64,000 nt of DNA from Oryzias latipes (Eukaryota; Chordata; Actinopteri; Beloniformes; Adrianichthyidae), in the NCBI RefSeq assembly GCF_002234675.1, contig NC_019878.2, positions 1,981,922 to 2,045,921 of the forward strand, read 5' to 3'. The notes under the pieces are model-generated. The model had not been told where the DNA came from. It worked only from the letters and a program-made list of their open reading frames with translations, and did no database searches. Positions 1-64,000 of this stretch are shown one piece after another. Both the position numbers and the translations under genes were made by a program. The first letter of the stretch is position 1, and the number at the start of each line of letters is the position of its first letter.

Positions 1-940
1 ACTTCTAATTGTTTTTCCCATGTTGTAGAAAAACTACCTTGTGCCCAGAACCATGCCCGCCCAAGGTGTTCCCGCTTTCTCAACCTGAGTCTGAATCTAC
101 ATCAGAAAGGAGGGAGAAAAGGTGTTCATCCGACCGTCAATATCATCAGCCTCTGCCGGAATTTTACTTTGTCAAAAAGAAAGAAGATGGTCTGAAGTCG
201 TGTATTGACTCCCGCAGTCTTAACGGTGTGACTGTGAAGTATTGTTATCCATTGGCTCTGGTTCCTGCAGCTCTGAAGCAGCTGTGGAGCAGCTTTGCAC
301 GGCTCGCTTCTTTACAAAGCTGGATTTGAGGAGTGCCTACAACCTCATTCGCAGACAAGCAGAGGATGAATGGAAGACCGCGTTTTCAACCACCTCAGTA
401 CATTATGAGTATCTGGCCAAGCCCTTTGGTCTCTGTAACGCCCCCTCTGTGTTCCAGGGGTTTGACAATGATGTCTTCCAGGACATGCTGTACAATTCAT
501 TGTCATCTACACTGATGACATCCTGGTTTACTCGGACACGTTGGAGGAGCATGTGGCGCATGTTTGCAGATGTTACAGCGGCTGATTCAGCATAACCTTT
601 ATGCTAAGAGAGAGAAATGTGAGATTCATACAACATCCATTTCTTTTCTGGGTTATGTGATCTGTGCATGGGGCATGGCGATGGACCAGCTTTAGCATAG
701 TGGCGGTTCCTCTCAGCTCCCTGCTAAAAGGTGCTCCCAAACGCAAGTTCTGGCAGCCACAGAGGCATTCCAGATGCTGAAACAGCACTTTACCCAGGCG
801 CCTATCCTCCATCACCCGGACCCAGCCATGCAGTTCATCATGCAGGTAGATGCCTCTAGCACAGGGCTAGGAGCTGTACTCTCTCAACGCCATGGTCAGC
901 CAGCCAAGGTGTTCCCGTGCGACTACTTCTCCCCGGCAGC
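1..940 (+). pseudogene. Ty3/gypsy pol fragment (reverse transcriptase and RNase H), decayed
   Basis: Three pieces in different frames match gypsy polymerase order. Bases ~150-300 give [10 protein letters not shown] and a CIDSRSLN block (RT finger region), ~305-515 give [13 protein letters not shown] and [13 protein letters not shown] (RT palm), and ~774-930 give [17 protein letters not shown] (start of RNase H). The frame changes near base 300 and again between ~590 and 774, and the YxDD region is disturbed, so no functional protein is possible. Its 5' side runs off the window and its 3' side is cut by the MITE at 941. Direct sequence reading plus family knowledge; the exact gypsy lineage is not resolved. 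Confidence 0.85.
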
Positions 941-1152
941 TTACCCCTTGTGCTATCTTAGATGACCCCACCCTTACACTGACGTGTTCTCCCTACCATG
1001 ATAAAGGTGGATAAAGGTGGAAAGATTTCATGTAATCCATGGACACCAGTGAAGATCACAAATCATTGAAGAAAAAAGGTTCAGCGCACTGTCTAGTGGG
1101 TCTAGATGACCCAATTCCCAATGTTAAAGTGCCTAGGATGGCACAAGGGTTA
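941..1152. mobile_element. piggyBac-type MITE, copy 1
   Basis: A 212-bp unit bounded by TTAC-CCCTTGTGCTATC and its inverted form GCACAAGGG-TTAC. Three other copies lie at 21616, 30468 and 51079; the best ends read TTAA-CCC...GGG-TTAA, which matches the TTAA target and CCC termini of piggyBac elements. No coding capacity. Family assignment is inference from the termini. Confidence 0.75.
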
Positions 1153-1582
1153 CAGCCGGCCTCCTGCATCCACTGCCCATACCGCAATCCACACATTGTA
1201 GTGGATTCTGTCACAGATCTACCCGGTTAGCTACTGACTGTAAAGACTGATGCCTCATGGGAGCAGCCCCTCCTTCTGTGTCAGAACAAAAATATTAGAA
1301 CGATACAGGCTTTTAAAATAGTCTCCAAAGACCGGAAAAGTTTACACAAATGTGGCAGGCTGTTTGTGAGAAAATACGTCTCAGGGAGGTTTTGAAAGTC
1401 GGTAAATAAACAGAGAAAGTCACAGAGTTTAGAGGATTGGACTGAAAAGACAACAGCAAACAATGAGAGTCACTGTAACACTCGACCTTCTTTTCTATCA
1501 AACAGATTGGTAACGGATAGAAATGTTTTCAACAATGCTCACATTGATAGATTAAATTTGTAGTGAAAAGGTGAGTTCAGAT
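1153..1582. other. Unassigned sequence
   Basis: No ORF, splice-site pair or repeat that I could recognise. The first ~80 bases may still be gypsy-derived. Confidence 0.5.
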
Positions 1583-1681
1583 CAGCGACATGCGGTCAGG
1601 TGAGGGAAGTGAGGCAGAGCTTCACCTGTCATAATTCTGATAAAATAGAAAAAGGTAAATGAGTAAATATTATTTTCCACT

Positions 1682-2260
1682 GATCTGTATGAGGGGCCGT
1701 ATAAGACATTATTTATTCTGAACCATTCACATTCATACATTCTTGCTCTCACAGTCATATATACTCTCTTTCGCATACATATATTCTCTTACGCATCCAT
1801 ATATTCTCTCTCTCACATTCATACATTCTTGCTCTCACAGTCATATATACTCTCTTTCGCATACATATATTCTCTTACGCATCCATATATTCTCTCTCTC
1901 ACATTCATACATTCTTGCTCTCACAGTCATATATACTCTCTTACGCATTCATATATTCTCACTTGCACATCCATATATTCTCTCTCTCGCATGCATATAT
2001 ATTACTTTACACATACATACATTCTCACTCTCATTGTCACTCTTAAAAAAGAATGTATGTATGTGAAAGACAAGTATATATGAACGTGTGAGGAAGAGTT
2101 TATATGTGTGTGTGAGAGAGGAGTATGCATGAAACGGAAGTTACTTTGCATGAAAAGGAAGGCACTTTGAATGAAAAGGAAGGCACTTTGAATGAAACGG
2201 AAGGCAGATGATTTCTCGTGCTCTGATTGGACGAGAGGCCGCCACCTCCCATTTTGAACA
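1682..2260 (+). repeat. Left arm of long inverted repeat
   Basis: Begins at ctgatctgtatgagg, contains the 86-bp satellite array and a block of aaaggaaggcactttga repeats, and ends at cattttgaaca. The reverse complement is at 7842-8487 at high identity. Beyond 2260 the homology is interrupted by the MITE and resumes weakly after 3516 (CACTGTAATCCCTA against CACTCTAAACCCTA in the other arm). Confidence 0.8.
1725..2035. repeat. 86-bp tandem array (left)
   Basis: The motif acattcatacattcttgc recurs at 1729, 1815 and 1901, a period of 86 bp. Each unit is itself made of shorter catatatt/ctctc modules. Three near-complete units are followed by diverged partial ones. ORFs here (for example 1743-2066) are artefacts of the repeat. 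Confidence 0.8.
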
Positions 2261-3516
2261 GACGCTAACATGAACCAATAAGAAGGCCATCGGAACCTTA
2301 AGAAATATTTTATCTTCACCTCAAGTGGTCACAAATCTGTCTGCATCTCTAGAGACACAAAGGAATGTCTCAAATACCAATAATGGTAATAGAAGTGCCA
2401 CCGAAACAGAAAATCCGTATCCACCTTATTCCTAGCCCCCATGAGCCTTTGCGTGAATTATGGGCGACACTTCCTGTAGACGCTGGAACACGCATTTACA
2501 TTAAAACAAATTCCTCTTGTTTTCGATCCATAACTACATATAAATGTGGGAAAACCAGCTGTCATTTCTTAAAAAAGGCAACGGTGAGGTGGAGATGAAA
2601 TATGTGTTAAGGTTCCGATGGCTGCAGGACCCCCGTGGCTACTTCTTGCCGGTTCGTTTTTTTTTAAAAATAAACTTTATTAACAATATCTTGCACATAC
2701 AAAATACCAAACACAAAACTCCACTTTGTGCAAAATACAATCTTCACGTTCGCCATGAGAATGAACAAAAAAACATAATGATAACCATGTAAAACAGGTT
2801 ATGCAAAAAGAAAACAAAAATAATAAGGCAAAGGAATCTGTTAAAGTTTCAGGAGAGACCATGTTTCAACTGTTCTGACAGCTTTTTTGTTAGTGGAAGA
2901 TTTAATACTGTTCACATACAAAACCATTTCTTTCTGAAAAACATAAAACACGGTTTTTTTGTTGGCATATTTACACTTGTGTATAAAGTATTTAGCCATA
3001 ATTATAAGTAAATTAACTACATATATTTTTTCTGCATTAAGTCTTTCTTGTGTAAAATATCCAAAAATAATATGCTCGTAAAATAATCTATAATCTTCAC
3101 ATAGATGAGTTCTTATAAAATGTATCACATCTTTCCAAAATAGTTGAGTGAAAGAGCAAAACCAAAAAAGATGAGGCACAGTTTCTGGTGAGGAATGACA
3201 GAATGAACAGTTTATGTCCAGATCTTTTTTAAACTTAGTAAAGAAATGTTTCACTGGATAAAATTTGTGAAGAATTTTGAAAGAAATTTCTCTGATTTTA
3301 TTGGTGATGAAATACTTTTGTGGCAGGGTCCAAACCTTTTCCCACTGAATTCTACATCCAAAGCTGTTCCAGTATGAGATAACATACGGTTTTGTGGCAA
3401 TCTCATTTTGAAACAGAGAACAGATACTTTGATTATTCCTGCTAGCTGAAAAACATACCTTTCCACACCACAAGTCTGTTAATTTGGGATTTCTTGCTTG
3501 TTCATGTTAGCGTCTG
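2259..3516. mobile_element. Palindromic TIR element, split by a LINE
   Basis: CAGACGCTAACATGAAC at 2259 is the exact reverse complement of GTTCATGTTAGCGTCTG at 3500-3516. Inner parts of the arms (ggccatcggaaccttaag at ~2285-2303 against its reverse complement at ~2610-2628) also pair. The element sits exactly where homology between the two long inverted-repeat arms breaks and resumes, which supports a clean insertion. Superfamily not assigned; no convincing target duplication. Confidence 0.55.
2656..3490 (-). mobile_element. 5'-truncated L1-like LINE, C-terminal ORF2
   Basis: On the minus strand a 210-residue ORF (3473 to 2841) carries the C-terminal L1-clade ORF2 region with a zinc-finger-like motif C-x2-C-x8-H-x4-C (CSFCHSSPETVPHLFWFC). 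It ends in an A-rich tail (T-run on the plus strand from ~2657). Flanks ttcttgccggttc (2643-2655) and ttcttgcttgttc (3491-3503) match at 11 of 13 bases and look like the target duplication. A relative of the same subfamily lies at 42665-43260. Confidence 0.8.
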
Positions 3517-4170
3517 CACTGTAATCCCTAGCGAGTTGACTGAACTTAAAAATTATTTTGTAACAGATTACGCAACAGTTAAGTTATATTATTAAAACTT
3601 TTAAGTTAACATTTATTAAAATTCATATTGTCAGTTGGCTTACATTTGTATTATTTCATATAAAAAATATTAAGATTCCTCAACTTATAAAAGAGAGATT
3701 ATTTACTTAAAGTTTTTAATATTTTCCAACTAAAAAACGCTTTAACTAACTATATTTTTATATTACTCAACTCATAAAATATGTAAAATTCACTCAAATG
3801 CTTTATAAATTCTCTAACTCATTAAATGTGTAGCATTGAAAATATTTAAAATTCTTCATCTTAAAATGTATTCTAAACAGAGATATTGATACTGCCCCAC
3901 TACATTTTAAAGGCTAACATTGATAAAAACCAACAAACGTGAAGGCCACACAATAGTGATTGCTTAATACACTTTTTTTAATTGCTCTTTAAAAAAAAGC
4001 ACAAATATCAAGAGGATGAAGAAACAATAAGTGCAATAAAACTGCATTATAAGAGTGCCACACAACATATTGACAAAAAGAGTTGGTTTTGTATTTTACG
4101 GCAGAAAAAGCAAATGATCACAACAAAACACATTAGTTACATAACACTTAAACCAACAAATATTCCATTC
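3517..4170. other. AT-rich sequence, no gene seen
   Basis: Rich in aagtta/ttataaa motifs; weakly similar in inverted orientation to 6870-7010, so probably the old inner part of the inverted-repeat arm. The plus-strand ORF at 3982-4263 has no recognisable domain and overlaps antisense the decayed gene; I do not support it. Confidence 0.4.
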
Positions 4171-6850
4171 TGGAAGACTCACTCAACGAAACATTCTTCA
4201 GCGTCAATAAATGTCCTTTCAGTGGTTTGCTGTCCTCAAGGCTCAAGACAGCATTCTGAATAAATATGAAGGCAAGTTCAAGTTTTTTGGGGTGCTGTAG
4301 GTCCAGAGCATAGATGTCCCCGAAGAGTTAGAAGAGATTAGTCAGCCAGATCTGTGGGACCACTGACGGCAGCATCCGGAGCGTCACCACGACAACTGAG
4401 AAGATACCCACAGAAGTGTCTGTGAGGTCTGGTATTCTGGAAAATACAAAACAAAAAACACAGATGAGTTCAGACCCTCAAAGATATTCATCACACTAAT
4501 GTACAAAACTGACATTCCTGCCATCTGTCAATAGGAATCTTTTCATGCTAACATTCTGTTAGCTTTTAATCAACTGGCTATGATGTTTTAAGGACCAACT
4601 CCAATTAAAATTGTGTTTTTAAAAAGTTCTTTAGCATTTTTCTGAAGGAGGACATTTATAAAATAATTTAAGACTAAAGCTTCATTTTTCTTTATTCAAA
4701 TAATGATGGATCAGGAGCAGAAAAGGTAAACGAAAAGGTTCCCACTCCTTCCAATCAGGAGTCCCTGATGTTCGCCTTTCATCTTCCGTCTCAGTTTTAA
4801 AACCATTTAAAAATATCACTCAGTTTACAAACTACAAACAATTGCCCTATTTATTATGTCACTCAATAAAATCTCAATCAATATTAAAGGATTAGTGAAA
4901 ACCATTGACAGGGAGTCGTGTGCACTTACTGTACAGGTCTTGAAGAAGTTGGAGGCATCTTCATGCAGATAAACAGGAAGTGCAAGGAGGACAAGTGCCC
5001 GTCTCATGTTCACGTCACGCTGGTCCTAAAAGAATAAAAAGAAATATCCATTACCTTTGAAGCAAATGCAGAGCAAACACTTCCAATATTTACTTAAGGA
5101 ACTTTAAGAAATAATAAAATGATACCTTTTCTAGATGTCTATTTCTAGTAAGAGGACAATACAGTGTTTATGTCATGATCCACCTCAGGTCAAAGACCCA
5201 AAGTCATTTGAAGGCAAGTTACACCGTGGCTTCTTACAGCTGTTTACAAATGATTTGTTATCCGTTTTTGAATTATGCACATTAGAAATTCACCTGGAGG
5301 TCATAAATCCTAACCAAGCTGGCCAGTTCCTGTCTGTTTTGGTGGACTTGGTCTCAGAAAAGGGCAGCTTTAAGTTACACAAACATGTAAAAACTGCACA
5401 ATTTCCTCTGACTGCATCTACTCTACATAAATCCATTTCAGATCTTGACAGATGAGTTTTCATGGTTTCAAATGATGGAATGGTGCTAATGCAACATCAT
5501 TTTATTATTGTAATATACTGTCATAAAGACATGACAATATTCCAAAGTGTCTCCACATACATGGCAGTGGAAACACTTTGGAATATTGGCTATGTAGTAC
5601 TGCAGTATTATATGTAGTACTGCATAGTGCCAAAGTAACAGAACACAACTTGCACCTCCATTCCATTGTGCCACCTTCAGCCTGCAATCTAAATATGTTT
5701 AGTTCAAATGTAAATAATTTCAGCTCTATTTAGACCTTTGGCTAGTTAAAATGTGCATAAATGTTTCCATGCTGCCGTATAAATCTAATAATGGTAATAG
5801 TTCAGGATGAATGTATTAAATAAGTATAAAACTCCCCCACTTGACGGCTCTTTTCTGGTGAAATGGTGACTTTCTGGTGAACTTTCTGAAGTTCAGTATC
5901 TGAAAAAGTCCAAAAGAGATTTTTCAATGTTAAAAAATGTTTCAATTATATTCTGATCAAAAAACATTTATTGCACTACACAACCTATTGCATTTTTTGT
6001 TTTTTTAAAATAGCTCTAGACAAATAACTGAGACAAGTTACCTCGCTGGCCTTGGCGTCTACCTGGAGGTGAAACACTGAACACTCTGTAGTTCGGTACC
6101 TGAACACAACACGAGCACGTTGATTAATTTATTTTTACAAAAACCTTTTTTATAACGGAGATCAGTGATTTATAAAAGCTTAAAGCTGCATTCAAAACCC
6201 AATGCTTCCATGTAGCAACCAGGCTTAAAACTGTTGGCGGTAGCTCCTCCCACACAACCGTTAGAGGCTTTGAGTGACATTTTTGGACAAATGTCCAGCA
6301 GCAAACTTTAGCCACAGACAGAGGCCTCCAACGCGAATTTCACACGCGGATCATGTTTAGTGTGATTGCAGCATAACAGATCATTTCTACCTCTGAAAAA
6401 AAAAAAACCTCATCACTGTCGTAACTTACGGGCAGAAATGCATTTTGGGTTTGGCTCGCCATACGTCTGCTATGACAAACTAATCATGTATACATTTCCA
6501 CATTAATCTCTAAAACAATCATAACACACATATGTTTAAACAACAGTAAACCACATTTACGGTAGTATAAGAGCATTTTTAAAGCATTCATTCAAAATAA
6601 ACCATGAACGATACTTACCAAATTAAATCAGGGCTGAAGACAAGACGGCACCATCAGCGATGAGGCGGATGGAAAAAAAACCCGAGGTTGGGGCGTCTTG
6701 AAGCGGGACGAAATCGCAACGCTTTGCAGAATAATAAAATGCTCGACTTTCAATTTCAAACGTCGCATACTCGCATTCGGCAAATCCAACATGGCCACCT
6801 GAGCTAACGTAGAGAAAACGAAAGACCCTCCCACCAGTACGTGATGACGT
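4170..6850 (-). pseudogene. Decayed intron-bearing copy of a fish SAMD3-like uncharacterised gene
   Basis: Minus-strand pieces in order: a CpG-rich leader ending at a donor (TTG|gtaagt, 6619); exon 6042-6099 with ag/gt borders (YRVFSVSPPGRRQGQR); exon from 5899 (TELQKVHQKVTISPEK), donor unclear; exon 4930-5025 (VNMRRALVLLALPVYLHED, donor gtaagt); and a last exon from 4436 with DTSVGIFSVV, then LFGDIYALDLQHPKKLELAF and FIQNAVLSLED. The ending of a 'nutritional' stretch ALPVYLxED followed by VGI and LFGxIYALxLxxP is the C-terminal pattern of the multi-copy fish proteins often labelled 'sterile alpha motif domain-containing protein 3-like'; their function is unknown. The last exon has a frame change and a stop before LFGDIY, and the middle of the protein is missing, so it is broken. 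It lies between the two inverted-repeat arms. Confidence 0.6.
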
Positions 6851-7020
6851 CATGACGCTACTTCACGGATCTTAAAATTTTTGAGTGCCAGATACAAATA
6901 AGCTTTAAAATATTTAGCACTGTTAAGTTAAATTTGAAAAAATCTTGATAGAGCTTAATACTTTATAGTTGAATCAACTACAAAATGACATTTAAGTTGT
7001 GTAACCTTAATAGTTATGAG

Positions 7021-7806
7021 CAGTGACGTGCAGTCAGGAGAGGCAGGTGAGGCTGTGCCTCACCTGTCATTATGGGAAGAAAAGAGAAAAAATAAATTCA
7101 ATTATTATATTTAATCAGTAATTTGTGCTTTGCAGTCTTTTTCCATGTAAATGTACCATTTTTGGGTGTTTTTCTTTTCAAAATCGCTGAATTTCCGTAT
7201 TTGCCGTTCAGATACTAAGAAGTGACGTGCGATGAGGCACCAGCCCGCTGAGCCTCACCTTGGATTGCGCAATACCTATGCAGTCAGATGGTACTGCTGT
7301 CTCTCTGTATGTCGGTTCAATCACTTGTACTATATGAGCTGAGTTTACATAATTTAGCAGATGTATTTGATGCACAGTGTTTGTTTTTATAAATAACTGT
7401 ATGTGAGGGACGTGTTTCTTGTGATGAGCGCTAAACGCCGGCAAAAAAGCCGCTGGGTGAGGCCAGCAGTTCTCGTGCCTCATGTTAGGGGGCGCCGGTG
7501 AGCCCTGAGATTATGACATTAAAAAACAATAGAATAAGTGACAGCAAGCGGCAAGTCATTTTCTTCAGAAGGAGCGGCGTATGGACTTTATTTACAAGTA
7601 AAGGTAAGATGATAATAATGTTTGTGCTTTTTTCTATGCTGCAGTTTGTATATGAAAAAAAACATGTTGAAATGATATTTTAAACAAAACACGTCAACTG
7701 TTGTCAATCAAATGGTGAATAAGTTACTCAGTATGGTTCATATGTTTGTAAATCTGACTGATGACGTCAGTGCCTCACCAGCCATTAACCTCACCGCACG
7801 TCACTG
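7021..7806. mobile_element. Non-autonomous hAT element with perfect 8-bp target duplication
   Basis: Starts CAGTGACGTGCAGTCAGG and ends CCGCACGTCACTG; the terminal 11 bases CAGTGACGTGC and GCACGTCACTG are exact inverted copies. gttatgag occurs immediately outside on both sides (7013-7020 and 7807-7814). Inside are several tgaggc/cctcacc pairs that can fold. No transposase ORF. It inserted into the right arm of the long inverted repeat. Confidence 0.9.
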
Positions 7807-7841
7807 GTTATGAGTCAGTACAAGTGATAGGGTTTAGAGTG

Positions 7842-8487
7842 TGTTCAAAATGGGAGGTGGCGGCCTCTCGTCCAATCAGAGCACGAGAAATCATCTGCCT
7901 TCCGTTTCATTCAAAGTGCCTTCCTTTTCATTCAAAGTGCCTTCCTTTTCATGCAAAGTAACTTCCGTTTCATGCATACTCCTCTCTCACACACACATAT
8001 AAACTCTTCCTCACACGTTCATATATACTTGTCTTTCACATACATACATTCTTTTTTAAGAGTGACAATGAGAGTGAGAATGTATGTATGTGTAAAGTAA
8101 TATATATGCATGCGAGAGAGAGAATATATGGATGTGCAAGTGAGAAAATATGAATGCGTAAGAGAATATATATGCATGCGAGAGAGAGAATATATGGATG
8201 TGCAAGTGAGAATATATGTATGCGAAAGAGAGTATATATGACTGTGAGAGCAAGAATGTATGAATGTGAGAGAGAGAATATATGGATGCGTAAGAGAATA
8301 TATGTATGCGAAAGAGAGTATATATGACTGTGAGAGCAAGAATGTATGAATGTGAGAGAGAGAATATATGGATGCGTAAGAGAATATATGTATGCGAAAG
8401 AGAGTATATATGACTGTGAGAGCAAGAATGTATGAATGTGAATGGTTCAGAATAAATAATGTCTTATACGGCCCCTCATAGATCTGT
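7842..8487 (-). repeat. Right arm of long inverted repeat, with 86-bp array
   Basis: Reverse complement of 1682-2260, running from tgttcaaaatgg to the ggcccctcatagatctgtg end. The satellite array (about 8036-8440) has more units than the left arm. The minus-strand ORFs of 208 and 129 codons are repeat artefacts. Confidence 0.8.
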
Positions 8488-9005
8488 GTTAAATATACAT
8501 TTTCTGTCAAATTAACACGTTTTACACAGTTTCTGAGGTTAAAAATCGCCGAATTTGAGTGTTGTGCGATCACAGATGGAGCGGAAACTCCTGGTGAGGC
8601 TCTTAAGCGCTGACGGCAGGACTCAATGTTAACAAAGGCGTGCACTGAAAACTCCGCTGCAGGCCCACAGAAAAAGCTTCAGGTGAGGCAAGCCTCACCA
8701 GCAGGGGGCAGACGTGAGACGTGACAGCTGCTTTGTAGCTACACTCCTGCTTCAGAAACAGACCAAGGATGTCTTTCTCCACTGAGAGGGAGACACTCAT
8801 ATAAACTTAAGGAAAATAAGTAAGACTTTTCCAACAGATCATAGAGCTGTTTGTGGAGATGGATCGGAGAATGGACTCAAAAAGTAAGGCCAAACATGTT
8901 TTTCAATGTTTGTTTTTTAAAAATAACTTGGGAATAAGTGGAAAAAATGTAAGTAAAATCCTTTATTTATAATCATTTTCACAGACAATATTTGATAACT
9001 GATTA
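8488..9005. other. hAT-like interior sequence
   Basis: Carries aaaatcgccgaattt, similar to aaaatcgctgaattt in the 7021 hAT (about 7182-7196), and a caggtgaggcaagcctcacc palindrome near 8678, the same motif style. Read as interior of the composite element. No coding sequence. Confidence 0.4.
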
Positions 9006-9019
9006 AAGCACTAGAATTT

Positions 9020-10978
9020 TTTTTTTTTAACTTGTTCTGTCCAACAGCTGAGCAAACAGATTAGAGCTGAAGGCTTTTTGTGTTGGACAGGTTTTACTAT
9101 CACAAAAAGAGGTTATATAGCTTTGAGAAACTAAAGTGTAGATTTGTATAAACCCCTTTTTGTCGTATTTTTTCTTTTATTTATTTGTTACATTTAGTGT
9201 GTGTGGGGAGGGAGAGGGGAAGAATGTGAGGGGGGGGGGGGTGGAAGAGAGTAAAAGGAAGAAAGGTGAAAAGGTTGGGGATCCAAGCACTGATTTAAAT
9301 AAGTTATTATTTTAAGCTGTAACAATTATAACAGATCTGCTGGAAAGACAAATATTACATCAAAGGTGAAAATCTGACACTAAGATGAGCGAAAAATATT
9401 TGTCCATCAATACACTGTGGGTAAGGAGGAGGGATGAAGCAGACAGGGAGCAGTGTGGCAGTGTGCACGTGCACGTGGGGGTGGAGATACATGCATGCTG
9501 CCGAAGTGAACCGTGTGTTCATAAGGGGAACCAGATCCTACCCAGCCAGACCAGCCAGACCAGGAGAGGGGAGGAGAGCCCCCCAGGCCAGGAGCCCCCC
9601 CAGCATCCGGACCCAGGCAGCCCGGGAGGGGGGGAAGAGGGGATCGCCCACCCCACCAGCCAGGCACAGAGAAGGCATTGGGGGGGCCCCCACAGAGGCA
9701 TAAGCGAACCCAGTGTCCGGCCCCTGGGCCACAGGACAGGAGCGCTTAGCCGTACCAGGCGGCAGCCATGGGGGCCACCGGGCGCTGGACACCGAGACAA
9801 GGGCCAAGGACGAAGCCAGGGCCCCCAGAAACCATGAGCCGCCCACCACCCGACCGGCGCCCCGTCTCCGCAAGCCAGCCCAGGCACGCGACCCGAGTAA
9901 CCCAGGGATCGCCACGCACCCACAGCCACCCCCCATAACCCTACAACCCTACACACTACAACCCCCCCCCCCCGCCATAACATCTGAGCCCCCCTCCCCA
10001 ACCCTCTCAGTGCCCTCCTCTCTCTGTGATGGGGAGGGAAAGCCCCAGAGGGTCCCAGTGAGCCAGCCCCCAGGTCCGTCCCACCCATGCACTCACGCAC
10101 ACATACTCACAATCATCTGGTTACCCTCCCCTCCCCCCGCCGCCACGCAGTAACCCCCCACCAGCCGGCCGACCCCCAGCGCTGTATGCCCGACCATTCC
10201 CGCAGCCGACAGGCCACCCATAAGCCCGGCCGCCCCGTGAGGACCAGGCGGGTGAAGACCGGCCGACCCCACCCATGTATGGAAGTGTGGGAGTGCTGTG
10301 TGTGTGCTGCAGGTAAAATAGGAGGTCTCCAGTGTGGGGGGCCCCACCGCTGCCAAGCCGCAGAGCCCCCCACTCCGAGGTCCCTCTGTGAATGGTGTGT
10401 ATTTGCTGTGTGTGCTGCTAGCATGCAGTGTGTGTGTCTAAAGTGGAAGTTAAAATTGTGGAGGGGGCCAGCGAAAGGTGAGCACGGATGTTTCACCGTG
10501 CCCCCCCCCCCCCCCCCCCCCCCCACCAGACCCTCCCCACAAGGCCTTAGATGAATCAGAGTGTCTAATATGCAAATAAAAAGCGGGGTGGAGGGCGGGT
10601 GCCAACGCAAACCCAGAGAGGGGCATCCCCAGTGAGCCCCGCCAGCATATCCCTCCCATCCAGTTCCCGGAGCCCTATGTGCCTGTGTGCAATATTTGTT
10701 TGGGTGAGAGCGGGGAGGAGCAGGCGGATGGGCACAACCGGGGGAGAAGGCTCCCCCGAGCGACCGGCCCCCCAGCCGGCTGCGGTAGTCGCCCCCCCTC
10801 CCAGAGAGGCCAGGCAGCCAGGAAGCGGCACCCAGCCGCAGTTGGAGGCCAGAGCCTCGTGGCGCCGAGAGACAGCCAGCAAGGACGGGTCCCGGTGCCA
10901 GAACGGAGGGGCAGGGGGTCCAGCCCCACCATTCATACCCCCTGGCCTCCTTAAGGACTAGCACACCGCCCCCCCAGC

Positions 10979-11009
<31 letters not shown>

Positions 11010-11502
11010 AAAAAAAAAAAACAGAAAAAAACTAACCCCAAAATAAATTAAATAATAATAGTAGAATAAATAATAATAATAATAATAATAAAATAAACCC
11101 ACCCAAGTGAACCCCTTAACCCTTGCTGTGAATGCGGCGTCGACCCCGACGGGCCAGGCCACGCGCCAACTACCGGCCACGGTAGACGACCCCAGGCCCC
11201 AGAACCCCAAGCCCCCCCCCCCCCCCCCCCCCCAGGCCCCCGCCACGGCGACCAGCCACCCAGCACGGCACCTGGCCGCCGTTCCCGGTCAGCCGCACTG
11301 CCTACCCCGCGCCCAGAAGGCACCCGCCCAGGAACCCCTGCCAAGTTGCCGGCAGAGTGCGCGCCCCCACCACCACCCCACCCGGGCAACCAGAGCCCCG
11401 AGCCGGGAGAACGGCAGGCCCGGCAGAACCCACCCCCCCAAACCTACCCCGGCCCACCCAACCAGCAAGGACCCGGCTCAACCCATCACCATCCCACCCC
11501 TA
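9020..11502 (-). other. GC-rich 3' untranslated region of the L1 element
   Basis: After the ORF2 stop at ~11503 the element continues for 2.5 kb with no credible gene. From ~9440 it is very C-rich on the plus strand (G-rich in the transcript), with long C runs at ~10500-10524, ~10979-10999 and ~11213-11233, an A-run at 11000 and an (aat)n tract at ~11060. The last ~120 bases (ending tgtccaacagctgagcaaac on the plus strand at ~9040) recur at ~28750 in the second copy. The long ORFs in this stretch on both strands are compositional artefacts. Confidence 0.7.
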
Positions 11503-13203
11503 CTAGGTGATGTGACTAACCAGCTGGAGCCAGGGAGAGTCTGAAGCCAACAGGTTTTTTGTGGAGGACATTATCTCTAAACTAATATGCTCTGACATGA
11601 CGTTTCTGTAGTGGTTGATGCTAAGATTATTTTTAGATTTCCAGTTTAGGAGGATAGTTTTCTTTGCGATACATACAGCGGTGAGAACCATATAGGCCTT
11701 GTTGGATTCCATGTTGATGTTATTCAGGTCACCTAATAAGCAGAATTTGGGGCAAGCAGGAACCTTATGATTAAACCAGATTGATAAATCCTCACAAACC
11801 TTACGCCAGAATGATTGGACAGGTGAACAGAACCACAGGGCATGCAAATAGTCGTCTATGTTGTTACCTATGCACTGTGTGCATATAGCAGACTGATTGA
11901 GACCCATTTTAAATAACCTCTGTCCGGTGTAGTGAGTTCTGTGGAGAATCTTGTATTGAATAAGTTGCAGATTAGGGCTTTTGGTCATATCAAAGGCATT
12001 CAAACAGATCTGTAGCCAAAATTGATCACTAGAATTCAATGATAGCTCAGATTCCCATTTTGTCATGGGTAAGTAAATGGTTTCATCTATGTCTGATAGC
12101 ATCTTATCAATTTTGGAGGTGAGTTTGGGATTTTTAAGGTCCATGAAATGTGTTACTGTAAGGGGAGGTCTAGGTCTATTTGGGTCAGGCAGTATTTAGA
12201 GCTTATAGCTGATTTAAGCTGCTGATATTCTAGAAATTTGTTTATATTAATTCCATAGGTTGAGGATAACGTTGAGAGGGACATCAATGTTCTATTCTGA
12301 ATTATATGCTGGAACTGCTGGATTCCTTTGTTCTTCCATGAAGCAAAATGAATCATGTTTTTGTTAATCAAAATGTCAGGGTTGTTACAAATGGGGGTAA
12401 GTTTACATGGAAATAATGTGAGGTTGTTCTTTTGAGAAAATCCCACCAGGCTGTTAGAGATGAGCTGATGTTAAAACTTCTGAAGCAATTGTGTTGTTTA
12501 ATTTTAGAACTGAAGAAAGGTAAATTAGAAATATCTAGGTTATCACAGAGATTTTGTTCTATGTCTAGCCAGGATTCGTCTAGCACACCAGAATTCAGCC
12601 ATTTTTGTACATAACACAATCTGTTCGCGGAGTAGTAGTCCTGGAAGTCTGGAAGGCCTAGTCCTCCTCTATCTTTAGGTTTTTTAATAGTTTTTAAACT
12701 GATCCGTGGGGGTTTACCTTCCCAGAGGTATTGGTAAATGAATGAGTCCAATGATTTGAACCAAGTAGTTGGAGGTTTGGAAGGAATCTTTGAAAACAGG
12801 TAGTTAATTTTTGGGAGAATCGTCATTTTTATGGTTGCAACTCTCCCGATTAGAGAAATGGGTAGAGTTTTCCATCTAGTGAGATCAGCCTCGGTTGTTT
12901 TAAGTAGTTGGGTGTGGTTTAGCTTGAATAGATCAGAAAGCCTAGAGGAGATATTTATACCTAAGTACTTTATGTTGCCTGTTTGTATTTTAATAGATAA
13001 CGGATTTAGATAATTGCAATTGATTGGTAGAATTGTGCTTTTAGACCAGTTTATGGAGTATTCTGAAACTGAGGAAAATCTATTAATTAGGGAGATGGTT
13101 TGGCAGATGGAAAATTGTTAATTTGGAGTAAATAGTAAAACATCATCTGCATAAAGACTTATTTTGTGTTCTAAATTTTTGGTTTGAATGCCTTCAATGT
13201 CTC
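11503..13203 (-). pseudogene. L1 ORF2, C-terminal half (YADD to C-terminus)
   Basis: Minus strand, continuing the RT after the LTR insertion. YADD is encoded at 13153-13142 (context KISLYADDVLLF), followed soon by a stop. Then FSKIPSKPPTTWFKSLDSF and a YLWEGKPPRI region (12826-12368), and a C-terminal block with HRTHYTGQRLFKMG and a C-x2-C...H-x3-C finger (CTQCIGNNIDDYLHALWFC) at 12144-11503. Several frame breaks. The order matches L1-clade ORF2. Confidence 0.85.
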
Positions 13204-13208
13204 GACTT
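13204..13208. repeat. Target duplication gactt of the LTR element (left copy)
   Basis: gactt precedes the 5' LTR and recurs directly after the 3' LTR at 18472-18476. Five bases is the usual Ty3/gypsy length. Confidence 0.9.
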
Positions 13209-13778
13209 TGTCATGGTGCCTCTGTCAGCTCTCCTCCCCCTCCCCTCTCTGCTTGGCCTCTGATTCATCCCAGCTGCGTCCACTCATCTCATCACCCTAC
13301 CTGACCTACTTAAGGAGCCTCAAGACCAGGATTCAACGCCAGATCGTTGCCCCTGATGGTGCTAGTCTGGTCTCTCTCTCAGTCTTCTCATGCCAAGTAT
13401 CTTGTCCTTGTCTCACGTACGTTTCCCTGTCTCCAGGACCTTCATGCCCACGAGTGGACGCCTCGAATCAAGTGATTACCAAGCAGAACTTCACCGGAAG
13501 CCACCTATCTCGTCACGGAGCCTCAGCCACGTTCAAAACCATAGCCGAACCTCCAGCCACGCCAAGAACCGCAGCCGACCCGAAGCCACGTCGGAAGCCG
13601 CAGCCGTACATCAAAGTCTCGCTCCGGAATTTCGGCGGCCTCCCAACTTCGCCGTCCTCCTGCCACAGCAAACTACGTCACCCTCTGGAACAATAAACTC
13701 GTTTACTTACTTCCATTCACCTCCTGTCCTCTTTCCGGGTTCCAGCATCTGGGTCTGCCAAGTTAGCGAGTCATGACA
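13209..13778 (+). repeat. 5' LTR of the sushi-type element
   Basis: 570 bp, TGTCATGG to CATGACA. It contains a TATA-like TACTTAAGG at 13307-13315 and, 31 bases after its start, the predicted transcript start at ~13338. AATAAA occurs near 13692. Confidence 0.95.
13307..13348 (+). promoter_or_regulatory. LTR core promoter and self-primer (transcript 5' end)
   Basis: TACTTAAGG (13307) is followed 31 bases later by GCCAGATCGTT (13338-13348). That 11-mer is the exact reverse complement of AACGATCTGGC at 13780-13790, one base after the LTR. In Tf1/sushi elements the first 11 nt of the mRNA fold back to prime minus-strand synthesis; the spacing here fits that mechanism. Transcription start is inferred. 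Confidence 0.75.
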
Positions 13779-14807
13779 GAACGATCTGGCCAAACACCCG
13801 ACCCAGCTGACCCGGAGGGACTCCGCCTCGCCGTAACCCAGCAGGGAATCATGCTAGGACGTCAAGCTGACGCTCTAACCCAGATGGCATCAGCTCAGCA
13901 GGACTTATTTCGCCGTTTAGACGGTATGACACAAACTCTGATTGCATTAACTGGACAACATGCTAACTCTGCTACAGTTTCAGCCATACCATCTTCCGGC
14001 AATATCTCCGCTTCCGCTTCCGCTTCCGGTTTCGCTGACGCACCGGAAAACTTCCGACTACAACCGGAACTGTTTTCAGGTGACGTCGAAGCCTGCGGCG
14101 GTTTTCTATTGCAATGTCAACTCATATTCCAACAAGCCCCCAGGTACTATCACACGGACCACAGCAAAATCACTCTCATCATTAATTCACTTAGAAGCAA
14201 AGCCCTACAGTGGGCTCCACCCTTTATCTCGGCTAATCCCATCTCTCACCTTAGTTATGACCGTTTCCTAACTGAGTTTCGTCTGATTTTTGATCAGCCC
14301 CGTAAACAGGAAGAGGCTACAAAATGCCTCATAAATTTGAAACAACGTAACCGAACTGTCAGTGAACACGTCATAGATTTCCGTATCCTGGCAGTTGAAG
14401 CTGGCTGGCCAGACGTGGCGTTAAAAGGCATTTTTTATCAGTCACTGAACGAGTCCATAAAAGATCATTTGTGTACCCAACCTGAAGCTAATACGTTTGA
14501 AGATCTCGTCACAGCAGCTCTCAGATCCGACATCCGGCTCAGAGAACGTGAAAATGAACGTCCACAGAACTCAAAGAAATCTACCACCAACACAAGCTTC
14601 TCTACCGCCACGTTCCAGTCGCCTCCCCGAACAAATTTTAATCCAACCTCCAAAACACCGGAGGAACCTATGCAAATAGGTCATTCAACATTGTCAGCGG
14701 AGGATCGACAACGACGCAGGAATGAAGGTTCATGTTTCTATTGCGGGGCTCAAGGACACTTAGTTTCTCAGTGCCCTTTGCGTTTAAACTCCCGAACCCC
14801 CCGCTAA
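13773..14807 (+). CDS. Gag of the sushi-type LTR element
   Basis: 344 residues, starting at an ATG in the last bases of the LTR. Residues ~90-260 form the gag capsid-like region ([36 protein letters not shown]); residues ~328-341 form one CCHC zinc knuckle ([14 protein letters not shown]). It would form the particle that packages the element's RNA. The ORF is open throughout and ends at 14805-14807, inside the loop of a predicted frameshift hairpin, so pol is read by -1 slippage. A later ATG is possible, but none is better placed. Confidence 0.9.
13780..13790 (+). other. Self-complementary primer-binding site
   Basis: AACGATCTGGC, one base after the 5' LTR, is complementary over all 11 bases to the predicted start of the transcript at 13338-13348. 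No tRNA-type TGG primer site is present at this position. Confidence 0.75.
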
Positions 14808-16720
14808 GCGACAGGTCGCGGGGGGAAGAAGCTATCACCCATTCAACCATGAGTTTCCTTTATATTCCTGTCAAGATTGTTAGTACGAACAAAATTCATT
14901 TTTCGAAGGCCCTTATTGATTCCGGAGCAGAACAGAGCCTGATAGATCATGAGCTGGTTAACAAACTTTGCCTTCCCACAGAACCGTTGGATACCCCTGT
15001 CGAGGCCTCTGGCCTAGGAGGTCAACACCTCTCCAGGATAACACATCGCACCAAACCTGTTCAACTGCTTACGTCCGGTAACCACCGGGAAAAGATACAA
15101 TTTTTTATCACTCAATCTACTCACACTCGTATTGTTTTAGGCTTTTCATGGCTTAAACGTCATAACCCCCAGTTCAATTGGTGTCTAGGTCAGATCACTA
15201 ACTGGAGTGCCTATTGTCTGGCTAACTGTCTTTCGTCCGCTATACCTACCACTCCCCATCATCCCACTGTGCAGTCTAGTGAAGTTAATTTAGGAAAGAT
15301 CCCTGCATGTTATCATGACCTTCAAGATGTTTTTTGTAAGACTAGAGCTAACGCACTACCTCCCCATCGTCCCTACGATTGTGCGATTAACTTAGTGCCT
15401 GGCTCCACACTACCTAAGGGGAGATTATTCAACCTTTCCGGACCAGAAAAGCTCTCAATGGAAAGCTACATACAGGAGGCGCTCTCCCTGGGTCATATCC
15501 GCCCCTCCTCCTCCCCAATGGGAGCAGGGTTTTTCTTCGTGGAAAAAAAGGATAAATCACTTCGTCCCTGTATTGATTATCGGGAACTCAACCAAATAAC
15601 TATCAAGGATAAGTACTCTCTGCCTCTAATCACCTCTGTATTTGATTCTGTTCAGGAAGCACGCATCTTCACCAAACTGGATCTGCGCAATGCCTATCAC
15701 TTGGTGCGTGTCAAAGAAGGGGACGAGTGGAAGACGGCATTCAACACCCCCCTGGGGCACTATGAATACCTTGTAATGCCTTTTGGGTTGACCAACGCCC
15801 CTGCCATCTTCCAGAGACTCGTGAATGACGTCCTCAGAGACTTTCTGAACCGGTTTGTTTTCGTCTATTTGGACGACATTCCCATCTATTCCAGCAACCA
15901 AACTCAGCATGAGCAACATGTTCGTCAGGTACTCACTAGATTATTGGAAAACCAACTGTTTGTCAAATCTGAAAAATGTGAATTTCATGTGGGAACCGTC
16001 CAGTTTTTGGGGTACATCATAGAGGCTGGTCGTATACGACCCGACCCCTCCAAGATTGAGGCAGTGTCTAAATGGGAGCCCCCTAACAATCGGAAGAAAC
16101 TGCAACAATTCCTTGGGTTTGCCAATTTCTATAGACGTTTTATCAGAAATTATAGCAGCATAGCTGCTCCTCTCACCCGCCTGACTTCCACTAACATCAA
16201 CTTTCAGTGGACCCCTGAGGCTCAACGGGCTTTTGATCACCTTAAGGAACTATTTGTCACTGCTCCCATATTGATTCAACCGGACGCCTCACGCCAGTTT
16301 ATAGTTGAGGTGGATGCCTCGGACTCCGGGGTCGGAGCCGTCTTGTCCCAGAAGGAGCAAAAGTCAGGTAAACTCAAACCCTGTGCCTTTTTCCCTAAGA
16401 AATTGTCAGCAGCAGAACAGAACTACGACGTGGGTAACCATGAACTGTTGGCTATAAAACTGGCTCTGGAGGAGTGGCGGCACTGGCTGGAGGGGGCGGA
16501 ACAACCTTTCATCGTTTGGACTGATCATAAGAATCTGGCTTACTTGAGAATGGCTAAAAGACTTAACTCACGGCAGGCTCGGTGGTGCTTGTTCTTTGAT
16601 AGATTCCGTTTTACCATCACCTATCGACCCGGAACCCGGAATATCAAGCCCGATGCCCTCTCCCGTAAATATTGCTCCACAGAAAACCTGTATTGTGGGC
16701 GCCCTCACCTGGGATATTGA
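14732..16720 (+). CDS. Pol of the sushi-type element: protease, RT and RNase H
   Basis: Open in the -1 frame relative to gag over 662 codons (translated part begins at the slip site near 14789). Protease active site DSGAE at residues ~63-67; RT with [40 protein letters not shown] and catalytic YLDD at 15866-15877 (residue ~379); RNase H with [17 protein letters not shown] (~residue 528) and the WTDHKNL and DALSRK blocks. The reading frame runs out shortly after DALSRK, before the integrase, which continues in another frame. Catalytic residues appear present. Confidence 0.9.
14783..14825 (+). promoter_or_regulatory. -1 programmed ribosomal frameshift signal between gag and pol
   Basis: TTTAAAC at 14783-14789 lies in the gag frame as T TTA AAC, a canonical X-XXY-YYZ slippery heptamer. 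After a 7-base spacer, CCCCCCGC (14797-14804) pairs perfectly with GCGGGGGG (14818-14825) around a 13-base loop that holds the gag stop codon. An alternative GCGAC/GTCGC hairpin lies within the loop region. Pol is in exactly the frame a -1 slip would reach. Confidence 0.85.
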
Positions 16721-17890
16721 AAATCGAGTCCTCCAAGCTCAAGGTGAGGAACTCGATCATCCCCCATGTCCTAATGGTACCCTGTTTGTACCTACCGCCC
16801 TCAGGTCAGACGTCATTTCCTGGGGACACACCTCTCGAGTATCCTGTCATGGCGGCGCGTGGAGAACTCTCAATCTCCTCCGCAGAAGATTTTTCTGGCC
16901 TTCAATGGAGAAGGATGTTCGTGAGTTTGTGGCTGCCTGTACCACCTGCGCCCGCTCTAAAGCTTCCCATTCCGCTCCTGCCGGATTATTGCAACCCCTT
17001 CCGATCCCCAGCCGTCCCTGGTCCCATATTGCTTTGGACTTTGTCACTGGTTTGCCTCCCTCCCAGGGTAATTCCGTCTCACCTCCGGTTTTCACCCCCA
17101 GTCCAACGGCCAGGCGGAGAGGGCCAACCAGGAACTGGAGGCAGCTCTACGTTGCCTGGCGGCGCAGAATGAGAAGGACTGGTCCCAGTATCTAGTGTGG
17201 ATAGAGTATGCTCATAACACCCATCCATCCTCTGCTACTGGGGTGTCACCTTTTCAGGCCGCCCTCGGGTACTCACCACCTCTGTTTCCGTCCCAGGAAT
17301 TCGACTTGGCAGTGCCTTCGGTCCAACAACATCTCCAGCGTTGCCATCGCGTCTGGTGCCAAACCAGAGATGCTCTCCTCCGCACCAAGGAGAGCAACTG
17401 CCGCATCGCCAATCGACGCAGGGTGGTGGGGCCCGCTTACCAGCCTGGTCAGAGGGTATGGCTCTCTACGCGCAATATACCCATTCAAGCCCACTCCCGG
17501 AAGCTGGCTCCGCGGTTCATCGGACCCTACACTATTGAACGGATCATTAATCCTACCTGTGTCCGCCTTCGCCTTCCTCGAGCGCTTAAGGTACACCCCT
17601 CTTTCCACATCTCCCAGATCAAACCCGTTCAGGACAGTCCTCTGTGCCCGCCGTCCGCTTCCCCACCACCCGCCCGGGTCATCGACGGTGGCTCTGCCTA
17701 CACTGTCAGCCGCGTCCTGGACATCCGGCGGCGGGGTCGCGGGCACCAGTTCCTGGTTGATTGGGAGGGTTATGGTCCTGAGGAGCGATCTTGGATATCC
17801 CGCTCTCTCATCCTGGACCCGTCCCTCATCGAGGATTTCTTCCGGGCCCATCCTGATCGCCGTCCTGGACCGCCCGGAGGCGGTCGTTGA
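16690..17890 (+). pseudogene. Integrase and chromodomain of the sushi-type element, catalytic core deleted
   Basis: A first frame (to ~17085) gives the H-x-H...CxxC integrase zinc-binding end (SCHGGAWRTLNLLRRRFFW, CTTCARSKASH) and the start of the core (WSHIALDFVTGLPP). The sequence then jumps at ~17085 to the last part of the core in another frame ([17 protein letters not shown]), removing the region that holds the second catalytic aspartate. The C-terminal part is open (17195-17890): [19 protein letters not shown], then a chromodomain ([32 protein letters not shown]), which in chromoviruses guides insertion to particular chromatin. Confidence 0.9.
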
Positions 17891-17901
17891 GGGGGGGGTA
17901 C
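17889..17901 (+). other. Polypurine tract of the sushi-type element
   Basis: gaggggggggtac lies directly before the 3' LTR. The identical 13-mer precedes the 3' LTR of the repeat-ORF element at 40443-40455. Confidence 0.85.
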
Positions 17902-18471
17902 TGTCATGGTGCCTCTGTCAGCTCTCCTCCCCCTCCCCTCTCTGCTTGGCCTCTGATTCATCCCAGCTGCGTCCACTCATCTCATCACCCTACCTGACCT
18001 ACTTAAGGAGCCTCAAGACCAGGATTCAACGCCAGATCGTTGCCCCTGATGGTGCTAGTCTGGTCTCTCTCTCAGTCTTCTCATGCCAAGTATCTTGTCC
18101 TTGTCTCACGTACGTTTCCCTGTCTCCAGGACCTTCATGCCCACGAGTGGACGCCTCGAATCAAGTGATTACCAAGCAGAACTTCACCGGAAGCCACCTA
18201 TCTCGTCACGGAGCCTCAGCCACGTTCAAAACCATAGCCGAACCTCCAGCCACGTCAAGTACCGCAGCCGACCCGAAGCAGAGTCGGAAGCCGCAGCCGT
18301 ACATCAAAGTCTCGCTCCGGAATTTCGGCAGCCTCCCAACTTCGCCGTCCTCCTGCCACAGCAAACTACGTCACCCTCTGGAACAATAAACTCGTTTACT
18401 TACTTCCATTCACCTCCTGTCCTCTTTCCGGGTTCCAGCATCTGGGTCTGCCAAGTTAGTGAGTCATGACA
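17902..18471 (+). repeat. 3' LTR of the sushi-type element
   Basis: 570 bp, same length as the 5' copy. Differences cluster near 18257-18290 and at two other single sites. Followed by the gactt target duplication. Confidence 0.95.
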
Positions 18472-18476
18472 GACTT

Positions 18477-20262
18477 TGCCTAATTGCAGCAGCTAGAGGT
18501 TCAATAAATAGGGCAAATAAAGACGGAGATAGTGGACAGCCTTGTCTGGTTCCTCTTTGTAAATTAAAGCTTGGAGATGTTTGATCATTTGTTCTGATAC
18601 GAGCATTAGGAGAGGCATATAGTATTTTAATCCAGTTAATAAATGATTTTCCAAAGCCAAATTTGTTCAGGGTGGCTATTAAAAATTTCCAGTTGACCCA
18701 ATCAAATGCCTTTTCAGCGTCCAGTGACAAAATGGTTGCTTCTCGGTTGTTGATGGTTATATAATCTATGAGGTTGATTAATATGCGCATGTTGGTAGAT
18801 GAATGTCTACCTTTTATAAAACCTGTTTGGTCAGGATGTATGAGAGAGGGAACTACCTTCTCCAGCCTTCCTGCTAAGGCTTTGCAGATTATTTTAAGAT
18901 CTGCATTAATCAGCGATATGGGTCGATAGCTGGATGGTGATGTGGGATCTTTTCCAGGTTTCAGAAGTAAGATAATATTAGCAGAATTCATATTTGGAGG
19001 TAGATAATTGTTGTCCTTAATTTCTATTGTCATTCTGAGAAAAATGGGAGCTAAGATTTGCCAAAACTCTTTATAAAATTCTGCTGGGAAGCCGTCTGGT
19101 CCTGGGGCTTTTTTATTAGGCATGTTGGTTAATGCTTTATGTAGCTCTTCTTTAGTAAGAGGGGACTCCAGGGCTGTGATTTGTTCCTCTGTTGGTCTAG
19201 GCAAATCTATGCTATTGAGAAAACTATTAATGTCATTGTCAGAAGGATTAATTTGGGATGAGTAGAGAGATTGGTAAAAGTTTTTAAAAACAGAATTTAT
19301 TGCAGCTGGATCATGTCCAATCCACTAGTTTAGAGTTTTCTTTTCTTTTTTTGTGGGATGAGAAGGCGATTATTTTTCCTCTCATGACTGCTTTCCCATC
19401 CTCCCATAAAAGGCACGAGGAAATACCTGGGTGGTCATTATTTTGAAGATGTGAGGACCATTCTTTAGCAAAGAAATCTATAAAGTTAGAGTCTCTTAGC
19501 AACAATGAATTGAACCTCCAGCTCCTTAATGAAGACGGTGATGTTTTGTTTTTAAGAGTCAGGGAAACTGGTGCGTGGTCGCTGATAGTAATGGGGTGGA
19601 TCTGTGCTTCCGTAGCTATGCTCAACAAGGAGCTGTTAACCAAGAAATAATCTAGCCTGGAGTATGATTGATGAACTGTGGAAAAAGGTATAAGCTCTTT
19701 TTGTGGGGTGGAATAAACGCCAAATATCACAAAGACCAAGATCCTCCATGTACTGTTTAACAGTGTTTGTGGATTGCCAGATTCTAAGATTTCATGTGTT
19801 ATTTAGCCTATCCATCTCTGGATCTAAACACATGTTGAGGTCACCTGCAATGATTAGCGATTTGTCTGTATGTTCAGATAGCGCAGAGAAGAAGGAATGA
19901 AAGAATGAAGGGTCATCTACATTGGGGGCGTACACATTAGCTAAACACAGCTGCATATTTTAAGTGGAAAGAGTGACTATTATAAATCTTCCTTCTGGGT
20001 CTATGACTGTACTAGTTTCTGTGAATTTAATTTCCTTATTTATCATAATTGTTACTCCTCTCTGTCTAGAATTATAACAGGCTGAATATACGTTGGGAAA
20101 ATCTGCTGTGGCGAGAATATTCACCAAGGAATTAGACATATGAGTTTCTTGAAGAAACGCAAAATCAGTTTTGAGATCTTTTAATTTGCTCATTATTTTC
20201 AGTCTCTTCTCTCTGGTTCCAGCTCCTTGCACATTCCAAGTAACTAACCTTAGGGTGGACAT
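18477..20262 (-). pseudogene. L1 ORF2, endonuclease and N-terminal reverse transcriptase
   Basis: Minus strand from a plausible ORF2 start at 20262 (MSTLRLVTWNVQGAGTREKR). Endonuclease marks: N in TWNVQG, E in FLQETHM, GDLNM near 19835, and SDHAPVSL at 19570. RT from 19204: KAPGPDGFPAEFYKEFW, SYRPISLINADLKI, DAEKAFDWVNW and GTRQGCPLSPSLFALF. The frame breaks between ~19960 and 19740 and again near 19300. The LTR element interrupts it just before YADD. Confidence 0.9.
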
Positions 20263-20591
20263 GTTGCTGTTGAGGTGAATGCTAGAAACTGTATGTTAAG
20301 CACTAGAATTTGAAGTTGGAAAATTACCAGAAATAATTACTGAGGGTCAAATGTGTGCTGAACACATCTGTATGCTTTCATTTGTTCACAGTACGAATAA
20401 TTTATATACAACAAGAGTGTTCTATCTATCTTTGAAGAAATGTTCTCTGTAGGACAAATATGATCTTGTGTGTATTTTATAAGCTGTTAGCTGCTGTTGG
20501 ATGAAAGGTGAAATATTTAGTTCTGTCATTGTAAATCTGACTCCAGAGGATTCAGTGCCACACCAGCCATCAACCTCACCGCACGTCACTG

Positions 20592-20640
20592 GTTCAGAGA
20601 AAGACTCAGCCAGAACAAGAAATAAAACAGACTTTAGTTT
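20592..20640. other. Right flank of the composite hAT element
   Basis: Opens with gttcagag, the partner of gttcagat at 1575-1582. Single-copy-looking sequence follows. Confidence 0.45.
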
Positions 20641-20647
20641 TACTCAC

Positions 20648-20711
20648 CTCCTCTGGTTAAAACACAGACATCCATCAGGAAAAACAAAACACTAAAAAGT
20701 TTGTTCATCAT
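20648..20711 (-). CDS. Possible signal-peptide exon of a secreted or membrane receptor
   Basis: On the minus strand MMNKLFSVLFFLMDVCVLTR is followed by a glycine codon, one extra base and a strong donor (GAG|gtgagt). A 21-residue hydrophobic leader in a first coding exon ending in phase 1 is the usual first exon of immunoglobulin-superfamily receptors in fish. No partner exon is visible: the expected downstream side (below 20640) is the composite transposon, and below 1583 only repeat remains are seen. It may be an orphaned exon or chance. Confidence 0.35.
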
Positions 20712-21615
20712 CAAAGTTGTCTGAAAAATAAAAACTCCCACAACTCAAATCCTGAAACCAACTTTTCTGATAGTCGGCTCTAATAAAAACAATCACTTTG
20801 CCTGAAGAACATTTCTCATCCACAAACTGAAAGTACATGAAACATCAGTAATGTGACAGTGGACTGAAGAGAGCAACAAAAGACGACTTCCTGTTTCTGA
20901 GACGCTTTATTTTTGTTTCAGTTTTCTTTTTTTTCAGACTTCAGACTTGTTTTTGAAGACACAGCAAACAGTCTCATGCTTGTGGCTGTGAACGGTAACT
21001 TTTGTCTTCCCTCCTCGGTTTAGCAGGACGGTGAGAACAGAACAGATTTGTCCAATCAAATGCAGCTTGAAGGCCTCCAGAATTGTTCCTGTTCTGAAAA
21101 AATCTCCTCTCACCTTAATGGACCTGTGGCTCTAAAACTGGAAATCATAAAGACCCTGGAGTTTGAAACTGCATCTGGATCAACGTGATCATTAATACAT
21201 GAAAAATAGAACCAAACACTGGATCTTAGGCTGATCAATCAGTATCAGATCATGCACTGAGCTGGGATCAAAATCATCTCTATGGCCTAGAATTTCACAT
21301 CTTTGGATCAGGATTAAAGTGATCCGGATTACCAAATTCCCTGATCCAAGTCCACGGATCAAAAATTGTTATATTGGTATTTCAAAACGTTGCTGTATCA
21401 GATCAAATTTTCTTAGATCTGTTGGGATGGAGATTTCCAGATCCATCCAGCTCACAGGATCAGAGACAAGAAAACCTGGAAAAGGGCGGAGCTTTCTCCA
21501 ACAATGAGGAAGTCTCTGCATGACTTTAGCAACCAAACGTGAGACTAGTATATACCCCCCACCTTACACAGAATTGATAAGGCCCCCCAGGATAAGAGGC
21601 AAACTTGTTATCAGC
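20712..21615. other. Unassigned sequence
   Basis: No coding pattern. 21170-21480 has many gatcc/ggatc motifs in both orientations, suggesting an old palindromic repeat, but I could not define its ends. Confidence 0.4.
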
Positions 21616-21826
21616 TTAACCCTTGTGCTATCTTAGAATACCCCACCCTTACATTGACGTGTTCTCCCTACCATGACAAAGGTGGATAAAGGTGGAAAGA
21701 TTTCATGTAATCCATGGACACCAGTGAAGATCACAAATCATTGAAGAAAAAAGGTTCAGAGCACTGTTTAGTGGGTCTAGATGACCCCACTCCCAATGTT
21801 AAAGTGCCTAAGAAAGCACAAGGTTA
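21616..21826. mobile_element. piggyBac-type MITE, copy 2
   Basis: TTAA-CCCTTGTGCTATC at the left; right end decayed to GCACAAGG-TTA. Uninterrupted, close to copy 1 in sequence and orientation. Confidence 0.75.
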
Positions 21827-23059
21827 CAAAACTAAGTCCGGGCCTGTTTTTCTAAACTAGTTCTGCTGTGGAACCATCCTGGATGAATGAGAGTCTACAG
21901 ATTTACTTGGTAGTTCTGCATTCATTCCAAAAAGCTATTTCTGTTTTGGGAGACAGGGTCCAATGTGACCACCATCCTCCTGGTATGTGCATGAGTGTTC
22001 ATAAGCTAAGGGGGTGCCATTAAAATTCGTAGAGTGGGGGCAAAACAGACGCCTCCATCCTCCAACATTGGCATCCGATCACCCAAAAACGCCCTCCCAA
22101 GGGCCCTGCATGTGTGAAAGTGTGAATCATGTTTGTCGATATTTAGTGTATGAGCTAAAAAGAGGTGGTTCTTAAGTGTCTAAAGCAATGAAGATATTGG
22201 GGAGGGGAGGCCTTTTTTAATGTATCTAATTTATTTTACCTTTATTCCCCTTTTCCCTTTAAATTCATTTATTTTGTTCATTTTATTTAATATTTATGAC
22301 AGATGTTAGTGTAAAGAGGAATAATAGTCAGTTGGAACCCTGACTTTCAGCCCCTCTCCGAATCAAACACACCAGGTTGAGTGGGTAGCGTGGCAGTGGC
22401 GCCATGGAGCTCACCAGCCCCCATCTCCAGCCACCCAAATCCATGCGGCTACAGAGGAGCCAGGCTAGACACGTCCCCCAGGACGCAGACCCAGGGTCCC
22501 CCACCCAGAGCCTCTGGGAACCAATGGGAACCCTGGTCCTCAGACCCTGAAGACCCCCAACAATCACCAAGGAACCCCCACCGAGGGAGGCTGACGACCC
22601 TACCCCCGCTTATTATGGGGGACCAGAGGGACTGTGTCATGATTTCGAGGAACGGAAACAGACCCAGATGCTGTAACTTTTGCTTATGCGTCAGAGCATT
22701 AATGAGCAGCGATACGCTCAAATTGAGGAGGCATCAGCCTTAGCGTGGGGATGGGAGAGGTTTTAAGTTGTTCTCTTTGGAAAAGTTATTGCATGGTGAC
22801 AGATGACATACCTTTAGTCCCACTGATAGGTTCAAAGATATTGGAAGAGCTGCCACCCCGCATGTAATGGTTACGCATGAGACTGAGGTTCTCTTTTACA
22901 ACCTCTCATATGGCAGGCAAAAACATCACAACTGTCAGAAGGAGGAGGTATTGGAAAACCCAAGGACGAGCACACAGAGGGTAAGATAAATGCAGCTAAG
23001 GTGGTAATCGTTCCGATGATACTGCCCAATGCAGAGGGGAGTCTGTGACGGAAACATAT
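21827..23059. other. Unassigned, partly GC-rich sequence
   Basis: 22000-22620 switches from AT-rich to C-rich with ccccca runs, in the style of the L1 3' region at 9440-11500, and may be a piece of a related element. No ORF with recognisable domains. 22640-23059 shows nothing I recognise. Confidence 0.35.
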
Positions 23060-25723
23060 CGAATTACATAAATGCCAAAAATTGAAAGGGCGTAAAGACA
23101 ACTAAGCGGGCGTATTTAGAAACTGAGTGAGTGAACCTTAAAACTGTGATGGCGCAATTCTAACCAAGCGACCCCGTATTTTACAACTGAACGGCTGAAA
23201 TCCTAACTGAGCAGTGATCCTGCTCGGTCAATCTCCTTTGCGCCCTCACCTGGATTTAAGCTCAGTGTTAAGGGGGCGGTTTTTGTCACTTGGGGGCAGG
23301 AACATTTCTGGTTGATCTGATTGGCTGAAATTTGCATGCCAAGCAGCGGGGCGGGGCTTTCATTTTGGGGCTTTAATAGAAAAGGAACGGCGGCTGTAAC
23401 GTGGATTAAAAGCATTAAAACGATAACAAATGCAGTGAATTTCACATGAGAAAAACTTACACCAGAAATAAACCCGTTGCACTTTCTTACCTTAGTTTTG
23501 GGTCGTTGGTTAATGTTTTAATCCACGTTACATCCGCGTTTTTTTTCTATGAATGCCTCTAACAGGGGGGGACAAACAAGTTTGACACAAAGAGCCGACA
23601 TCTTTAACTGTGATATTTAATGAGCCACACCACACACTGACCTGCCAGACAAACACACAATTAAAGCCATGTTATGTGCCATAACCCCCTCCTCTCCTTA
23701 CAGCAGCACCGTTTCAGTTTTGAGTGTTTTTTTCTGTATTTAACGTTAACACATACCGGTGAAACATGCACGCTGGTGTGTGTTTAAAAAAGGCAGCGAG
23801 CGCAAAACTGAATTGGTTGTGATTTATTTTTTCAGTCATCAATTAAAATCCATCAAAGTCATCTTCTGCATCTGAAACAGCTGGACTACATATATACAAA
23901 ACACGCCGGCTTCCCTTTCCTCATCATCAGAGTCCGTCTCTTTGCTATGCGAGCCGCATAGCAAAGAACAGTGAAAGCAGACACCTCAGGCCAAGTTTAA
24001 GTCCTGCAGTCCCAAAGTGTGGCGTAACTCGCCCGTTGCTGCGTCCCGGTAAGGGGGCAGGATGGACAGCTTTCACGGTCATCTGCTGGAAGTAGCAGCG
24101 CTCAGCCTCGAGTCGATCTTCCAACACAGGCCTTTCCTTTTCCGCGGAAACTCAGCTGCTGCTGCGTCTACTTGTCTTGTCGGAGTTGGTTTTCCAGCGT
24201 CCTCACTTGTGAACCATGGATTCATTATTTTAAATTCTCTGGCAGCTGAGGTTCGATAAGTTAGAAAGATCTTCACAGATTCAGACTTCCTGCTTCAAAA
24301 ACTCTTTTGATCAACGTTCAAATGTGTCAGCAAGTATCTCAATCCTTTTGTATTAACACAGAGAGTGAACCACAAATGCATTTCTGAAGAAAAAAGATCA
24401 TTTTGTGCCTTTTAATCAGAATTGTTCGCTTAAAGCTGTGAATGCAGACATGCAGCAGCCGCCTGCCAAGGGACCGTCAACAAAGTGCAACCTCTGTGAA
24501 CTGTGAAACACCACTGTGTAAAAATCAATAATCTTACAAAAAAAATCATAAAACTATTATAAAGCATATTCTTGTTACAATACATATTTTGTAGGAAAGT
24601 CCGTCTTTTTTTTATCTTGTTTCATATACTTTTTCAAATTTTAATAGATATGAATCATGACTAAAGTTATCAGTAACTTGACATGACCTTATTGTCATAC
24701 TAAAATAAAGAATGTCAATAGTTCACTTTGTTTATTTATAGGAATTTTTCATAATTACAAATGGATCAGATTTGGTCAAAAATCCTGTATAGCTCTGAAG
24801 ATGCCAGAATTTTTTTTTTTGCATAATCTTTATTTTAGTAGGAAAATAAGGTCATGATTAGTCAGTACAGGAGGTTTGGTGACAGAAGCTTTAGTATCTT
24901 CAGAGCTATTGTGCATTTATGTTATGATTTATATCTCTATTAAATTTTAAGAACTATAAGAAATAAAATAGAGGTTGACTTTCTAACAAAATTTTGTATA
25001 ATAAATAATAATGTAGCATGACTATGCTGACGAGTCTTCATTACCAGTTCATATAAATATAGACATTTATTCGCTTTTTAAAAGTTCACTGATTTTTTTC
25101 AGAATGGTGTTTCACAGAGGTTGCACTTTTTTGACGCTCCCTTGGCAGCCGGCTCGCTGCTCTGTTTGCATTCACAGCTTGAAACGAACAATTCTGATTA
25201 AAAGGCAATAAAAACGAACTTTTTTCTTTAAAAATGCTTTTGTAGTTCACTCTCTGTGTTAATACAAAATGAGTGAGATACTTGCTGACACATTTGAACG
25301 TTGATCAGAAGAGTTATTGAAGAAGGAAGTCCGAATCTGTGAAGATCTAATTTAACCGAACCACAGCTGCTCTATTCCCGTGTTCCTCCGCGTAGCTGAT
25401 GGCTTGCAGTTTAAACTATGCCTCATAATCGTGTCTCTTTGCATTTCCAGGGTTTCCAAAACGCAGTAGTTCTGCATTGTGCTCATATCTGCTCCTTTGT
25501 ACTATGAGGGGGGGGGGTCTTCTTTCACGTCCTCTCCTCTCTCCGTACCGTCATCATGCTGTTCTCTCCTAGATCCTCTTTACCGAAGTAACGCAATAAC
25601 ACATTAGGGCCGCTCTGTAAATTTTGGAGAAAATGTAAGACTTTCACCTTATGGTTGTGAAAGTAGTGAATATAGAAAACATGATAAAAGGCAGAGAGCT
25701 GCATGCAGCTCAAGAGCCGCCTG

Positions 25724-25754
<31 letters not shown>

Positions 25755-26030
25755 GCACTGAAAAATGAAGGTCCCGCCCCGCTGCCTCGCCGATAAGCCA
25801 TGCAAATTTCAGCCAATCAGATCAACCAGAAAGGTTCCTGCCCCAAAAGTGACAAAAACGCCCCCTTAACACTGAGCGTAAATCCACATGAGCGCGCAAA
25901 AAGGAATTGACCGCGCAAGATCACTTCTCAGTTAGAATTGCGCCTGCGCGGTTTTAAGGTTCACTCACTCAGTTCCTAAATACGCCCGCTTAGTTGTCTT
26001 TACGCCCTTTCAGTTTATGGCAGAAACGTA
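23060..26030. repeat. About 3-kb imperfect palindrome (foldback-like)
   Basis: 23080-23390 is matched in reverse complement by 25750-26025 (aactaagcgggcgtattta against taaatacgcccgcttagtt; gttgatctgattggctgaaa against tttcagccaatcagatcaac). 24240-24520 is matched by 25100-25345 (tgatcaacgttcaaatgtgt against acacatttgaacgttgatca). 24690-24720 is matched by 24825-24855. The arms nest around a centre near 24.7 kb, with indels making them unequal. No transposase seen. A ~26-base C run at ~25729-25754 interrupts the right arm. Confidence 0.8.
23389..23547. repeat. Secondary hairpin in the left arm
   Basis: ggctgtaacgtggattaaaa near 23391 pairs with ttttaatccacgttacatcc near 23516, about 105 bases apart, with few mismatches. 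Confidence 0.6.
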
Positions 26031-26449
26031 GTTCCATAGAAACACAAGAGATGTTTGTCATGTTCTAAGAGCAATACTCAGCCGGGAGCACTCCACTTCC
26101 AGAAACCAGACTCTTGTGTAGATATTCACACTAGAAACATCAACGTGGAGAACTGAGAGCACCAGAGAATCCCTGTAAAATCAAGTCCATGGTCATGCAC
26201 GTGAAATCCAATCCAAAATCCAAACTAACAACGAGGCCCGATGTCCAAAAACAGAACTGGGATCCACATAAGCAGGGAGAAAAATCCACTTGATATGACT
26301 TGCTCGAGGGTGGAGAACACAACGAACTGGCAGTGTTGGTGAAGGAATGGAGCTTAACAACGGCAGGATCCAGCTACACCGAATGATCAATCAGTGGAGT
26401 CTGGAGGCTGAGCAGGCATGGCAAGCCATGAAGGCCAAAAAAGCCCCAA
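26031..26449. other. Unassigned sequence
   Basis: No gene, splice pair or repeat boundary recognised; the minus-strand ORFs of 60-65 codons have no domain. Confidence 0.4.
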
Positions 26450-27250
26450 TATCCTGACAGCAACTGCAGATGTAATGTCATTAGCTCCTGTTGGAGGGAA
26501 AAATTCCAACTTATTAGAAGAAGACATAAACCTGTATGTTGACACAGTCACAGCCTGAGAACAGGCTCCAGTAAATCTAGACTCGCCAGGAGAACAAAAT
26601 CTTTATTCAGCAACTCAAAAAGTATGGAAAGATGGCCAGATAAATTCTCAGCTGAAAGATCCCTGCAGCCTTAACTGCAGGTCTCTGGAGAGGTCGCAGT
26701 TCACAGTGGTTTCCTACTTTACGGTAGTAGAACAGTGAAGAAGGATATTTTTGCAGAGCTGCCTGAGGGACATCTGGGGATAACTTAGTGCAGACCAAGA
26801 GCCAAGTAGTCAGTTCGGTGGCCAGGTCTTAGCAAAGAGTTAACAAAAATGAAAGAACAATGTGACATCTAGAACAAACTGGAGAGAAACATTGCTTCCT
26901 ACGGAGTTTCCAAAAAGGCCATGGTCATGGGAGCAGATCTGTCCCAGTTCAGTTCACAGCAGCACCTGATTATTGTGGACTATCATTCCAGAAACTTTGA
27001 AGTGGCCAAGCTGACGTCTTCAACATCTGCAGGTGTAATTGAACACTTCAATTCTGTGTTCGCACAACACGGTATCCCATATGAGTTATGTTCGGATCAT
27101 GGGCCTCAATTTAGTTCAGAGCACTTCTGTAAGTTCGCATGCTGCTGGAACTTCAGACATGTGACTTCCAGCCCGCATTTCCCACAAAGCCATGGTGAGG
27201 CGGATTAAGCTTTGAGGACAGTCAAGAATCTCCTCAAGAAGTCTGAATAT
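26450..27250 (+). pseudogene. Gypsy integrase fragment
   Basis: Decayed LYVDTVTA and a GHLGI...SVRWPGL-like block (26540-26850) represent the integrase zinc-binding end; 26921-27208 is open and reads HLIIVDYHSRNFEVAKL, GIPYELCSDHGPQFSSEHF and PHFPQSHGEAD, the integrase core with its D (VDYHSR), D (SDHGPQF) and an altered E region. It ends at a stop and a SINE. 27548-27712 may be its continuation (KRLRNIEQKERQKHQQD). Confidence 0.8.
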
Positions 27251-27289
27251 CCACATCTTGCTCTCATGGCTTATCATTTTGATAATTAA

Positions 27290-27547
27290 TAATAATTGAT
27301 AATGGATACTGTATTTATCCTACAATGGGAAATTTGTTCTCCACATTTGACCCATCCCCTGGGGTAGCGGTGAGCCGCTGTAGCGTTAAGGGCCTTGCTC
27401 AAGGGCCCTCACTGGGTGATGTTAATTGCTTGCCATTGATATGGTAATTGCCCCAATACCACTGCTCATTCCTCTCTGGGAATTGAACCCTGGGTAGAAT
27501 CCTGCGTGGTAGCCTCTCACCTTACCAACCGAGCTACCCAGCCGCTA
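27290..27547 (-). mobile_element. tRNA-derived SINE
   Basis: On the minus strand an A box TAGCTCGGTTGG (27536-27525) and a perfect B box GGTTCAATTCC (27489-27479) are spaced as in a tRNA promoter. The body shares tttatcc-acaatgggaaa and cccatcccctgggg with the SINE at 59105. Confidence 0.8.
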
Positions 27548-27717
27548 CCTCTAGGAAATTGATACAGGAGGACAAGAACAACTGTTCCAGCTCAATCCAG
27601 AAGGTGCAGATATAAAGAGGCTGAGAAATATTGAGCAGAAGGAGAGACAAAAGCATCAGCAAGACAATAACAGCACAGAGCACTCGACTTATCACAGCTA
27701 CAGCCGGTGTGTGTCAG

Positions 27718-28021
27718 TGTGACGGTTTCCCCTGACTGAAACTCCACACAAGGACCCGAACCCTGGGTTTGGTAGGCTTCCGTTGCGCCTGACCAAAATT
27801 CAGACAATTAGTTGAAATGGAACCACCTGGCCCAAGGAGGTGCCAGGTCTTATATAAGAGCATGTGAATATTGGTTCATGTGATGAATGAAGAGTCTGTG
27901 TTTCAGAGAATGTGCTGTAAAATAATATAACAAGCATTTTTTTCATCCACACAAACCACTGGAGTGGTTGTTATTGTTTTGCCTTGGACCTGTCGGTCTC
28001 ACTCTGGAGCGGAGCATGACA
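27718..28021 (+). repeat. 5' LTR of the Gmr1-like element
   Basis: 304 bp from TGTGACGG to CATGACA. A TATA-like cttatataag lies at ~27850 and an aataatataac region follows. Confidence 0.85.
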
Positions 28022-28023
28022 TT

Positions 28024-28040
28024 TGGTGTCAGAAGTGGGA
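28024..28040 (+). other. tRNA-Leu primer-binding site
   Basis: tggtgtcagaagtggga, two bases after the LTR, is complementary to the 3' end of vertebrate tRNA-Leu (CAG/CAA type) ending in CCA. Confidence 0.75.
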
Positions 28041-28650
28041 TGATGACCCAGAAAACAAGGAGCAAGGCTGCCAAACTTTTGACGGAACCAGAGCCAGCTG
28101 AACCTGACGTGGAAGGTAAAGACTGGGCAACTGACGATGGGGAGGAGGGTCCTTCCTTCCAGCCACCACGAGCCGCGTCCTCAGAGCAGGAGATGGTTAC
28201 ACTGCTGCGGGAGTTCATCTGTACCCAGAGGAGCAAAGAATAAATGCTGCTTGGGGAGCTCCAAGGTTTGCGGACGGCAATGGAGGCTGGTAGGGGTTAC
28301 CGACTCTGGCCAATGTGGAGGTTCCAGCCCTACGAAAGGACCCCAAGTTGCAACCATTCCAGTCTGGTGAAGACAATGAAAATTGCTTACTACGTTTTGA
28401 ACGTGTAGCGAAGACCTACTCGAGCAGCTATTGAGGATTTTTCCACCTGACGTTCGTACGTGGGTTAAGGAGCGGGAACCCACCACCGGTTTGGAGGCTG
28501 CAAAACTTGCAACGCAATACGTCAACGCCCGACGACCCCATGTGACCAGGACTTCACACCGGCCGTTGCATAGGGGACATGAAGAACAGCCGGCTAGGAG
28601 ACTACCTGTCTCGGTGGGCCACCACGGCGGCACCAGGAGAGGGGGGAGGT
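28040..28650 (+). pseudogene. Gag remains with SCAN-like capsid motif
   Basis: Open from ATG 28040 to 28243 (MMTQKTRSKAAKLLTEPEPA), then frame changes. ENCLLRFERVAKTY near 28379 and RIFPPDVRTWVKEREPTT plus LEAAKLATQYVNARR at 28431-28535 resemble the capsid-derived segment from which vertebrate SCAN domains arose. Sequence between these two pieces has been lost. A purine tract (gagaggggggaggta) precedes the 3' LTR. Confidence 0.75.
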
Positions 28651-28716
28651 AATGAGGCAGTTTCCCATGACTGAAACTTCACACAAGGACTCAAACTCTG
28701 GGTTTGGTAGGCTTTT

Positions 28717-29608
28717 TTTTATTTGTTTTATTAATTTTTATTTTTTTCTAACTTGTCCTGTCCAACAGCTCAGCAAGCAGATCAGAGCTGAGTGTATTGG
28801 ACAAATTGTATTGTTACAATTGGGGTTTATGGATCTTCAGACAGACTGAGTGTATTTTTGTATAAACAACTTCTGTTTTTGAGGCTAAACTTTATTTATG
28901 AAAATTATATTTGCATGCATTCCTTGTTGGATTGGATGTAAAAAAGGAAACAAATGAGGAGAGAAAGAAACAGAGTGGGATGTTAGAGATGTGGGTTAAG
29001 GCAGTGATCCCCAACCTTTTTGTCACCGCGGACCGGTACAACGCAAGACACGTTTACCGCGGACCGGTGGGGGGGGGTTGAGGTGCAGCGCAAAGCACGT
29101 TTACCGCTGCCTGGGTGCAGGTTCCTCTTCTGTCCCTTCATTGGACCGTTTCCCCTTGTTTTTTGCTCATTTTGGTTGTTTGGGTTTCATTTTAGCAGGG
29201 TGTATCACATGATGTTTGGTGTGTCGCGACTTTGACGTGCGTTAAGTGTGACGGATGTAACAGAGAGAATCCGGTCACTTTTCAAAATAAAAAGTTTTTT
29301 CGAGAAAAACAATAAAATGGAAATTATTTTTTCTTTCTGTTCGCCAAAATTTCCCGCGGCCCGGTACCGGTCCGAGGCCCGGTGCCAAGTGTCCCGCGGC
29401 CCGGTACCGGTCCGCGGCCCGGTGGTTGGGGACCACTGGGTTAAGGGGTTAGAGTGGGGGGTAGTCGATATTACAAAGTTAAAACATAAAAGTGTTGTAA
29501 GTAAATTAAATTACATAATTGAGTTCACACAACAACAAAACAAAAGAAAATAGCGTGCACACAACTATTTACGTGTTTGAAGTATAACGATATTAATATT
29601 GCATACAA
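28717..29608 (-). mobile_element. 5'-truncated L1 3' end with 18-bp target duplication
   Basis: tgggtttggtaggctttt occurs at 28699-28716 and 29609-29626. The plus-strand T-rich start and the tgtccaacagctcagcaagc block match the 3' end of the 9020-20297 L1. Only 3' untranslated sequence is present. Confidence 0.9.
29002..29438. mobile_element. hAT MITE nested in the L1 fragment
   Basis: CAGTGATCCCCAACC at the left and GGTTGGGGACCACTG at the right are near-perfect inverted ends, flanked by ggttaagg on both sides (28994-29001 and 29439-29446). The right part holds a repeated ccgcggcccggtaccggtcc block (from ~29353 and ~29394). Confidence 0.92.
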
Positions 29609-29867
29609 TGGGTTTGGTAGGCTTTTGTAGCGCCTGACCAAAATTCAGACAATTAAGCTGAAGTGGAACCACCCGGCCCAAGGTAAGGGCCATGTCTTAT
29701 ATAATAGCATGTGAATATTGGTTCATGTGATGAGAGAGGAGTCTGTGTTTTAAAGCATGTGCTGTAAAATAAAATAACAGGCATTTTTTAATCCACACAA
29801 ACCTCTGCAGTGGTTTTTATTGTTTTAGCTTGGATCTGTCGGTCTCACTCCAGGGCGGAGCATGACA

Positions 29868-30467
29868 GTCAGGTTTTGAATAAGCTGGACCCAAAAGCAG
29901 ACAGATGCAGAATGCAGAACAGGTGCGCATGACCCAATCCTGTTAGTGTGGGTATAAGGTTTGCAGGAGAGGGGCACGGTTCTTTCAGCAGCAGACACTC
30001 CAGGGTCGTAAATCATAGATGCACCAAAAATGGTCCTGTGGAGGAACAGATGACATCTTTCACCAACACCTGTTGCACCAGAAACGCCTGTCCTCTCCAC
30101 CTGAAGATGCAAGAGGCAAGAGGCCAGAGAAAGAAAAATCTTGTGGTGGAGCAGGAGACTTTAGTGTCTGGGAGACACTTTCCAGTAAGAGCCAGCGTAC
30201 TTGAAGCACTATGTTAGGTTAAACGAGAGGAACTGAGTGAGTTTTGGGGGAAGAATAATTCCTGCACTCAGGCAAAGGAACTGAGTACTCTATCTCATTC
30301 CTCATAGATAGAGCTTGATGTGTTGAAATGCATGCAGTTTTTTTATGTTTTCACAGATAGAAGCACTTTGAAATGTTAGTTATCTGGATGCAAACTTTAC
30401 TGTGGAGCAGCACAATGTTTACTGACAAGAGAAATGTTTTAGTTGAGTTACCCTGAAGTTCTTCATG
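29868..30467. other. Unassigned sequence
   Basis: Starts with the gtcag duplication and probably resumes the older DNA broken at 27717. No coding pattern I trust; short ORFs at 29948-30217 have no domain. Confidence 0.4.
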
Positions 30468-31860
30468 TAACCCTTGTGCTATCCTAGGCACTTTAACATT
30501 GGGAGTGGGGTCATCTAGACCCACAAGACAGTGCTCTGAACCTTTTTTCTTCAATGATTTGTGATCCGGATCATCAGGTTCCGGGTTACAGCACGGATGC
30601 CTGTGGCTCACTGCGGCTATACAACTATCTTCAAATGACTTAAAAAGTTGATTTCCTCCAAAAAAGAGAGCTGACCATGGCCCCCTAGAAAAAACCAGGA
30701 CTACGAAGACCTTAAAAAGTCTCTTGATGATATCCAAGCTGCGTTGTATCCCTTTATGGAACAAGTAAATGCTTAGCTAACTCCGATCTTGTAGCTAATG
30801 GAAGAGTTCCAAAGATTCCAAGCTCAAAACGACCAACGAGAAAACCGGGTCGACATCCTTGAGAAAAGACTGGACGATGTGGAACAACAAGTAAGGATGA
30901 ATAATGTCTCTGGAACACCAAGTAGAATCATTTCTCACGTCTAAAGGGATTTCCCTGGATCTCAACACCATTGCGACATGCCACCCACTCCCCAGGAGAA
31001 AGGAGACGGATAAACCAGCGATCCTCATCAGGTTTGTGAATCAAAAAAACAAGCTAGCTCTGATGAATCAAAGGAAGAATCTGAATGGATCTGCTGTTTA
31101 TCTGAACGACTATCTGACCAGAAGGAATGCTGCAATCTCCAAACATGCCAGGCTTCTCAGGAAGCTTAAGCAGATTGAGAACACTTGGGTTAAAGGCTGC
31201 AGGATTTACGTCAAACCACTCGGTCCACCGGACCGGGCCAAAAGTTCTGGTTGTGAACACCACGAAGGATTTTGAGAAGTGCTTGATTACGGTCGTCTGA
31301 ACCAACATGCAGTAAGAAATCAAAGAGCCAAATAATTTCAAGAAATATGATGCCTGGATTCATCGCTTTCTCCAAAAGCCTGAAGTAACCTGATTCTCAG
31401 AAGCGAGTTCTGACCTGAAGACAATTTGACCTCAACTCTCAGCGCCGCTGATATCAGCTGAAGAATGATATGGACCTCTGTCTAATGTCTGCAGACATAA
31501 CAGCGAAGAGAACTACAAACTTTGTTTAAACCCAGAAGAACGGCTGTTTATCAGCAGAAGAAGGAATACCAACCTTGGTCATTCGACAGATTATGGACCC
31601 TTTTTTATTTTTTATTTTATTTTATTATGTCTAATTATCCTAAGTTTGATTCGTCGTTGTATGAATGTATAACTGATGATTGTAATGTTTTTTGTGTATT
31701 CTTATTTGATTGCTTGAGATAAACCATTTCAAATCATATCAAAAATCTTTACTGGTGTCCATGGATTACATGAAATCTTTCCACCAATATCCACCTTTTT
31801 CATAGTACGAATAACACGTCAATGTAAGGGTGGGGTCATCTAAGATAGCACAAGGGTTAA
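30468..31860. mobile_element. piggyBac-type MITE, copy 3, split by a LINE fragment
   Basis: Inverted relative to copies 1 and 2: TAA-CCCTTGTGCTATCCTAG at the left and CTAAGATAGCACAAGGG-TTAA at the right (31860). Homology stops at ~30567 (gatttgtgatc) and resumes at ~31748 (actggtgtccatgg), bracketing a ~1.18-kb insertion. Confidence 0.85.
30568..31745 (+). mobile_element. LINE fragment with ORF1-type RNA-binding protein
   Basis: Reads EFQAQNDQRENRVDILEKRL (heptad pattern) before 30900, then an ORF at 30904-31275 with ILIRFVNQKNKLALMNQRKN, GSAVYLNDYLTRRN and CRIYVKPLG, the RRM-like and C-terminal region of non-LTR ORF1 proteins that coat the element's RNA. Frame breaks near 30900 and 31245. 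The 3' end is T-rich untranslated sequence to aaatcatatcaaaaatc. No RT. Confidence 0.7.
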
Positions 31861-32165
31861 GAAAGGGGGCTGTAGTATCAGGTGACAGAAATTGGTAGGA
31901 ACCTTTATCTCTGATACATGTTCCCTGGGGAAGATCAATAAAGGTAAACCTGTGTGAAGCTGCAAGCATGGGTATGTCCGAATTCCCACTCCAACCCCAA
32001 TATAGTGCACTATATATATAGTGCGTTCACCATTTTTAAGTGCTGTCCGAATCCAAAATCCAGTGCCCTGGAAATTTCCAAGAAATCTCTGCAAAAAACC
32101 AGTGTGCATCGATGCTCACTAGATCGGCGAACATGGACCACAATGCATTGTGTCAGAACAGTTTT
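31861..32165. other. AT-rich repeat-like sequence
   Basis: tagtgcactatatatatagtgc near 32005 is palindromic. Together with agtgccgcactatg near 32638 it may mark the two sides of an element that later received the SINE at 32166, but no terminal repeats could be fixed. Confidence 0.3.
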
Positions 32166-32460
32166 GGGCGGCCGTGGTGCAGCGGTAGGGCGGTCGACCC
32201 ATGATCGTAAGATTGCAGGTTCGATTCCCGCCTAGCACGCCCATGAGTCGAAGTGTCCTTGGGCAAGACACTGAACCCCACCTTGCCTCTGGTGGGAGGC
32301 AGGCGCCTGTGTTTGGCAGCGGAGCCGCCACCAGTGTTTGAATGTGTGAGTGAATGTGTGTGTGACTGGGTGAATGCGTGTGTGACTGTAAAGCGCTTTG
32401 TCCTTGTAGGAAGAAAGGCGCTATAGAAGTATACGCCATTTACCATTTACCATTTTACCA
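32166..32460 (+). mobile_element. tRNA-derived SINE with conserved central domain
   Basis: A-box region gtggtgcagcggtagggcgg, perfect B box GGTTCGATTCC (32218-32228), a central gtccttgggcaagacactga, a gtgtgtgactgggtgaatg repeat, and a LINE-like tail with aaagcgctttgtcc and ggcgctatagaag. The end is made of ccatttacc units. A reversed tail of a similar SINE lies near 55150. Confidence 0.85.
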
Positions 32461-33520
32461 AAAAAATGTATTTAAATGTAGTTTTTTGACAAACCATCAA
32501 TGTTTTTATCTTCAGAAGACAGTGGACTCATAAATAATCGCCGCAAAACGTTCATTTTAATTAGATTTTAACTTATGTGGAATCGAAGTAGTGAGCATGG
32601 CGTCTGAATTGCTTTTAAAAATTCAGGACACTACATAGTGCCGCACTATGATTTTTTTTTTTGTAGGTTAGGGTGGGAAATCTGACACAACCCATGTCCA
32701 TGTCATGGAGTTACCTAGAGACACTCAGCCACCTGATCACACTTCATCCTTCATTCACATTTTTCAGACAGTTGTTACAATTTTTACACTTTTCTCTCAA
32801 AGGTTCAAACCATAGAAAAACAAATCAAGTATTATGGAATGAAAATAAAGATCTGCTCGCGGTTGGAGATGTATGTAACTTTGGTAAACTGAACCTGGGA
32901 GGGTTCTGTTGCTCAGTTTGGTTTTGATGTTTTGGTCATGTTCTGAGTTGCCCTGTCTGTCACACCAGATCCAGGTTGTTCATCCACAGCTGTCATTTTA
33001 GTTCATGGCCCTCAGACTATTAAAGTGTCTGGTTTTCTGTTTATCCTTGGTCAGGTCATCTGCTCTTTACTGCTTTGTTTTTCATGTTTCAGTTTGTTCA
33101 TTAAATATGGTTTAATGGCAGAGAGAAGGATCGTTAGAGAGAAAGTGTGGTAATAAGTTAGAAATTGCAAAGAAGATTGAGAAATTACCTTCAGGCACAA
33201 GTTCTGTGCTTAGAACCTTTATTTAAAAATATAGTAGACAACTTTATTTTGCTTCACAGTACAGTGTTTATTATGGTTAATCTTTTTCTGTCTTGCTGTT
33301 TCATGAATGTTTTAGCCCAATTTTAAATTATTTTTTAACTGTATCAATGTCTGTGCCATGTCTCTTCTACAGAGTGATTCTGTCAAGACCTGGAGGTGGA
33401 GGACCCAAAATGCAGGAGACCAGGCTTGGTGACGGGAAATAATATATAAATTAACACAAACTGTCAAGGCTTGACAGGCGGCTCCGCCTCAGTCACAATA
33501 AACTGTTTTTATAAACGTAA
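32461..33520. other. Unassigned sequence
   Basis: AT-rich. 33370-33500 (tgtcaagacctggaggtgga, ggcttgacaggcggctccgc) looks like part of an LTR but has no partner here. Confidence 0.35.
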
Positions 33521-33926
33521 CTATTTCTCCACACCAGGCATTTACAGACGCAAATGGTTCTCATAACGGGTTTATTTGGTCTCTCCAAATCCACCGTGAA
33601 AACTGCATAGACAAACATAATAGAAACTTCTTTGACAACGAACATACATTATAAACAGACAGTTAAAACAAATAAATGAATCACCTCGTTGGCTGCATGC
33701 CGAGATGGGAGTTACTCTTATTGTCCTCTCATCCACATCTGGTATTCTTTGCATACAAACGTGGTGCTCCTGCTTCCAGCGTCTCTCTTCTCTGTCCGTA
33801 CAATCTGCGCTAAACAAGTAAGCACTTCCGGTATTTTCAAAATAAAATTACCTTCAAAATAAACTTCTCATAACTTAACCAACATTTATTAAACAAAACA
33901 CAACAGACTAACAAATGACCGTTACA
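33521..33926 (-). repeat. 3' LTR of the BEL element
   Basis: Plus-strand ctatttctccacaccaggca to aaatgaccgttaca. It has a short extra aaagaa-like stretch and a few substitutions against the other LTR. Confidence 0.9.
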
Positions 33927-33939
33927 CTCCCACCAAATC

Positions 33940-35535
33940 ACACTAATCTTAATGTGGGATTTTTCTCAGGTCCTTTAATTTGTCTTTAACAACACCTCAC
34001 ATGTATTATTAGTCTGCCTCAATCAAAGTTACAACCTTAAGAACTGGTCTTTCAAGAAATTGGACTTCCCACCTTTGTCAAGTGTGGTATTGCTAACTTG
34101 CAACTTAAGTTTATTTACTTTGCCATCTTACTCGTACCCTGACTCTGGCTAACATCCATTCATTGTCTGGTGCTGAATTAACTTCCACAGTTTACTGTCC
34201 TTGTGATTTGTGATTGTTTCGTTTGACTTCAAAGTCTTGATATCTTTCCAGAATGCTTAATTTTTAACTAGTGTTATGATTGTGTTTTCTGCATTTCTTC
34301 TTACTTCCAGATTATTGCTTGTTGGTCTTTGCTTCCTTTCTTTTAATTCTTTGTTAAATCGCTTCAATCTGGCATTTGCTCCTTCCAGTCTTGTCCAATC
34401 AGAACATTTCTGAAAATGATCTATGAATGATGGCGTTTTCTCTGTCGTCGTGTTACACACTTTTCTTGGCAGTTCGGGGTCATCGTCCTTAATTTCTCCC
34501 ACCATGGACTCTTTAACAGGTAAAGTACTTTGCCAGAGAAACATTGGACCTGTGAACCAATTAGAGTTCTTGAGTTGTTTCACCCTCAAACCTTGAGAAG
34601 CATCTGTTGGGTTGGTTGTTTCTTCTTCAGGGACCCTTTTTGCCTCTTTGCATGAACTTATGTCGGTCATAAAGTTCCCACAGTCTTCATAATGTTCCTT
34701 ATCCTTCCTTAATCTTCTTTCAAGAGACTTAAGGCGATGTAAAGCACCTACTTTGATGTTAGGCATGTTTGGTCTTTGAACTTTGACTGGTAAAGGCATT
34801 TCACGACCTGTTTCATTTTGTGTGATGTTGTCTTTTAATGTAATGAAAGTGAGAACTTCTGGAGAAACAAAGTTCTCTTCCTCACCTTTTTCCTGAAAAT
34901 CTAGCTCAAGGGCTCTGATGAGGTCAGATTGAGTTATTTCTTTCACTTTTGTTCTGTTGACGAAGTTCACTTTAGTTTTGAGGTTGACATAAGGTTTAAC
35001 CATCGGTGTCACTTGCTGCACTATTATGCGATGACTTAAACCTATAGCATCACTAAAATCAACATGAGGGTTTCCATGGCCGACAATGCTCCACCCTAGG
35101 TCTGTGCGTTGAGCATAAGGCTCATTTTCTTTGCCAAACACAACTTCTCTTGGCAGTAAAGCTTGAGAACAGTTATAGCCAATGAGTAAACCGACTTTGC
35201 AGTTTTGCATAGCTGGAATCTCATCTTGAAGATGTTCCAAGTGGGACCAGGCTTTAGCTGTTTCGTTTGTTGGTATGTGAGTCCTATTGGCTGGAATGAA
35301 CTCACGTGTGAAGGCTGGGGGTAAAGAAACTTTCTTAGTGCTGGAAAAAACCACGGCATTGTAAATGATTTACTCTTTGACAGTTTATCACTGTGTTCTT
35401 TGATGCCATTGTTGAGAGTTTGAGTTTGACTGCTTCCTTGCTTATGTCCAAAGTGTCTGCCACGTCCTTGAGAACAAAAGTTGTGTCACTCTGAGAATCT
35501 AGGAGTGCATATACGAGGACTTCTTTGGTTGGATG
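33940..35535 (-). pseudogene. BEL pol: protease and A17 region, RT and integrase deleted
   Basis: From 35535 down: KEVLVYALLDSQSDTTFVLKDV (aspartic protease, D-S-Q variant), a frame change near 35360, then a 365-residue ORF (35354-34257) with KVGLLIGYNCSQALLPREVV and DLGWSIVGHG, typical of the BEL peptidase A17 region. After AKRVPEEE the ORF jumps straight to TNPTDASQGLR and NSNWFTGPMFLWQ, which normally follow RNase H, so the RT palm was lost without closing the frame. Integrase is missing as well; only the pol tail NFLERPVLKVVTLIEAD remains near 34030. Confidence 0.85.
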
Positions 35536-36992
35536 CAGTGGCGGTTCTACACTGACTTACTCCCTGGGCGAGTAACCCCACCAGCGCGCCCCCCCCCCCC
35601 CCCCCCCCCCCGCACATATACAAAATTTGACAACAACATCATGTTTTTTTCCCTATCTTCTATTAAGCCATTTTACACAAAAAATGCATGACTTTTCTAG
35701 ACTCGTATTACAGCGGGGGTCAAACTCAGTCACACAGGGGGCCTAAGTTAAAAACATGCTTAAGGTTTTGGGCCGAAGAAGATAAACATTTACTGAACAC
35801 ACTAAAGCTAAACATTTAAACCTTTTAAACTGAACTTTTTGAACATAAATATGAATAAAAACAGGAACACAAGTTAAACCTTAAATAACTTGTAATATTT
35901 TGCTCTCCATAGAAATATATTCTCTCAAAATTATACAAATATGAACATGCTGCAGAACAAAACAAAGAAAGCCTGGTAATATTAATAAGAAATTACAAAT
36001 CAAATAATTCCGTTTTTTTTGCTCTTTTATCATTTTTTAGAGAATTCTTTTAGAGCTAGACTCCTGCTTCATTTTTAGCAATAATTTCTTAATGTGTGAC
36101 GTCCTGTGTGTGTCTTTGTGAAACATATCAGAGGGATTAGATCTAAAAAATAAAACTTCTTGTGATTAATATGTTTAGGTCTTATAAAACATTAAAGACT
36201 AAATCATAGAACTCATCAGTGTGATTACTCCAGAAATATTTGGCATTTCCCTAAATTCGTGCAACACCAACAGCAGAAATCCTCCAAAAAAACTCAATCC
36301 ATAAAAAATGGTCTGCCCCCACCACCCCTCCCCTTCCCTCTGACACACGCGGCTCCGTCTCTATGACGGGAGCCGCAGCTGCGGCCCAGAGTTGATTGTC
36401 AGATAGAAAAAGACTCCCAATCACCTGTTAGTGTGATTCAGCCAGCCACCGGCGAGTTGCGCCCCCCTCTCGAGTTTTTTGACTTATGTTCCAAAGACTA
36501 AGGCAAAGAGGTGTGGCCGCAAATGTCTTGCAGCAGAGGGCGGTGGTCACGTGCGTGTCGGATCTGCCGTGTCAGAGCAAGGAATTGTGGGAAATAATCC
36601 CCATTGCCTGCTTTTGTCGAAATTGGGTTGAGCACGGGTGATTGTTCTGGCAAATACCTTTTCATGTGCCTGTTTTACGTTGTTTCACTCTGAGTTATTT
36701 CATCTTTTTTTTTTTTTTTTTTTTTTGCACCATAAGTGTGAAGAGCAAATAGGATGAAGACATTCTTAAGAGTCTGATGTATCAAAATAAAAGTGTTATG
36801 TGTCAGCGGCTGAAGCAATTTCAAATTCATAGCTACAAGCTTCCTCTTTGAAAATCGGAGACACCACGTAGACATCTATCGTACCACAGCACAATATGTG
36901 CGTAACGCATGCATCGGGCACCGCAAATGCCGCCCCTATGAAGTGCCGCCCTGGGCGACCGCCCACATCGCCCATATCAAAAACCGCCACTG
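35536..36992. mobile_element. Non-autonomous hAT element in BEL pol
   Basis: CAGTGGCGGTT at 35536 and AACCGCCACTG ending 36992 are exact inverted 11-mers. gttggatg flanks both sides (35528-35535 and 36993-37000). Interior AT-rich, with ccctgggcgag and ccctgggcgac repeats near the two ends. No transposase. Removing it restores continuity of the BEL reading from gag into protease. Confidence 0.95.
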
Positions 36993-37000
36993 GTTGGATG

Positions 37001-37592
37001 GGTTGTCCATGAAAGCCATACAGGAACAACTGCTGCTGTTTGTGTTGTGGACCCATCATGCACCACTCTGTTTGAAATTGCAGATGGAATTATTTCGGGG
37101 TGAGGATTAGGTGAACATTCTTGGTAGTTCACTTGCATGGTGTTAGAGTCTGTTCTAGAAAGATGTTGATTGTTTTGTGAAGACCTTTGCTTTTCTTTGT
37201 CTCTCTCTTCATGCAGGCAAGTAGGATGTCGTCTTTTGCACATGTCACAGGTGCTCCTATTACTGCAGCCCTTCGAATGATGACCAAACTGTAGACATCC
37301 AAAGCATAATCTCTCAGACTGAACATATTTGACTCTATCCTTGAGATCTTTCTCCATGAAGTTTCGACATTTATGTAAAGTGTGTCCAGTCTTTTTGCAA
37401 AACATGCATGTAGCCAGCGGTCTTTCAGTGCATTTTGTGTTCAGTGATTTAGCTACAAAACTGGAATGCTTCTGTGTTTTTTGTTTTTCAACTTCACCTT
37501 GTTTTATTGAATGCAGGGAAGTGATGGGATTGCATGCAATCTTAGCTTCTCTTGTTAGAAACTTAACACTGCGCGAAAAGAGCCAGAATCCT
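37001..37592 (-). pseudogene. BEL gag, C-terminal zinc fingers
   Basis: Minus strand: VKFLTREAKIACNPITSLHS, then three cysteine/histidine clusters (CMFCKKTGHTLHKC, CFGCLQFGHHSKGC, CDMCKRRHPTCLH), the usual BEL nucleocapsid pattern. Runs into the protease across the hAT. Upstream gag is cut off at ~37592. Confidence 0.9.
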
Positions 37593-38045
37593 CAATATCT
37601 GTTGTGGATACTTTCTTAAATATCTAAAGAATCTGGACCATTTCTAATGCATATCCAGACATGCAGCATATCTGAAGGTATCCGGGCAGAAGATACTGGT
37701 TGTGTCTTATTTTGGTCATATCCAAGTTACGAATATGACCTGAACTGAAATCTGGGAATATCTGGAGTAAAGATACTGAAGAAGGTTAATATCCTGTAGT
37801 ATCTGTAGTGTATACTTATCTAAGTGTTGAGGCATTTCTGGTGCATATCCAGACAGGCAGCATATCTGAAGGTATCCGGGCAGAAGATACTGGTTGTGTC
37901 TTATTTTGGTCATATCCAAGTTTCGAATATGACCTGAAGTCAAATCTGGAAATATCTGGAGTAAAGATACTGAAGAAGGTAAATATCCTGTAGTATCTGT
38001 AGTGTATACTTATCTAAGTGTTGAGGTATTTCTGGTGCATATCCT
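37593..38045. repeat. 194-bp tandem repeat, about 2.3 copies
   Basis: gcatatccagaca at 37649 and 37843, and gcatatcc at 38037, give a period of 194. Units contain ggtatccgggcagaagatac and tggtcatatccaagtt(t/a)cga. Confidence 0.8.
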
Positions 38046-38358
38046 CCGCAGTTACCATTGCCGCTGTAGGTACCATAACCGTTCGGCCTGGAACTTCCCT
38101 TCGGGGTCCTTCGACTAGTGCTGACGTCACATTATGTGATTGGCTGTGTGTTGGTCTGATGACGTGTCAGACAGTGATTGGTCTGGATAATTTACGATAC
38201 TATCTATCTATTTACCAAGGCTGTGTCCCACCAAGGTGGGGTAGCCTAGACAGGGCACACAATTTTAACTCCCTCCTTCTCTTCCCCAAACCCTCCTTCT
38301 TCAGTGTGTGCGTGTGTGTGTGCGTTGGTGTGTGTGTGTGACACTGGTCTAAGGCCTG

Positions 38359-38781
38359 TGTCATGGTTTGAATTTATTTTGTATTAGTTTTTGCTTTCTG
38401 TCTTGTTCTGTCATGGTTAAGTTCTGTTTCCTGTTTTATTTTGAAAGGTTTCCTGTCTTGTCTTGTTTCTTGAGTTTTACTTCCTTTGGTCCCCATCTGC
38501 CCTGATCGTGTTCACCTGTGTCTTGTCTGCCCTGTCTGTATATAAGTCTTGTCTCTGCCTTCCTCCTGTGTTGGTCCATTATTCCTGTCTGGTGTTCATG
38601 TCATGCCATGTTCCTCGTTCCTTGTCTCATGCCACGTCACAGTGAGTTTTTGTTTTTTGGTTTTGTCATCCTGCTCAGCAGCGCCTTTTGTTTGTAATTA
38701 AACCCCTTGCCCTGGAACTGTGTGCCTCCGCCTCTGCATACTGGGTCCTACCGGCTTTCGAGCCACCCCACCACCGTGACA
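38359..38781 (+). repeat. 5' LTR of the repeat-ORF element
   Basis: 423 bp; perfect TATATAAG at 38539-38546. Confidence 0.92.
38539..38580 (+). promoter_or_regulatory. LTR promoter and self-primer of the repeat-ORF element
   Basis: TATATAAG at 38539 is followed 31 bases later by GTTGGTCCATT (38570-38580), the exact reverse complement of AATGGACCAAC at 38783-38793, one base beyond the LTR. Spacing and length equal those of the element at 13209. Confidence 0.75.
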
Positions 38782-38782
38782 G

Positions 38783-38793
38783 AATGGACCAAC
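38783..38793 (+). other. Self-complementary primer-binding site
   Basis: AATGGACCAAC, after the LTR and a single g, complementary over 11 bases to the predicted transcript start. It overlaps the start codon of the ORF. Confidence 0.72.
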
Positions 38794-40517
38794 CTTATTT
38801 TCTGGACCCAGCAGAGCGGGACATGCGGCTTTTGGAGGCCTACTGCCTGGAAGCAGAGCAGACCAGGACATTCTGGGTTTTGGACCAGGCCCAGCTCTCC
38901 TCTTATCCCTGGAGTGGGGGCCTCCAGGATTTTACTGGGAGCCGGCTTGCCCTGAGGGGGGGTCGTCGTCGCCGCCACCGTCCCCGTCCACGTCCAGTGG
39001 TGGTCCCGGACGCACCACAACTTCGTCCAGTGGTGGTCCCGGACGCACCACAACCTCGTCCAGTGGTGGTCCCGGACGCACCACAATCTCGTCCAGTGGT
39101 GGTCCCGGACGTCCCCCGACCCGTCCCGGCTCCCGATGGGGTGCCGCCTGCGCCCCGACCCGTTCCTGCTCCCAGGGGGGTGCCGCCTGCGCCCCGACCC
39201 GTTCCTGCTCCAAGGGGGGTGCCGCCTGCGCCCCGACCCGTTCCAGCTCCCAGGGGGGTGCCGCCTGAACCCCGACCGGTCCCCGCTTCCACTGGCACGC
39301 CTGACCCGCCTGAGCTCGGCTCCACGCCTGACCCGCCTGAGCTCGGCTCCACGCCTGACCCGCCTGAGCTCGGCTCCACGCCAGACCCGCCTGAGCTCGG
39401 CTCCACGCCAGACCCGCCTGAGCTCGGCTCCACGCCAGACCCGCCTGAGCTCGGCTCCACGCCAGACCCGCCTGAGCTCGGCTCCACGCCAGACCCGCCT
39501 GAGCTCGGCTCCACGCCTGACCCGCCTGAGCCTGACTGCTGGCCCGACCCGCCTGAGCCTGACTGCTGGCCCGACCCGCCTGAGCCTGACTGCTGGCCCG
39601 ACCCGCCTGAGCCTGACTGCTGGCCCGACCCGCCAGAGCCTGACTGCTGGCCCGACCCGCCAGAGCCTGACTGCTGGCCCGACCCGCCAGAGCCTGACTG
39701 CTGGCCCGACCCGCCAGAGCCTGACTGCTGGCCCGACCCGCCTGAGCCTGACTGCTGGCCCGACTCCTCCAAGCCTGACTGCTGGCCCGACTCCTCCAAG
39801 CCTGACTGCTGGCCCGACTCCTCCAAGCCTGACTCCATGCCCGACTCCTCCAAGCCTGACTCCATGCCCGACTCCTCCAAGCCTGACTCCATGCCCGACT
39901 CCTCCAAGCCTGACTCCATGCCCGACTCCTCCAAGCCTGACTCCATGCCCGACTCCTCCAAGCCTGACTCCATGCCCGACTCCTCCATGCCCGACTCCTC
40001 CATGCCCGACTCCTCCATGCCCGACTCCTCCATGCCCGACTCTTCCATGCCCGACTCCTCCATGCCCGACTCCTCCAAGCCCGACTCCAAGCCCGACTCC
40101 AAGCCCGACTCCAAGCCCGACTCCAAGCCCGACTCCAAGCCCGACTCCATGACGCCTGACAACTCCAAGCCCGACTCCAAGCCCGACTCCATGCCTGACG
40201 ACTCCACGCCTGACGGCTCGGCCCCCCGGCCGCCCGCCGGACCTGCCTCGCCCGACGGCTCGGCCGCCCGCCGGACCTGCCTCGCCGGACGGCTCGGCCC
40301 CCCGGCCGTCCGCCGGACCTGCCTCGCCAGACGGCGCGGATCCCCGGCAATCCTCCAGACTCCTTGGACTCTTATGCCCGTCGAGGTTTGTCCTCCGGGG
40401 CCCCCCCCTCAGTTGACTTTGGGAACCTCGGAGCGGTTCCTTGAGGGGGGGGTACTGTCATGGTTTGAATTTCTTTTGTATTGGTTTTTGCTTTCTGTCT
40501 TGTTCTGTCATGGTTAA
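38784..40517 (+). CDS. Repetitive proline/aspartate-rich protein of the non-autonomous LTR element
   Basis: 577 residues. Residues 1-60 are non-repetitive (MDQPYFLDPAERDMRLLEAY) and may be the only folded part. Then an arginine-rich patch (RRRRHRPRPRP), four RPVVVPDAPQ repeats (30 bp), four PVPAPRGVPPAPR (39 bp), eight PDPPELGST (27 bp), about nine PDPPEPDCW (27 bp), then SSKPDCWPD and SSKPDSMPD (27 bp), SSMPD (15 bp) and SKPD (12 bp) runs, a GPASPDGSAARRT tail, and a hydrophobic end read into the 3' LTR. All periods are multiples of three, so the frame is kept. The start at 38784 is the first ATG after the LTR. No known domain; role unknown, possibly an RNA-binding or packaging stand-in for gag. 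Confidence 0.7.
   Translation: MDQPYFLDPAERDMRLLEAYCLEAEQTRTFWVLDQAQLSSYPWSGGLQDFTGSRLALRGGRRRRHRPRPRPVVVPDAPQLRPVVVPDAPQPRPVVVPDAPQSRPVVVPDVPRPVPAPDGVPPAPRPVPAPRGVPPAPRPVPAPRGVPPAPRPVPAPRGVPPEPRPVPASTGTPDPPELGSTPDPPELGSTPDPPELGSTPDPPELGSTPDPPELGSTPDPPELGSTPDPPELGSTPDPPELGSTPDPPEPDCWPDPPEPDCWPDPPEPDCWPDPPEPDCWPDPPEPDCWPDPPEPDCWPDPPEPDCWPDPPEPDCWPDPPEPDCWPDSSKPDCWPDSSKPDCWPDSSKPDSMPDSSKPDSMPDSSKPDSMPDSSKPDSMPDSSKPDSMPDSSKPDSMPDSSMPDSSMPDSSMPDSSMPDSSMPDSSMPDSSKPDSKPDSKPDSKPDSKPDSKPDSMTPDNSKPDSKPDSMPDDSTPDGSAPRPPAGPASPDGSAARRTCLAGRLGPPAVRRTCLARRRGSPAILQTPWTLMPVEVCPPGPPPQLTLGTSERFLEGGVLSWFEFLLYWFLLSVLFCHG
40443..40455 (+). other. Polypurine tract of the repeat-ORF element
   Basis: gaggggggggtac, identical to 17889-17901. 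Confidence 0.85.
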
Positions 40518-40878
40518 GTTCTGTTTCCTGTTTTATTTTGAAAGGTTTCCTGTCTTGTCTTGTTTCTTGAGTATTACTTCCTTTGGTCCCCATCTGTCCT
40601 GATCGTGTTCACCTGTGTCTTGTCTGCCCGGTCTGTATATAAGTCTTGTATCTGCCTTCCTCCTGTGTTGGTCCATTATTCCTGTCTGGTGTCCATGTCA
40701 TGCCATGTTCCTCAATCCTTGTCTCATGCCACGTCACAGTGAGTTTTTGTTTTTTGGTTTTGTCATCCTGCTCGGCAGCGCCTTTTGTTTGTAATTAAAC
40801 CCCTTGCCCTGGAACTGTGTGCCTCCGCCTCTGCATTCTGGGTCCTACCGGCTTTCGAGCCACCCCACCACCGTGACA
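40456..40878 (+). repeat. 3' LTR of the repeat-ORF element
   Basis: 423 bp, followed by gcctg. Confidence 0.92.
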
Positions 40879-41017
40879 GCCTGGTCTAAGCCACACCACA
40901 CTGCACCAGGGTCAGCTGCACACTCCAGTGTGGACACCTCCACAGCAGGGCCTCAGCCAAGGCTGGTTTCCCCTTGCCGCTTCATCCCAAGACCAGACCT
41001 CTACCACACCCTTCCAT

Positions 41018-41694
41018 TCATTCATACACAAACTCTCGCCACCCATCCCTGTCCTGAGCAGCCTCTCTCCCCTGCACCACAGTCATCCCTCTTGCATTAC
41101 GCGCTCTCTTTACACCCTCCGTCCATCCCATTCGTGGTCTTCCTCTCATTCTCACTCCACTCACATCAGATTCATATACCCTTTTCACCAAACGCTCCCT
41201 TTCCATTCTTTCAACATGTCCAAACCGTCCCAGTGCCTTTTGCTCTGCTCTATAAGCCAACTCTCGCATCACACCAGTTCTCTCTCGGATAACTTCATTT
41301 CTAATACGATCCATACGCGTCACACCACACATACTTCTCAAACATCTCATCTCAACTACATTCAGCTTCCTCTTTTCCGCCACTTTCAGACTCCGTTTCA
41401 GCCCCATATAACGCTGCAGGCACCACCACACCCTCATAGAATCTCTGTTTCGCATGCCTTTCCAGTGATCTACATTCAATCACTCTCTTCACCCCCCCCC
41501 CCCCATATCTTTCGTACTTCGTTCATTCTAAACTCTACCTCTTCCCCTTTTCCACCATCCACACAGACACACGACCCCAAATACTGAAAACACTCTACCT
41601 CTTCCAACAACTCCCCATTTAATGCCACATTCAATCTACGTTCACCGTTTAACCTCGTACACCTCATCACCTTACTCTTTCCCTTATTCACCAA
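41018..41694 (-). pseudogene. RTE-like reverse transcriptase, C-terminal part
   Basis: Minus strand: KSKVMRC, LNGELLEEVECFQYLGS (after the RT palm), then in another frame EMRCLRSMCGVTRMDRIRNE and ALGRFGHVERMERERLVKRV, a C-terminal pattern shared by RTE-like LINEs. Catalytic YxDD not present because of 5' truncation. A frame break lies near 41480. Confidence 0.8.
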
Positions 41695-42174
41695 TTTACG
41701 ATACTAATATTAATAATATTAATAAATAATATTATGACGTCTGTTGTAAACGAACAGAGCTGGGAGATAGTATTCGAAAGGTGCCTTTATTATTGTTATG
41801 ATTATTATTGAATTCATGTTCTCTTATAGTTTTTTTAATCCGTGCACCCATTGCTTTATTGTTGACAGAACGGACCCGGAAGGGCAACATTTAGCCGTGC
41901 TGACAAAAATTTCAGCCACGGCTGAACTTAAACTGGAGTAATGAGCGGATTGTGACAACATGTCTTTACAAAAATGACAAAGAATATTGTCACACACAAT
42001 TTATGGGGGAAAACTCCTTTAGGTTACAAAAGGGAACGTGAAATGAAAATACGTAGAGCCCAAGCAGATGTCAATGCTACGTAGTTTGTCCAAGTGGGGT
42101 TACCGTAGTGTGACGTTATACTCAGTCAAAAGGACCCCGAACGGAAGTTCCAGGCCGAAAGGTTATGGTACCTA

Positions 42175-42665
42175 CACCGTATTTTGTGATATGTGCAAAG
42201 GCGATACTGCATTAGGACATGTATTGTCTCTGGATATTATATGTATCACTTGTTTGATAAGTGCCTTGCCTAGCAATTTATGTGCACAAGATACTTCAAA
42301 AGCACATATATTTGAGAGTTTGCTCTGCACTTATATTTTCCCACAAATGTTTAAAAACAGGTGTGAAAAGTATTGACAAGTCAACCCAAGTTTGATTAAG
42401 ATATACAGTAATATCCTCATTGCTTCATCAAAGGTAATTAATGGCACTTCGGGCATACAACAAATTTTGTCATTTTCAACAGCCAATTTCTTCCAGAGCA
42501 TGTATCTAGTGGCAGGAAAGTATTTTGTGATGTTTTGTAAAACAGTATCTCATATTATACCAAAAAAAACCATAAGAAACCTTTTAAAAAACTTTAGGAT
42601 CGTTTTTGGTAAGAAATCAATGATAACTGCTGCTCTGTTAAGTGTTTTCAGGGAGTGGGTGAAGA
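42175..42665 (+). pseudogene. Unrecognised coding-like stretch
   Basis: Two plus-strand frames in succession have protein-like composition: HVLSLDIICITCLISALPSN and IFESLLCTYIFPQMFKNRCE, a stop at ~42376, then KYFVMFCKTVSHIIPKKTIR and FGKKSMITAALLSVFREWVK, ending where a LINE begins. I cannot name the family; a cellular exon or a transposon protein are both possible. Confidence 0.35.
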
Positions 42666-43260
42666 AAGTTTTTGTTTTTTTAACTTTATTGTTCAAAATG
42701 TAAGTACAGCCAGGAGAGCAAACATATTACATGCATTTTACACAAAAACATTCAGGTTTCCACAACTTTCATACAAACATACAGCTTTCTTAAGGCTTTC
42801 AGAGATTTAACTGAGATACATTTCAATTTGTTTGATTAACACGGGGGGGGGGGGATAGAAGATGAATAGAATTAGCATTTATGAATATACAATTTGCCAA
42901 ATATAATAATAACATTAATTATTAGTTTTTATTTGAGTCCAAGTTGTTATTATAAAACCCAAAAATTATATATTCGAATTTCAGAGTGAAGTTGGGGTGA
43001 ATATGATTTCTGATAAATTGTAAACACTTCTTCCAAAAAAATTCTAATTTCAGTACAATTCCAAAAAAGATGGTTAATTGCTTTTGGATGTTCTTTGCAA
43101 AAGGGACAGTTAGGATCAATGTTTTAATGTATCTTAGCATGAATTGATTAGTGGGGTAAATTTTGTGAATGATTTTAAAAGAAACTTCTTTCATTTTTTA
43201 TTTTATTTATAATAGATTTTTGGGTCACACTCCAGCCCTTTCTCCAAATGCTGCCGGGAA
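42665..43260 (-). mobile_element. 5'-truncated L1-like LINE, same subfamily as 2656-3490
   Basis: Minus strand: KEVSFKIIHKIYPTNQFML (compare REISFKILHKFYPVKHFFT in the other copy), and FEYIIFGF near 42970. The 3' end is an A/T-rich tail with an aataaagtt motif. Confidence 0.8.
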
Positions 43261-43329
43261 CAAAACGTCTTCAGTAGTTTCGAAGCCGCAAAATAACACG
43301 AGGAGAACGAACAACCGTGACGTCTTACC

Positions 43330-43625
43330 CGAGCTCCAGTAAAGTGAAATTTGATTGGTCACGTTCTGCAACGCGACCAATCAGCTGTCAAGTTACAGCG
43401 CTCCGCGCCGCCATGACGCAGTCTGTTTGAAAACAATGGCGGCACGGAGCGTTAGGTCCGAAGATGAAGTCGGAAAAAAGAATAAAAGTTGACCGTAGGA
43501 GACATGGACACCCTCTAGTAAGCTAGGCCGACCGCGTCCTCACAGCGAAAAGACCTCAGAGGATCCGGGAGTTGGCGGCAGTGACCCGGCCGAGCCGATA
43601 AGTTCAGGTAAAACTTTTGATCTAT
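43330..43625 (+). promoter_or_regulatory. CpG-rich promoter-like segment and possible first exon
   Basis: Two CCAAT boxes in opposite orientation form a perfect 9-bp palindrome (TGATTGGTC at ~43350 and GACCAATCA at ~43375). A caatggcggc site follows at ~43435 (YY1-like context), then a donor-like ttcag|gtaaaa at ~43605. No continuous protein follows, and a 33-base C run lies downstream (43821-43853). Could be a captured promoter fragment. Confidence 0.35.
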
Positions 43626-43819
43626 GGGCATGTTATTCGGGGCTTGGAGGCTACGGGGTTACATTAACCAATTCCGGGGGCTATTTTAAATAGCAAAAAT
43701 AAACCACATCCTTCCCTTTTTTCAGGAAAAGAGTCTTCATCTGAAGCGATTGAAACATAATCACAGAGGCTGGACGACGTGGAAAAAACCAAGAAGAAGC
43801 TACAAGAACACCGGACACG

Positions 43820-43854
<35 letters not shown>

Positions 43855-44100
43855 AAGTTTCCGTATGTATCTTCCGTGTGTAAAAATATTTTGTGCTGAA
43901 AAACTTCGCTTTTGTATAAAACTTCAAGTAACCCAGAAACATCATGTCATCACCTAACGGACAAACGTCGAGCAGCGACTTTAACGCAGTAAACAGCAGA
44001 GGACGTGACCGTACAGATTAAATGAAGTGCGTGGAGGGGATGGGGGATTGGGGGGTGGAATCCGCGGCACACGTCTGTGCAGAACCGGGGCATGTGATCC
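43626..44100. other. Unassigned, with a long C run
   Basis: ag-ended sequence near 43724 (tttttcag) followed by gaaaagagtcttcatctgaa could be an exon, but no reading frame is kept. Poly(C) at 43821-43853. Ends where BEL gag resumes. Confidence 0.35.
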
Positions 44101-44107
44101 GTATGGA

Positions 44108-45286
44108 TTAATCTTGAATGCTCTTTTGATCAATTATGGTTTGGAAAGAAAGTTTCCAATCATTGTACTTCAAGGGGTCGCCATTGAACATTGTTGGTTC
44201 GGGGACAGGAATTCTGTTTGCACTTAAAGCGCTTGCGAGCATCTTGACGAGTTCTGCTGTCCCTTCACTCGCAGAAGCAGAGGAAGACTGTGGTGTAGCT
44301 GTTTGCATGAATGAGGGATTTGGGGTTCTTGTTCTTTAGCATCTGTCAGTGCAACTTTGTTTGCAACTTCATTTCTTTCTTCTTCCAAAACTTGACCTTG
44401 ATACACCTGCAACTTTGCTTTTGCTACACTCAGATCCTTAACTGCTTCCAAATGTTTTATTCTTCTTCGTTTTTCTTCAAGAGTCCTTTGCAGAAATGTA
44501 TGCTCCTCTTCTAATTGGGCTTTCATTTTAATTTCTTCCTCTTCTCTCTGGATCCTGTGCCTAACCTCTTCTGCTTCTCGTTCCAAACGACGTCTCACAA
44601 CAGCTGCTTCATGTTCAGCAATTTTCTTCTTCACTACTGCTTCCAGATTCTGTATTTCTGACTGCTCTTTTTCTTGTTCTTCTAACACTTTCAGAACAGC
44701 TTGATTTGCAGCAACTTCAGCAGCAACTTCTTGTTGTTTACAAGACGAGTCCTTTGAAATATGTGAAGCACTTTTCAAGAAAGACAAAATGGAACCAGAT
44801 TTTGAGGTGCTAAAGTCAAAAAGAGAACCTGCTTCTGGCCACCCTTGCTCTTCTTCAGCTGGCAAATAACCATCTAGTTGACTTGAAGCTCTTTTTACAA
44901 CAAACTTGGAGACCTTTACACACCGGTCTACTCTTCGCCTTGTGTCCTGAAATGTTACGCAGTTCTTCATAAACAAGCTGAACATCTGCAGAAAGACCTG
45001 TGATATCACCAATAATATCATTTAGCAGCTCGTCTGAAGGTGACACTGCAGACTGTGATAAGGACTGCTTAGAAAACTTAACATGAGATTTCCATTTGGA
45101 GTATATGTAGTTAAATATTTGCTGAAGAGACTTTAACTTTTCATCTTGCAGTTCTTTCCCTTTCTCTGTTAGTGTTCTAGCCCTCTGACTTCGTCTAGGT
45201 AGCAACTCTTCAGCTAATTTTGGGGATTTTTCTTCAGAATTTGATTCCCCTTGATTATGAACAGCAAAATCACCCTTTTGTGACAT
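44108..45286 (-). pseudogene. BEL gag, N-terminal and coiled-coil part
   Basis: Starts MSQKGDFAVHNQGESNSEEK at 45286, frame change near 44900, then a long charged coiled coil (EREAEEVRHRIQREEEEIKM, RTLEEKRRRIKHLEAVKDLS) and, after another frame change, PTMFNGDPLKYNDWKLSFQT, the conserved BEL gag block. It stops at ~44108, where foreign DNA begins; the rest of gag is at 37592. Confidence 0.9.
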
Positions 45287-45734
45287 TTTAGAAATGATTA
45301 CCTTTCAATCAAAACACTTAGTTGAAATCAGAAAATTCAATATCTTAAAACAAAATCTTGTATGTTTTTTCAAACACTTATCTTTGCAGTATAAAAATTC
45401 GTAAACCTTAACCATGTAAATTTCAAACTCTTAACTTAAAACACTTAACTCACTAGAACACTTAACTTGAGTATTAAACAGTATGCACATTTCTCTCATT
45501 TCAAAACACACTTTAAGTTCAAAAATGAAATCCAGATGTAAATATCTTTGTCATGCTTCAGTCCGACGCACCAAATATGCAAGTCAAGAGTAGCTTCAAA
45601 CGTTTGCGATCGCTTAAGTTTTAACCACTCATCTGACTGTCCTTTGATGTCATGCTGCAGGCGCGTGCTCGCTGCGTGGTAGCTCTTGCGCTCTTTTTCT
45701 TCTCCACTCGCGTCGAGGAGCAGTCGAGTTTTCA

Positions 45735-46137
45735 CTATTTCTCCACACCAGGCATTTACAGACGCAAATGGTTCTCATAACGGGTTTATTTGGTCTCTCC
45801 AAATCCACCGTGAAAACTGCACATACAAACATAATAGAAACTTCTTATGAACATACATTGTAAACAGACAGTCAAACAAATATAAATAAATCACCTCGTT
45901 GGCTGCATGCCGAGATGGGAGTTACTCTTAGTGTCCTCTCATCCACATCTGGTATTCTTTGCATACAAACGTGGTGCTCCTGCTTCCAGCGACTCTCTTC
46001 TCTGTCCATACAATGTGCGCTAGGCAAGGTAAGCACTTCCGGTATTTTCAAAATAAAATTACCCTCAAAATAAACTTCTCATAACTTAACCAACATTTAT
46101 TAAACAAAACACAACAGACTAACAAATGACCGTTACA
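45735..46137 (-). repeat. 5' LTR of the BEL element
   Basis: 403 bp; about 10 differences and one short indel against 33521-33926. Confidence 0.9.
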
Positions 46138-46140
46138 GTC

Positions 46141-46290
46141 ACACATAACCATCTGATGAAGACTCTGACGAAAACGTTCGTCGGAACATGTCGGGTATGT
46201 TTAAACACTACCGTGTCTGATAACAGAAGAACCAAGAAGTCGATTAATAAAACAGACTCTATGAACCTTATTTGACTAACACTTCTCCCC
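46141..46290 (+). ncRNA. Penelope-like element end with hammerhead-ribozyme-like core
   Basis: Conserved order of a hammerhead: stem I strand acataacc (46143-46150), CTGATGA (46153-46159), GAAA (46170-46173), a stem III of about five pairs (cgttc/gaaca), the cleavage triplet GTC (46190-46192), then gggtatgt (46193-46200), pairing 7 of 8 with the first strand. Stem II (agactctgac) does not pair well, so activity is doubtful. Hammerheads of this kind occur at the ends of Penelope-like retroelements. No RT is visible. Confidence 0.45.
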
Positions 46291-46959
46291 TGCACCATAA
46301 AGAGGAACAGCTTCTACTTTCAGCATTGTGTGGTACTCCATCTGCAGCTGGGTGCCTCTCTCTAAATTCCCCATTGGTCCTTCTTAATGGCTAATGTAAC
46401 TGTAAAAACAAAACTTGCTGAGTAGTGATGTTAAGCAGAATAGTGTGCTATTTTTGTATTAATGTGTCCAGACTTAAGACTCCATCTTCCAGTTATGTTT
46501 GTTTTCACCTCTGGTCTTTAAATGTTGTTAAAATTACCTCAACCATGTGACCAATTATCTTCCAGAGCTCACAAGTTAAAAAAATGAAGCAAAATTCTTA
46601 AGTTGTCCGTTGTTAACATTCTATTAATACAAAATTAACTGCACTCTGTGAGAAAACTACAAAAGTCATGGTGATACTTTTAAAAGGATCCTGCAATTAT
46701 AGTTATGTCCACACATGTTGATTAGTATTACAGGCACCCTTACACATTAATACATTTCTTCAAATATTATGTAACAATACGTTTTATGAGGAATCATAAT
46801 TATGTACGTAGTTAAATTTTCATTCTCATTTTAAATTTTCATTACAGATATAGAGCCTTTCCAAAAAATTAGATGATCAGGGAAAAGTGAATGCAATCAA
46901 AAACATAAACTTTCATAGAATACAGATTCAGGGCCCACTGTTTAACTGATATCAAGTTG
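46291..46959. other. Unassigned AT-rich sequence
   Basis: Nothing recognised. Confidence 0.4.
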
Positions 46960-47720
46960 TTTTTTAACTCCGTTCTTTTAACAGATAAACAGGCAGGCAG
47001 GAGAGAAAGAAATAACAGACAAACTGAAAAGGACACACACACAAACAGACAGAAACTCAGGAAACAGATGGACGTAAAGGAAAGATAGATGAGATGCACA
47101 AACACAAAGACAGAGAGACAATGAAACAATCAGCGAGACAAAGTACATATATCGCGAGACTGCGGACGAATCTACAAAAGAGACGGCTAGACTAAGAAGA
47201 CAATTAAGCCAAGAGAAAGCACACTAAGAAGAGATGAGTGAAGAGAAAAGGAAGAGAAAAATACAAAAAAAACAGAGACAGACTGATGTACTAAGAAGAG
47301 AGAAAGAGAGAGGACAGACAAACAAGGACAGATATCAGAAAGAGATACAATGACAGGCATGAAGAAAAGGACAGACAAATAAATAGACAGAAGAGACAGA
47401 TGGACAAAGACATAAACGAGACAGATAGGTAAGCACAAGAGAGACAAGGAAAAGCTAAATTGACACAGCAATTGAAATAAAGAGATTGAAATGATGAAAA
47501 AAACAGACATAAGAAACAAATCAATCTCAGATGAAAAGGACAAGATAAAAGATGGACAGATGGAGAAAATAGAAAACACGTGGAGTGGATTGACAGAAAG
47601 CAGAGACGGATTTTAAAATGAGAAACCTAAGAAACCTACAGAGGAAACATACGGACAATAGAAAGAGACAGACGAAGCATAAAGACCAACAGAGTAACAG
47701 AAGATACAATAGACGTAGCA
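46960..47720. repeat. Purine-rich degenerate acagac/agaga simple repeat
   Basis: Imperfect runs of agacagac, acaaaca and gagagaca units, almost free of T on the plus strand. The minus-strand Phe/Ser/Cys-rich ORFs here are compositional artefacts. Confidence 0.75.
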
Positions 47721-49674
47721 GAAAGCAGACACATACTGTTCTAGCTACCCAACAGAAGCAGGGTTCGATCTGAAGAAACTCACAGCTCTCAGCAAAGATC
47801 TGCCCCCTGACAGCTGGACGAGATCCAGCCCACTGCCACTCTCAGCTGGCCCCCAACTGCTGGTCTAAACAGCCAACTCCATCCTTTATTGCCCATCCCC
47901 TTTCTGAAAGAGGAGTTGTACTGACAGGACAGTTCCAGCTTCCCCATCCTTATGTGCTGGTATCTATTACTGATCAGCAGAGGAGCAGATGGACCGAATG
48001 GTGATTCTGACCTGCAGCTGTGCTTGATGGATTTAAACCCAGGTTGGACTGGTTCTGGGCCAGCCATTTCAACAAGAACCAGTCCTGTTCTGAGGAAAAG
48101 CTTCAACAGTGGATCTTTGTGAATATTAAGTAAGAATCGGCTTGTTTGTTCTGATTGACTTTTGGTGGAATATGTGACCAGTTTTTTCATTTTTTATATA
48201 TGTGTTGGTTGTATTTTATTTAGTTTATAAACATGTTTTTGATTTGGGTTTCATGAATTCTATATGTGATTTGTTTGTAGATGATTTTGTCCAATTTTAA
48301 TTTTTTGTTATTTTCTTTTGGTTTTGTTAATTATACTTCAAGGTTGTGAATAATGGTTTTCTTACTTTTCATTTTTGGTTAAAGCTTTTATTGTCAAAGT
48401 TGTGTTTTTGTATTTGTGGCCACTGGCGGCCGTTTGTCATTAAGACCCTTCATTAAGTGTCCTAGAACTAAACAATAGTTAAACCAGGGTACTTGTCATT
48501 ATAAATTAGCTTTCTGCTGACCTACACTGCCTGAATGCGTTCATGAAGTGATACTAAAATTGGTGATAGTCGGTTTGCTATTTGCTTTTTTGATGCATTA
48601 CTATTTCATTTTTTGTCTTAAACAGATGTTCTATCATTGATTGTGTTTGTCTATTTCTTTTCACTCAGGTTCTAACAAATCTCAACAAATGGCCCTTTTT
48701 TGAGTATAGTTTGACTTTGTTTGCTCAGTAAAGGTATCACACCAACATCCCTACCCTGTTCATATTGTCATCACTTACATATCCTGTTTGTAACAAGAAA
48801 TTCTTACCTTGTTGGGATGTTCCTGATTGAATTGGATTATAAATAATAAAGCCCTGTCTAATGTCTTTTGCTTTTTGTGTAGCGTCTTAACAAAACATTG
48901 GCAGAAAACTGGGGCTTAATAAAGGTATTGGATTAAATTACAAAAAAATGTTTATGTGCAACTGACTGTGCTCCAATCTGTGGGAAACAAACAAGGTTCT
49001 GTGGAAGCATCCGAGCAGAACCAGCTACACTAAGTGTTTAACACAGCACCAAATCAACGTTGGTTTTTATTTGATAGAAATGGCTTAAAAAGACACAGAA
49101 CTGGGCTCATTCTAGAACAGGTCCTGCAAAAGTCAAAGCTTTTTGCAAGGGGAGTAACTGGGTTAGATTAGCCACTCAAGACCTGAGTAATAATATAATT
49201 ATTTATTTATTTTTTGGTGATTGCCCGGCACAGTACATTTCCTCCTAATGGAGATAACAGCTCTTAATGTTTACTGTGTGCCTCACTCTGTCCTCCCTCA
49301 GGAATCAGGACCATTAGCTGGAGGTTCCCTTCGCACTGATTGACGCGCTGCAGGAAGTTGACTTTCTCTCACTTGTCAATAATGTATGGAGCTGCAGTTG
49401 TATGAGCACGAATGTGGACAATCCTGGATGAAGGCAAAGATGGAGCACATGGTCTGAAGAGGCAAAAGACTCTTATTAAGATGGTACTTCAATGACCGTG
49501 TGGCCTGGACTCAGCCTCTGTCAACTGGTATCTGCACATTTCTCAGGGACAAATAGTATCAACCAGTTTACCAAAATGAGAAAACAGAAATTATCAGTTT
49601 GCTGACCACAACTACGTGGGGGGAGCATGTGGCTCTGATAGGCTGATTTGTTTTCGTATCTTTTGTCTCCACAG
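47721..49674. other. Unassigned, upstream of the ARHGAP-like gene
   Basis: No exon I can support. Earlier exons and the promoter of the gene at 49675 could lie here; ctcag|gaatcaggacc at ~49300 is acceptor-like, but no frame continues. Confidence 0.4.
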
Positions 49675-52600
49675 GATGTTGCAGTCTCCTACAAATCCAA
49701 TCCTTCCAGCCCCTCATAAAGTCACCTCAGATCGTCACCATAATGCTATGGAGGCATATTGGAGGGAAGTGAGAAGCATTGAGGAGGAAGGAGAAGAGGA
49801 GGAGGATGAAGAAGAAAGGCAGAGCGTGGATGGTGAGAGTCACTGACAGCAGCATCTGGTCACCTTTGAGGCTTACTGTGCCAGTTTCTTTGCAGAAGTG
49901 GAGATGGAGGAGACATGGCTGAAGGAGGCGGGGCTATCTTTTCTGGTGTCAGGAATAACATCGTCAGAGGCATCTCTGCCATTGCCTGAGGCTGTTATTT
50001 CTACCCTAACCCACCAGCAAGCCGCCATAGTCAGGACTAGGCTGGACACCTACAATGAGACGTTGAGGAAGAGGAACAGGCAGCCGCTCAGGGATGTGAG
50101 GGAGATTTTTGCTGAGGTAGGCATGCACCGCTCAAATGCCTCCCCTGCAGTAAATTCTGTAAATGTTAAGAACATAATCATTTTTTCTGCTTTAGCCTGA
50201 GGATAAATCAGCCGAGTTATGCCCCTCCCCTCCTCCACATTCTCCTGACTCCCTTCCAGGTCGATACCACACCACCACCAAGACTATTCGGCGCAGCGCT
50301 CACAGAGGTATTTTTGTTGTGTTCAACAGTTTTTTAGGTTATCACGGATCCTACAAACGTCTTCATGCTTCTATAATAGTCTCCTGTGTGTTTTCTACAT
50401 TTTTGCAGTTCGGTCAACTCCTCCCATTTTTGTTTTTGAAGATCAACTGACTGAACATCCATCATGCAGTTCCCTTAAGGCGCCCCTAGCCAACACCAAC
50501 CCTTCCGCTCCTGTTCTCTCCATTTCACCTCCAGCATGTTGCTGGAGACGAGCTGATTGGCTGCTGCGAGACTCGCCGTACTCTGAAGGCGTGGCTGAAC
50601 ACAGACTTAGCTCTACCTGTTGGGACTGTCGGACTTTCCAAGGAGACCTGAGTGGTAAACTGCAGGTGAGAAGAACTGCAGGCGGTTTGGCAAGGTTAGC
50701 TGACCTAACAAGCTGTTGTGTATATGTGCACGCACACGTGTACATATCTTTATGAGTGTGTATGTCTGTGCGTGTGTACCTGTCATCCCCCCAAAGGGCC
50801 TCACCGTTGTGGATGACCTCTCGCCTCGTGACCTCACACGCGTCGGCTTCATCTCCCACATAGAGCTTTCGACCTTTCTGCTTGCTCTGGGTGTTCAAAC
50901 CAAACGGAGCCGACGTCCACGCACAAAGGCCCAGGGTGCGCCTGATTCTTACATCTTGTGCTGACAGCAGGTTTAAGTGACCAGACATATGAGCTGAGGG
51001 CTCTATTATGTGATGAGGAAGAAGAGGTAGTCGTTTCATAGGTTGAAAGTTTGATTGCTTTGTGTTGACCTTGGAGCTTTAACCCTTGTGCTATCTTAGA
51101 TGACCCCACCCTTCCTTTGACACAAGTGAAGATCACAAATCATTGAAAAAAAAAGGTTCAGAGCACTGTCTAGTGGGTCTAGATCAGGGGTCAGCAACCT
51201 TTTTTACTCAAAGAGCCATTTGGGACGCCCCTAATGAAAAGAAAGCACCCGGAGCCACAACCCGTTTTGACATCATTATATATATTATGCATGTATATAT
51301 TATTCAAAGGTGCTCATTACGTTGATCTTCAAGGACATGACTGTAGATCGCTAGCCAGAAAAGATTGAAAAAAGTACTTCTTTAAAATCCACCAGCCAAT
51401 CAAAATCCTCACTGAGAAGTACAGGACTTGATTGACATGTACATTGGCCAATCGGACATCCTCTGAAACATACATCACTGCAAATGCACATTATGTTCTT
51501 AAAAGGATGATACCGCGGTCGCGTTGGGAGGAGCCACCAGCTGACTGCTGACTTGGCTGGGTCTGGCGGTTTTCAGATGACTTTTGGGCTGGAAAACTGT
51601 GACTCTATCTGGCAACACTGGCGCGAACTCTCTGTCATCAGAAAGTTTCTCTGCCCCGCGGCACGTCAAGTTCCCAGCAGAAGATCACTCCGGACCGCGT
51701 GTGTCCTCCTGCTATCAGCTCTACAGTTCTCGCCCGATAAATACGAGCTTATTAAGGAAGCTGGTTTTGATGTGGTACGTGCTTCGTACAGCAGATGAAC
51801 AAACTAAAATAAAATTTAATTATTATAAAATACTTATTATTTTCCAAAGTCGCAGGGAGCCACAACAGAAGGATGAAAGAGCCACATGTGGCTCTGGAAC
51901 CATGGGTTGCCGACCCCTGCTCTAGATGATCCAACTCCCAATGTTAAAGTGCCTAGGATAGCACAAGGGTTAATGTCTTTACATCAAACAATGACAAAGC
52001 TCTTACTGTGTCATACAGTTGTAGTTCTATAAGTGATATTTTAACACAGAAACAATTAAAACAGTAAACTGAGTGTTTTAAAGAAACCTGAGCTTATTTC
52101 ACAGTTCTGAGGAAGTTCTTGAGAGACAGCAAGCTCTCCAAACAGCACTGACCTACTTCCAGTGACTCACCTGACCCATTAGTTGCAACTAACAAGCAGC
52201 TGGTCAAGACTCACAAGCTGTGGTTGCAAGTCGTGGGCCGCGGCTCACATACGGGCTTAATTGCCTTAAGTGCAATTTTATGCAATAGATTGAGCGTTGG
52301 TGAGCCTCTTGACATGTGGATACATTTTGTACAAAAAAAATATTCTGGAGATCCCAGTAGTATGAATTTAATTGTTAAAATGAGTGGCTATCCCAAGAAC
52401 AGGCAGACGGCTGGATGCAATTGCAGCAGGTTTATTTGCCCAGGTAAAAGTCCACAAAGCTAAATCAGGGTCGAATAGGCAGGAGTTGATAAAATCCAGG
52501 CGAGGGTCAGGGCAGGCGGCAGTCAAACAGAGTCAAAGACGAAACAGGAAAGAGGAAAAAGAAGATCAGGTCCAGATATAATGTCTGGGAAGGAGGGCAG

Positions 52601-55600
52601 AGTGACACAAACAATACTTCACACTGAACTTCACTCAGTTCAGAGCTTAAGTATATGGTGTGGTTGATGAATGAATGAGAGTCAGGTGTACGGCATCCAG
52701 GAAGTGTGTGCTGGGGTTGCTGGGAGTTGTAGTATAGCTAGAACTCTGGGGGCTGGTCCCGCCGGTGACCAGAGAGGGAGACAGAGCTCTGACTTCTGAC
52801 AGTGGATATGTAGCAGAAGTGGCTTTGAACGCTGAATTCTGCTGTAAGCCACAACTAATGGGCTTTGGGTCACACCTGACGGGCTGTCACTGTGCAAGTG
52901 TTCCCCAGAGCGGAATCCACTAGCAAGTCAAGCCGGGAAGTTTGAACTTAGAGTTGGTAAGTTTTATTTATGGTAAAAAGGGGGGGTTGGAGTTTAATTA
53001 AAGAGATATTTCAAAGTTTAGATTTTTTCTGATCAAGTGTTCAAGACATTTTTTCTTCCATTTCTAACTCAGTAACCTTTCTGTGACTCTCCTGCACATT
53101 ACATGTTTCCAACCACTTTTACGCTTCTATTTCTCTAAAATGTAAAGAACCTTGTTAGTATACAACTTTTGCGATAGATGTTACTCGTGCTACAATTGCA
53201 GAAAATATCCCCAGGTCTAATGACCAGGGTATTATGCAGGGGGGAATTGTGCTGATTAGTGAAATAGTTTACATTTTCCTCTGATTCCACTCTTTTTTTC
53301 CTTTTTCAGTTCCTTTTATTACGTATGCCTTGATCATCGTCTCAGTTAAAATTTTAAATACCAAAGAACTTTTGATGTGTTTTGTCTGCACAACCAAGAG
53401 AAAAACATTTTTTTTTCTGTTTCTTTTAAACTGTAACCTATTTTCTGGTGTTTCACAGACACTCTGTGTCACACAGCTGCTGTACCATCGTCCAGTTCCT
53501 GTCTGAAGGCTCTACCATGCAAGGAGGTTTATGGTGAAAAGCATTCAGCACAAAAGGACCACGGCCTGTTTTCTGAAGTTCCTGCATGGGTTTCCTTTAT
53601 GTGTTCTTAAACTGATGACGTGAAAGCCTGATTCCACCTGACGGTTTGGGAGTCATTTAAGTATATCTATCTAGTCAGCCACCAATTGTGCAAGTTGTCC
53701 CACTGAAAAAGATGGGAGAGGCCTATAATTTTCATCATAGGTAGATCTCAACTATGAGAGAAAATATAAAAGGAAAAAATCCAGAAAATTACATTGATTG
53801 ATTTTTAGAGAATTTAGTTGTAAATTGTGCTAAAAAAAGTATTTGTTCATCTACAAACAAACAAGACTTCTGTCTCTCACAGACCTGTAACTCCTTCTGT
53901 AGAGGATCCTCTGTCCTCCACTGTTACCTGTATTTATGTCACCTGTTTGAACTGGTTATCTATATAAAGACACCTGTCCACAACCTCCAACAGTTAGACT
54001 CCAAACTCCACTAAAGACCAAAGAGATGACTAAGGAAACTTGAAATCAAACTGTTGACCTGCACCAGACTGGAAGACTGAATCTGTAACATAAGCAGCTT
54101 GGTGTGAAGAAATCAATTATTAGGACATGGAAGACGTACAAGACCACTGATAATCTCCCTCCATCTGGTGCTCCCCCCAAGATCTCACCCAGTGGGGTCA
54201 AAATAATCCCAAGAACCGTGAGCAAAAATCCCAGAACCACACGGGGGACCTAGAGAATGACCTGCAGAGAGCTGGGACCAAAGTAACAAAGGCTGCCATC
54301 AGTAACACACTACACCACCAGGGACTCAAACCCTGCAGGGCCAGACGTGTCCCCCTGCTAAAGCCAGTACATGTGCAGAACCGTCTAAAGTCTGCTAGAG
54401 AGCATTTGGATGATCCAGAAGAGGATTGGGAGAATGTCCTATGGTCGGATGAAACCACAATAGAAGTTTAAAGTTTTTAGAAGTTTAAACTGTGTAAAGG
54501 AAAGAAAGAATGGGACCATGTATGGTCAGATTTTGAGTGAAAACCTCCTTCCATCAGCATTGAAGATGAAACATGGCTGGGATGACAACCATCCCAAACA
54601 CATGTTGCTTAGGTAACGAAGGAATGGCTTCATGAGAAGGATTTCAAGGTCCTGGACTGGCCTAGCCAGTCTCCAGATTTCAACCTCATAGAAAACTTTT
54701 GGAGGGAGTTGAAAGTCCGTGTTGCCCAGCAACAGCACCAAAACATCACTGCTCTATAGGAGATCTACATGGAGGAATGGACCAAAATACAAGCAACAAT
54801 GTACCAGTTTGTGAAAACCTTGTGAAGACTTACAGAAAACTGCTGTCATTGCCAACAAAGAAAATAAACGAAGTATTGAGTTGAACTTTTGTTTTTGACC
54901 AAATACGTATTTTTCACCATTGTTTACAAATAAATTCTTTAAAAATCAGAAAATGTGATTTTCTGGATTTTTGTTCTCATTTAGTCTCTAATAGTTGAGG
55001 TTTACCTATGAGGAAATTGCAGGCCTCTCATCTTTTTAAGTGGGAGAACTTGTATAATTGGTGGCTGACTGAATACTTTTTTTCTCCACTGTACTGTATG
55101 TCCATTGATTTTGATAATGCACACCTGGAAGCTCATTGCCCCCATTATGGTAAATGGCATGTACTTATGTAGCACTTTACTGCCTTCTTAGAAGGCCCAA
55201 AGCGCTTTACAATTATATACACACCCATTTACACAATAATGGCGCCTCCGCTGGCACCAACCTATAACCACCCTTTTATAACTTATCATAGTGTTTGGAT
55301 TATATATATCAATTTCTTCTGCCATGTCTTGTGAGTCACAGCCCACTGTCAATGGGTCACGACCTGCAGGTCGTGGGTCAGATGAGTCTCTGGAAGTAGG
55401 TTGGAGCAGTTTGCAGCTTCAGCCCCTGCTGAAGATTGTTGGCCTGAATTGACAGATCCCTCAGGTGTTTCCAGACCTTAAGATGTTTTCTCTGGGTCTT
55501 CTGTCCTTCAAGTACTCCTGATGAGCTCCAGGTGTCCCATAAAATCACATTTACAATCACATGGAGGTTTTTGTGGGGGGTCCATTCTCTGGTTGCAGCA

Positions 55601-55929
55601 TTGGTACCTCACTGATGATTAGTAGGAGGAGCTACAGCAGATGTTTGTGTCTTTATTGTACTGATGTGGCAGATCAGTGAGAATCACATCGCTAAACATC
55701 TTCCTCTCTTTTCTTTCTTGTGGTAGGGGCTTGACCTGTCATGAGTCACCCTACTGTGAAGTAGGAACTTTCAGTGTCTGTCACTATTGGACTAGCTTAG
55801 TAGCACTCATAGCTACCCTGATATGTCTGTTTTCTAGAGGGAACAGTATTTGGAGTCACTCTCAAGTCCCTGCTGGAGAATGACAGGAAGAAGTTTCCTG
55901 GAGTCAAGATTCCTGTTGTCTTTCAAAAG
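49675..55929 (+). CDS. Rho GTPase-activating protein of the ARHGAP18/28/40 group (six exons, partial)
   Basis: Exons 49675-49832, 49896-50116, 50196-50307, 50409-50665, 50797-50935 and 55838-55929, all with ag/gt borders and matching phases (1, 0, 1, 0, 1). Protein features: [55 protein letters not shown] with [30 protein letters not shown] with [17 protein letters not shown], and [20 protein letters not shown] with IPVVFQK, which opens the RhoGAP domain. Family members switch off Rho GTPases in the cytosol and at actin structures. The catalytic arginine-finger exon is not in the window; it would follow 55929. The first exon is entered in phase 1 or starts at ATG 49676. Exact paralogue undecided, ARHGAP40-like favoured. 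Confidence 0.85.
51079..51973. mobile_element. piggyBac-type MITE, copy 4, split by a hAT
   Basis: TTAA-CCCTTGTGCTATCTTAG at the left and CTAGGATAGCACAAGGG-TTAA at the right, the best-kept ends of the four copies. Lies in the large intron of the ARHGAP-like gene. Confidence 0.9.
51185..51919. mobile_element. hAT element nested in the MITE
   Basis: CAGGGGTCAGCAACC at 51185 and GGTTGCCGACCCCTG ending 51919 (14 of 15 inverted matches). Flanks gtctagat and ctctagat (7/8). Interior begins with the tactcaaagagccattt and ends with the gagccacatgtggctc motifs common in this hAT group. No transposase. Confidence 0.9.
51974..52382. other. Intronic sequence, nothing recognised
   Basis: No repeat or coding pattern defined. 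Confidence 0.4.
52383..52801 (-). repeat. Probable solo LTR of a sushi-type gypsy element
   Basis: On the minus strand begins TGTCAGAAGTCAG at 52801, with gggaccagcccccagagttc, a tacttaag TATA-like box near 52650 and a purine-rich right side. The same tacttaag box is used in the LTR at 13209. The left limit is uncertain and I found no clear target duplication. Confidence 0.5.
52802..53654. other. Intronic sequence, nothing recognised
   Basis: T-rich; the short minus-strand ORF at 53269-53472 has no domain. Confidence 0.4.
53655..55091 (+). mobile_element. Tc1/mariner-type transposon, inactive
   Basis: Long inverted ends: cagccaccaattgtgcaagt (53677) with gatgggagaggcctataatt, mirrored at ~54995-55065; the right end tttctccactg is followed by TA. 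The left outermost bases are decayed. Contains the transposase pseudogene below. Confidence 0.85.
54000..54850 (+). pseudogene. Tc1-like transposase, multiply broken
   Basis: Pieces [20 protein letters not shown] and [20 protein letters not shown] (helix-turn-helix region), [16 protein letters not shown] (first catalytic D), [10 protein letters not shown]-like bases at ~54583, and [20 protein letters not shown] (third catalytic position E) at ~54667-54727. Stops and frame changes throughout. Cut-and-paste transposase in origin. Confidence 0.85.
55092..55837. other. Intronic sequence with a reversed SINE tail
   Basis: 55150-55260 (aaatggcatgtacttatgta, cccaaagcgctttacaatt) is a reversed SINE/LINE 3' tail related to that of 32166-32460. 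The remainder leads to the acceptor at 55836-55837. Confidence 0.5.
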
Positions 55930-57470
55930 GTAAACAACGTGATAATGTACAGTATACTAGTGTCTGTTAGAAGGGGTGGGTGTTCTTATGTTTTATTAGT
56001 GTACATAAGCAGCTATGGTGTAAAACAAATTTATTTTAATTTAATCTGAATGTAACATTTGATTTAAAGGAAGTGTGCTTGATGAGGAATGACTTAGAAC
56101 TGTTAATATATTACCAACCATGAACTACCAATGGTGTCTCATATCAGTATTCTTTTGAAAAACTTAGCAGATTCATATTTGGGCACACACAGTCAATGCT
56201 CTCAGTCCCTCAGCAGTGTAGTTAAAGTTTGTTCTTTGCACTAAAGTTGGAACACTTGCCTTTCACGCACATAAATAAATTGCTCGCATATCACCACACG
56301 GCAAAAAGTAAACCTTGTTTGAATCTGGAGGTGCACACTTGGTTCAAAATAAAACTGTACTGACCGTCAGGCCTCTCACCACAAACGTTTAACCCAAGGC
56401 ATTGTTCATGACATCAAACATATCTGCTCACACCCAGTGCTTTAGGTTTTCAACTAAAGGTGGCCGTCCTCTCTTTCATGGAAAACAAAACATAAAATGA
56501 GAGGATTAAATGTAAATATTGATCAATAAAAATGAGTCAATTTTTCTATGCCTCATAATATGAAATAAGAAAGAAGGAACTCAGGTCAAGTCTATGAATA
56601 AATAAAGCCATACATCGACTGTGTTCATAAAAGTATAAAAACAGGCAACTAACAACAGTGTAAATGGAAAAAGGTGATTCTGTTATTCAATGAAATTTGC
56701 TGATCAAAAGAATGTTAAGATATACATACAAATAACACAACTAAAAACCACTGGTTTACTGTCACTTTTGTATAATTTGTTAAAACCTACATAGAAAATT
56801 TAAGACAAATTCCACGTACATTTCTTCTGTCCTGTCAAAGATACACAATGTATTTATGAAAAAATAGCCAGACCATGCCAAATACAAACCAGCTAATACA
56901 AGAACAAGCATTGTTCTAGGTTGTTCTCTTTAGAAAAGGTTCCAACAGGTCTTAGGGTCCACCTAACTTGCACTTGTAGCTTCACAAGTTAACTTTTAAA
57001 GGCAACAAGAAAACACAGAACCACAGATGATTTGTGCTGCCTGTACTGACCTCCTTTTGTTGCATAAATGCAAATGTCTTTCTGATGTATAGCATTAAAA
57101 CCGAAATGATTATCAGTAGAAAAATAAAATGATTAAATGTTTCAAATGAAATAATGTCTAATGAGAAAGTAATCTATATGACTCTGACTTCAATTACCAC
57201 AACTATTGATATCAAGAGGAATCTTGTTGATTTTTTCATCAGTGACTCGACATTTGCAGAAAGTTACAGTATACATAGATTTCCTTCCATCGAGCATCAT
57301 CCAATTCTGATCAGCACCACTTCAAACTACAAAAACTTTCAGGACACCATTTCCTTCAATGCAATTGTTTTGTAGTCATCCATACGCCGCCCATTTCTAT
57401 GATGACCATAACCCTGATCGTTTTTTAAATAATTTCTTTGCTATCTTAAAAAAACAATCCAAGTATTTGA
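55930..57470. other. Intron or intergenic sequence, nothing recognised
   Basis: AT-rich. I looked for the next RhoGAP exon (LxxxGLxxEGIxR) and did not find it. Confidence 0.4.
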
Positions 57471-57829
57471 ATGGAGCTCAAGTATTCTGAGAAGTTCAGA
57501 CGGAGCTTGCATTCGCTTTCTGGCGTGGAGCAGTGGTGGTGCTCTAAAGAGCTATTTTTAGAAGTGACGGTGCTGAGGATCAGTATCGGCCCACTTAAAT
57601 CTCTATTCATACCTGGAGAAGGTGATGTCACATGGAATCATGAGCCTGTCTCTAACAAGCTCCAACTTCTAGAGTCTCTCGTTTCACTTACTGCCAAAAT
57701 TAAAGCCAGCAACTCTTGTCTGGTGACAGTAGTTTCTCTCCAAACAACTAAAGCTGTAGTTATAGGCCACAATCCTGTAGCCATTGTTGTCTTGCTGAGA
57801 GAGCAGGGTTGCTACCGTCACAATGTTTG

Positions 57830-58705
57830 CATCAGTGTCCAAACATGGCTGAACAATAATCATTTAGTCCTAAATACCCAGAAAACCGAGACACTTATTT
57901 TTGCCCCTGAACATAAAATCCATTCCATCAGACAACACCTTGGATCTCTGAGCTCTTCTGTCCAGTTAAGCCTCAGAAATCTTGGGGTGTTTGACAGGTC
58001 TATGTCCCTGGAAGGTCACTAAAAACATCATAAAAAACGGTTTTAATCATCTGAGGAACGTGACAAAATTAAAAAGTATTTTGTCTCCATCTGACCTGGA
58101 AACAATTATCCACGCTTTTATTTCCGCTCGTTTAGATTACTGCAAGTCTCTTTTTACCTGTTTTAACAAACGTTCCCTAAACCGTCTTCAGCTTGTTCGA
58201 AACTCTTCAACAAAAATTATTTTAACAGTAAACTGACAAACATCACTCCTCTGTTTGCTTTACATCGGTTAACAGTCAAATTTCGAATTGATTTTAAAAT
58301 TCTACTTTCAGTTTTTAGAGCCTTGCATTTAGAGTCAAGCCCCGACGTATTATCTGACCTTTTAACCCCATACTCTTCGGCCTCATCCTTGAGGACTTCC
58401 TACCAAAATCTTTTCAGCGTTCCAAAAAACCATTTTAAGACTCGAGGAGATCTCTCATTTCAAGCCGTTGCTCCTTGTCTTTGGAACGCCCTCCCATTGT
58501 CGTTGCATTTTTGTTCAGGATAACTTTTAGTGGATTTTAGTCCGTGCTTTACTACGTTTTACTGTGTTTTGTTTTGTTTTTATTTTATTTCTATTTTTTA
58601 TCACCTCTCTTTGTTTTGATTTGGTTTTATGCTCCTTTTTTAAAGCACTTTGTGATTCTTTCTGGGATAAGTGCTTTATAAATAAAGATATTCTATTCTA
58701 TTCTC
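57830..58705 (+). mobile_element. 5'-truncated L2-like LINE (RT C-terminus and tail)
   Basis: WLNNNHLVLNTQKTETLIF (57846 onward), RNLGVFDRSMSLEGH, a frame change, then HLRNVTKLKSILSPSDLETI, FISARLDYCKSLFTC and a broken end with LLTPYSSASSLRTSYQNLFS and APCLWNALPLSL, the C-terminal sequence of L2/CR1-type polymerases. Ends with an aataaa and (ttcta)n tail near 58680-58700. 57471-57830 is open on the plus strand but has no recognised domain. Confidence 0.85.
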
Positions 58706-58779
58706 CTTCTTGCAGCCTCTTCCTGACCATAGTTAAGATGATTTCTGTGTATGCAGAGTAATGCACATGCCACATCACC

Positions 58780-59560
58780 ACGTGCCCTCAGTGGCCCCGG
58801 AGGCCATCCCCTATAATACAGTCATTTGGATTTTGACCAGCTAAAACTCATGTTGAGACCTGTGAGCCCTAACTGCCACTGGCAACTGTTTCTTCCCTGG
58901 CATGATGGTTCACTCACTTGACACTGTAAGTAGTGCAGTATCAGTAGGGACCCAGTCCTCTGGGAGGAATCCTGCAGTCGCCGGTAACAGTCCCTTCTTG
59001 ACTAGCCAGATGGTTGATCCCGTGTCCACCAATGCACTGCAGGGCTTGACACCAATGTAACAGTCCTAATATAATCTACATGTTGGGCCACAGCAGCGTA
59101 CAGTTTTTTGTTTCACTTTTATTTATCCCACAATGGGGAAATTGTTCTCCGCATTTTGACCCATCCCCTGGGGGAACGGTCAGCTGCAGACTAGCTGCGC
59201 TCGGGGGCGACAGCTGGCTCGGGAGAGCGGGGATTGAGCCACCAATCCTTTGGTTGTTGGACGACCTGCTCTACCGCCTGAGTTAAAGTGCCGCCCAGTT
59301 GGGGGTGTAGTGTTGCTAGGGGTAGGAGCTCCTTATTGACTCACCCACACTGGTTTTTCCCAGAGGAACCTGAGGTTTGGATGGGGGAAGTGGCGCTGGG
59401 CAGTCTCTGGTAAAATGCCCTGGTTCTTTGCAGCGGTTGCAGCAATATGGAATTATCCATCGCCATGAGATGTGAACAGCCTGAGCTTGGTTAGCCTCTT
59501 CGTGCTCAAGGTCATCCAACTCTTTACAAGCAGAACTTCCTCAGCCTTTTCAGCTCCTCT
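58780..59560 (-). pseudogene. Gypsy gag zinc knuckle and protease remains, split by a SINE
   Basis: 59519-59316 gives CNRCKEPGHFTRDC, one CCHC knuckle; 59062-58900 gives KPCSALVDTGSTIWLVKKG, an aspartic protease start with D-T-G. Between them sits the SINE. Minus strand, order as in gag-pol. No RT follows. Confidence 0.75.
59105..59297 (-). mobile_element. tRNA-derived SINE
   Basis: Minus strand: ggcggtagagcaggtcgtcc (A-box region) and GGCTCAATCC (B box, one mismatch), body with tttatttatcccacaatggg and cccatcccctggggg in common with 27290-27547. Confidence 0.8.
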
Positions 59561-59941
59561 GAGGGTAGTGGGGAAAAACAGCCGTACATGTTGGCAAAAT
59601 TGTTCCTAGGTGTGAATGTTTGGTTGTGTGACCATGCAACGGACTGGCGACCTATTCCGTTTGTTTATTTGTTTATTTGTTTATTTATTTGGAGCCCCAT
59701 TAGCTTCCACAAAGTGGTCGCTAGTCTTCCTGGGGTCCATACACAAAAAATACATACATTTTACCAATTTCACAAAAACCAAAACTGATTTCAGAAAATA
59801 CAGTGACTAATTCATCATATTTACCTTAAAAGCTTCACATGTTAAAATAAGTTAAAACAATTTCATTTTTATACCAGCATATCAAAACACATAGCAACAT
59901 AACCTCAACAATAATACATAGCATATCATTCAAATTGTTAG

Positions 59942-62811
59942 TTATTGTAAGTGGTCCATGTATCTTAGTTTTAAAATCTTTTTGAAATGATATTTGTTAC
60001 TAATAAGCCTTGTCCTTACAGACACTTGATTCCATGCAACAGAAGATCTAAACAGCACTGTTCTTCTCATATAGTTAGATCTTGAAAAAGGAACAATCAA
60101 ATCACCAGAGCTGACCTGACGAGTTTGATATTGGTGACAATACCCACTGTATAAAACTTTGTTTACCAAATATTGTGGACATTTTTTAAAAATGACATTG
60201 TGCATTAAGCATTGAAGACTGAGTTGTACTTTGTCTTTTACCATCAACCAACCTAAAATGGTATGCATCTCGTTCACATTGGTCCAAAAAGAGCAACCAA
60301 AAGCCACCCTGGCAGCTCGATTTTGGGCAAGTTGTAATTTTTTTAGATGCCCCTGTGTCGCACTAGACCAAATGACTGGGCAATACTCCAGATGTGACAA
60401 AACCAAAGACTGTACAACTGTCCTCATGACTGAAGGTGGACAATATTGCGCACACCTCCAAGCCAGGGCGATTCCTCTGCCCATCTTGGATACTATGTGA
60501 TTAATCTGATCTGTCCAAGAGAGCTGATCATCTAATTTGATGCCCAGAAGCTTGGTTTTAGTCACTTGTTCAACTAAACTATTGTCAATCCTCAAATTCA
60601 GGTAACATGGTGCATTCAATAAATATTTTGTACCGAAAACGATGCATTTTGTTTTAGATGTATTAAGAACCAATTTATTCAACTTAACCCAATTGGTGAC
60701 TAAATTAAGTTGATTCTGTAGGGCTGTATTGAGCTCTGGCACAGTAGTAGATGCACAGAATAAAGTTGCATCATCTGCATATAACACCACTTCTGCATTT
60801 CTAATCTCCTGGGACATATCATTTACAAACACTGAAAATAAAAGTGGACCCAAACAACTACCTTGTGGAACCCCACATGACATAAACTTTGTTTCAGACA
60901 AGCTGCCATTGAAGAGGACTTTCTGTGTTCTGCCATTAAGATAATTTCTTATCAGTGAAAGAGCCAATTGTGAAAATCCATAACATTTGAGCTTTGCCAA
61001 CAGAATATCATGGTCGATTACATCAAAAGCAGCTGTGAAATCTAAAAGTACCGCACCCACATATTTTTATCATCCAAATGTGTTAACCAGTGGTCTACCA
61101 TATGTACTAATGCCGTATTGGTTGAATGACCTGGTCTGTAGGCATGCTGTGCACTAGTAAACAGATCATTTGAGATAAAGTAATGTAGCATTTGATTAAA
61201 TATCAACCTTTCAAAAATTTTACTCAAAACAGGGAGAACATGAACTGGTCTGCAGTTTGAAGCAGTAAACTCTGACTTTTCATCCTTAATTAGAGGTATA
61301 ATTTTTGATTGTTTCCATTGGTCAGGAAACACACCACTGATCAGTGCTCTATTAAAAATATGACATATTGGTTTGTCCAAAACATTTGCAACTATTTTAA
61401 GGATTCTACCATCAATGTAATCAATACCTGGTGTTTTATCGTCAGGTAATGAGAGAAGCAAATCTTGAACATTATTCTCACTAACAGTGTCGAACACCAA
61501 GGAACAAGCTTTATTTTCCATTGTCAATTGAATATTTTGACAAGGAGAGCTTATATCCTGTGCTACCATAGAGGATCTCAGCTTTTCAACTTTGTTAATG
61601 AAAAAGTCATTCAAATGATTGGCAATATCAAATGGTTTACTGACACTAATGCCACCAATTTCCATATTCAAATTAAAAGTCTTTGTTTTTTTGCACATCA
61701 GTTCTTGTAACACTTTCCACAATCTTTTACTGTCATTCATGGAACCACAAATTTTTTGTCCAAAATATTTTTTTTTTTTCAAAAAGTTTAATTTTGTAAC
61801 TTTATTCCTTAATATGCGATAGTTTGTATAATCCTCTACATGTTTAGAGTTGGAAGCCACCTTTTTTGCGTTGTCTCTCCGCTTCATGAGTGATAATAAT
61901 TCCTCATCTAACCATGGAGCACTATTACTTTTTACCGTTCTTTTACGAAGTGGAGCATGTTTCTCAACAATCTTTCCAAACGTTGCCATAAAAATGTTCA
62001 AAGAAGCATTTACATCAATTTCCTGCACAACTGTAGACCAATTCGAACTTTTGATATCATCAATAAATAGATTGGGATTAAAATGTTTATAGGATCTGCG
62101 ATACATGATTCTTCCACCGGATTTAGGCATTTTTGTTTGCTTTGTAATGGCTATCAAATTATGATCAGAACACCCTACTCCAATAGAAACTGCCTGGGAG
62201 CATAAATCAGGAACGTTAGTGTAAATGTGATCTATACAGGTTGATTTAGATGAATTATCCATAGCAATTCTAGTTGGTTGTGTCATGACCTGTTTAAGAT
62301 TACATGTATTAGCCATTGTAATGATCTTTTCAAACAAAAAACTTTTTTTTGAAAACCAGTCTATATTAAAGTCCCCAAGAAGAAACATTTCCCCACATTT
62401 ATTTGAGACCATTTCCATATTTTCACATATTTTTTGTAAGTATTCTGCATTGGAGCTAGGTGGTCTGTAACAACAACCGACCAGTGTTGGTTTACTAAAT
62501 GGAAGATTAATTTGCAACCATATTACTTCGATGTCTCTGCTCATTAACTCTGATTTTAGGGTAGCAACAATATTCTCCTTTACATAGAATGCTACTCCTC
62601 CACCATTTTGATTCCTATCTCTTCTGTATAATCTGTACCCATCAACATTTAGCATTGAGTTTTCAAAAGTACTATCTAGGTGTGTTTCAGATAAGGCTAA
62701 GACATGAATATTTTCAGTCAAACATATTTGTGTGATTTCATTAATCTTGTTTCTCAAGCTACATATATTTAAGTGTGCTAAAACTATACCTGTTTTGTGG
62801 CCCATTTGCAA
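59942..62811 (-). pseudogene. LINE ORF2: endonuclease and reverse transcriptase, one frameshift
   Basis: Endonuclease (62811 onward): LAHLNICSLRNK, LALSETHLD, LLGDFNIDW, CIDHIYTN and SDHNLI hold the expected N, E, D/N and S-D-H residues. RT: LPVLSKIFERLIFNQML, HAYRPGHSTNTALVHMVDHW, then a one-base-type frame change at 61060-61042, LLDFTAAFDVIDHDILLAKL, GVPQGSCLGPLLFSVFVND and YADD in VLYADDATLF. The C-terminus reads SHLEYCPVIWS and LQLAQNRAARVAF. All else is open, so the copy was active not long ago. Cuts target DNA and copies its RNA at the cut. Confidence 0.9.
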
Positions 62812-62914
62812 CTAAACACAACATATTTGCATTAATACAAAACTTTGAACATACATGACAATAGACAGTTCTCTTGGTCATTTAATCCGATTATTGCCTC
62901 TGTTCATTTACAGG

Positions 62915-63655
62915 CTAGATAACAAGTTTGTCATACCTTAACTCAGCTCTTTCCCCTTTTTCTCTGGCTGCTTTCAGCTGGGGCAGCAATTCCCTTCTCC
63001 TCTGCTGCACCACATCTGAAAAGTCTTCATTGACATATATACTTGTTCCCTTTAACTTTTTGGTTGAGGAAAGGATACGCTGGCGGTCCTTGAACCTGAG
63101 AAGCTTGACAATAATCTTTCTAGGCCTTCGTCCTTCTTGAAACTTTCCCAGTCGATGTACTTTCTCAATTTCAATGTTTGAGCCATCTAGACCCAATTTC
63201 TCAGACAGCATTTGTTGGATCTTGATTTCTAATCCACCAGTGGTTTCTCCTTTTTCTTCTGCGATCCCATCAATTAGAAGATTAGATCTCCTTGACTGGT
63301 TTTCAAGATAGTCCAACTTATGAAACAAGTCCTCCATTTCCTTCTTGAGCTTTGCAATGTCATTTTCAATTGCTTTGATTTTTACATCAGTACCTTTATA
63401 TGTAGATGTCACCTCTTCCACGATGCCCTGGGTGAATTGTAGGCTTGTTTTCAGTTCATGGACTTCTTTGATAACACCATCCAACCTTTTTGTATTTCCA
63501 TCCATGATGATCTGAATAAAACTCTTGAAGTTCTCTTGTTGCTGTTGTAGCATTTCTTTGTAGAATTCCTTTTGCTGATCCATTAAATGGCTCAGTGTAC
63601 TCATGGTCACAATAGCATCCTCATCAAGCAATGTTTTACTTGGTTTGGGAGGCAT
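62915..63655 (-). CDS. LINE ORF1: coiled-coil RNA-binding protein
   Basis: 246 residues, intact. Residues ~20-110 form a coiled coil (heptads around QQQQENFKSF and AIENDIAKLKKEMEDLFHKL); then LENQSRRSNLLIDGI starts an RRM-like domain with IEKVHRLG and RRPRKIIVKLLRFKDRQRIL, and the C-terminal part has SIYVNEDFSDVVQQRRRELL. This is the layout of LINE ORF1 proteins that bind the element's RNA. Start at 63655 chosen as the first ATG (MPPKPSKTLL). ORF2 begins 103 bases downstream. Confidence 0.88.
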   Translation of the reverse strand: MPPKPSKTLLDEDAIVTMSTLSHLMDQQKEFYKEMLQQQQENFKSFIQIIMDGNTKRLDGVIKEVHELKTSLQFTQGIVEEVTSTYKGTDVKIKAIENDIAKLKKEMEDLFHKLDYLENQSRRSNLLIDGIAEEKGETTGGLEIKIQQMLSEKLGLDGSNIEIEKVHRLGKFQEGRRPRKIIVKLLRFKDRQRILSSTKKLKGTSIYVNEDFSDVVQQRRRELLPQLKAAREKGERAELRYDKLVI

Positions 63656-64000
63656 TATTTCTCACTCACTCTTACCAAGATGTACCAAGGAAATATTAAA
63701 GTGAGGATTGTTTTTTAGGCCTCGAGGCCTAGAAGCCTGCAGCCCCAACGTGATCAATTGCAAATGTTAAAGTTCCATACAACCTCAATGTTGTTAGAAT
63801 CTCCAATACTCAGTCCCACCACTGATGTCAACCAAGTATCAGCTTTATGTAATAATCTCAAAAAGGATTACGTTGATTTTAAGTAGATTCTGAGAGGCCA
63901 AGGATTCAGACAGAAGCCACGGCAGCCATCTTGGTCCCAAGATTGCTTGTGACAATAGTTTTTGCTTAAAACAAAATTCCCAAAATTGTGAGTATGTGCT
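63656..64000 (-). other. LINE 5' leader and left flank
   Basis: Minus-strand leader with ccaagatggctgccgtggct near 63918-63935, a YY1-type motif often found at LINE transcription starts. The last ~60 bases are probably flanking DNA. Confidence 0.5.

Follow-up and report, generated by a model that had tools for sequence, protein, structure and literature searches.

How an LTR element without gag-pol genes is copied is the question raised by a 2520-bp element at positions 38359-40878 of a 64,000-nt stretch of the Oryzias latipes (medaka) genome assembly, the whole of which is referred to here as the window. The initial annotation had read it as a gag-less, non-autonomous element with the replication signals of a sushi-type retrotransposon, for which a self-priming sushi-type partner would provide replication in trans. 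The underlying observation was confirmed and this interpretation was supported overall, with self-priming and non-autonomy both backed by the data, while the role of the partner is something we infer. The element very probably represents a medaka family of non-autonomous LTR retrotransposons which uses Tf1/sushi-type self-priming, depends on gag-pol functions supplied in trans and has a protein-coding ORF of its own. Its features, and the element used for comparison, are as follows.

38354..38358, + strand: target duplication GCCTG, left copy (5 bp)
38359..38781, + strand: 5' LTR, 423 bp, from LTR comparison
38539..38546, + strand: TATA-like box TATATAAG, consensus match only
38570..38580, + strand: self-primer GTTGGTCCATT, where the RNA presumably starts; its 11 nt are an exact complement of, and co-vary with, the primer-binding site (PBS)
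38585..38594, + strand: 5' arm of a stem predicted by folding beside the primer, present without co-variation
38772..38782, + strand: 3' arm of the predicted stem, formed by the LTR end and the one-base gap (fold)
38783..38793, + strand: PBS AATGGACCAAC, exact 11-nt match to the LTR, with the ORF ATG inside
38784..40517, + strand: ORF of 577 aa, 0 Pfam families, in this copy with its stop inside the 3' LTR
38784..38969, + strand: ORF head of 62 codons under constraint (omega 0.21-0.28, seen in no other frame)
38991..40348, + strand: tandem repeat part of the ORF, with units of 33, 39, 27, 15 and 12 nt and others
40441..40455, + strand: TTGAGGGGGGGGTAC, including the polypurine tract, 15 nt identical in the gag-pol element
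40456..40878, + strand: 3' LTR, 423 bp, from LTR comparison
40879..40883, + strand: target duplication GCCTG, right copy (5 bp)
13209..18471, + strand: gag-pol sushi-type element, for comparison only, from domain families and LTRs

The two LTRs are identical at 412 of 423 positions, with no gaps. As annotated, a single base (G at 38782) separates the LTR from the PBS, whose 11 nt are exactly complementary to the primer at 38570, 31 nt after the TATA-like box at 38539. In both elements, the longest primer match beginning 0-5 nt past the LTR measures 11 nt; when each LTR was shuffled 20,000 times by two-base blocks, a match of this length arose 25 times for this element and 15 times for the gag-pol element. 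In the gag-pol element the primer lies at 13338, and the motif TACTTAA can be read 31 nt upstream of it. The two elements also resemble each other in their LTR ends, purine tract and 5-bp duplication, although to a different extent than annotated: the polypurine identity, given as 13 bases, covers 15 nt (TTGAGGGGGGGGTAC), the common LTR start extends over 9 nt, and of the near-identical LTR end only 5 nt (TGACA) are shared. Beyond these ends no LTR similarity was detected at E 0.01, the element LTR matching only its own two LTRs within the window, and the PBSs of the two elements differ. Gag, protease, RT, RNase H, Tf2-type SH3 and chromodomain families (Pfam) were found in the gag-pol element, and no integrase-core family was found in the four gag-pol ORFs scanned, so that this copy may itself be defective. 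Thus, it is only a candidate partner.

Consistent with the annotated absence of gag, protease, RT and integrase, no Pfam family was found in the element ORF at E 0.001, and a tblastn search of 86 loci with gag, pol and integrase pieces from the window gave no match inside the element (held by L001 and L002 together), the only matches being at L047 and L075, in both cases outside their LTRs. These loci are a non-random sample, comprising the best 30 of 40 scored matches of an LTR search (2276 candidates), 30 exact-match places out of 271 from a junction search, 20 picked for PBS or junction variants and six from the CCATGACAG junction class. Copies with the latter junction were considered as the autonomous partner and rejected, since all six fetched carry the MDQP head in the ORF frame. 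Genome-wide, none of the family's 123 junctions with a matched primer/PBS pair has any of 115 scored RT matches (the best of 4083 candidates) within 6 kb downstream, whereas 29 of the 49 junctions with the gag-pol-type pair CCAGTCCGTT/AACGGACTGG have one about 1.7 kb downstream. Across 11 distinct elements the LTR pairs differ by 0 to 0.067, and two of the 11 pairs measured show no mismatch, which supports recent movement of the family. With LTRs, PBS, purine tract and target duplication, and without RT or integrase, the element is a non-autonomous LTR retrotransposon. Junctions carrying its PBS also flank long units at C3:12074437-12079195 and C17:6808366-6812605, which are candidates for an autonomous relative.

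The same structure might have been left by deletion of gag-pol from an autonomous sushi family, the ORF head being a relic of the Gag N-terminus. Indeed, both this ORF and Gag begin at the LTR/PBS junction, and a DPA-E motif recognised by eye lies 24 nt past the LTR end here and 22 nt past it in the window's Gag. Nevertheless, when 24 distinct heads were compared with an 18-protein Gag alignment, the hhalign probability was 0.13-0.15%, no better than that of 20 column-shuffled heads (0.1-2.5%), and the lack of RT downstream of the 123 junctions, where only the best RT candidates were scored, also argues against such a relic. We regard this origin as unlikely, although it is the likeliest of the alternatives. 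No relatives of the head emerged at E 0.001 from two protein searches (229 and 12 candidates), in which length limits of 0.55-1.75 of the query could hide relatives, nor from viral contigs, where none of 62 pattern-matching stretches was confirmed and exact matches numbered 0. A single-sequence structural model (pLDDT 63, one helix at 9-27) was too weak for a fold search.

An observation additional to the initial annotation concerns the ORF head. Judged by its substitutions, this segment of about 60 aa is a selected coding sequence, under purifying selection. Omega was 0.21 over 31 copies and 0.28 over 11 representatives (codon bootstrap 0.17-0.43), compared with 0.91-1.59 in the other frames, and shared changes (33 nonsynonymous to 41 synonymous) differed from singletons (24 to 10; Fisher p 0.014). 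Of 58 heads read, these 31 were retained, including one with a stop (L069). Among the 27 dropped, 11 have in-frame insertions or deletions (3, 21 or 108 nt; L052 has an extra 5-nt insertion), two fall below 80% identity, L070 carries indels of both 15 and 3 nt, and 13 either have their frame broken by indels or retain only a minor part of the head. Deletions in multiples of three comprise one of 21 nt in four copies and one of 108 nt in six. Past the head, the ORF continues with an Arg-rich stretch and with Pro-rich tandem repeats that are hypervariable. No clear constraint was found in the C-terminal tail (omega 0.87 over 17 tails, including L039 and L041, which are apparently misaligned), and the end of the ORF varies among 35 copies: eight stop at the purine-tract TGA, nine past it and 18 earlier, 12 of the latter more than 200 nt before the tract. 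This variation and the tail omega, together with the fact that the repeat part is open on the other strand too (ORFs of 434 and 472 aa), would suit a passive, deleted element in which GC-rich tandem repeats poor in stops simulate an ORF. However, the head is not repetitive, its low omega is confined to the ORF frame, and shared amino-acid changes are scarcer than among singletons, making an artefact quite improbable.

Evidence on priming was also provided by the other copies in the genome. Junctions of the element's type were found at 271 places within 3 mismatches, against 8 for the control. The initial annotation had proposed to ask whether the two 11-mers mismatch at random among copies. 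They do not: matched primer/PBS pairs were found at 61 junctions for GTTGG/AAC and at 62 for GCTGG/AGC, whereas the mismatched combinations were found at 0 and 2, giving 123 matched versus 2 mismatched junctions, with reversed-pattern controls of 0 in all four cells. These counts are genome-wide and independent of the choice of loci, and cover primer-to-GACAG gaps of 190-220 nt only. A separate co-change at another position was found in L075, where the PBS state AATGCACCAAC is matched in both LTRs. Taken together, the co-variation supports self-priming of the Tf1/sushi type.

Two old subfamilies, each fixed for one matched pair, could yield such counts by founder effect with no mechanism keeping the pairs together, and the starred branches of the LTR tree do force only one A/G change. 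On the whole tree (49 copies, primer removed) the A/G state nevertheless needs 4 changes (bootstrap 3-4), the L075 change lies at another position, and even a single double change calls for a reason why both sites moved jointly; we therefore hold a founder effect to be very unlikely. Least probable of all is a tRNA-primed non-autonomous element with an incidental LTR match, in which TGGACCAAC, part of the proposed PBS, would base-pair to the 3' CCA end of a tRNA, expected to end in GTTGGTCCA. A TGG triplet does begin three bases past the LTR end, within the 0-5 bp from the LTR in which a plant survey is described as seeking tRNA sites (PMC6317226), but the PBS and LTR 11-mers co-vary 123 to 2, and L075, although without TGG at that place, has its PBS matched in both LTRs.

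Self-priming being the preferred reading, the condition of the primer in individual copies was also considered. Among 53 distinct copies, the 5' primer is exact in 39, has one mismatch in eight and is absent within 2 mismatches in six; by conservation, the primer ranks 72nd of 413 windows of the LTR. Where both LTRs could be read (20 copies, found through the TATA box plus a primer within 2 mismatches, which leaves strongly decayed 3' primers uncounted), three copies are mismatched in both: L074 through a PBS change, and L036 and L066 at primer nt 1, suggesting that the first primer base may be dispensable or that the RNA may start one base later. In minimum-energy and centroid folds of 38570-38840 the primer and PBS are predicted to pair over 11 bp, with an adjacent stem added. 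The 11-nt length is that reported for Tf1-type self-priming (PMC7175516), and the predicted duplex and stem resemble the structure described for Tf1 and its relatives (PMC10085805); of a three-duplex leader, the primer duplex and one adjacent stem are thus predicted. The adjacent stem showed no co-variation (permutation p 0.51), and in stability the leader does not exceed shuffles (z 0.62). The gag-pol leader folded from 13354 is less stable than shuffles (z 2.66), a value uninformative on priming as this start lies behind the primer.

In the mechanism proposed here, the element RNA would begin at about 38570 and its first 11 nt would pair with the PBS one base past the LTR, be cleaved as in Tf1 and then prime minus-strand DNA. 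Autonomous sushi elements of the same genome would supply Gag, RT/RNase H and integrase in trans. Such mobilisation is likely in view of the recent copies and the abundance of sushi RT, 109 of whose 115 scored places (4083 candidates) are stop-free inside the match; the shared LTR ends, 15-nt stretch, 5-bp duplications and priming geometry likewise point to a sushi-type partner. Gag-pol-type junctions number 503 in the genome (control 0), and gag-pol elements carry matched primer/PBS pairs (49 and 7 junctions, counts that cover matched combinations only and carry no claim of co-variation) unlike those of the 38359-40878 family in sequence. Plus-strand synthesis could copy the primer into a new PBS. 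Since the RNA of the element itself supplies the primer, which can be so copied, the pair could drift together and need not equal that of the helper. A self-primed parasite may thus no longer have to use the same primer as its helper, as suggested by the different sequence of the matched pairs in gag-pol elements. The encoded protein combines the constrained head with the Arg-rich stretch and Pro-rich repeats, and our best guess is that it acts for the RNA of the element itself, perhaps by aiding its entry into helper particles. The fuller picture of a parasite whose primer/PBS pair drifts independently of the helper, rewritten by copying primer into PBS, and whose non-Gag, cis-acting protein brings its RNA into helper particles, is put forward tentatively, as doubtful in its entirety.

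The element resembles Tf1, Tf2, Tj1 and sushi-ichi in its 11-nt self-primer at the presumed RNA start, LTR-adjoining PBS and predicted stem, and shares with Tf1/sushi the trait of a PBS that complements the first 11 nt of the presumed RNA. Whereas Tf1/sushi chromoviruses encode Gag, PR, RT/RH and IN with a chromodomain, it has none of these and an ORF of its own with a constrained head; it would work like an autonomous member without being one. Self-priming is reported as demonstrated in fission yeast Tf1 and implicated in other hosts up to vertebrates (PMC4600332); in the present fish element, which has no RT of its own, it is supported by co-variation of primer and PBS across more than a hundred copies. 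Like TRIMs, including those of bivalves (PMC6934838) and Helenus/Ajax (PMC10886601), it has LTRs and no gag-pol, with PBS and PPT in the internal domain in typical cases. However, TRIMs are given as shorter than 1000 bp (PMC6934838), whereas this element, with its constrained ORF head, measures 2520 bp and the 11 other distinct LTR pairs delimit 1533-2368 bp. In the account of bivalve TRIMs, self-priming is noted as occurring elsewhere and no clear mechanism is put forward (PMC6934838). Among the titles and abstract beginnings surveyed, which include few subscription journals, none described this family or primer/PBS co-variation of self-primed elements.

In wheat, RLG_Quinta, RLG_Sabrina, RLG_WHAM and part of RLC_Angela are described as non- or semi-autonomous, lacking RT and IN and presumably cross-mobilised, and some such elements keep an ORF, that of Quinta being GAG plus a domain of unknown function (PMC11302176, PMC9744471). 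The medaka ORF is not detectably Gag, which sets the element apart from the semi-autonomous Gag-only type of Quinta and Sabrina (hhalign probability as above, no Pfam Gag), a very distant homology being possible. Its constrained head raises the question of why a protein is kept in an element apparently mobilised in trans. Finally, the PBS of Cereba and Quinta is described as identical in both partners, whereas that of the medaka family differs from those of the gag-pol elements found. A rule suggests itself by which a parasite primed by tRNA would have the same PBS as its helper and a self-primed one need not, so that matching the two by PBS identity could overlook such a class.

The gag-less LTR element at 38359-40878 belongs to a family in which the primer, an 11-mer inside the LTR, co-varies with the complementary primer-binding site (PBS), recent copies are present and the ORF head (first 62 codons, approximately 60 aa) is constrained. 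The architecture of the window copy comprises:

38359-40878: LTR element with two LTRs of 423 bp each (412 identical positions, 11 mismatches, 0 gaps)
Both flanks of 38359-40878: target duplication GCCTG
One base past the 5' LTR: PBS
Directly 5' of the 3' LTR: the 15-mer TTGAGGGGGGGGTAC
38784-40517: ORF of 577 aa, with its ATG inside the PBS, crossing the purine tract and entering the 3' LTR

The internal region is a single ORF, mostly composed of tandem units of 33, 39, 27, 15 and 12 nt, which matched no Pfam family, in agreement with the lack of gag, protease, RT and integrase proposed in the initial annotation. That annotation also described replication signals shared with the sushi-type gag-pol element at 13209-18471, and most were recovered: the purine-tract 15-mer and the first 9 nt of the LTR are identical in both elements, both have a one-base gap between LTR and PBS, and in both the complementarity between the PBS and the LTR, 31 nt past the TATA-like box (a distance read by eye in the gag-pol element), spans exactly 11 nt. 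The near-identity of the LTR ends holds for the last 5 nt, and no LTR similarity at E 0.01 was found beyond the shared ends. The ORFs of the gag-pol copy matched no integrase-core family; downstream of this copy lies an antisense RT ORF (18467-19204) and upstream lie further antisense ORFs, one of them weakly matching zf-RVT, an arrangement that suggests insertion into a LINE. Other features of the window include inverted repeats (1662-2268 and 7834-8505; 94-95% identical over ~540 bp, partly minisatellite, enclosing ~5.6 kb), a direct repeat pair (33520-33933 and 45734-46144; ~414 bp, 94% identical) and LINE-type ORFs in antisense orientation that match endonuclease and RT families (59945-62811).

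Primer and PBS were counted as pairs, with 190-220 nt between both sites, across the 734-Mb, 25-contig medaka assembly (window on contig 20), the coverage of all genome-wide counts. The expected co-variation was evident: the matched pairs GTTGGTCCATT + AATGGACCAAC and GCTGGTCCATT + AATGGACCAGC occurred 61 and 62 times, compared with 0 for GTTGG + AGC and 2 for GCTGG + AAC, and reversed-pattern controls gave 0 in all four combinations. Among 53 distinct copies, the exact 5' primer was present in 39, carried one mismatch in 8 and was absent within 2 mismatches in 6; AATGCACCAAC was found only in copy L075, with GTTGGTGCATT in both its LTRs, a double change that has passed through a replication round. 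Where both LTRs were readable (20 copies), the primer matched the PBS in both in 11, the mismatch lying in the 5' LTR alone, the 3' LTR alone or both in 3 copies each; the last group comprises two changes at primer nt 1 and one altered PBS. A tree built from the LTRs of 49 copies, without the primer stretch, requires 4 changes of the A/G state (bootstrap 3-4), although the starred branches force just one. Primer identity to the window copy was 0.973 vs 0.878 for the whole LTR (64 LTRs), and the primer ranked only 72nd of 413 LTR windows by conservation, so conservation by itself is not the argument for self-priming. A mixed element (L039, 1055-2791) combines a GTTGG 5' LTR and an AAC PBS with a GCTGG 3' LTR, possibly through recombination or template switching between classes.

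The 21-base LTR-end/PBS motif was found at 271 places with up to 3 mismatches, vs 8 for the reversed control. Besides the window's, 12 LTR pairs were measured (11 distinct, as L011 and L012 are one element), with differences of 0 to 0.067 and no mismatches in L043 and L052. Perfect 5-bp target duplications flank 9 of the 11 distinct copies; the exceptions are L036, where the duplication is off by one base, and L079, which lies within a tandem unit. This low divergence, together with the perfect duplications, indicates that some copies moved recently. Same-orientation family junctions 1.6-1.9 kb apart (C1:27933105-27938560, C1:33308787-33314022, C15:11049248-11051360 and C17:7051979-7053896) resemble tandem arrays with LTRs common to neighbouring units, likely the product of unequal recombination.

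Approximately 70% or more identity to the window's head over 186 nt was found in 48 of 58 heads read. With the 5 PBS-overlapping codons at the start excluded, omega for 31 ungapped heads was 0.21 in the ORF frame (other frames 1.59 and 0.91), and for 11 representatives below 93% identity 0.28 (codon bootstrap 0.17-0.43; other frames 1.41 and 0.98). The ratio of amino-acid-changing to silent changes was 33:41 for those shared by at least two copies vs 24:10 for singletons (Fisher p 0.014), as expected if active lineages are selected while dead copies decay freely. Deletions of 21 and 108 nt occur in 4 and 6 heads, respectively; a further 13 either carry indels that break the frame or lack most of the head. 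Copies also differ in the length of the repeat part and in the frame that reads its end: among 35 readable 3' ends, 8 stop at the purine-tract TGA, 9 beyond it and the remaining 18 earlier (12 by more than 200 nt), the window copy running past this TGA (40442), which is out of its frame. No relatives of the protein were found in the protein or viral collections searched. A Gag origin of the head was not supported by comparison.

With the window's RT as query, 115 of 4083 candidate places were scored, and in 109 the matching stretch was free of stops (open frames 441-1518 aa). The gag-pol-type junction ATGACAGAACGNACNGG occurred 503 times (control 0), and among the 100 listed, 10 had one of these RT matches less than 6 kb downstream; no element-family junction did (0/62 and 0/61). 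The pair CCAGTCCGTT / AACGGACTGG was present in 49 gag-pol-type junctions, 29 with an RT match ~1.7 kb downstream, and CCAGTTCGTT / AACGAACTGG in 7; over 10 positions, their PBSs show 3 or 4 and 4 or 5 differences, respectively, from that of the element family. Given these matched pairs and differing PBSs, the candidate helpers look self-primed too, through another primer; together with the proposed mechanism, this implies that a self-primed parasite need not share its helper's PBS, and we infer that gag-pol elements with those pairs mobilise the family. AGC-type LTR-PBS junctions at C3:12074437 and 12079195 (4758 bp apart) and C17:6808366 and 6812363 (3997 bp) are spaced near the gag-pol unit size (4693 bp in the window), with none of the 115 RT matches between them. 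Among public medaka models, P0036 and P0044 join the N-terminal half of sushi Gag directly to an integrase C-terminus and chromodomain, and could be spliced elements, deleted elements or annotation artefacts; P0003 carries sushi Gag under the name heart- and neural crest derivatives-expressed protein 2 isoform X1, and is probably chimeric or misnamed.

By the general scheme of LTR replication, plus-strand DNA copying the primer could rewrite the PBS. A primer change in the element would spread in this way to the PBS in later rounds, which would explain the co-variation without a lucky second mutation. Autonomous sushi elements would supply Gag, RT and IN; our guess is that the ORF product assists the element's own RNA, since a trans-acting product of a parasite would be weakly selected. 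In Tf1, as reviewed in PMC7175516, the primer forms the 5' end of the RNA, whose leading 11 nt base-pair with the PBS, and RNase H cuts after nt 11, releasing the piece that primes. By analogy, the element RNA would begin at the primer and anneal to the PBS through its first 11 nt, and RNase H cleavage past nt 11 would free the priming piece.

Minimum-energy and centroid folds predicted for 38570-38840 contain the primer-PBS duplex over 11 bp, together with CUGUC/GACAG and UGGUG/CACCG pairings. Fold stability was not unusual (z 0.62), and the stem adjoining the primer showed no co-variation (permutation p 0.51, 49 copies). The predicted leader is similar to the structure reported for Tf1 and its relatives (PMC10085805). 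Individually, self-priming is known, as are non-autonomous LTR elements and semi-autonomous elements that bear an ORF. Their combination in one element, together with primer-PBS co-variation, a PBS differing from the one in the presumed helpers and a non-Gag ORF head under constraint, was not found in the literature searched.
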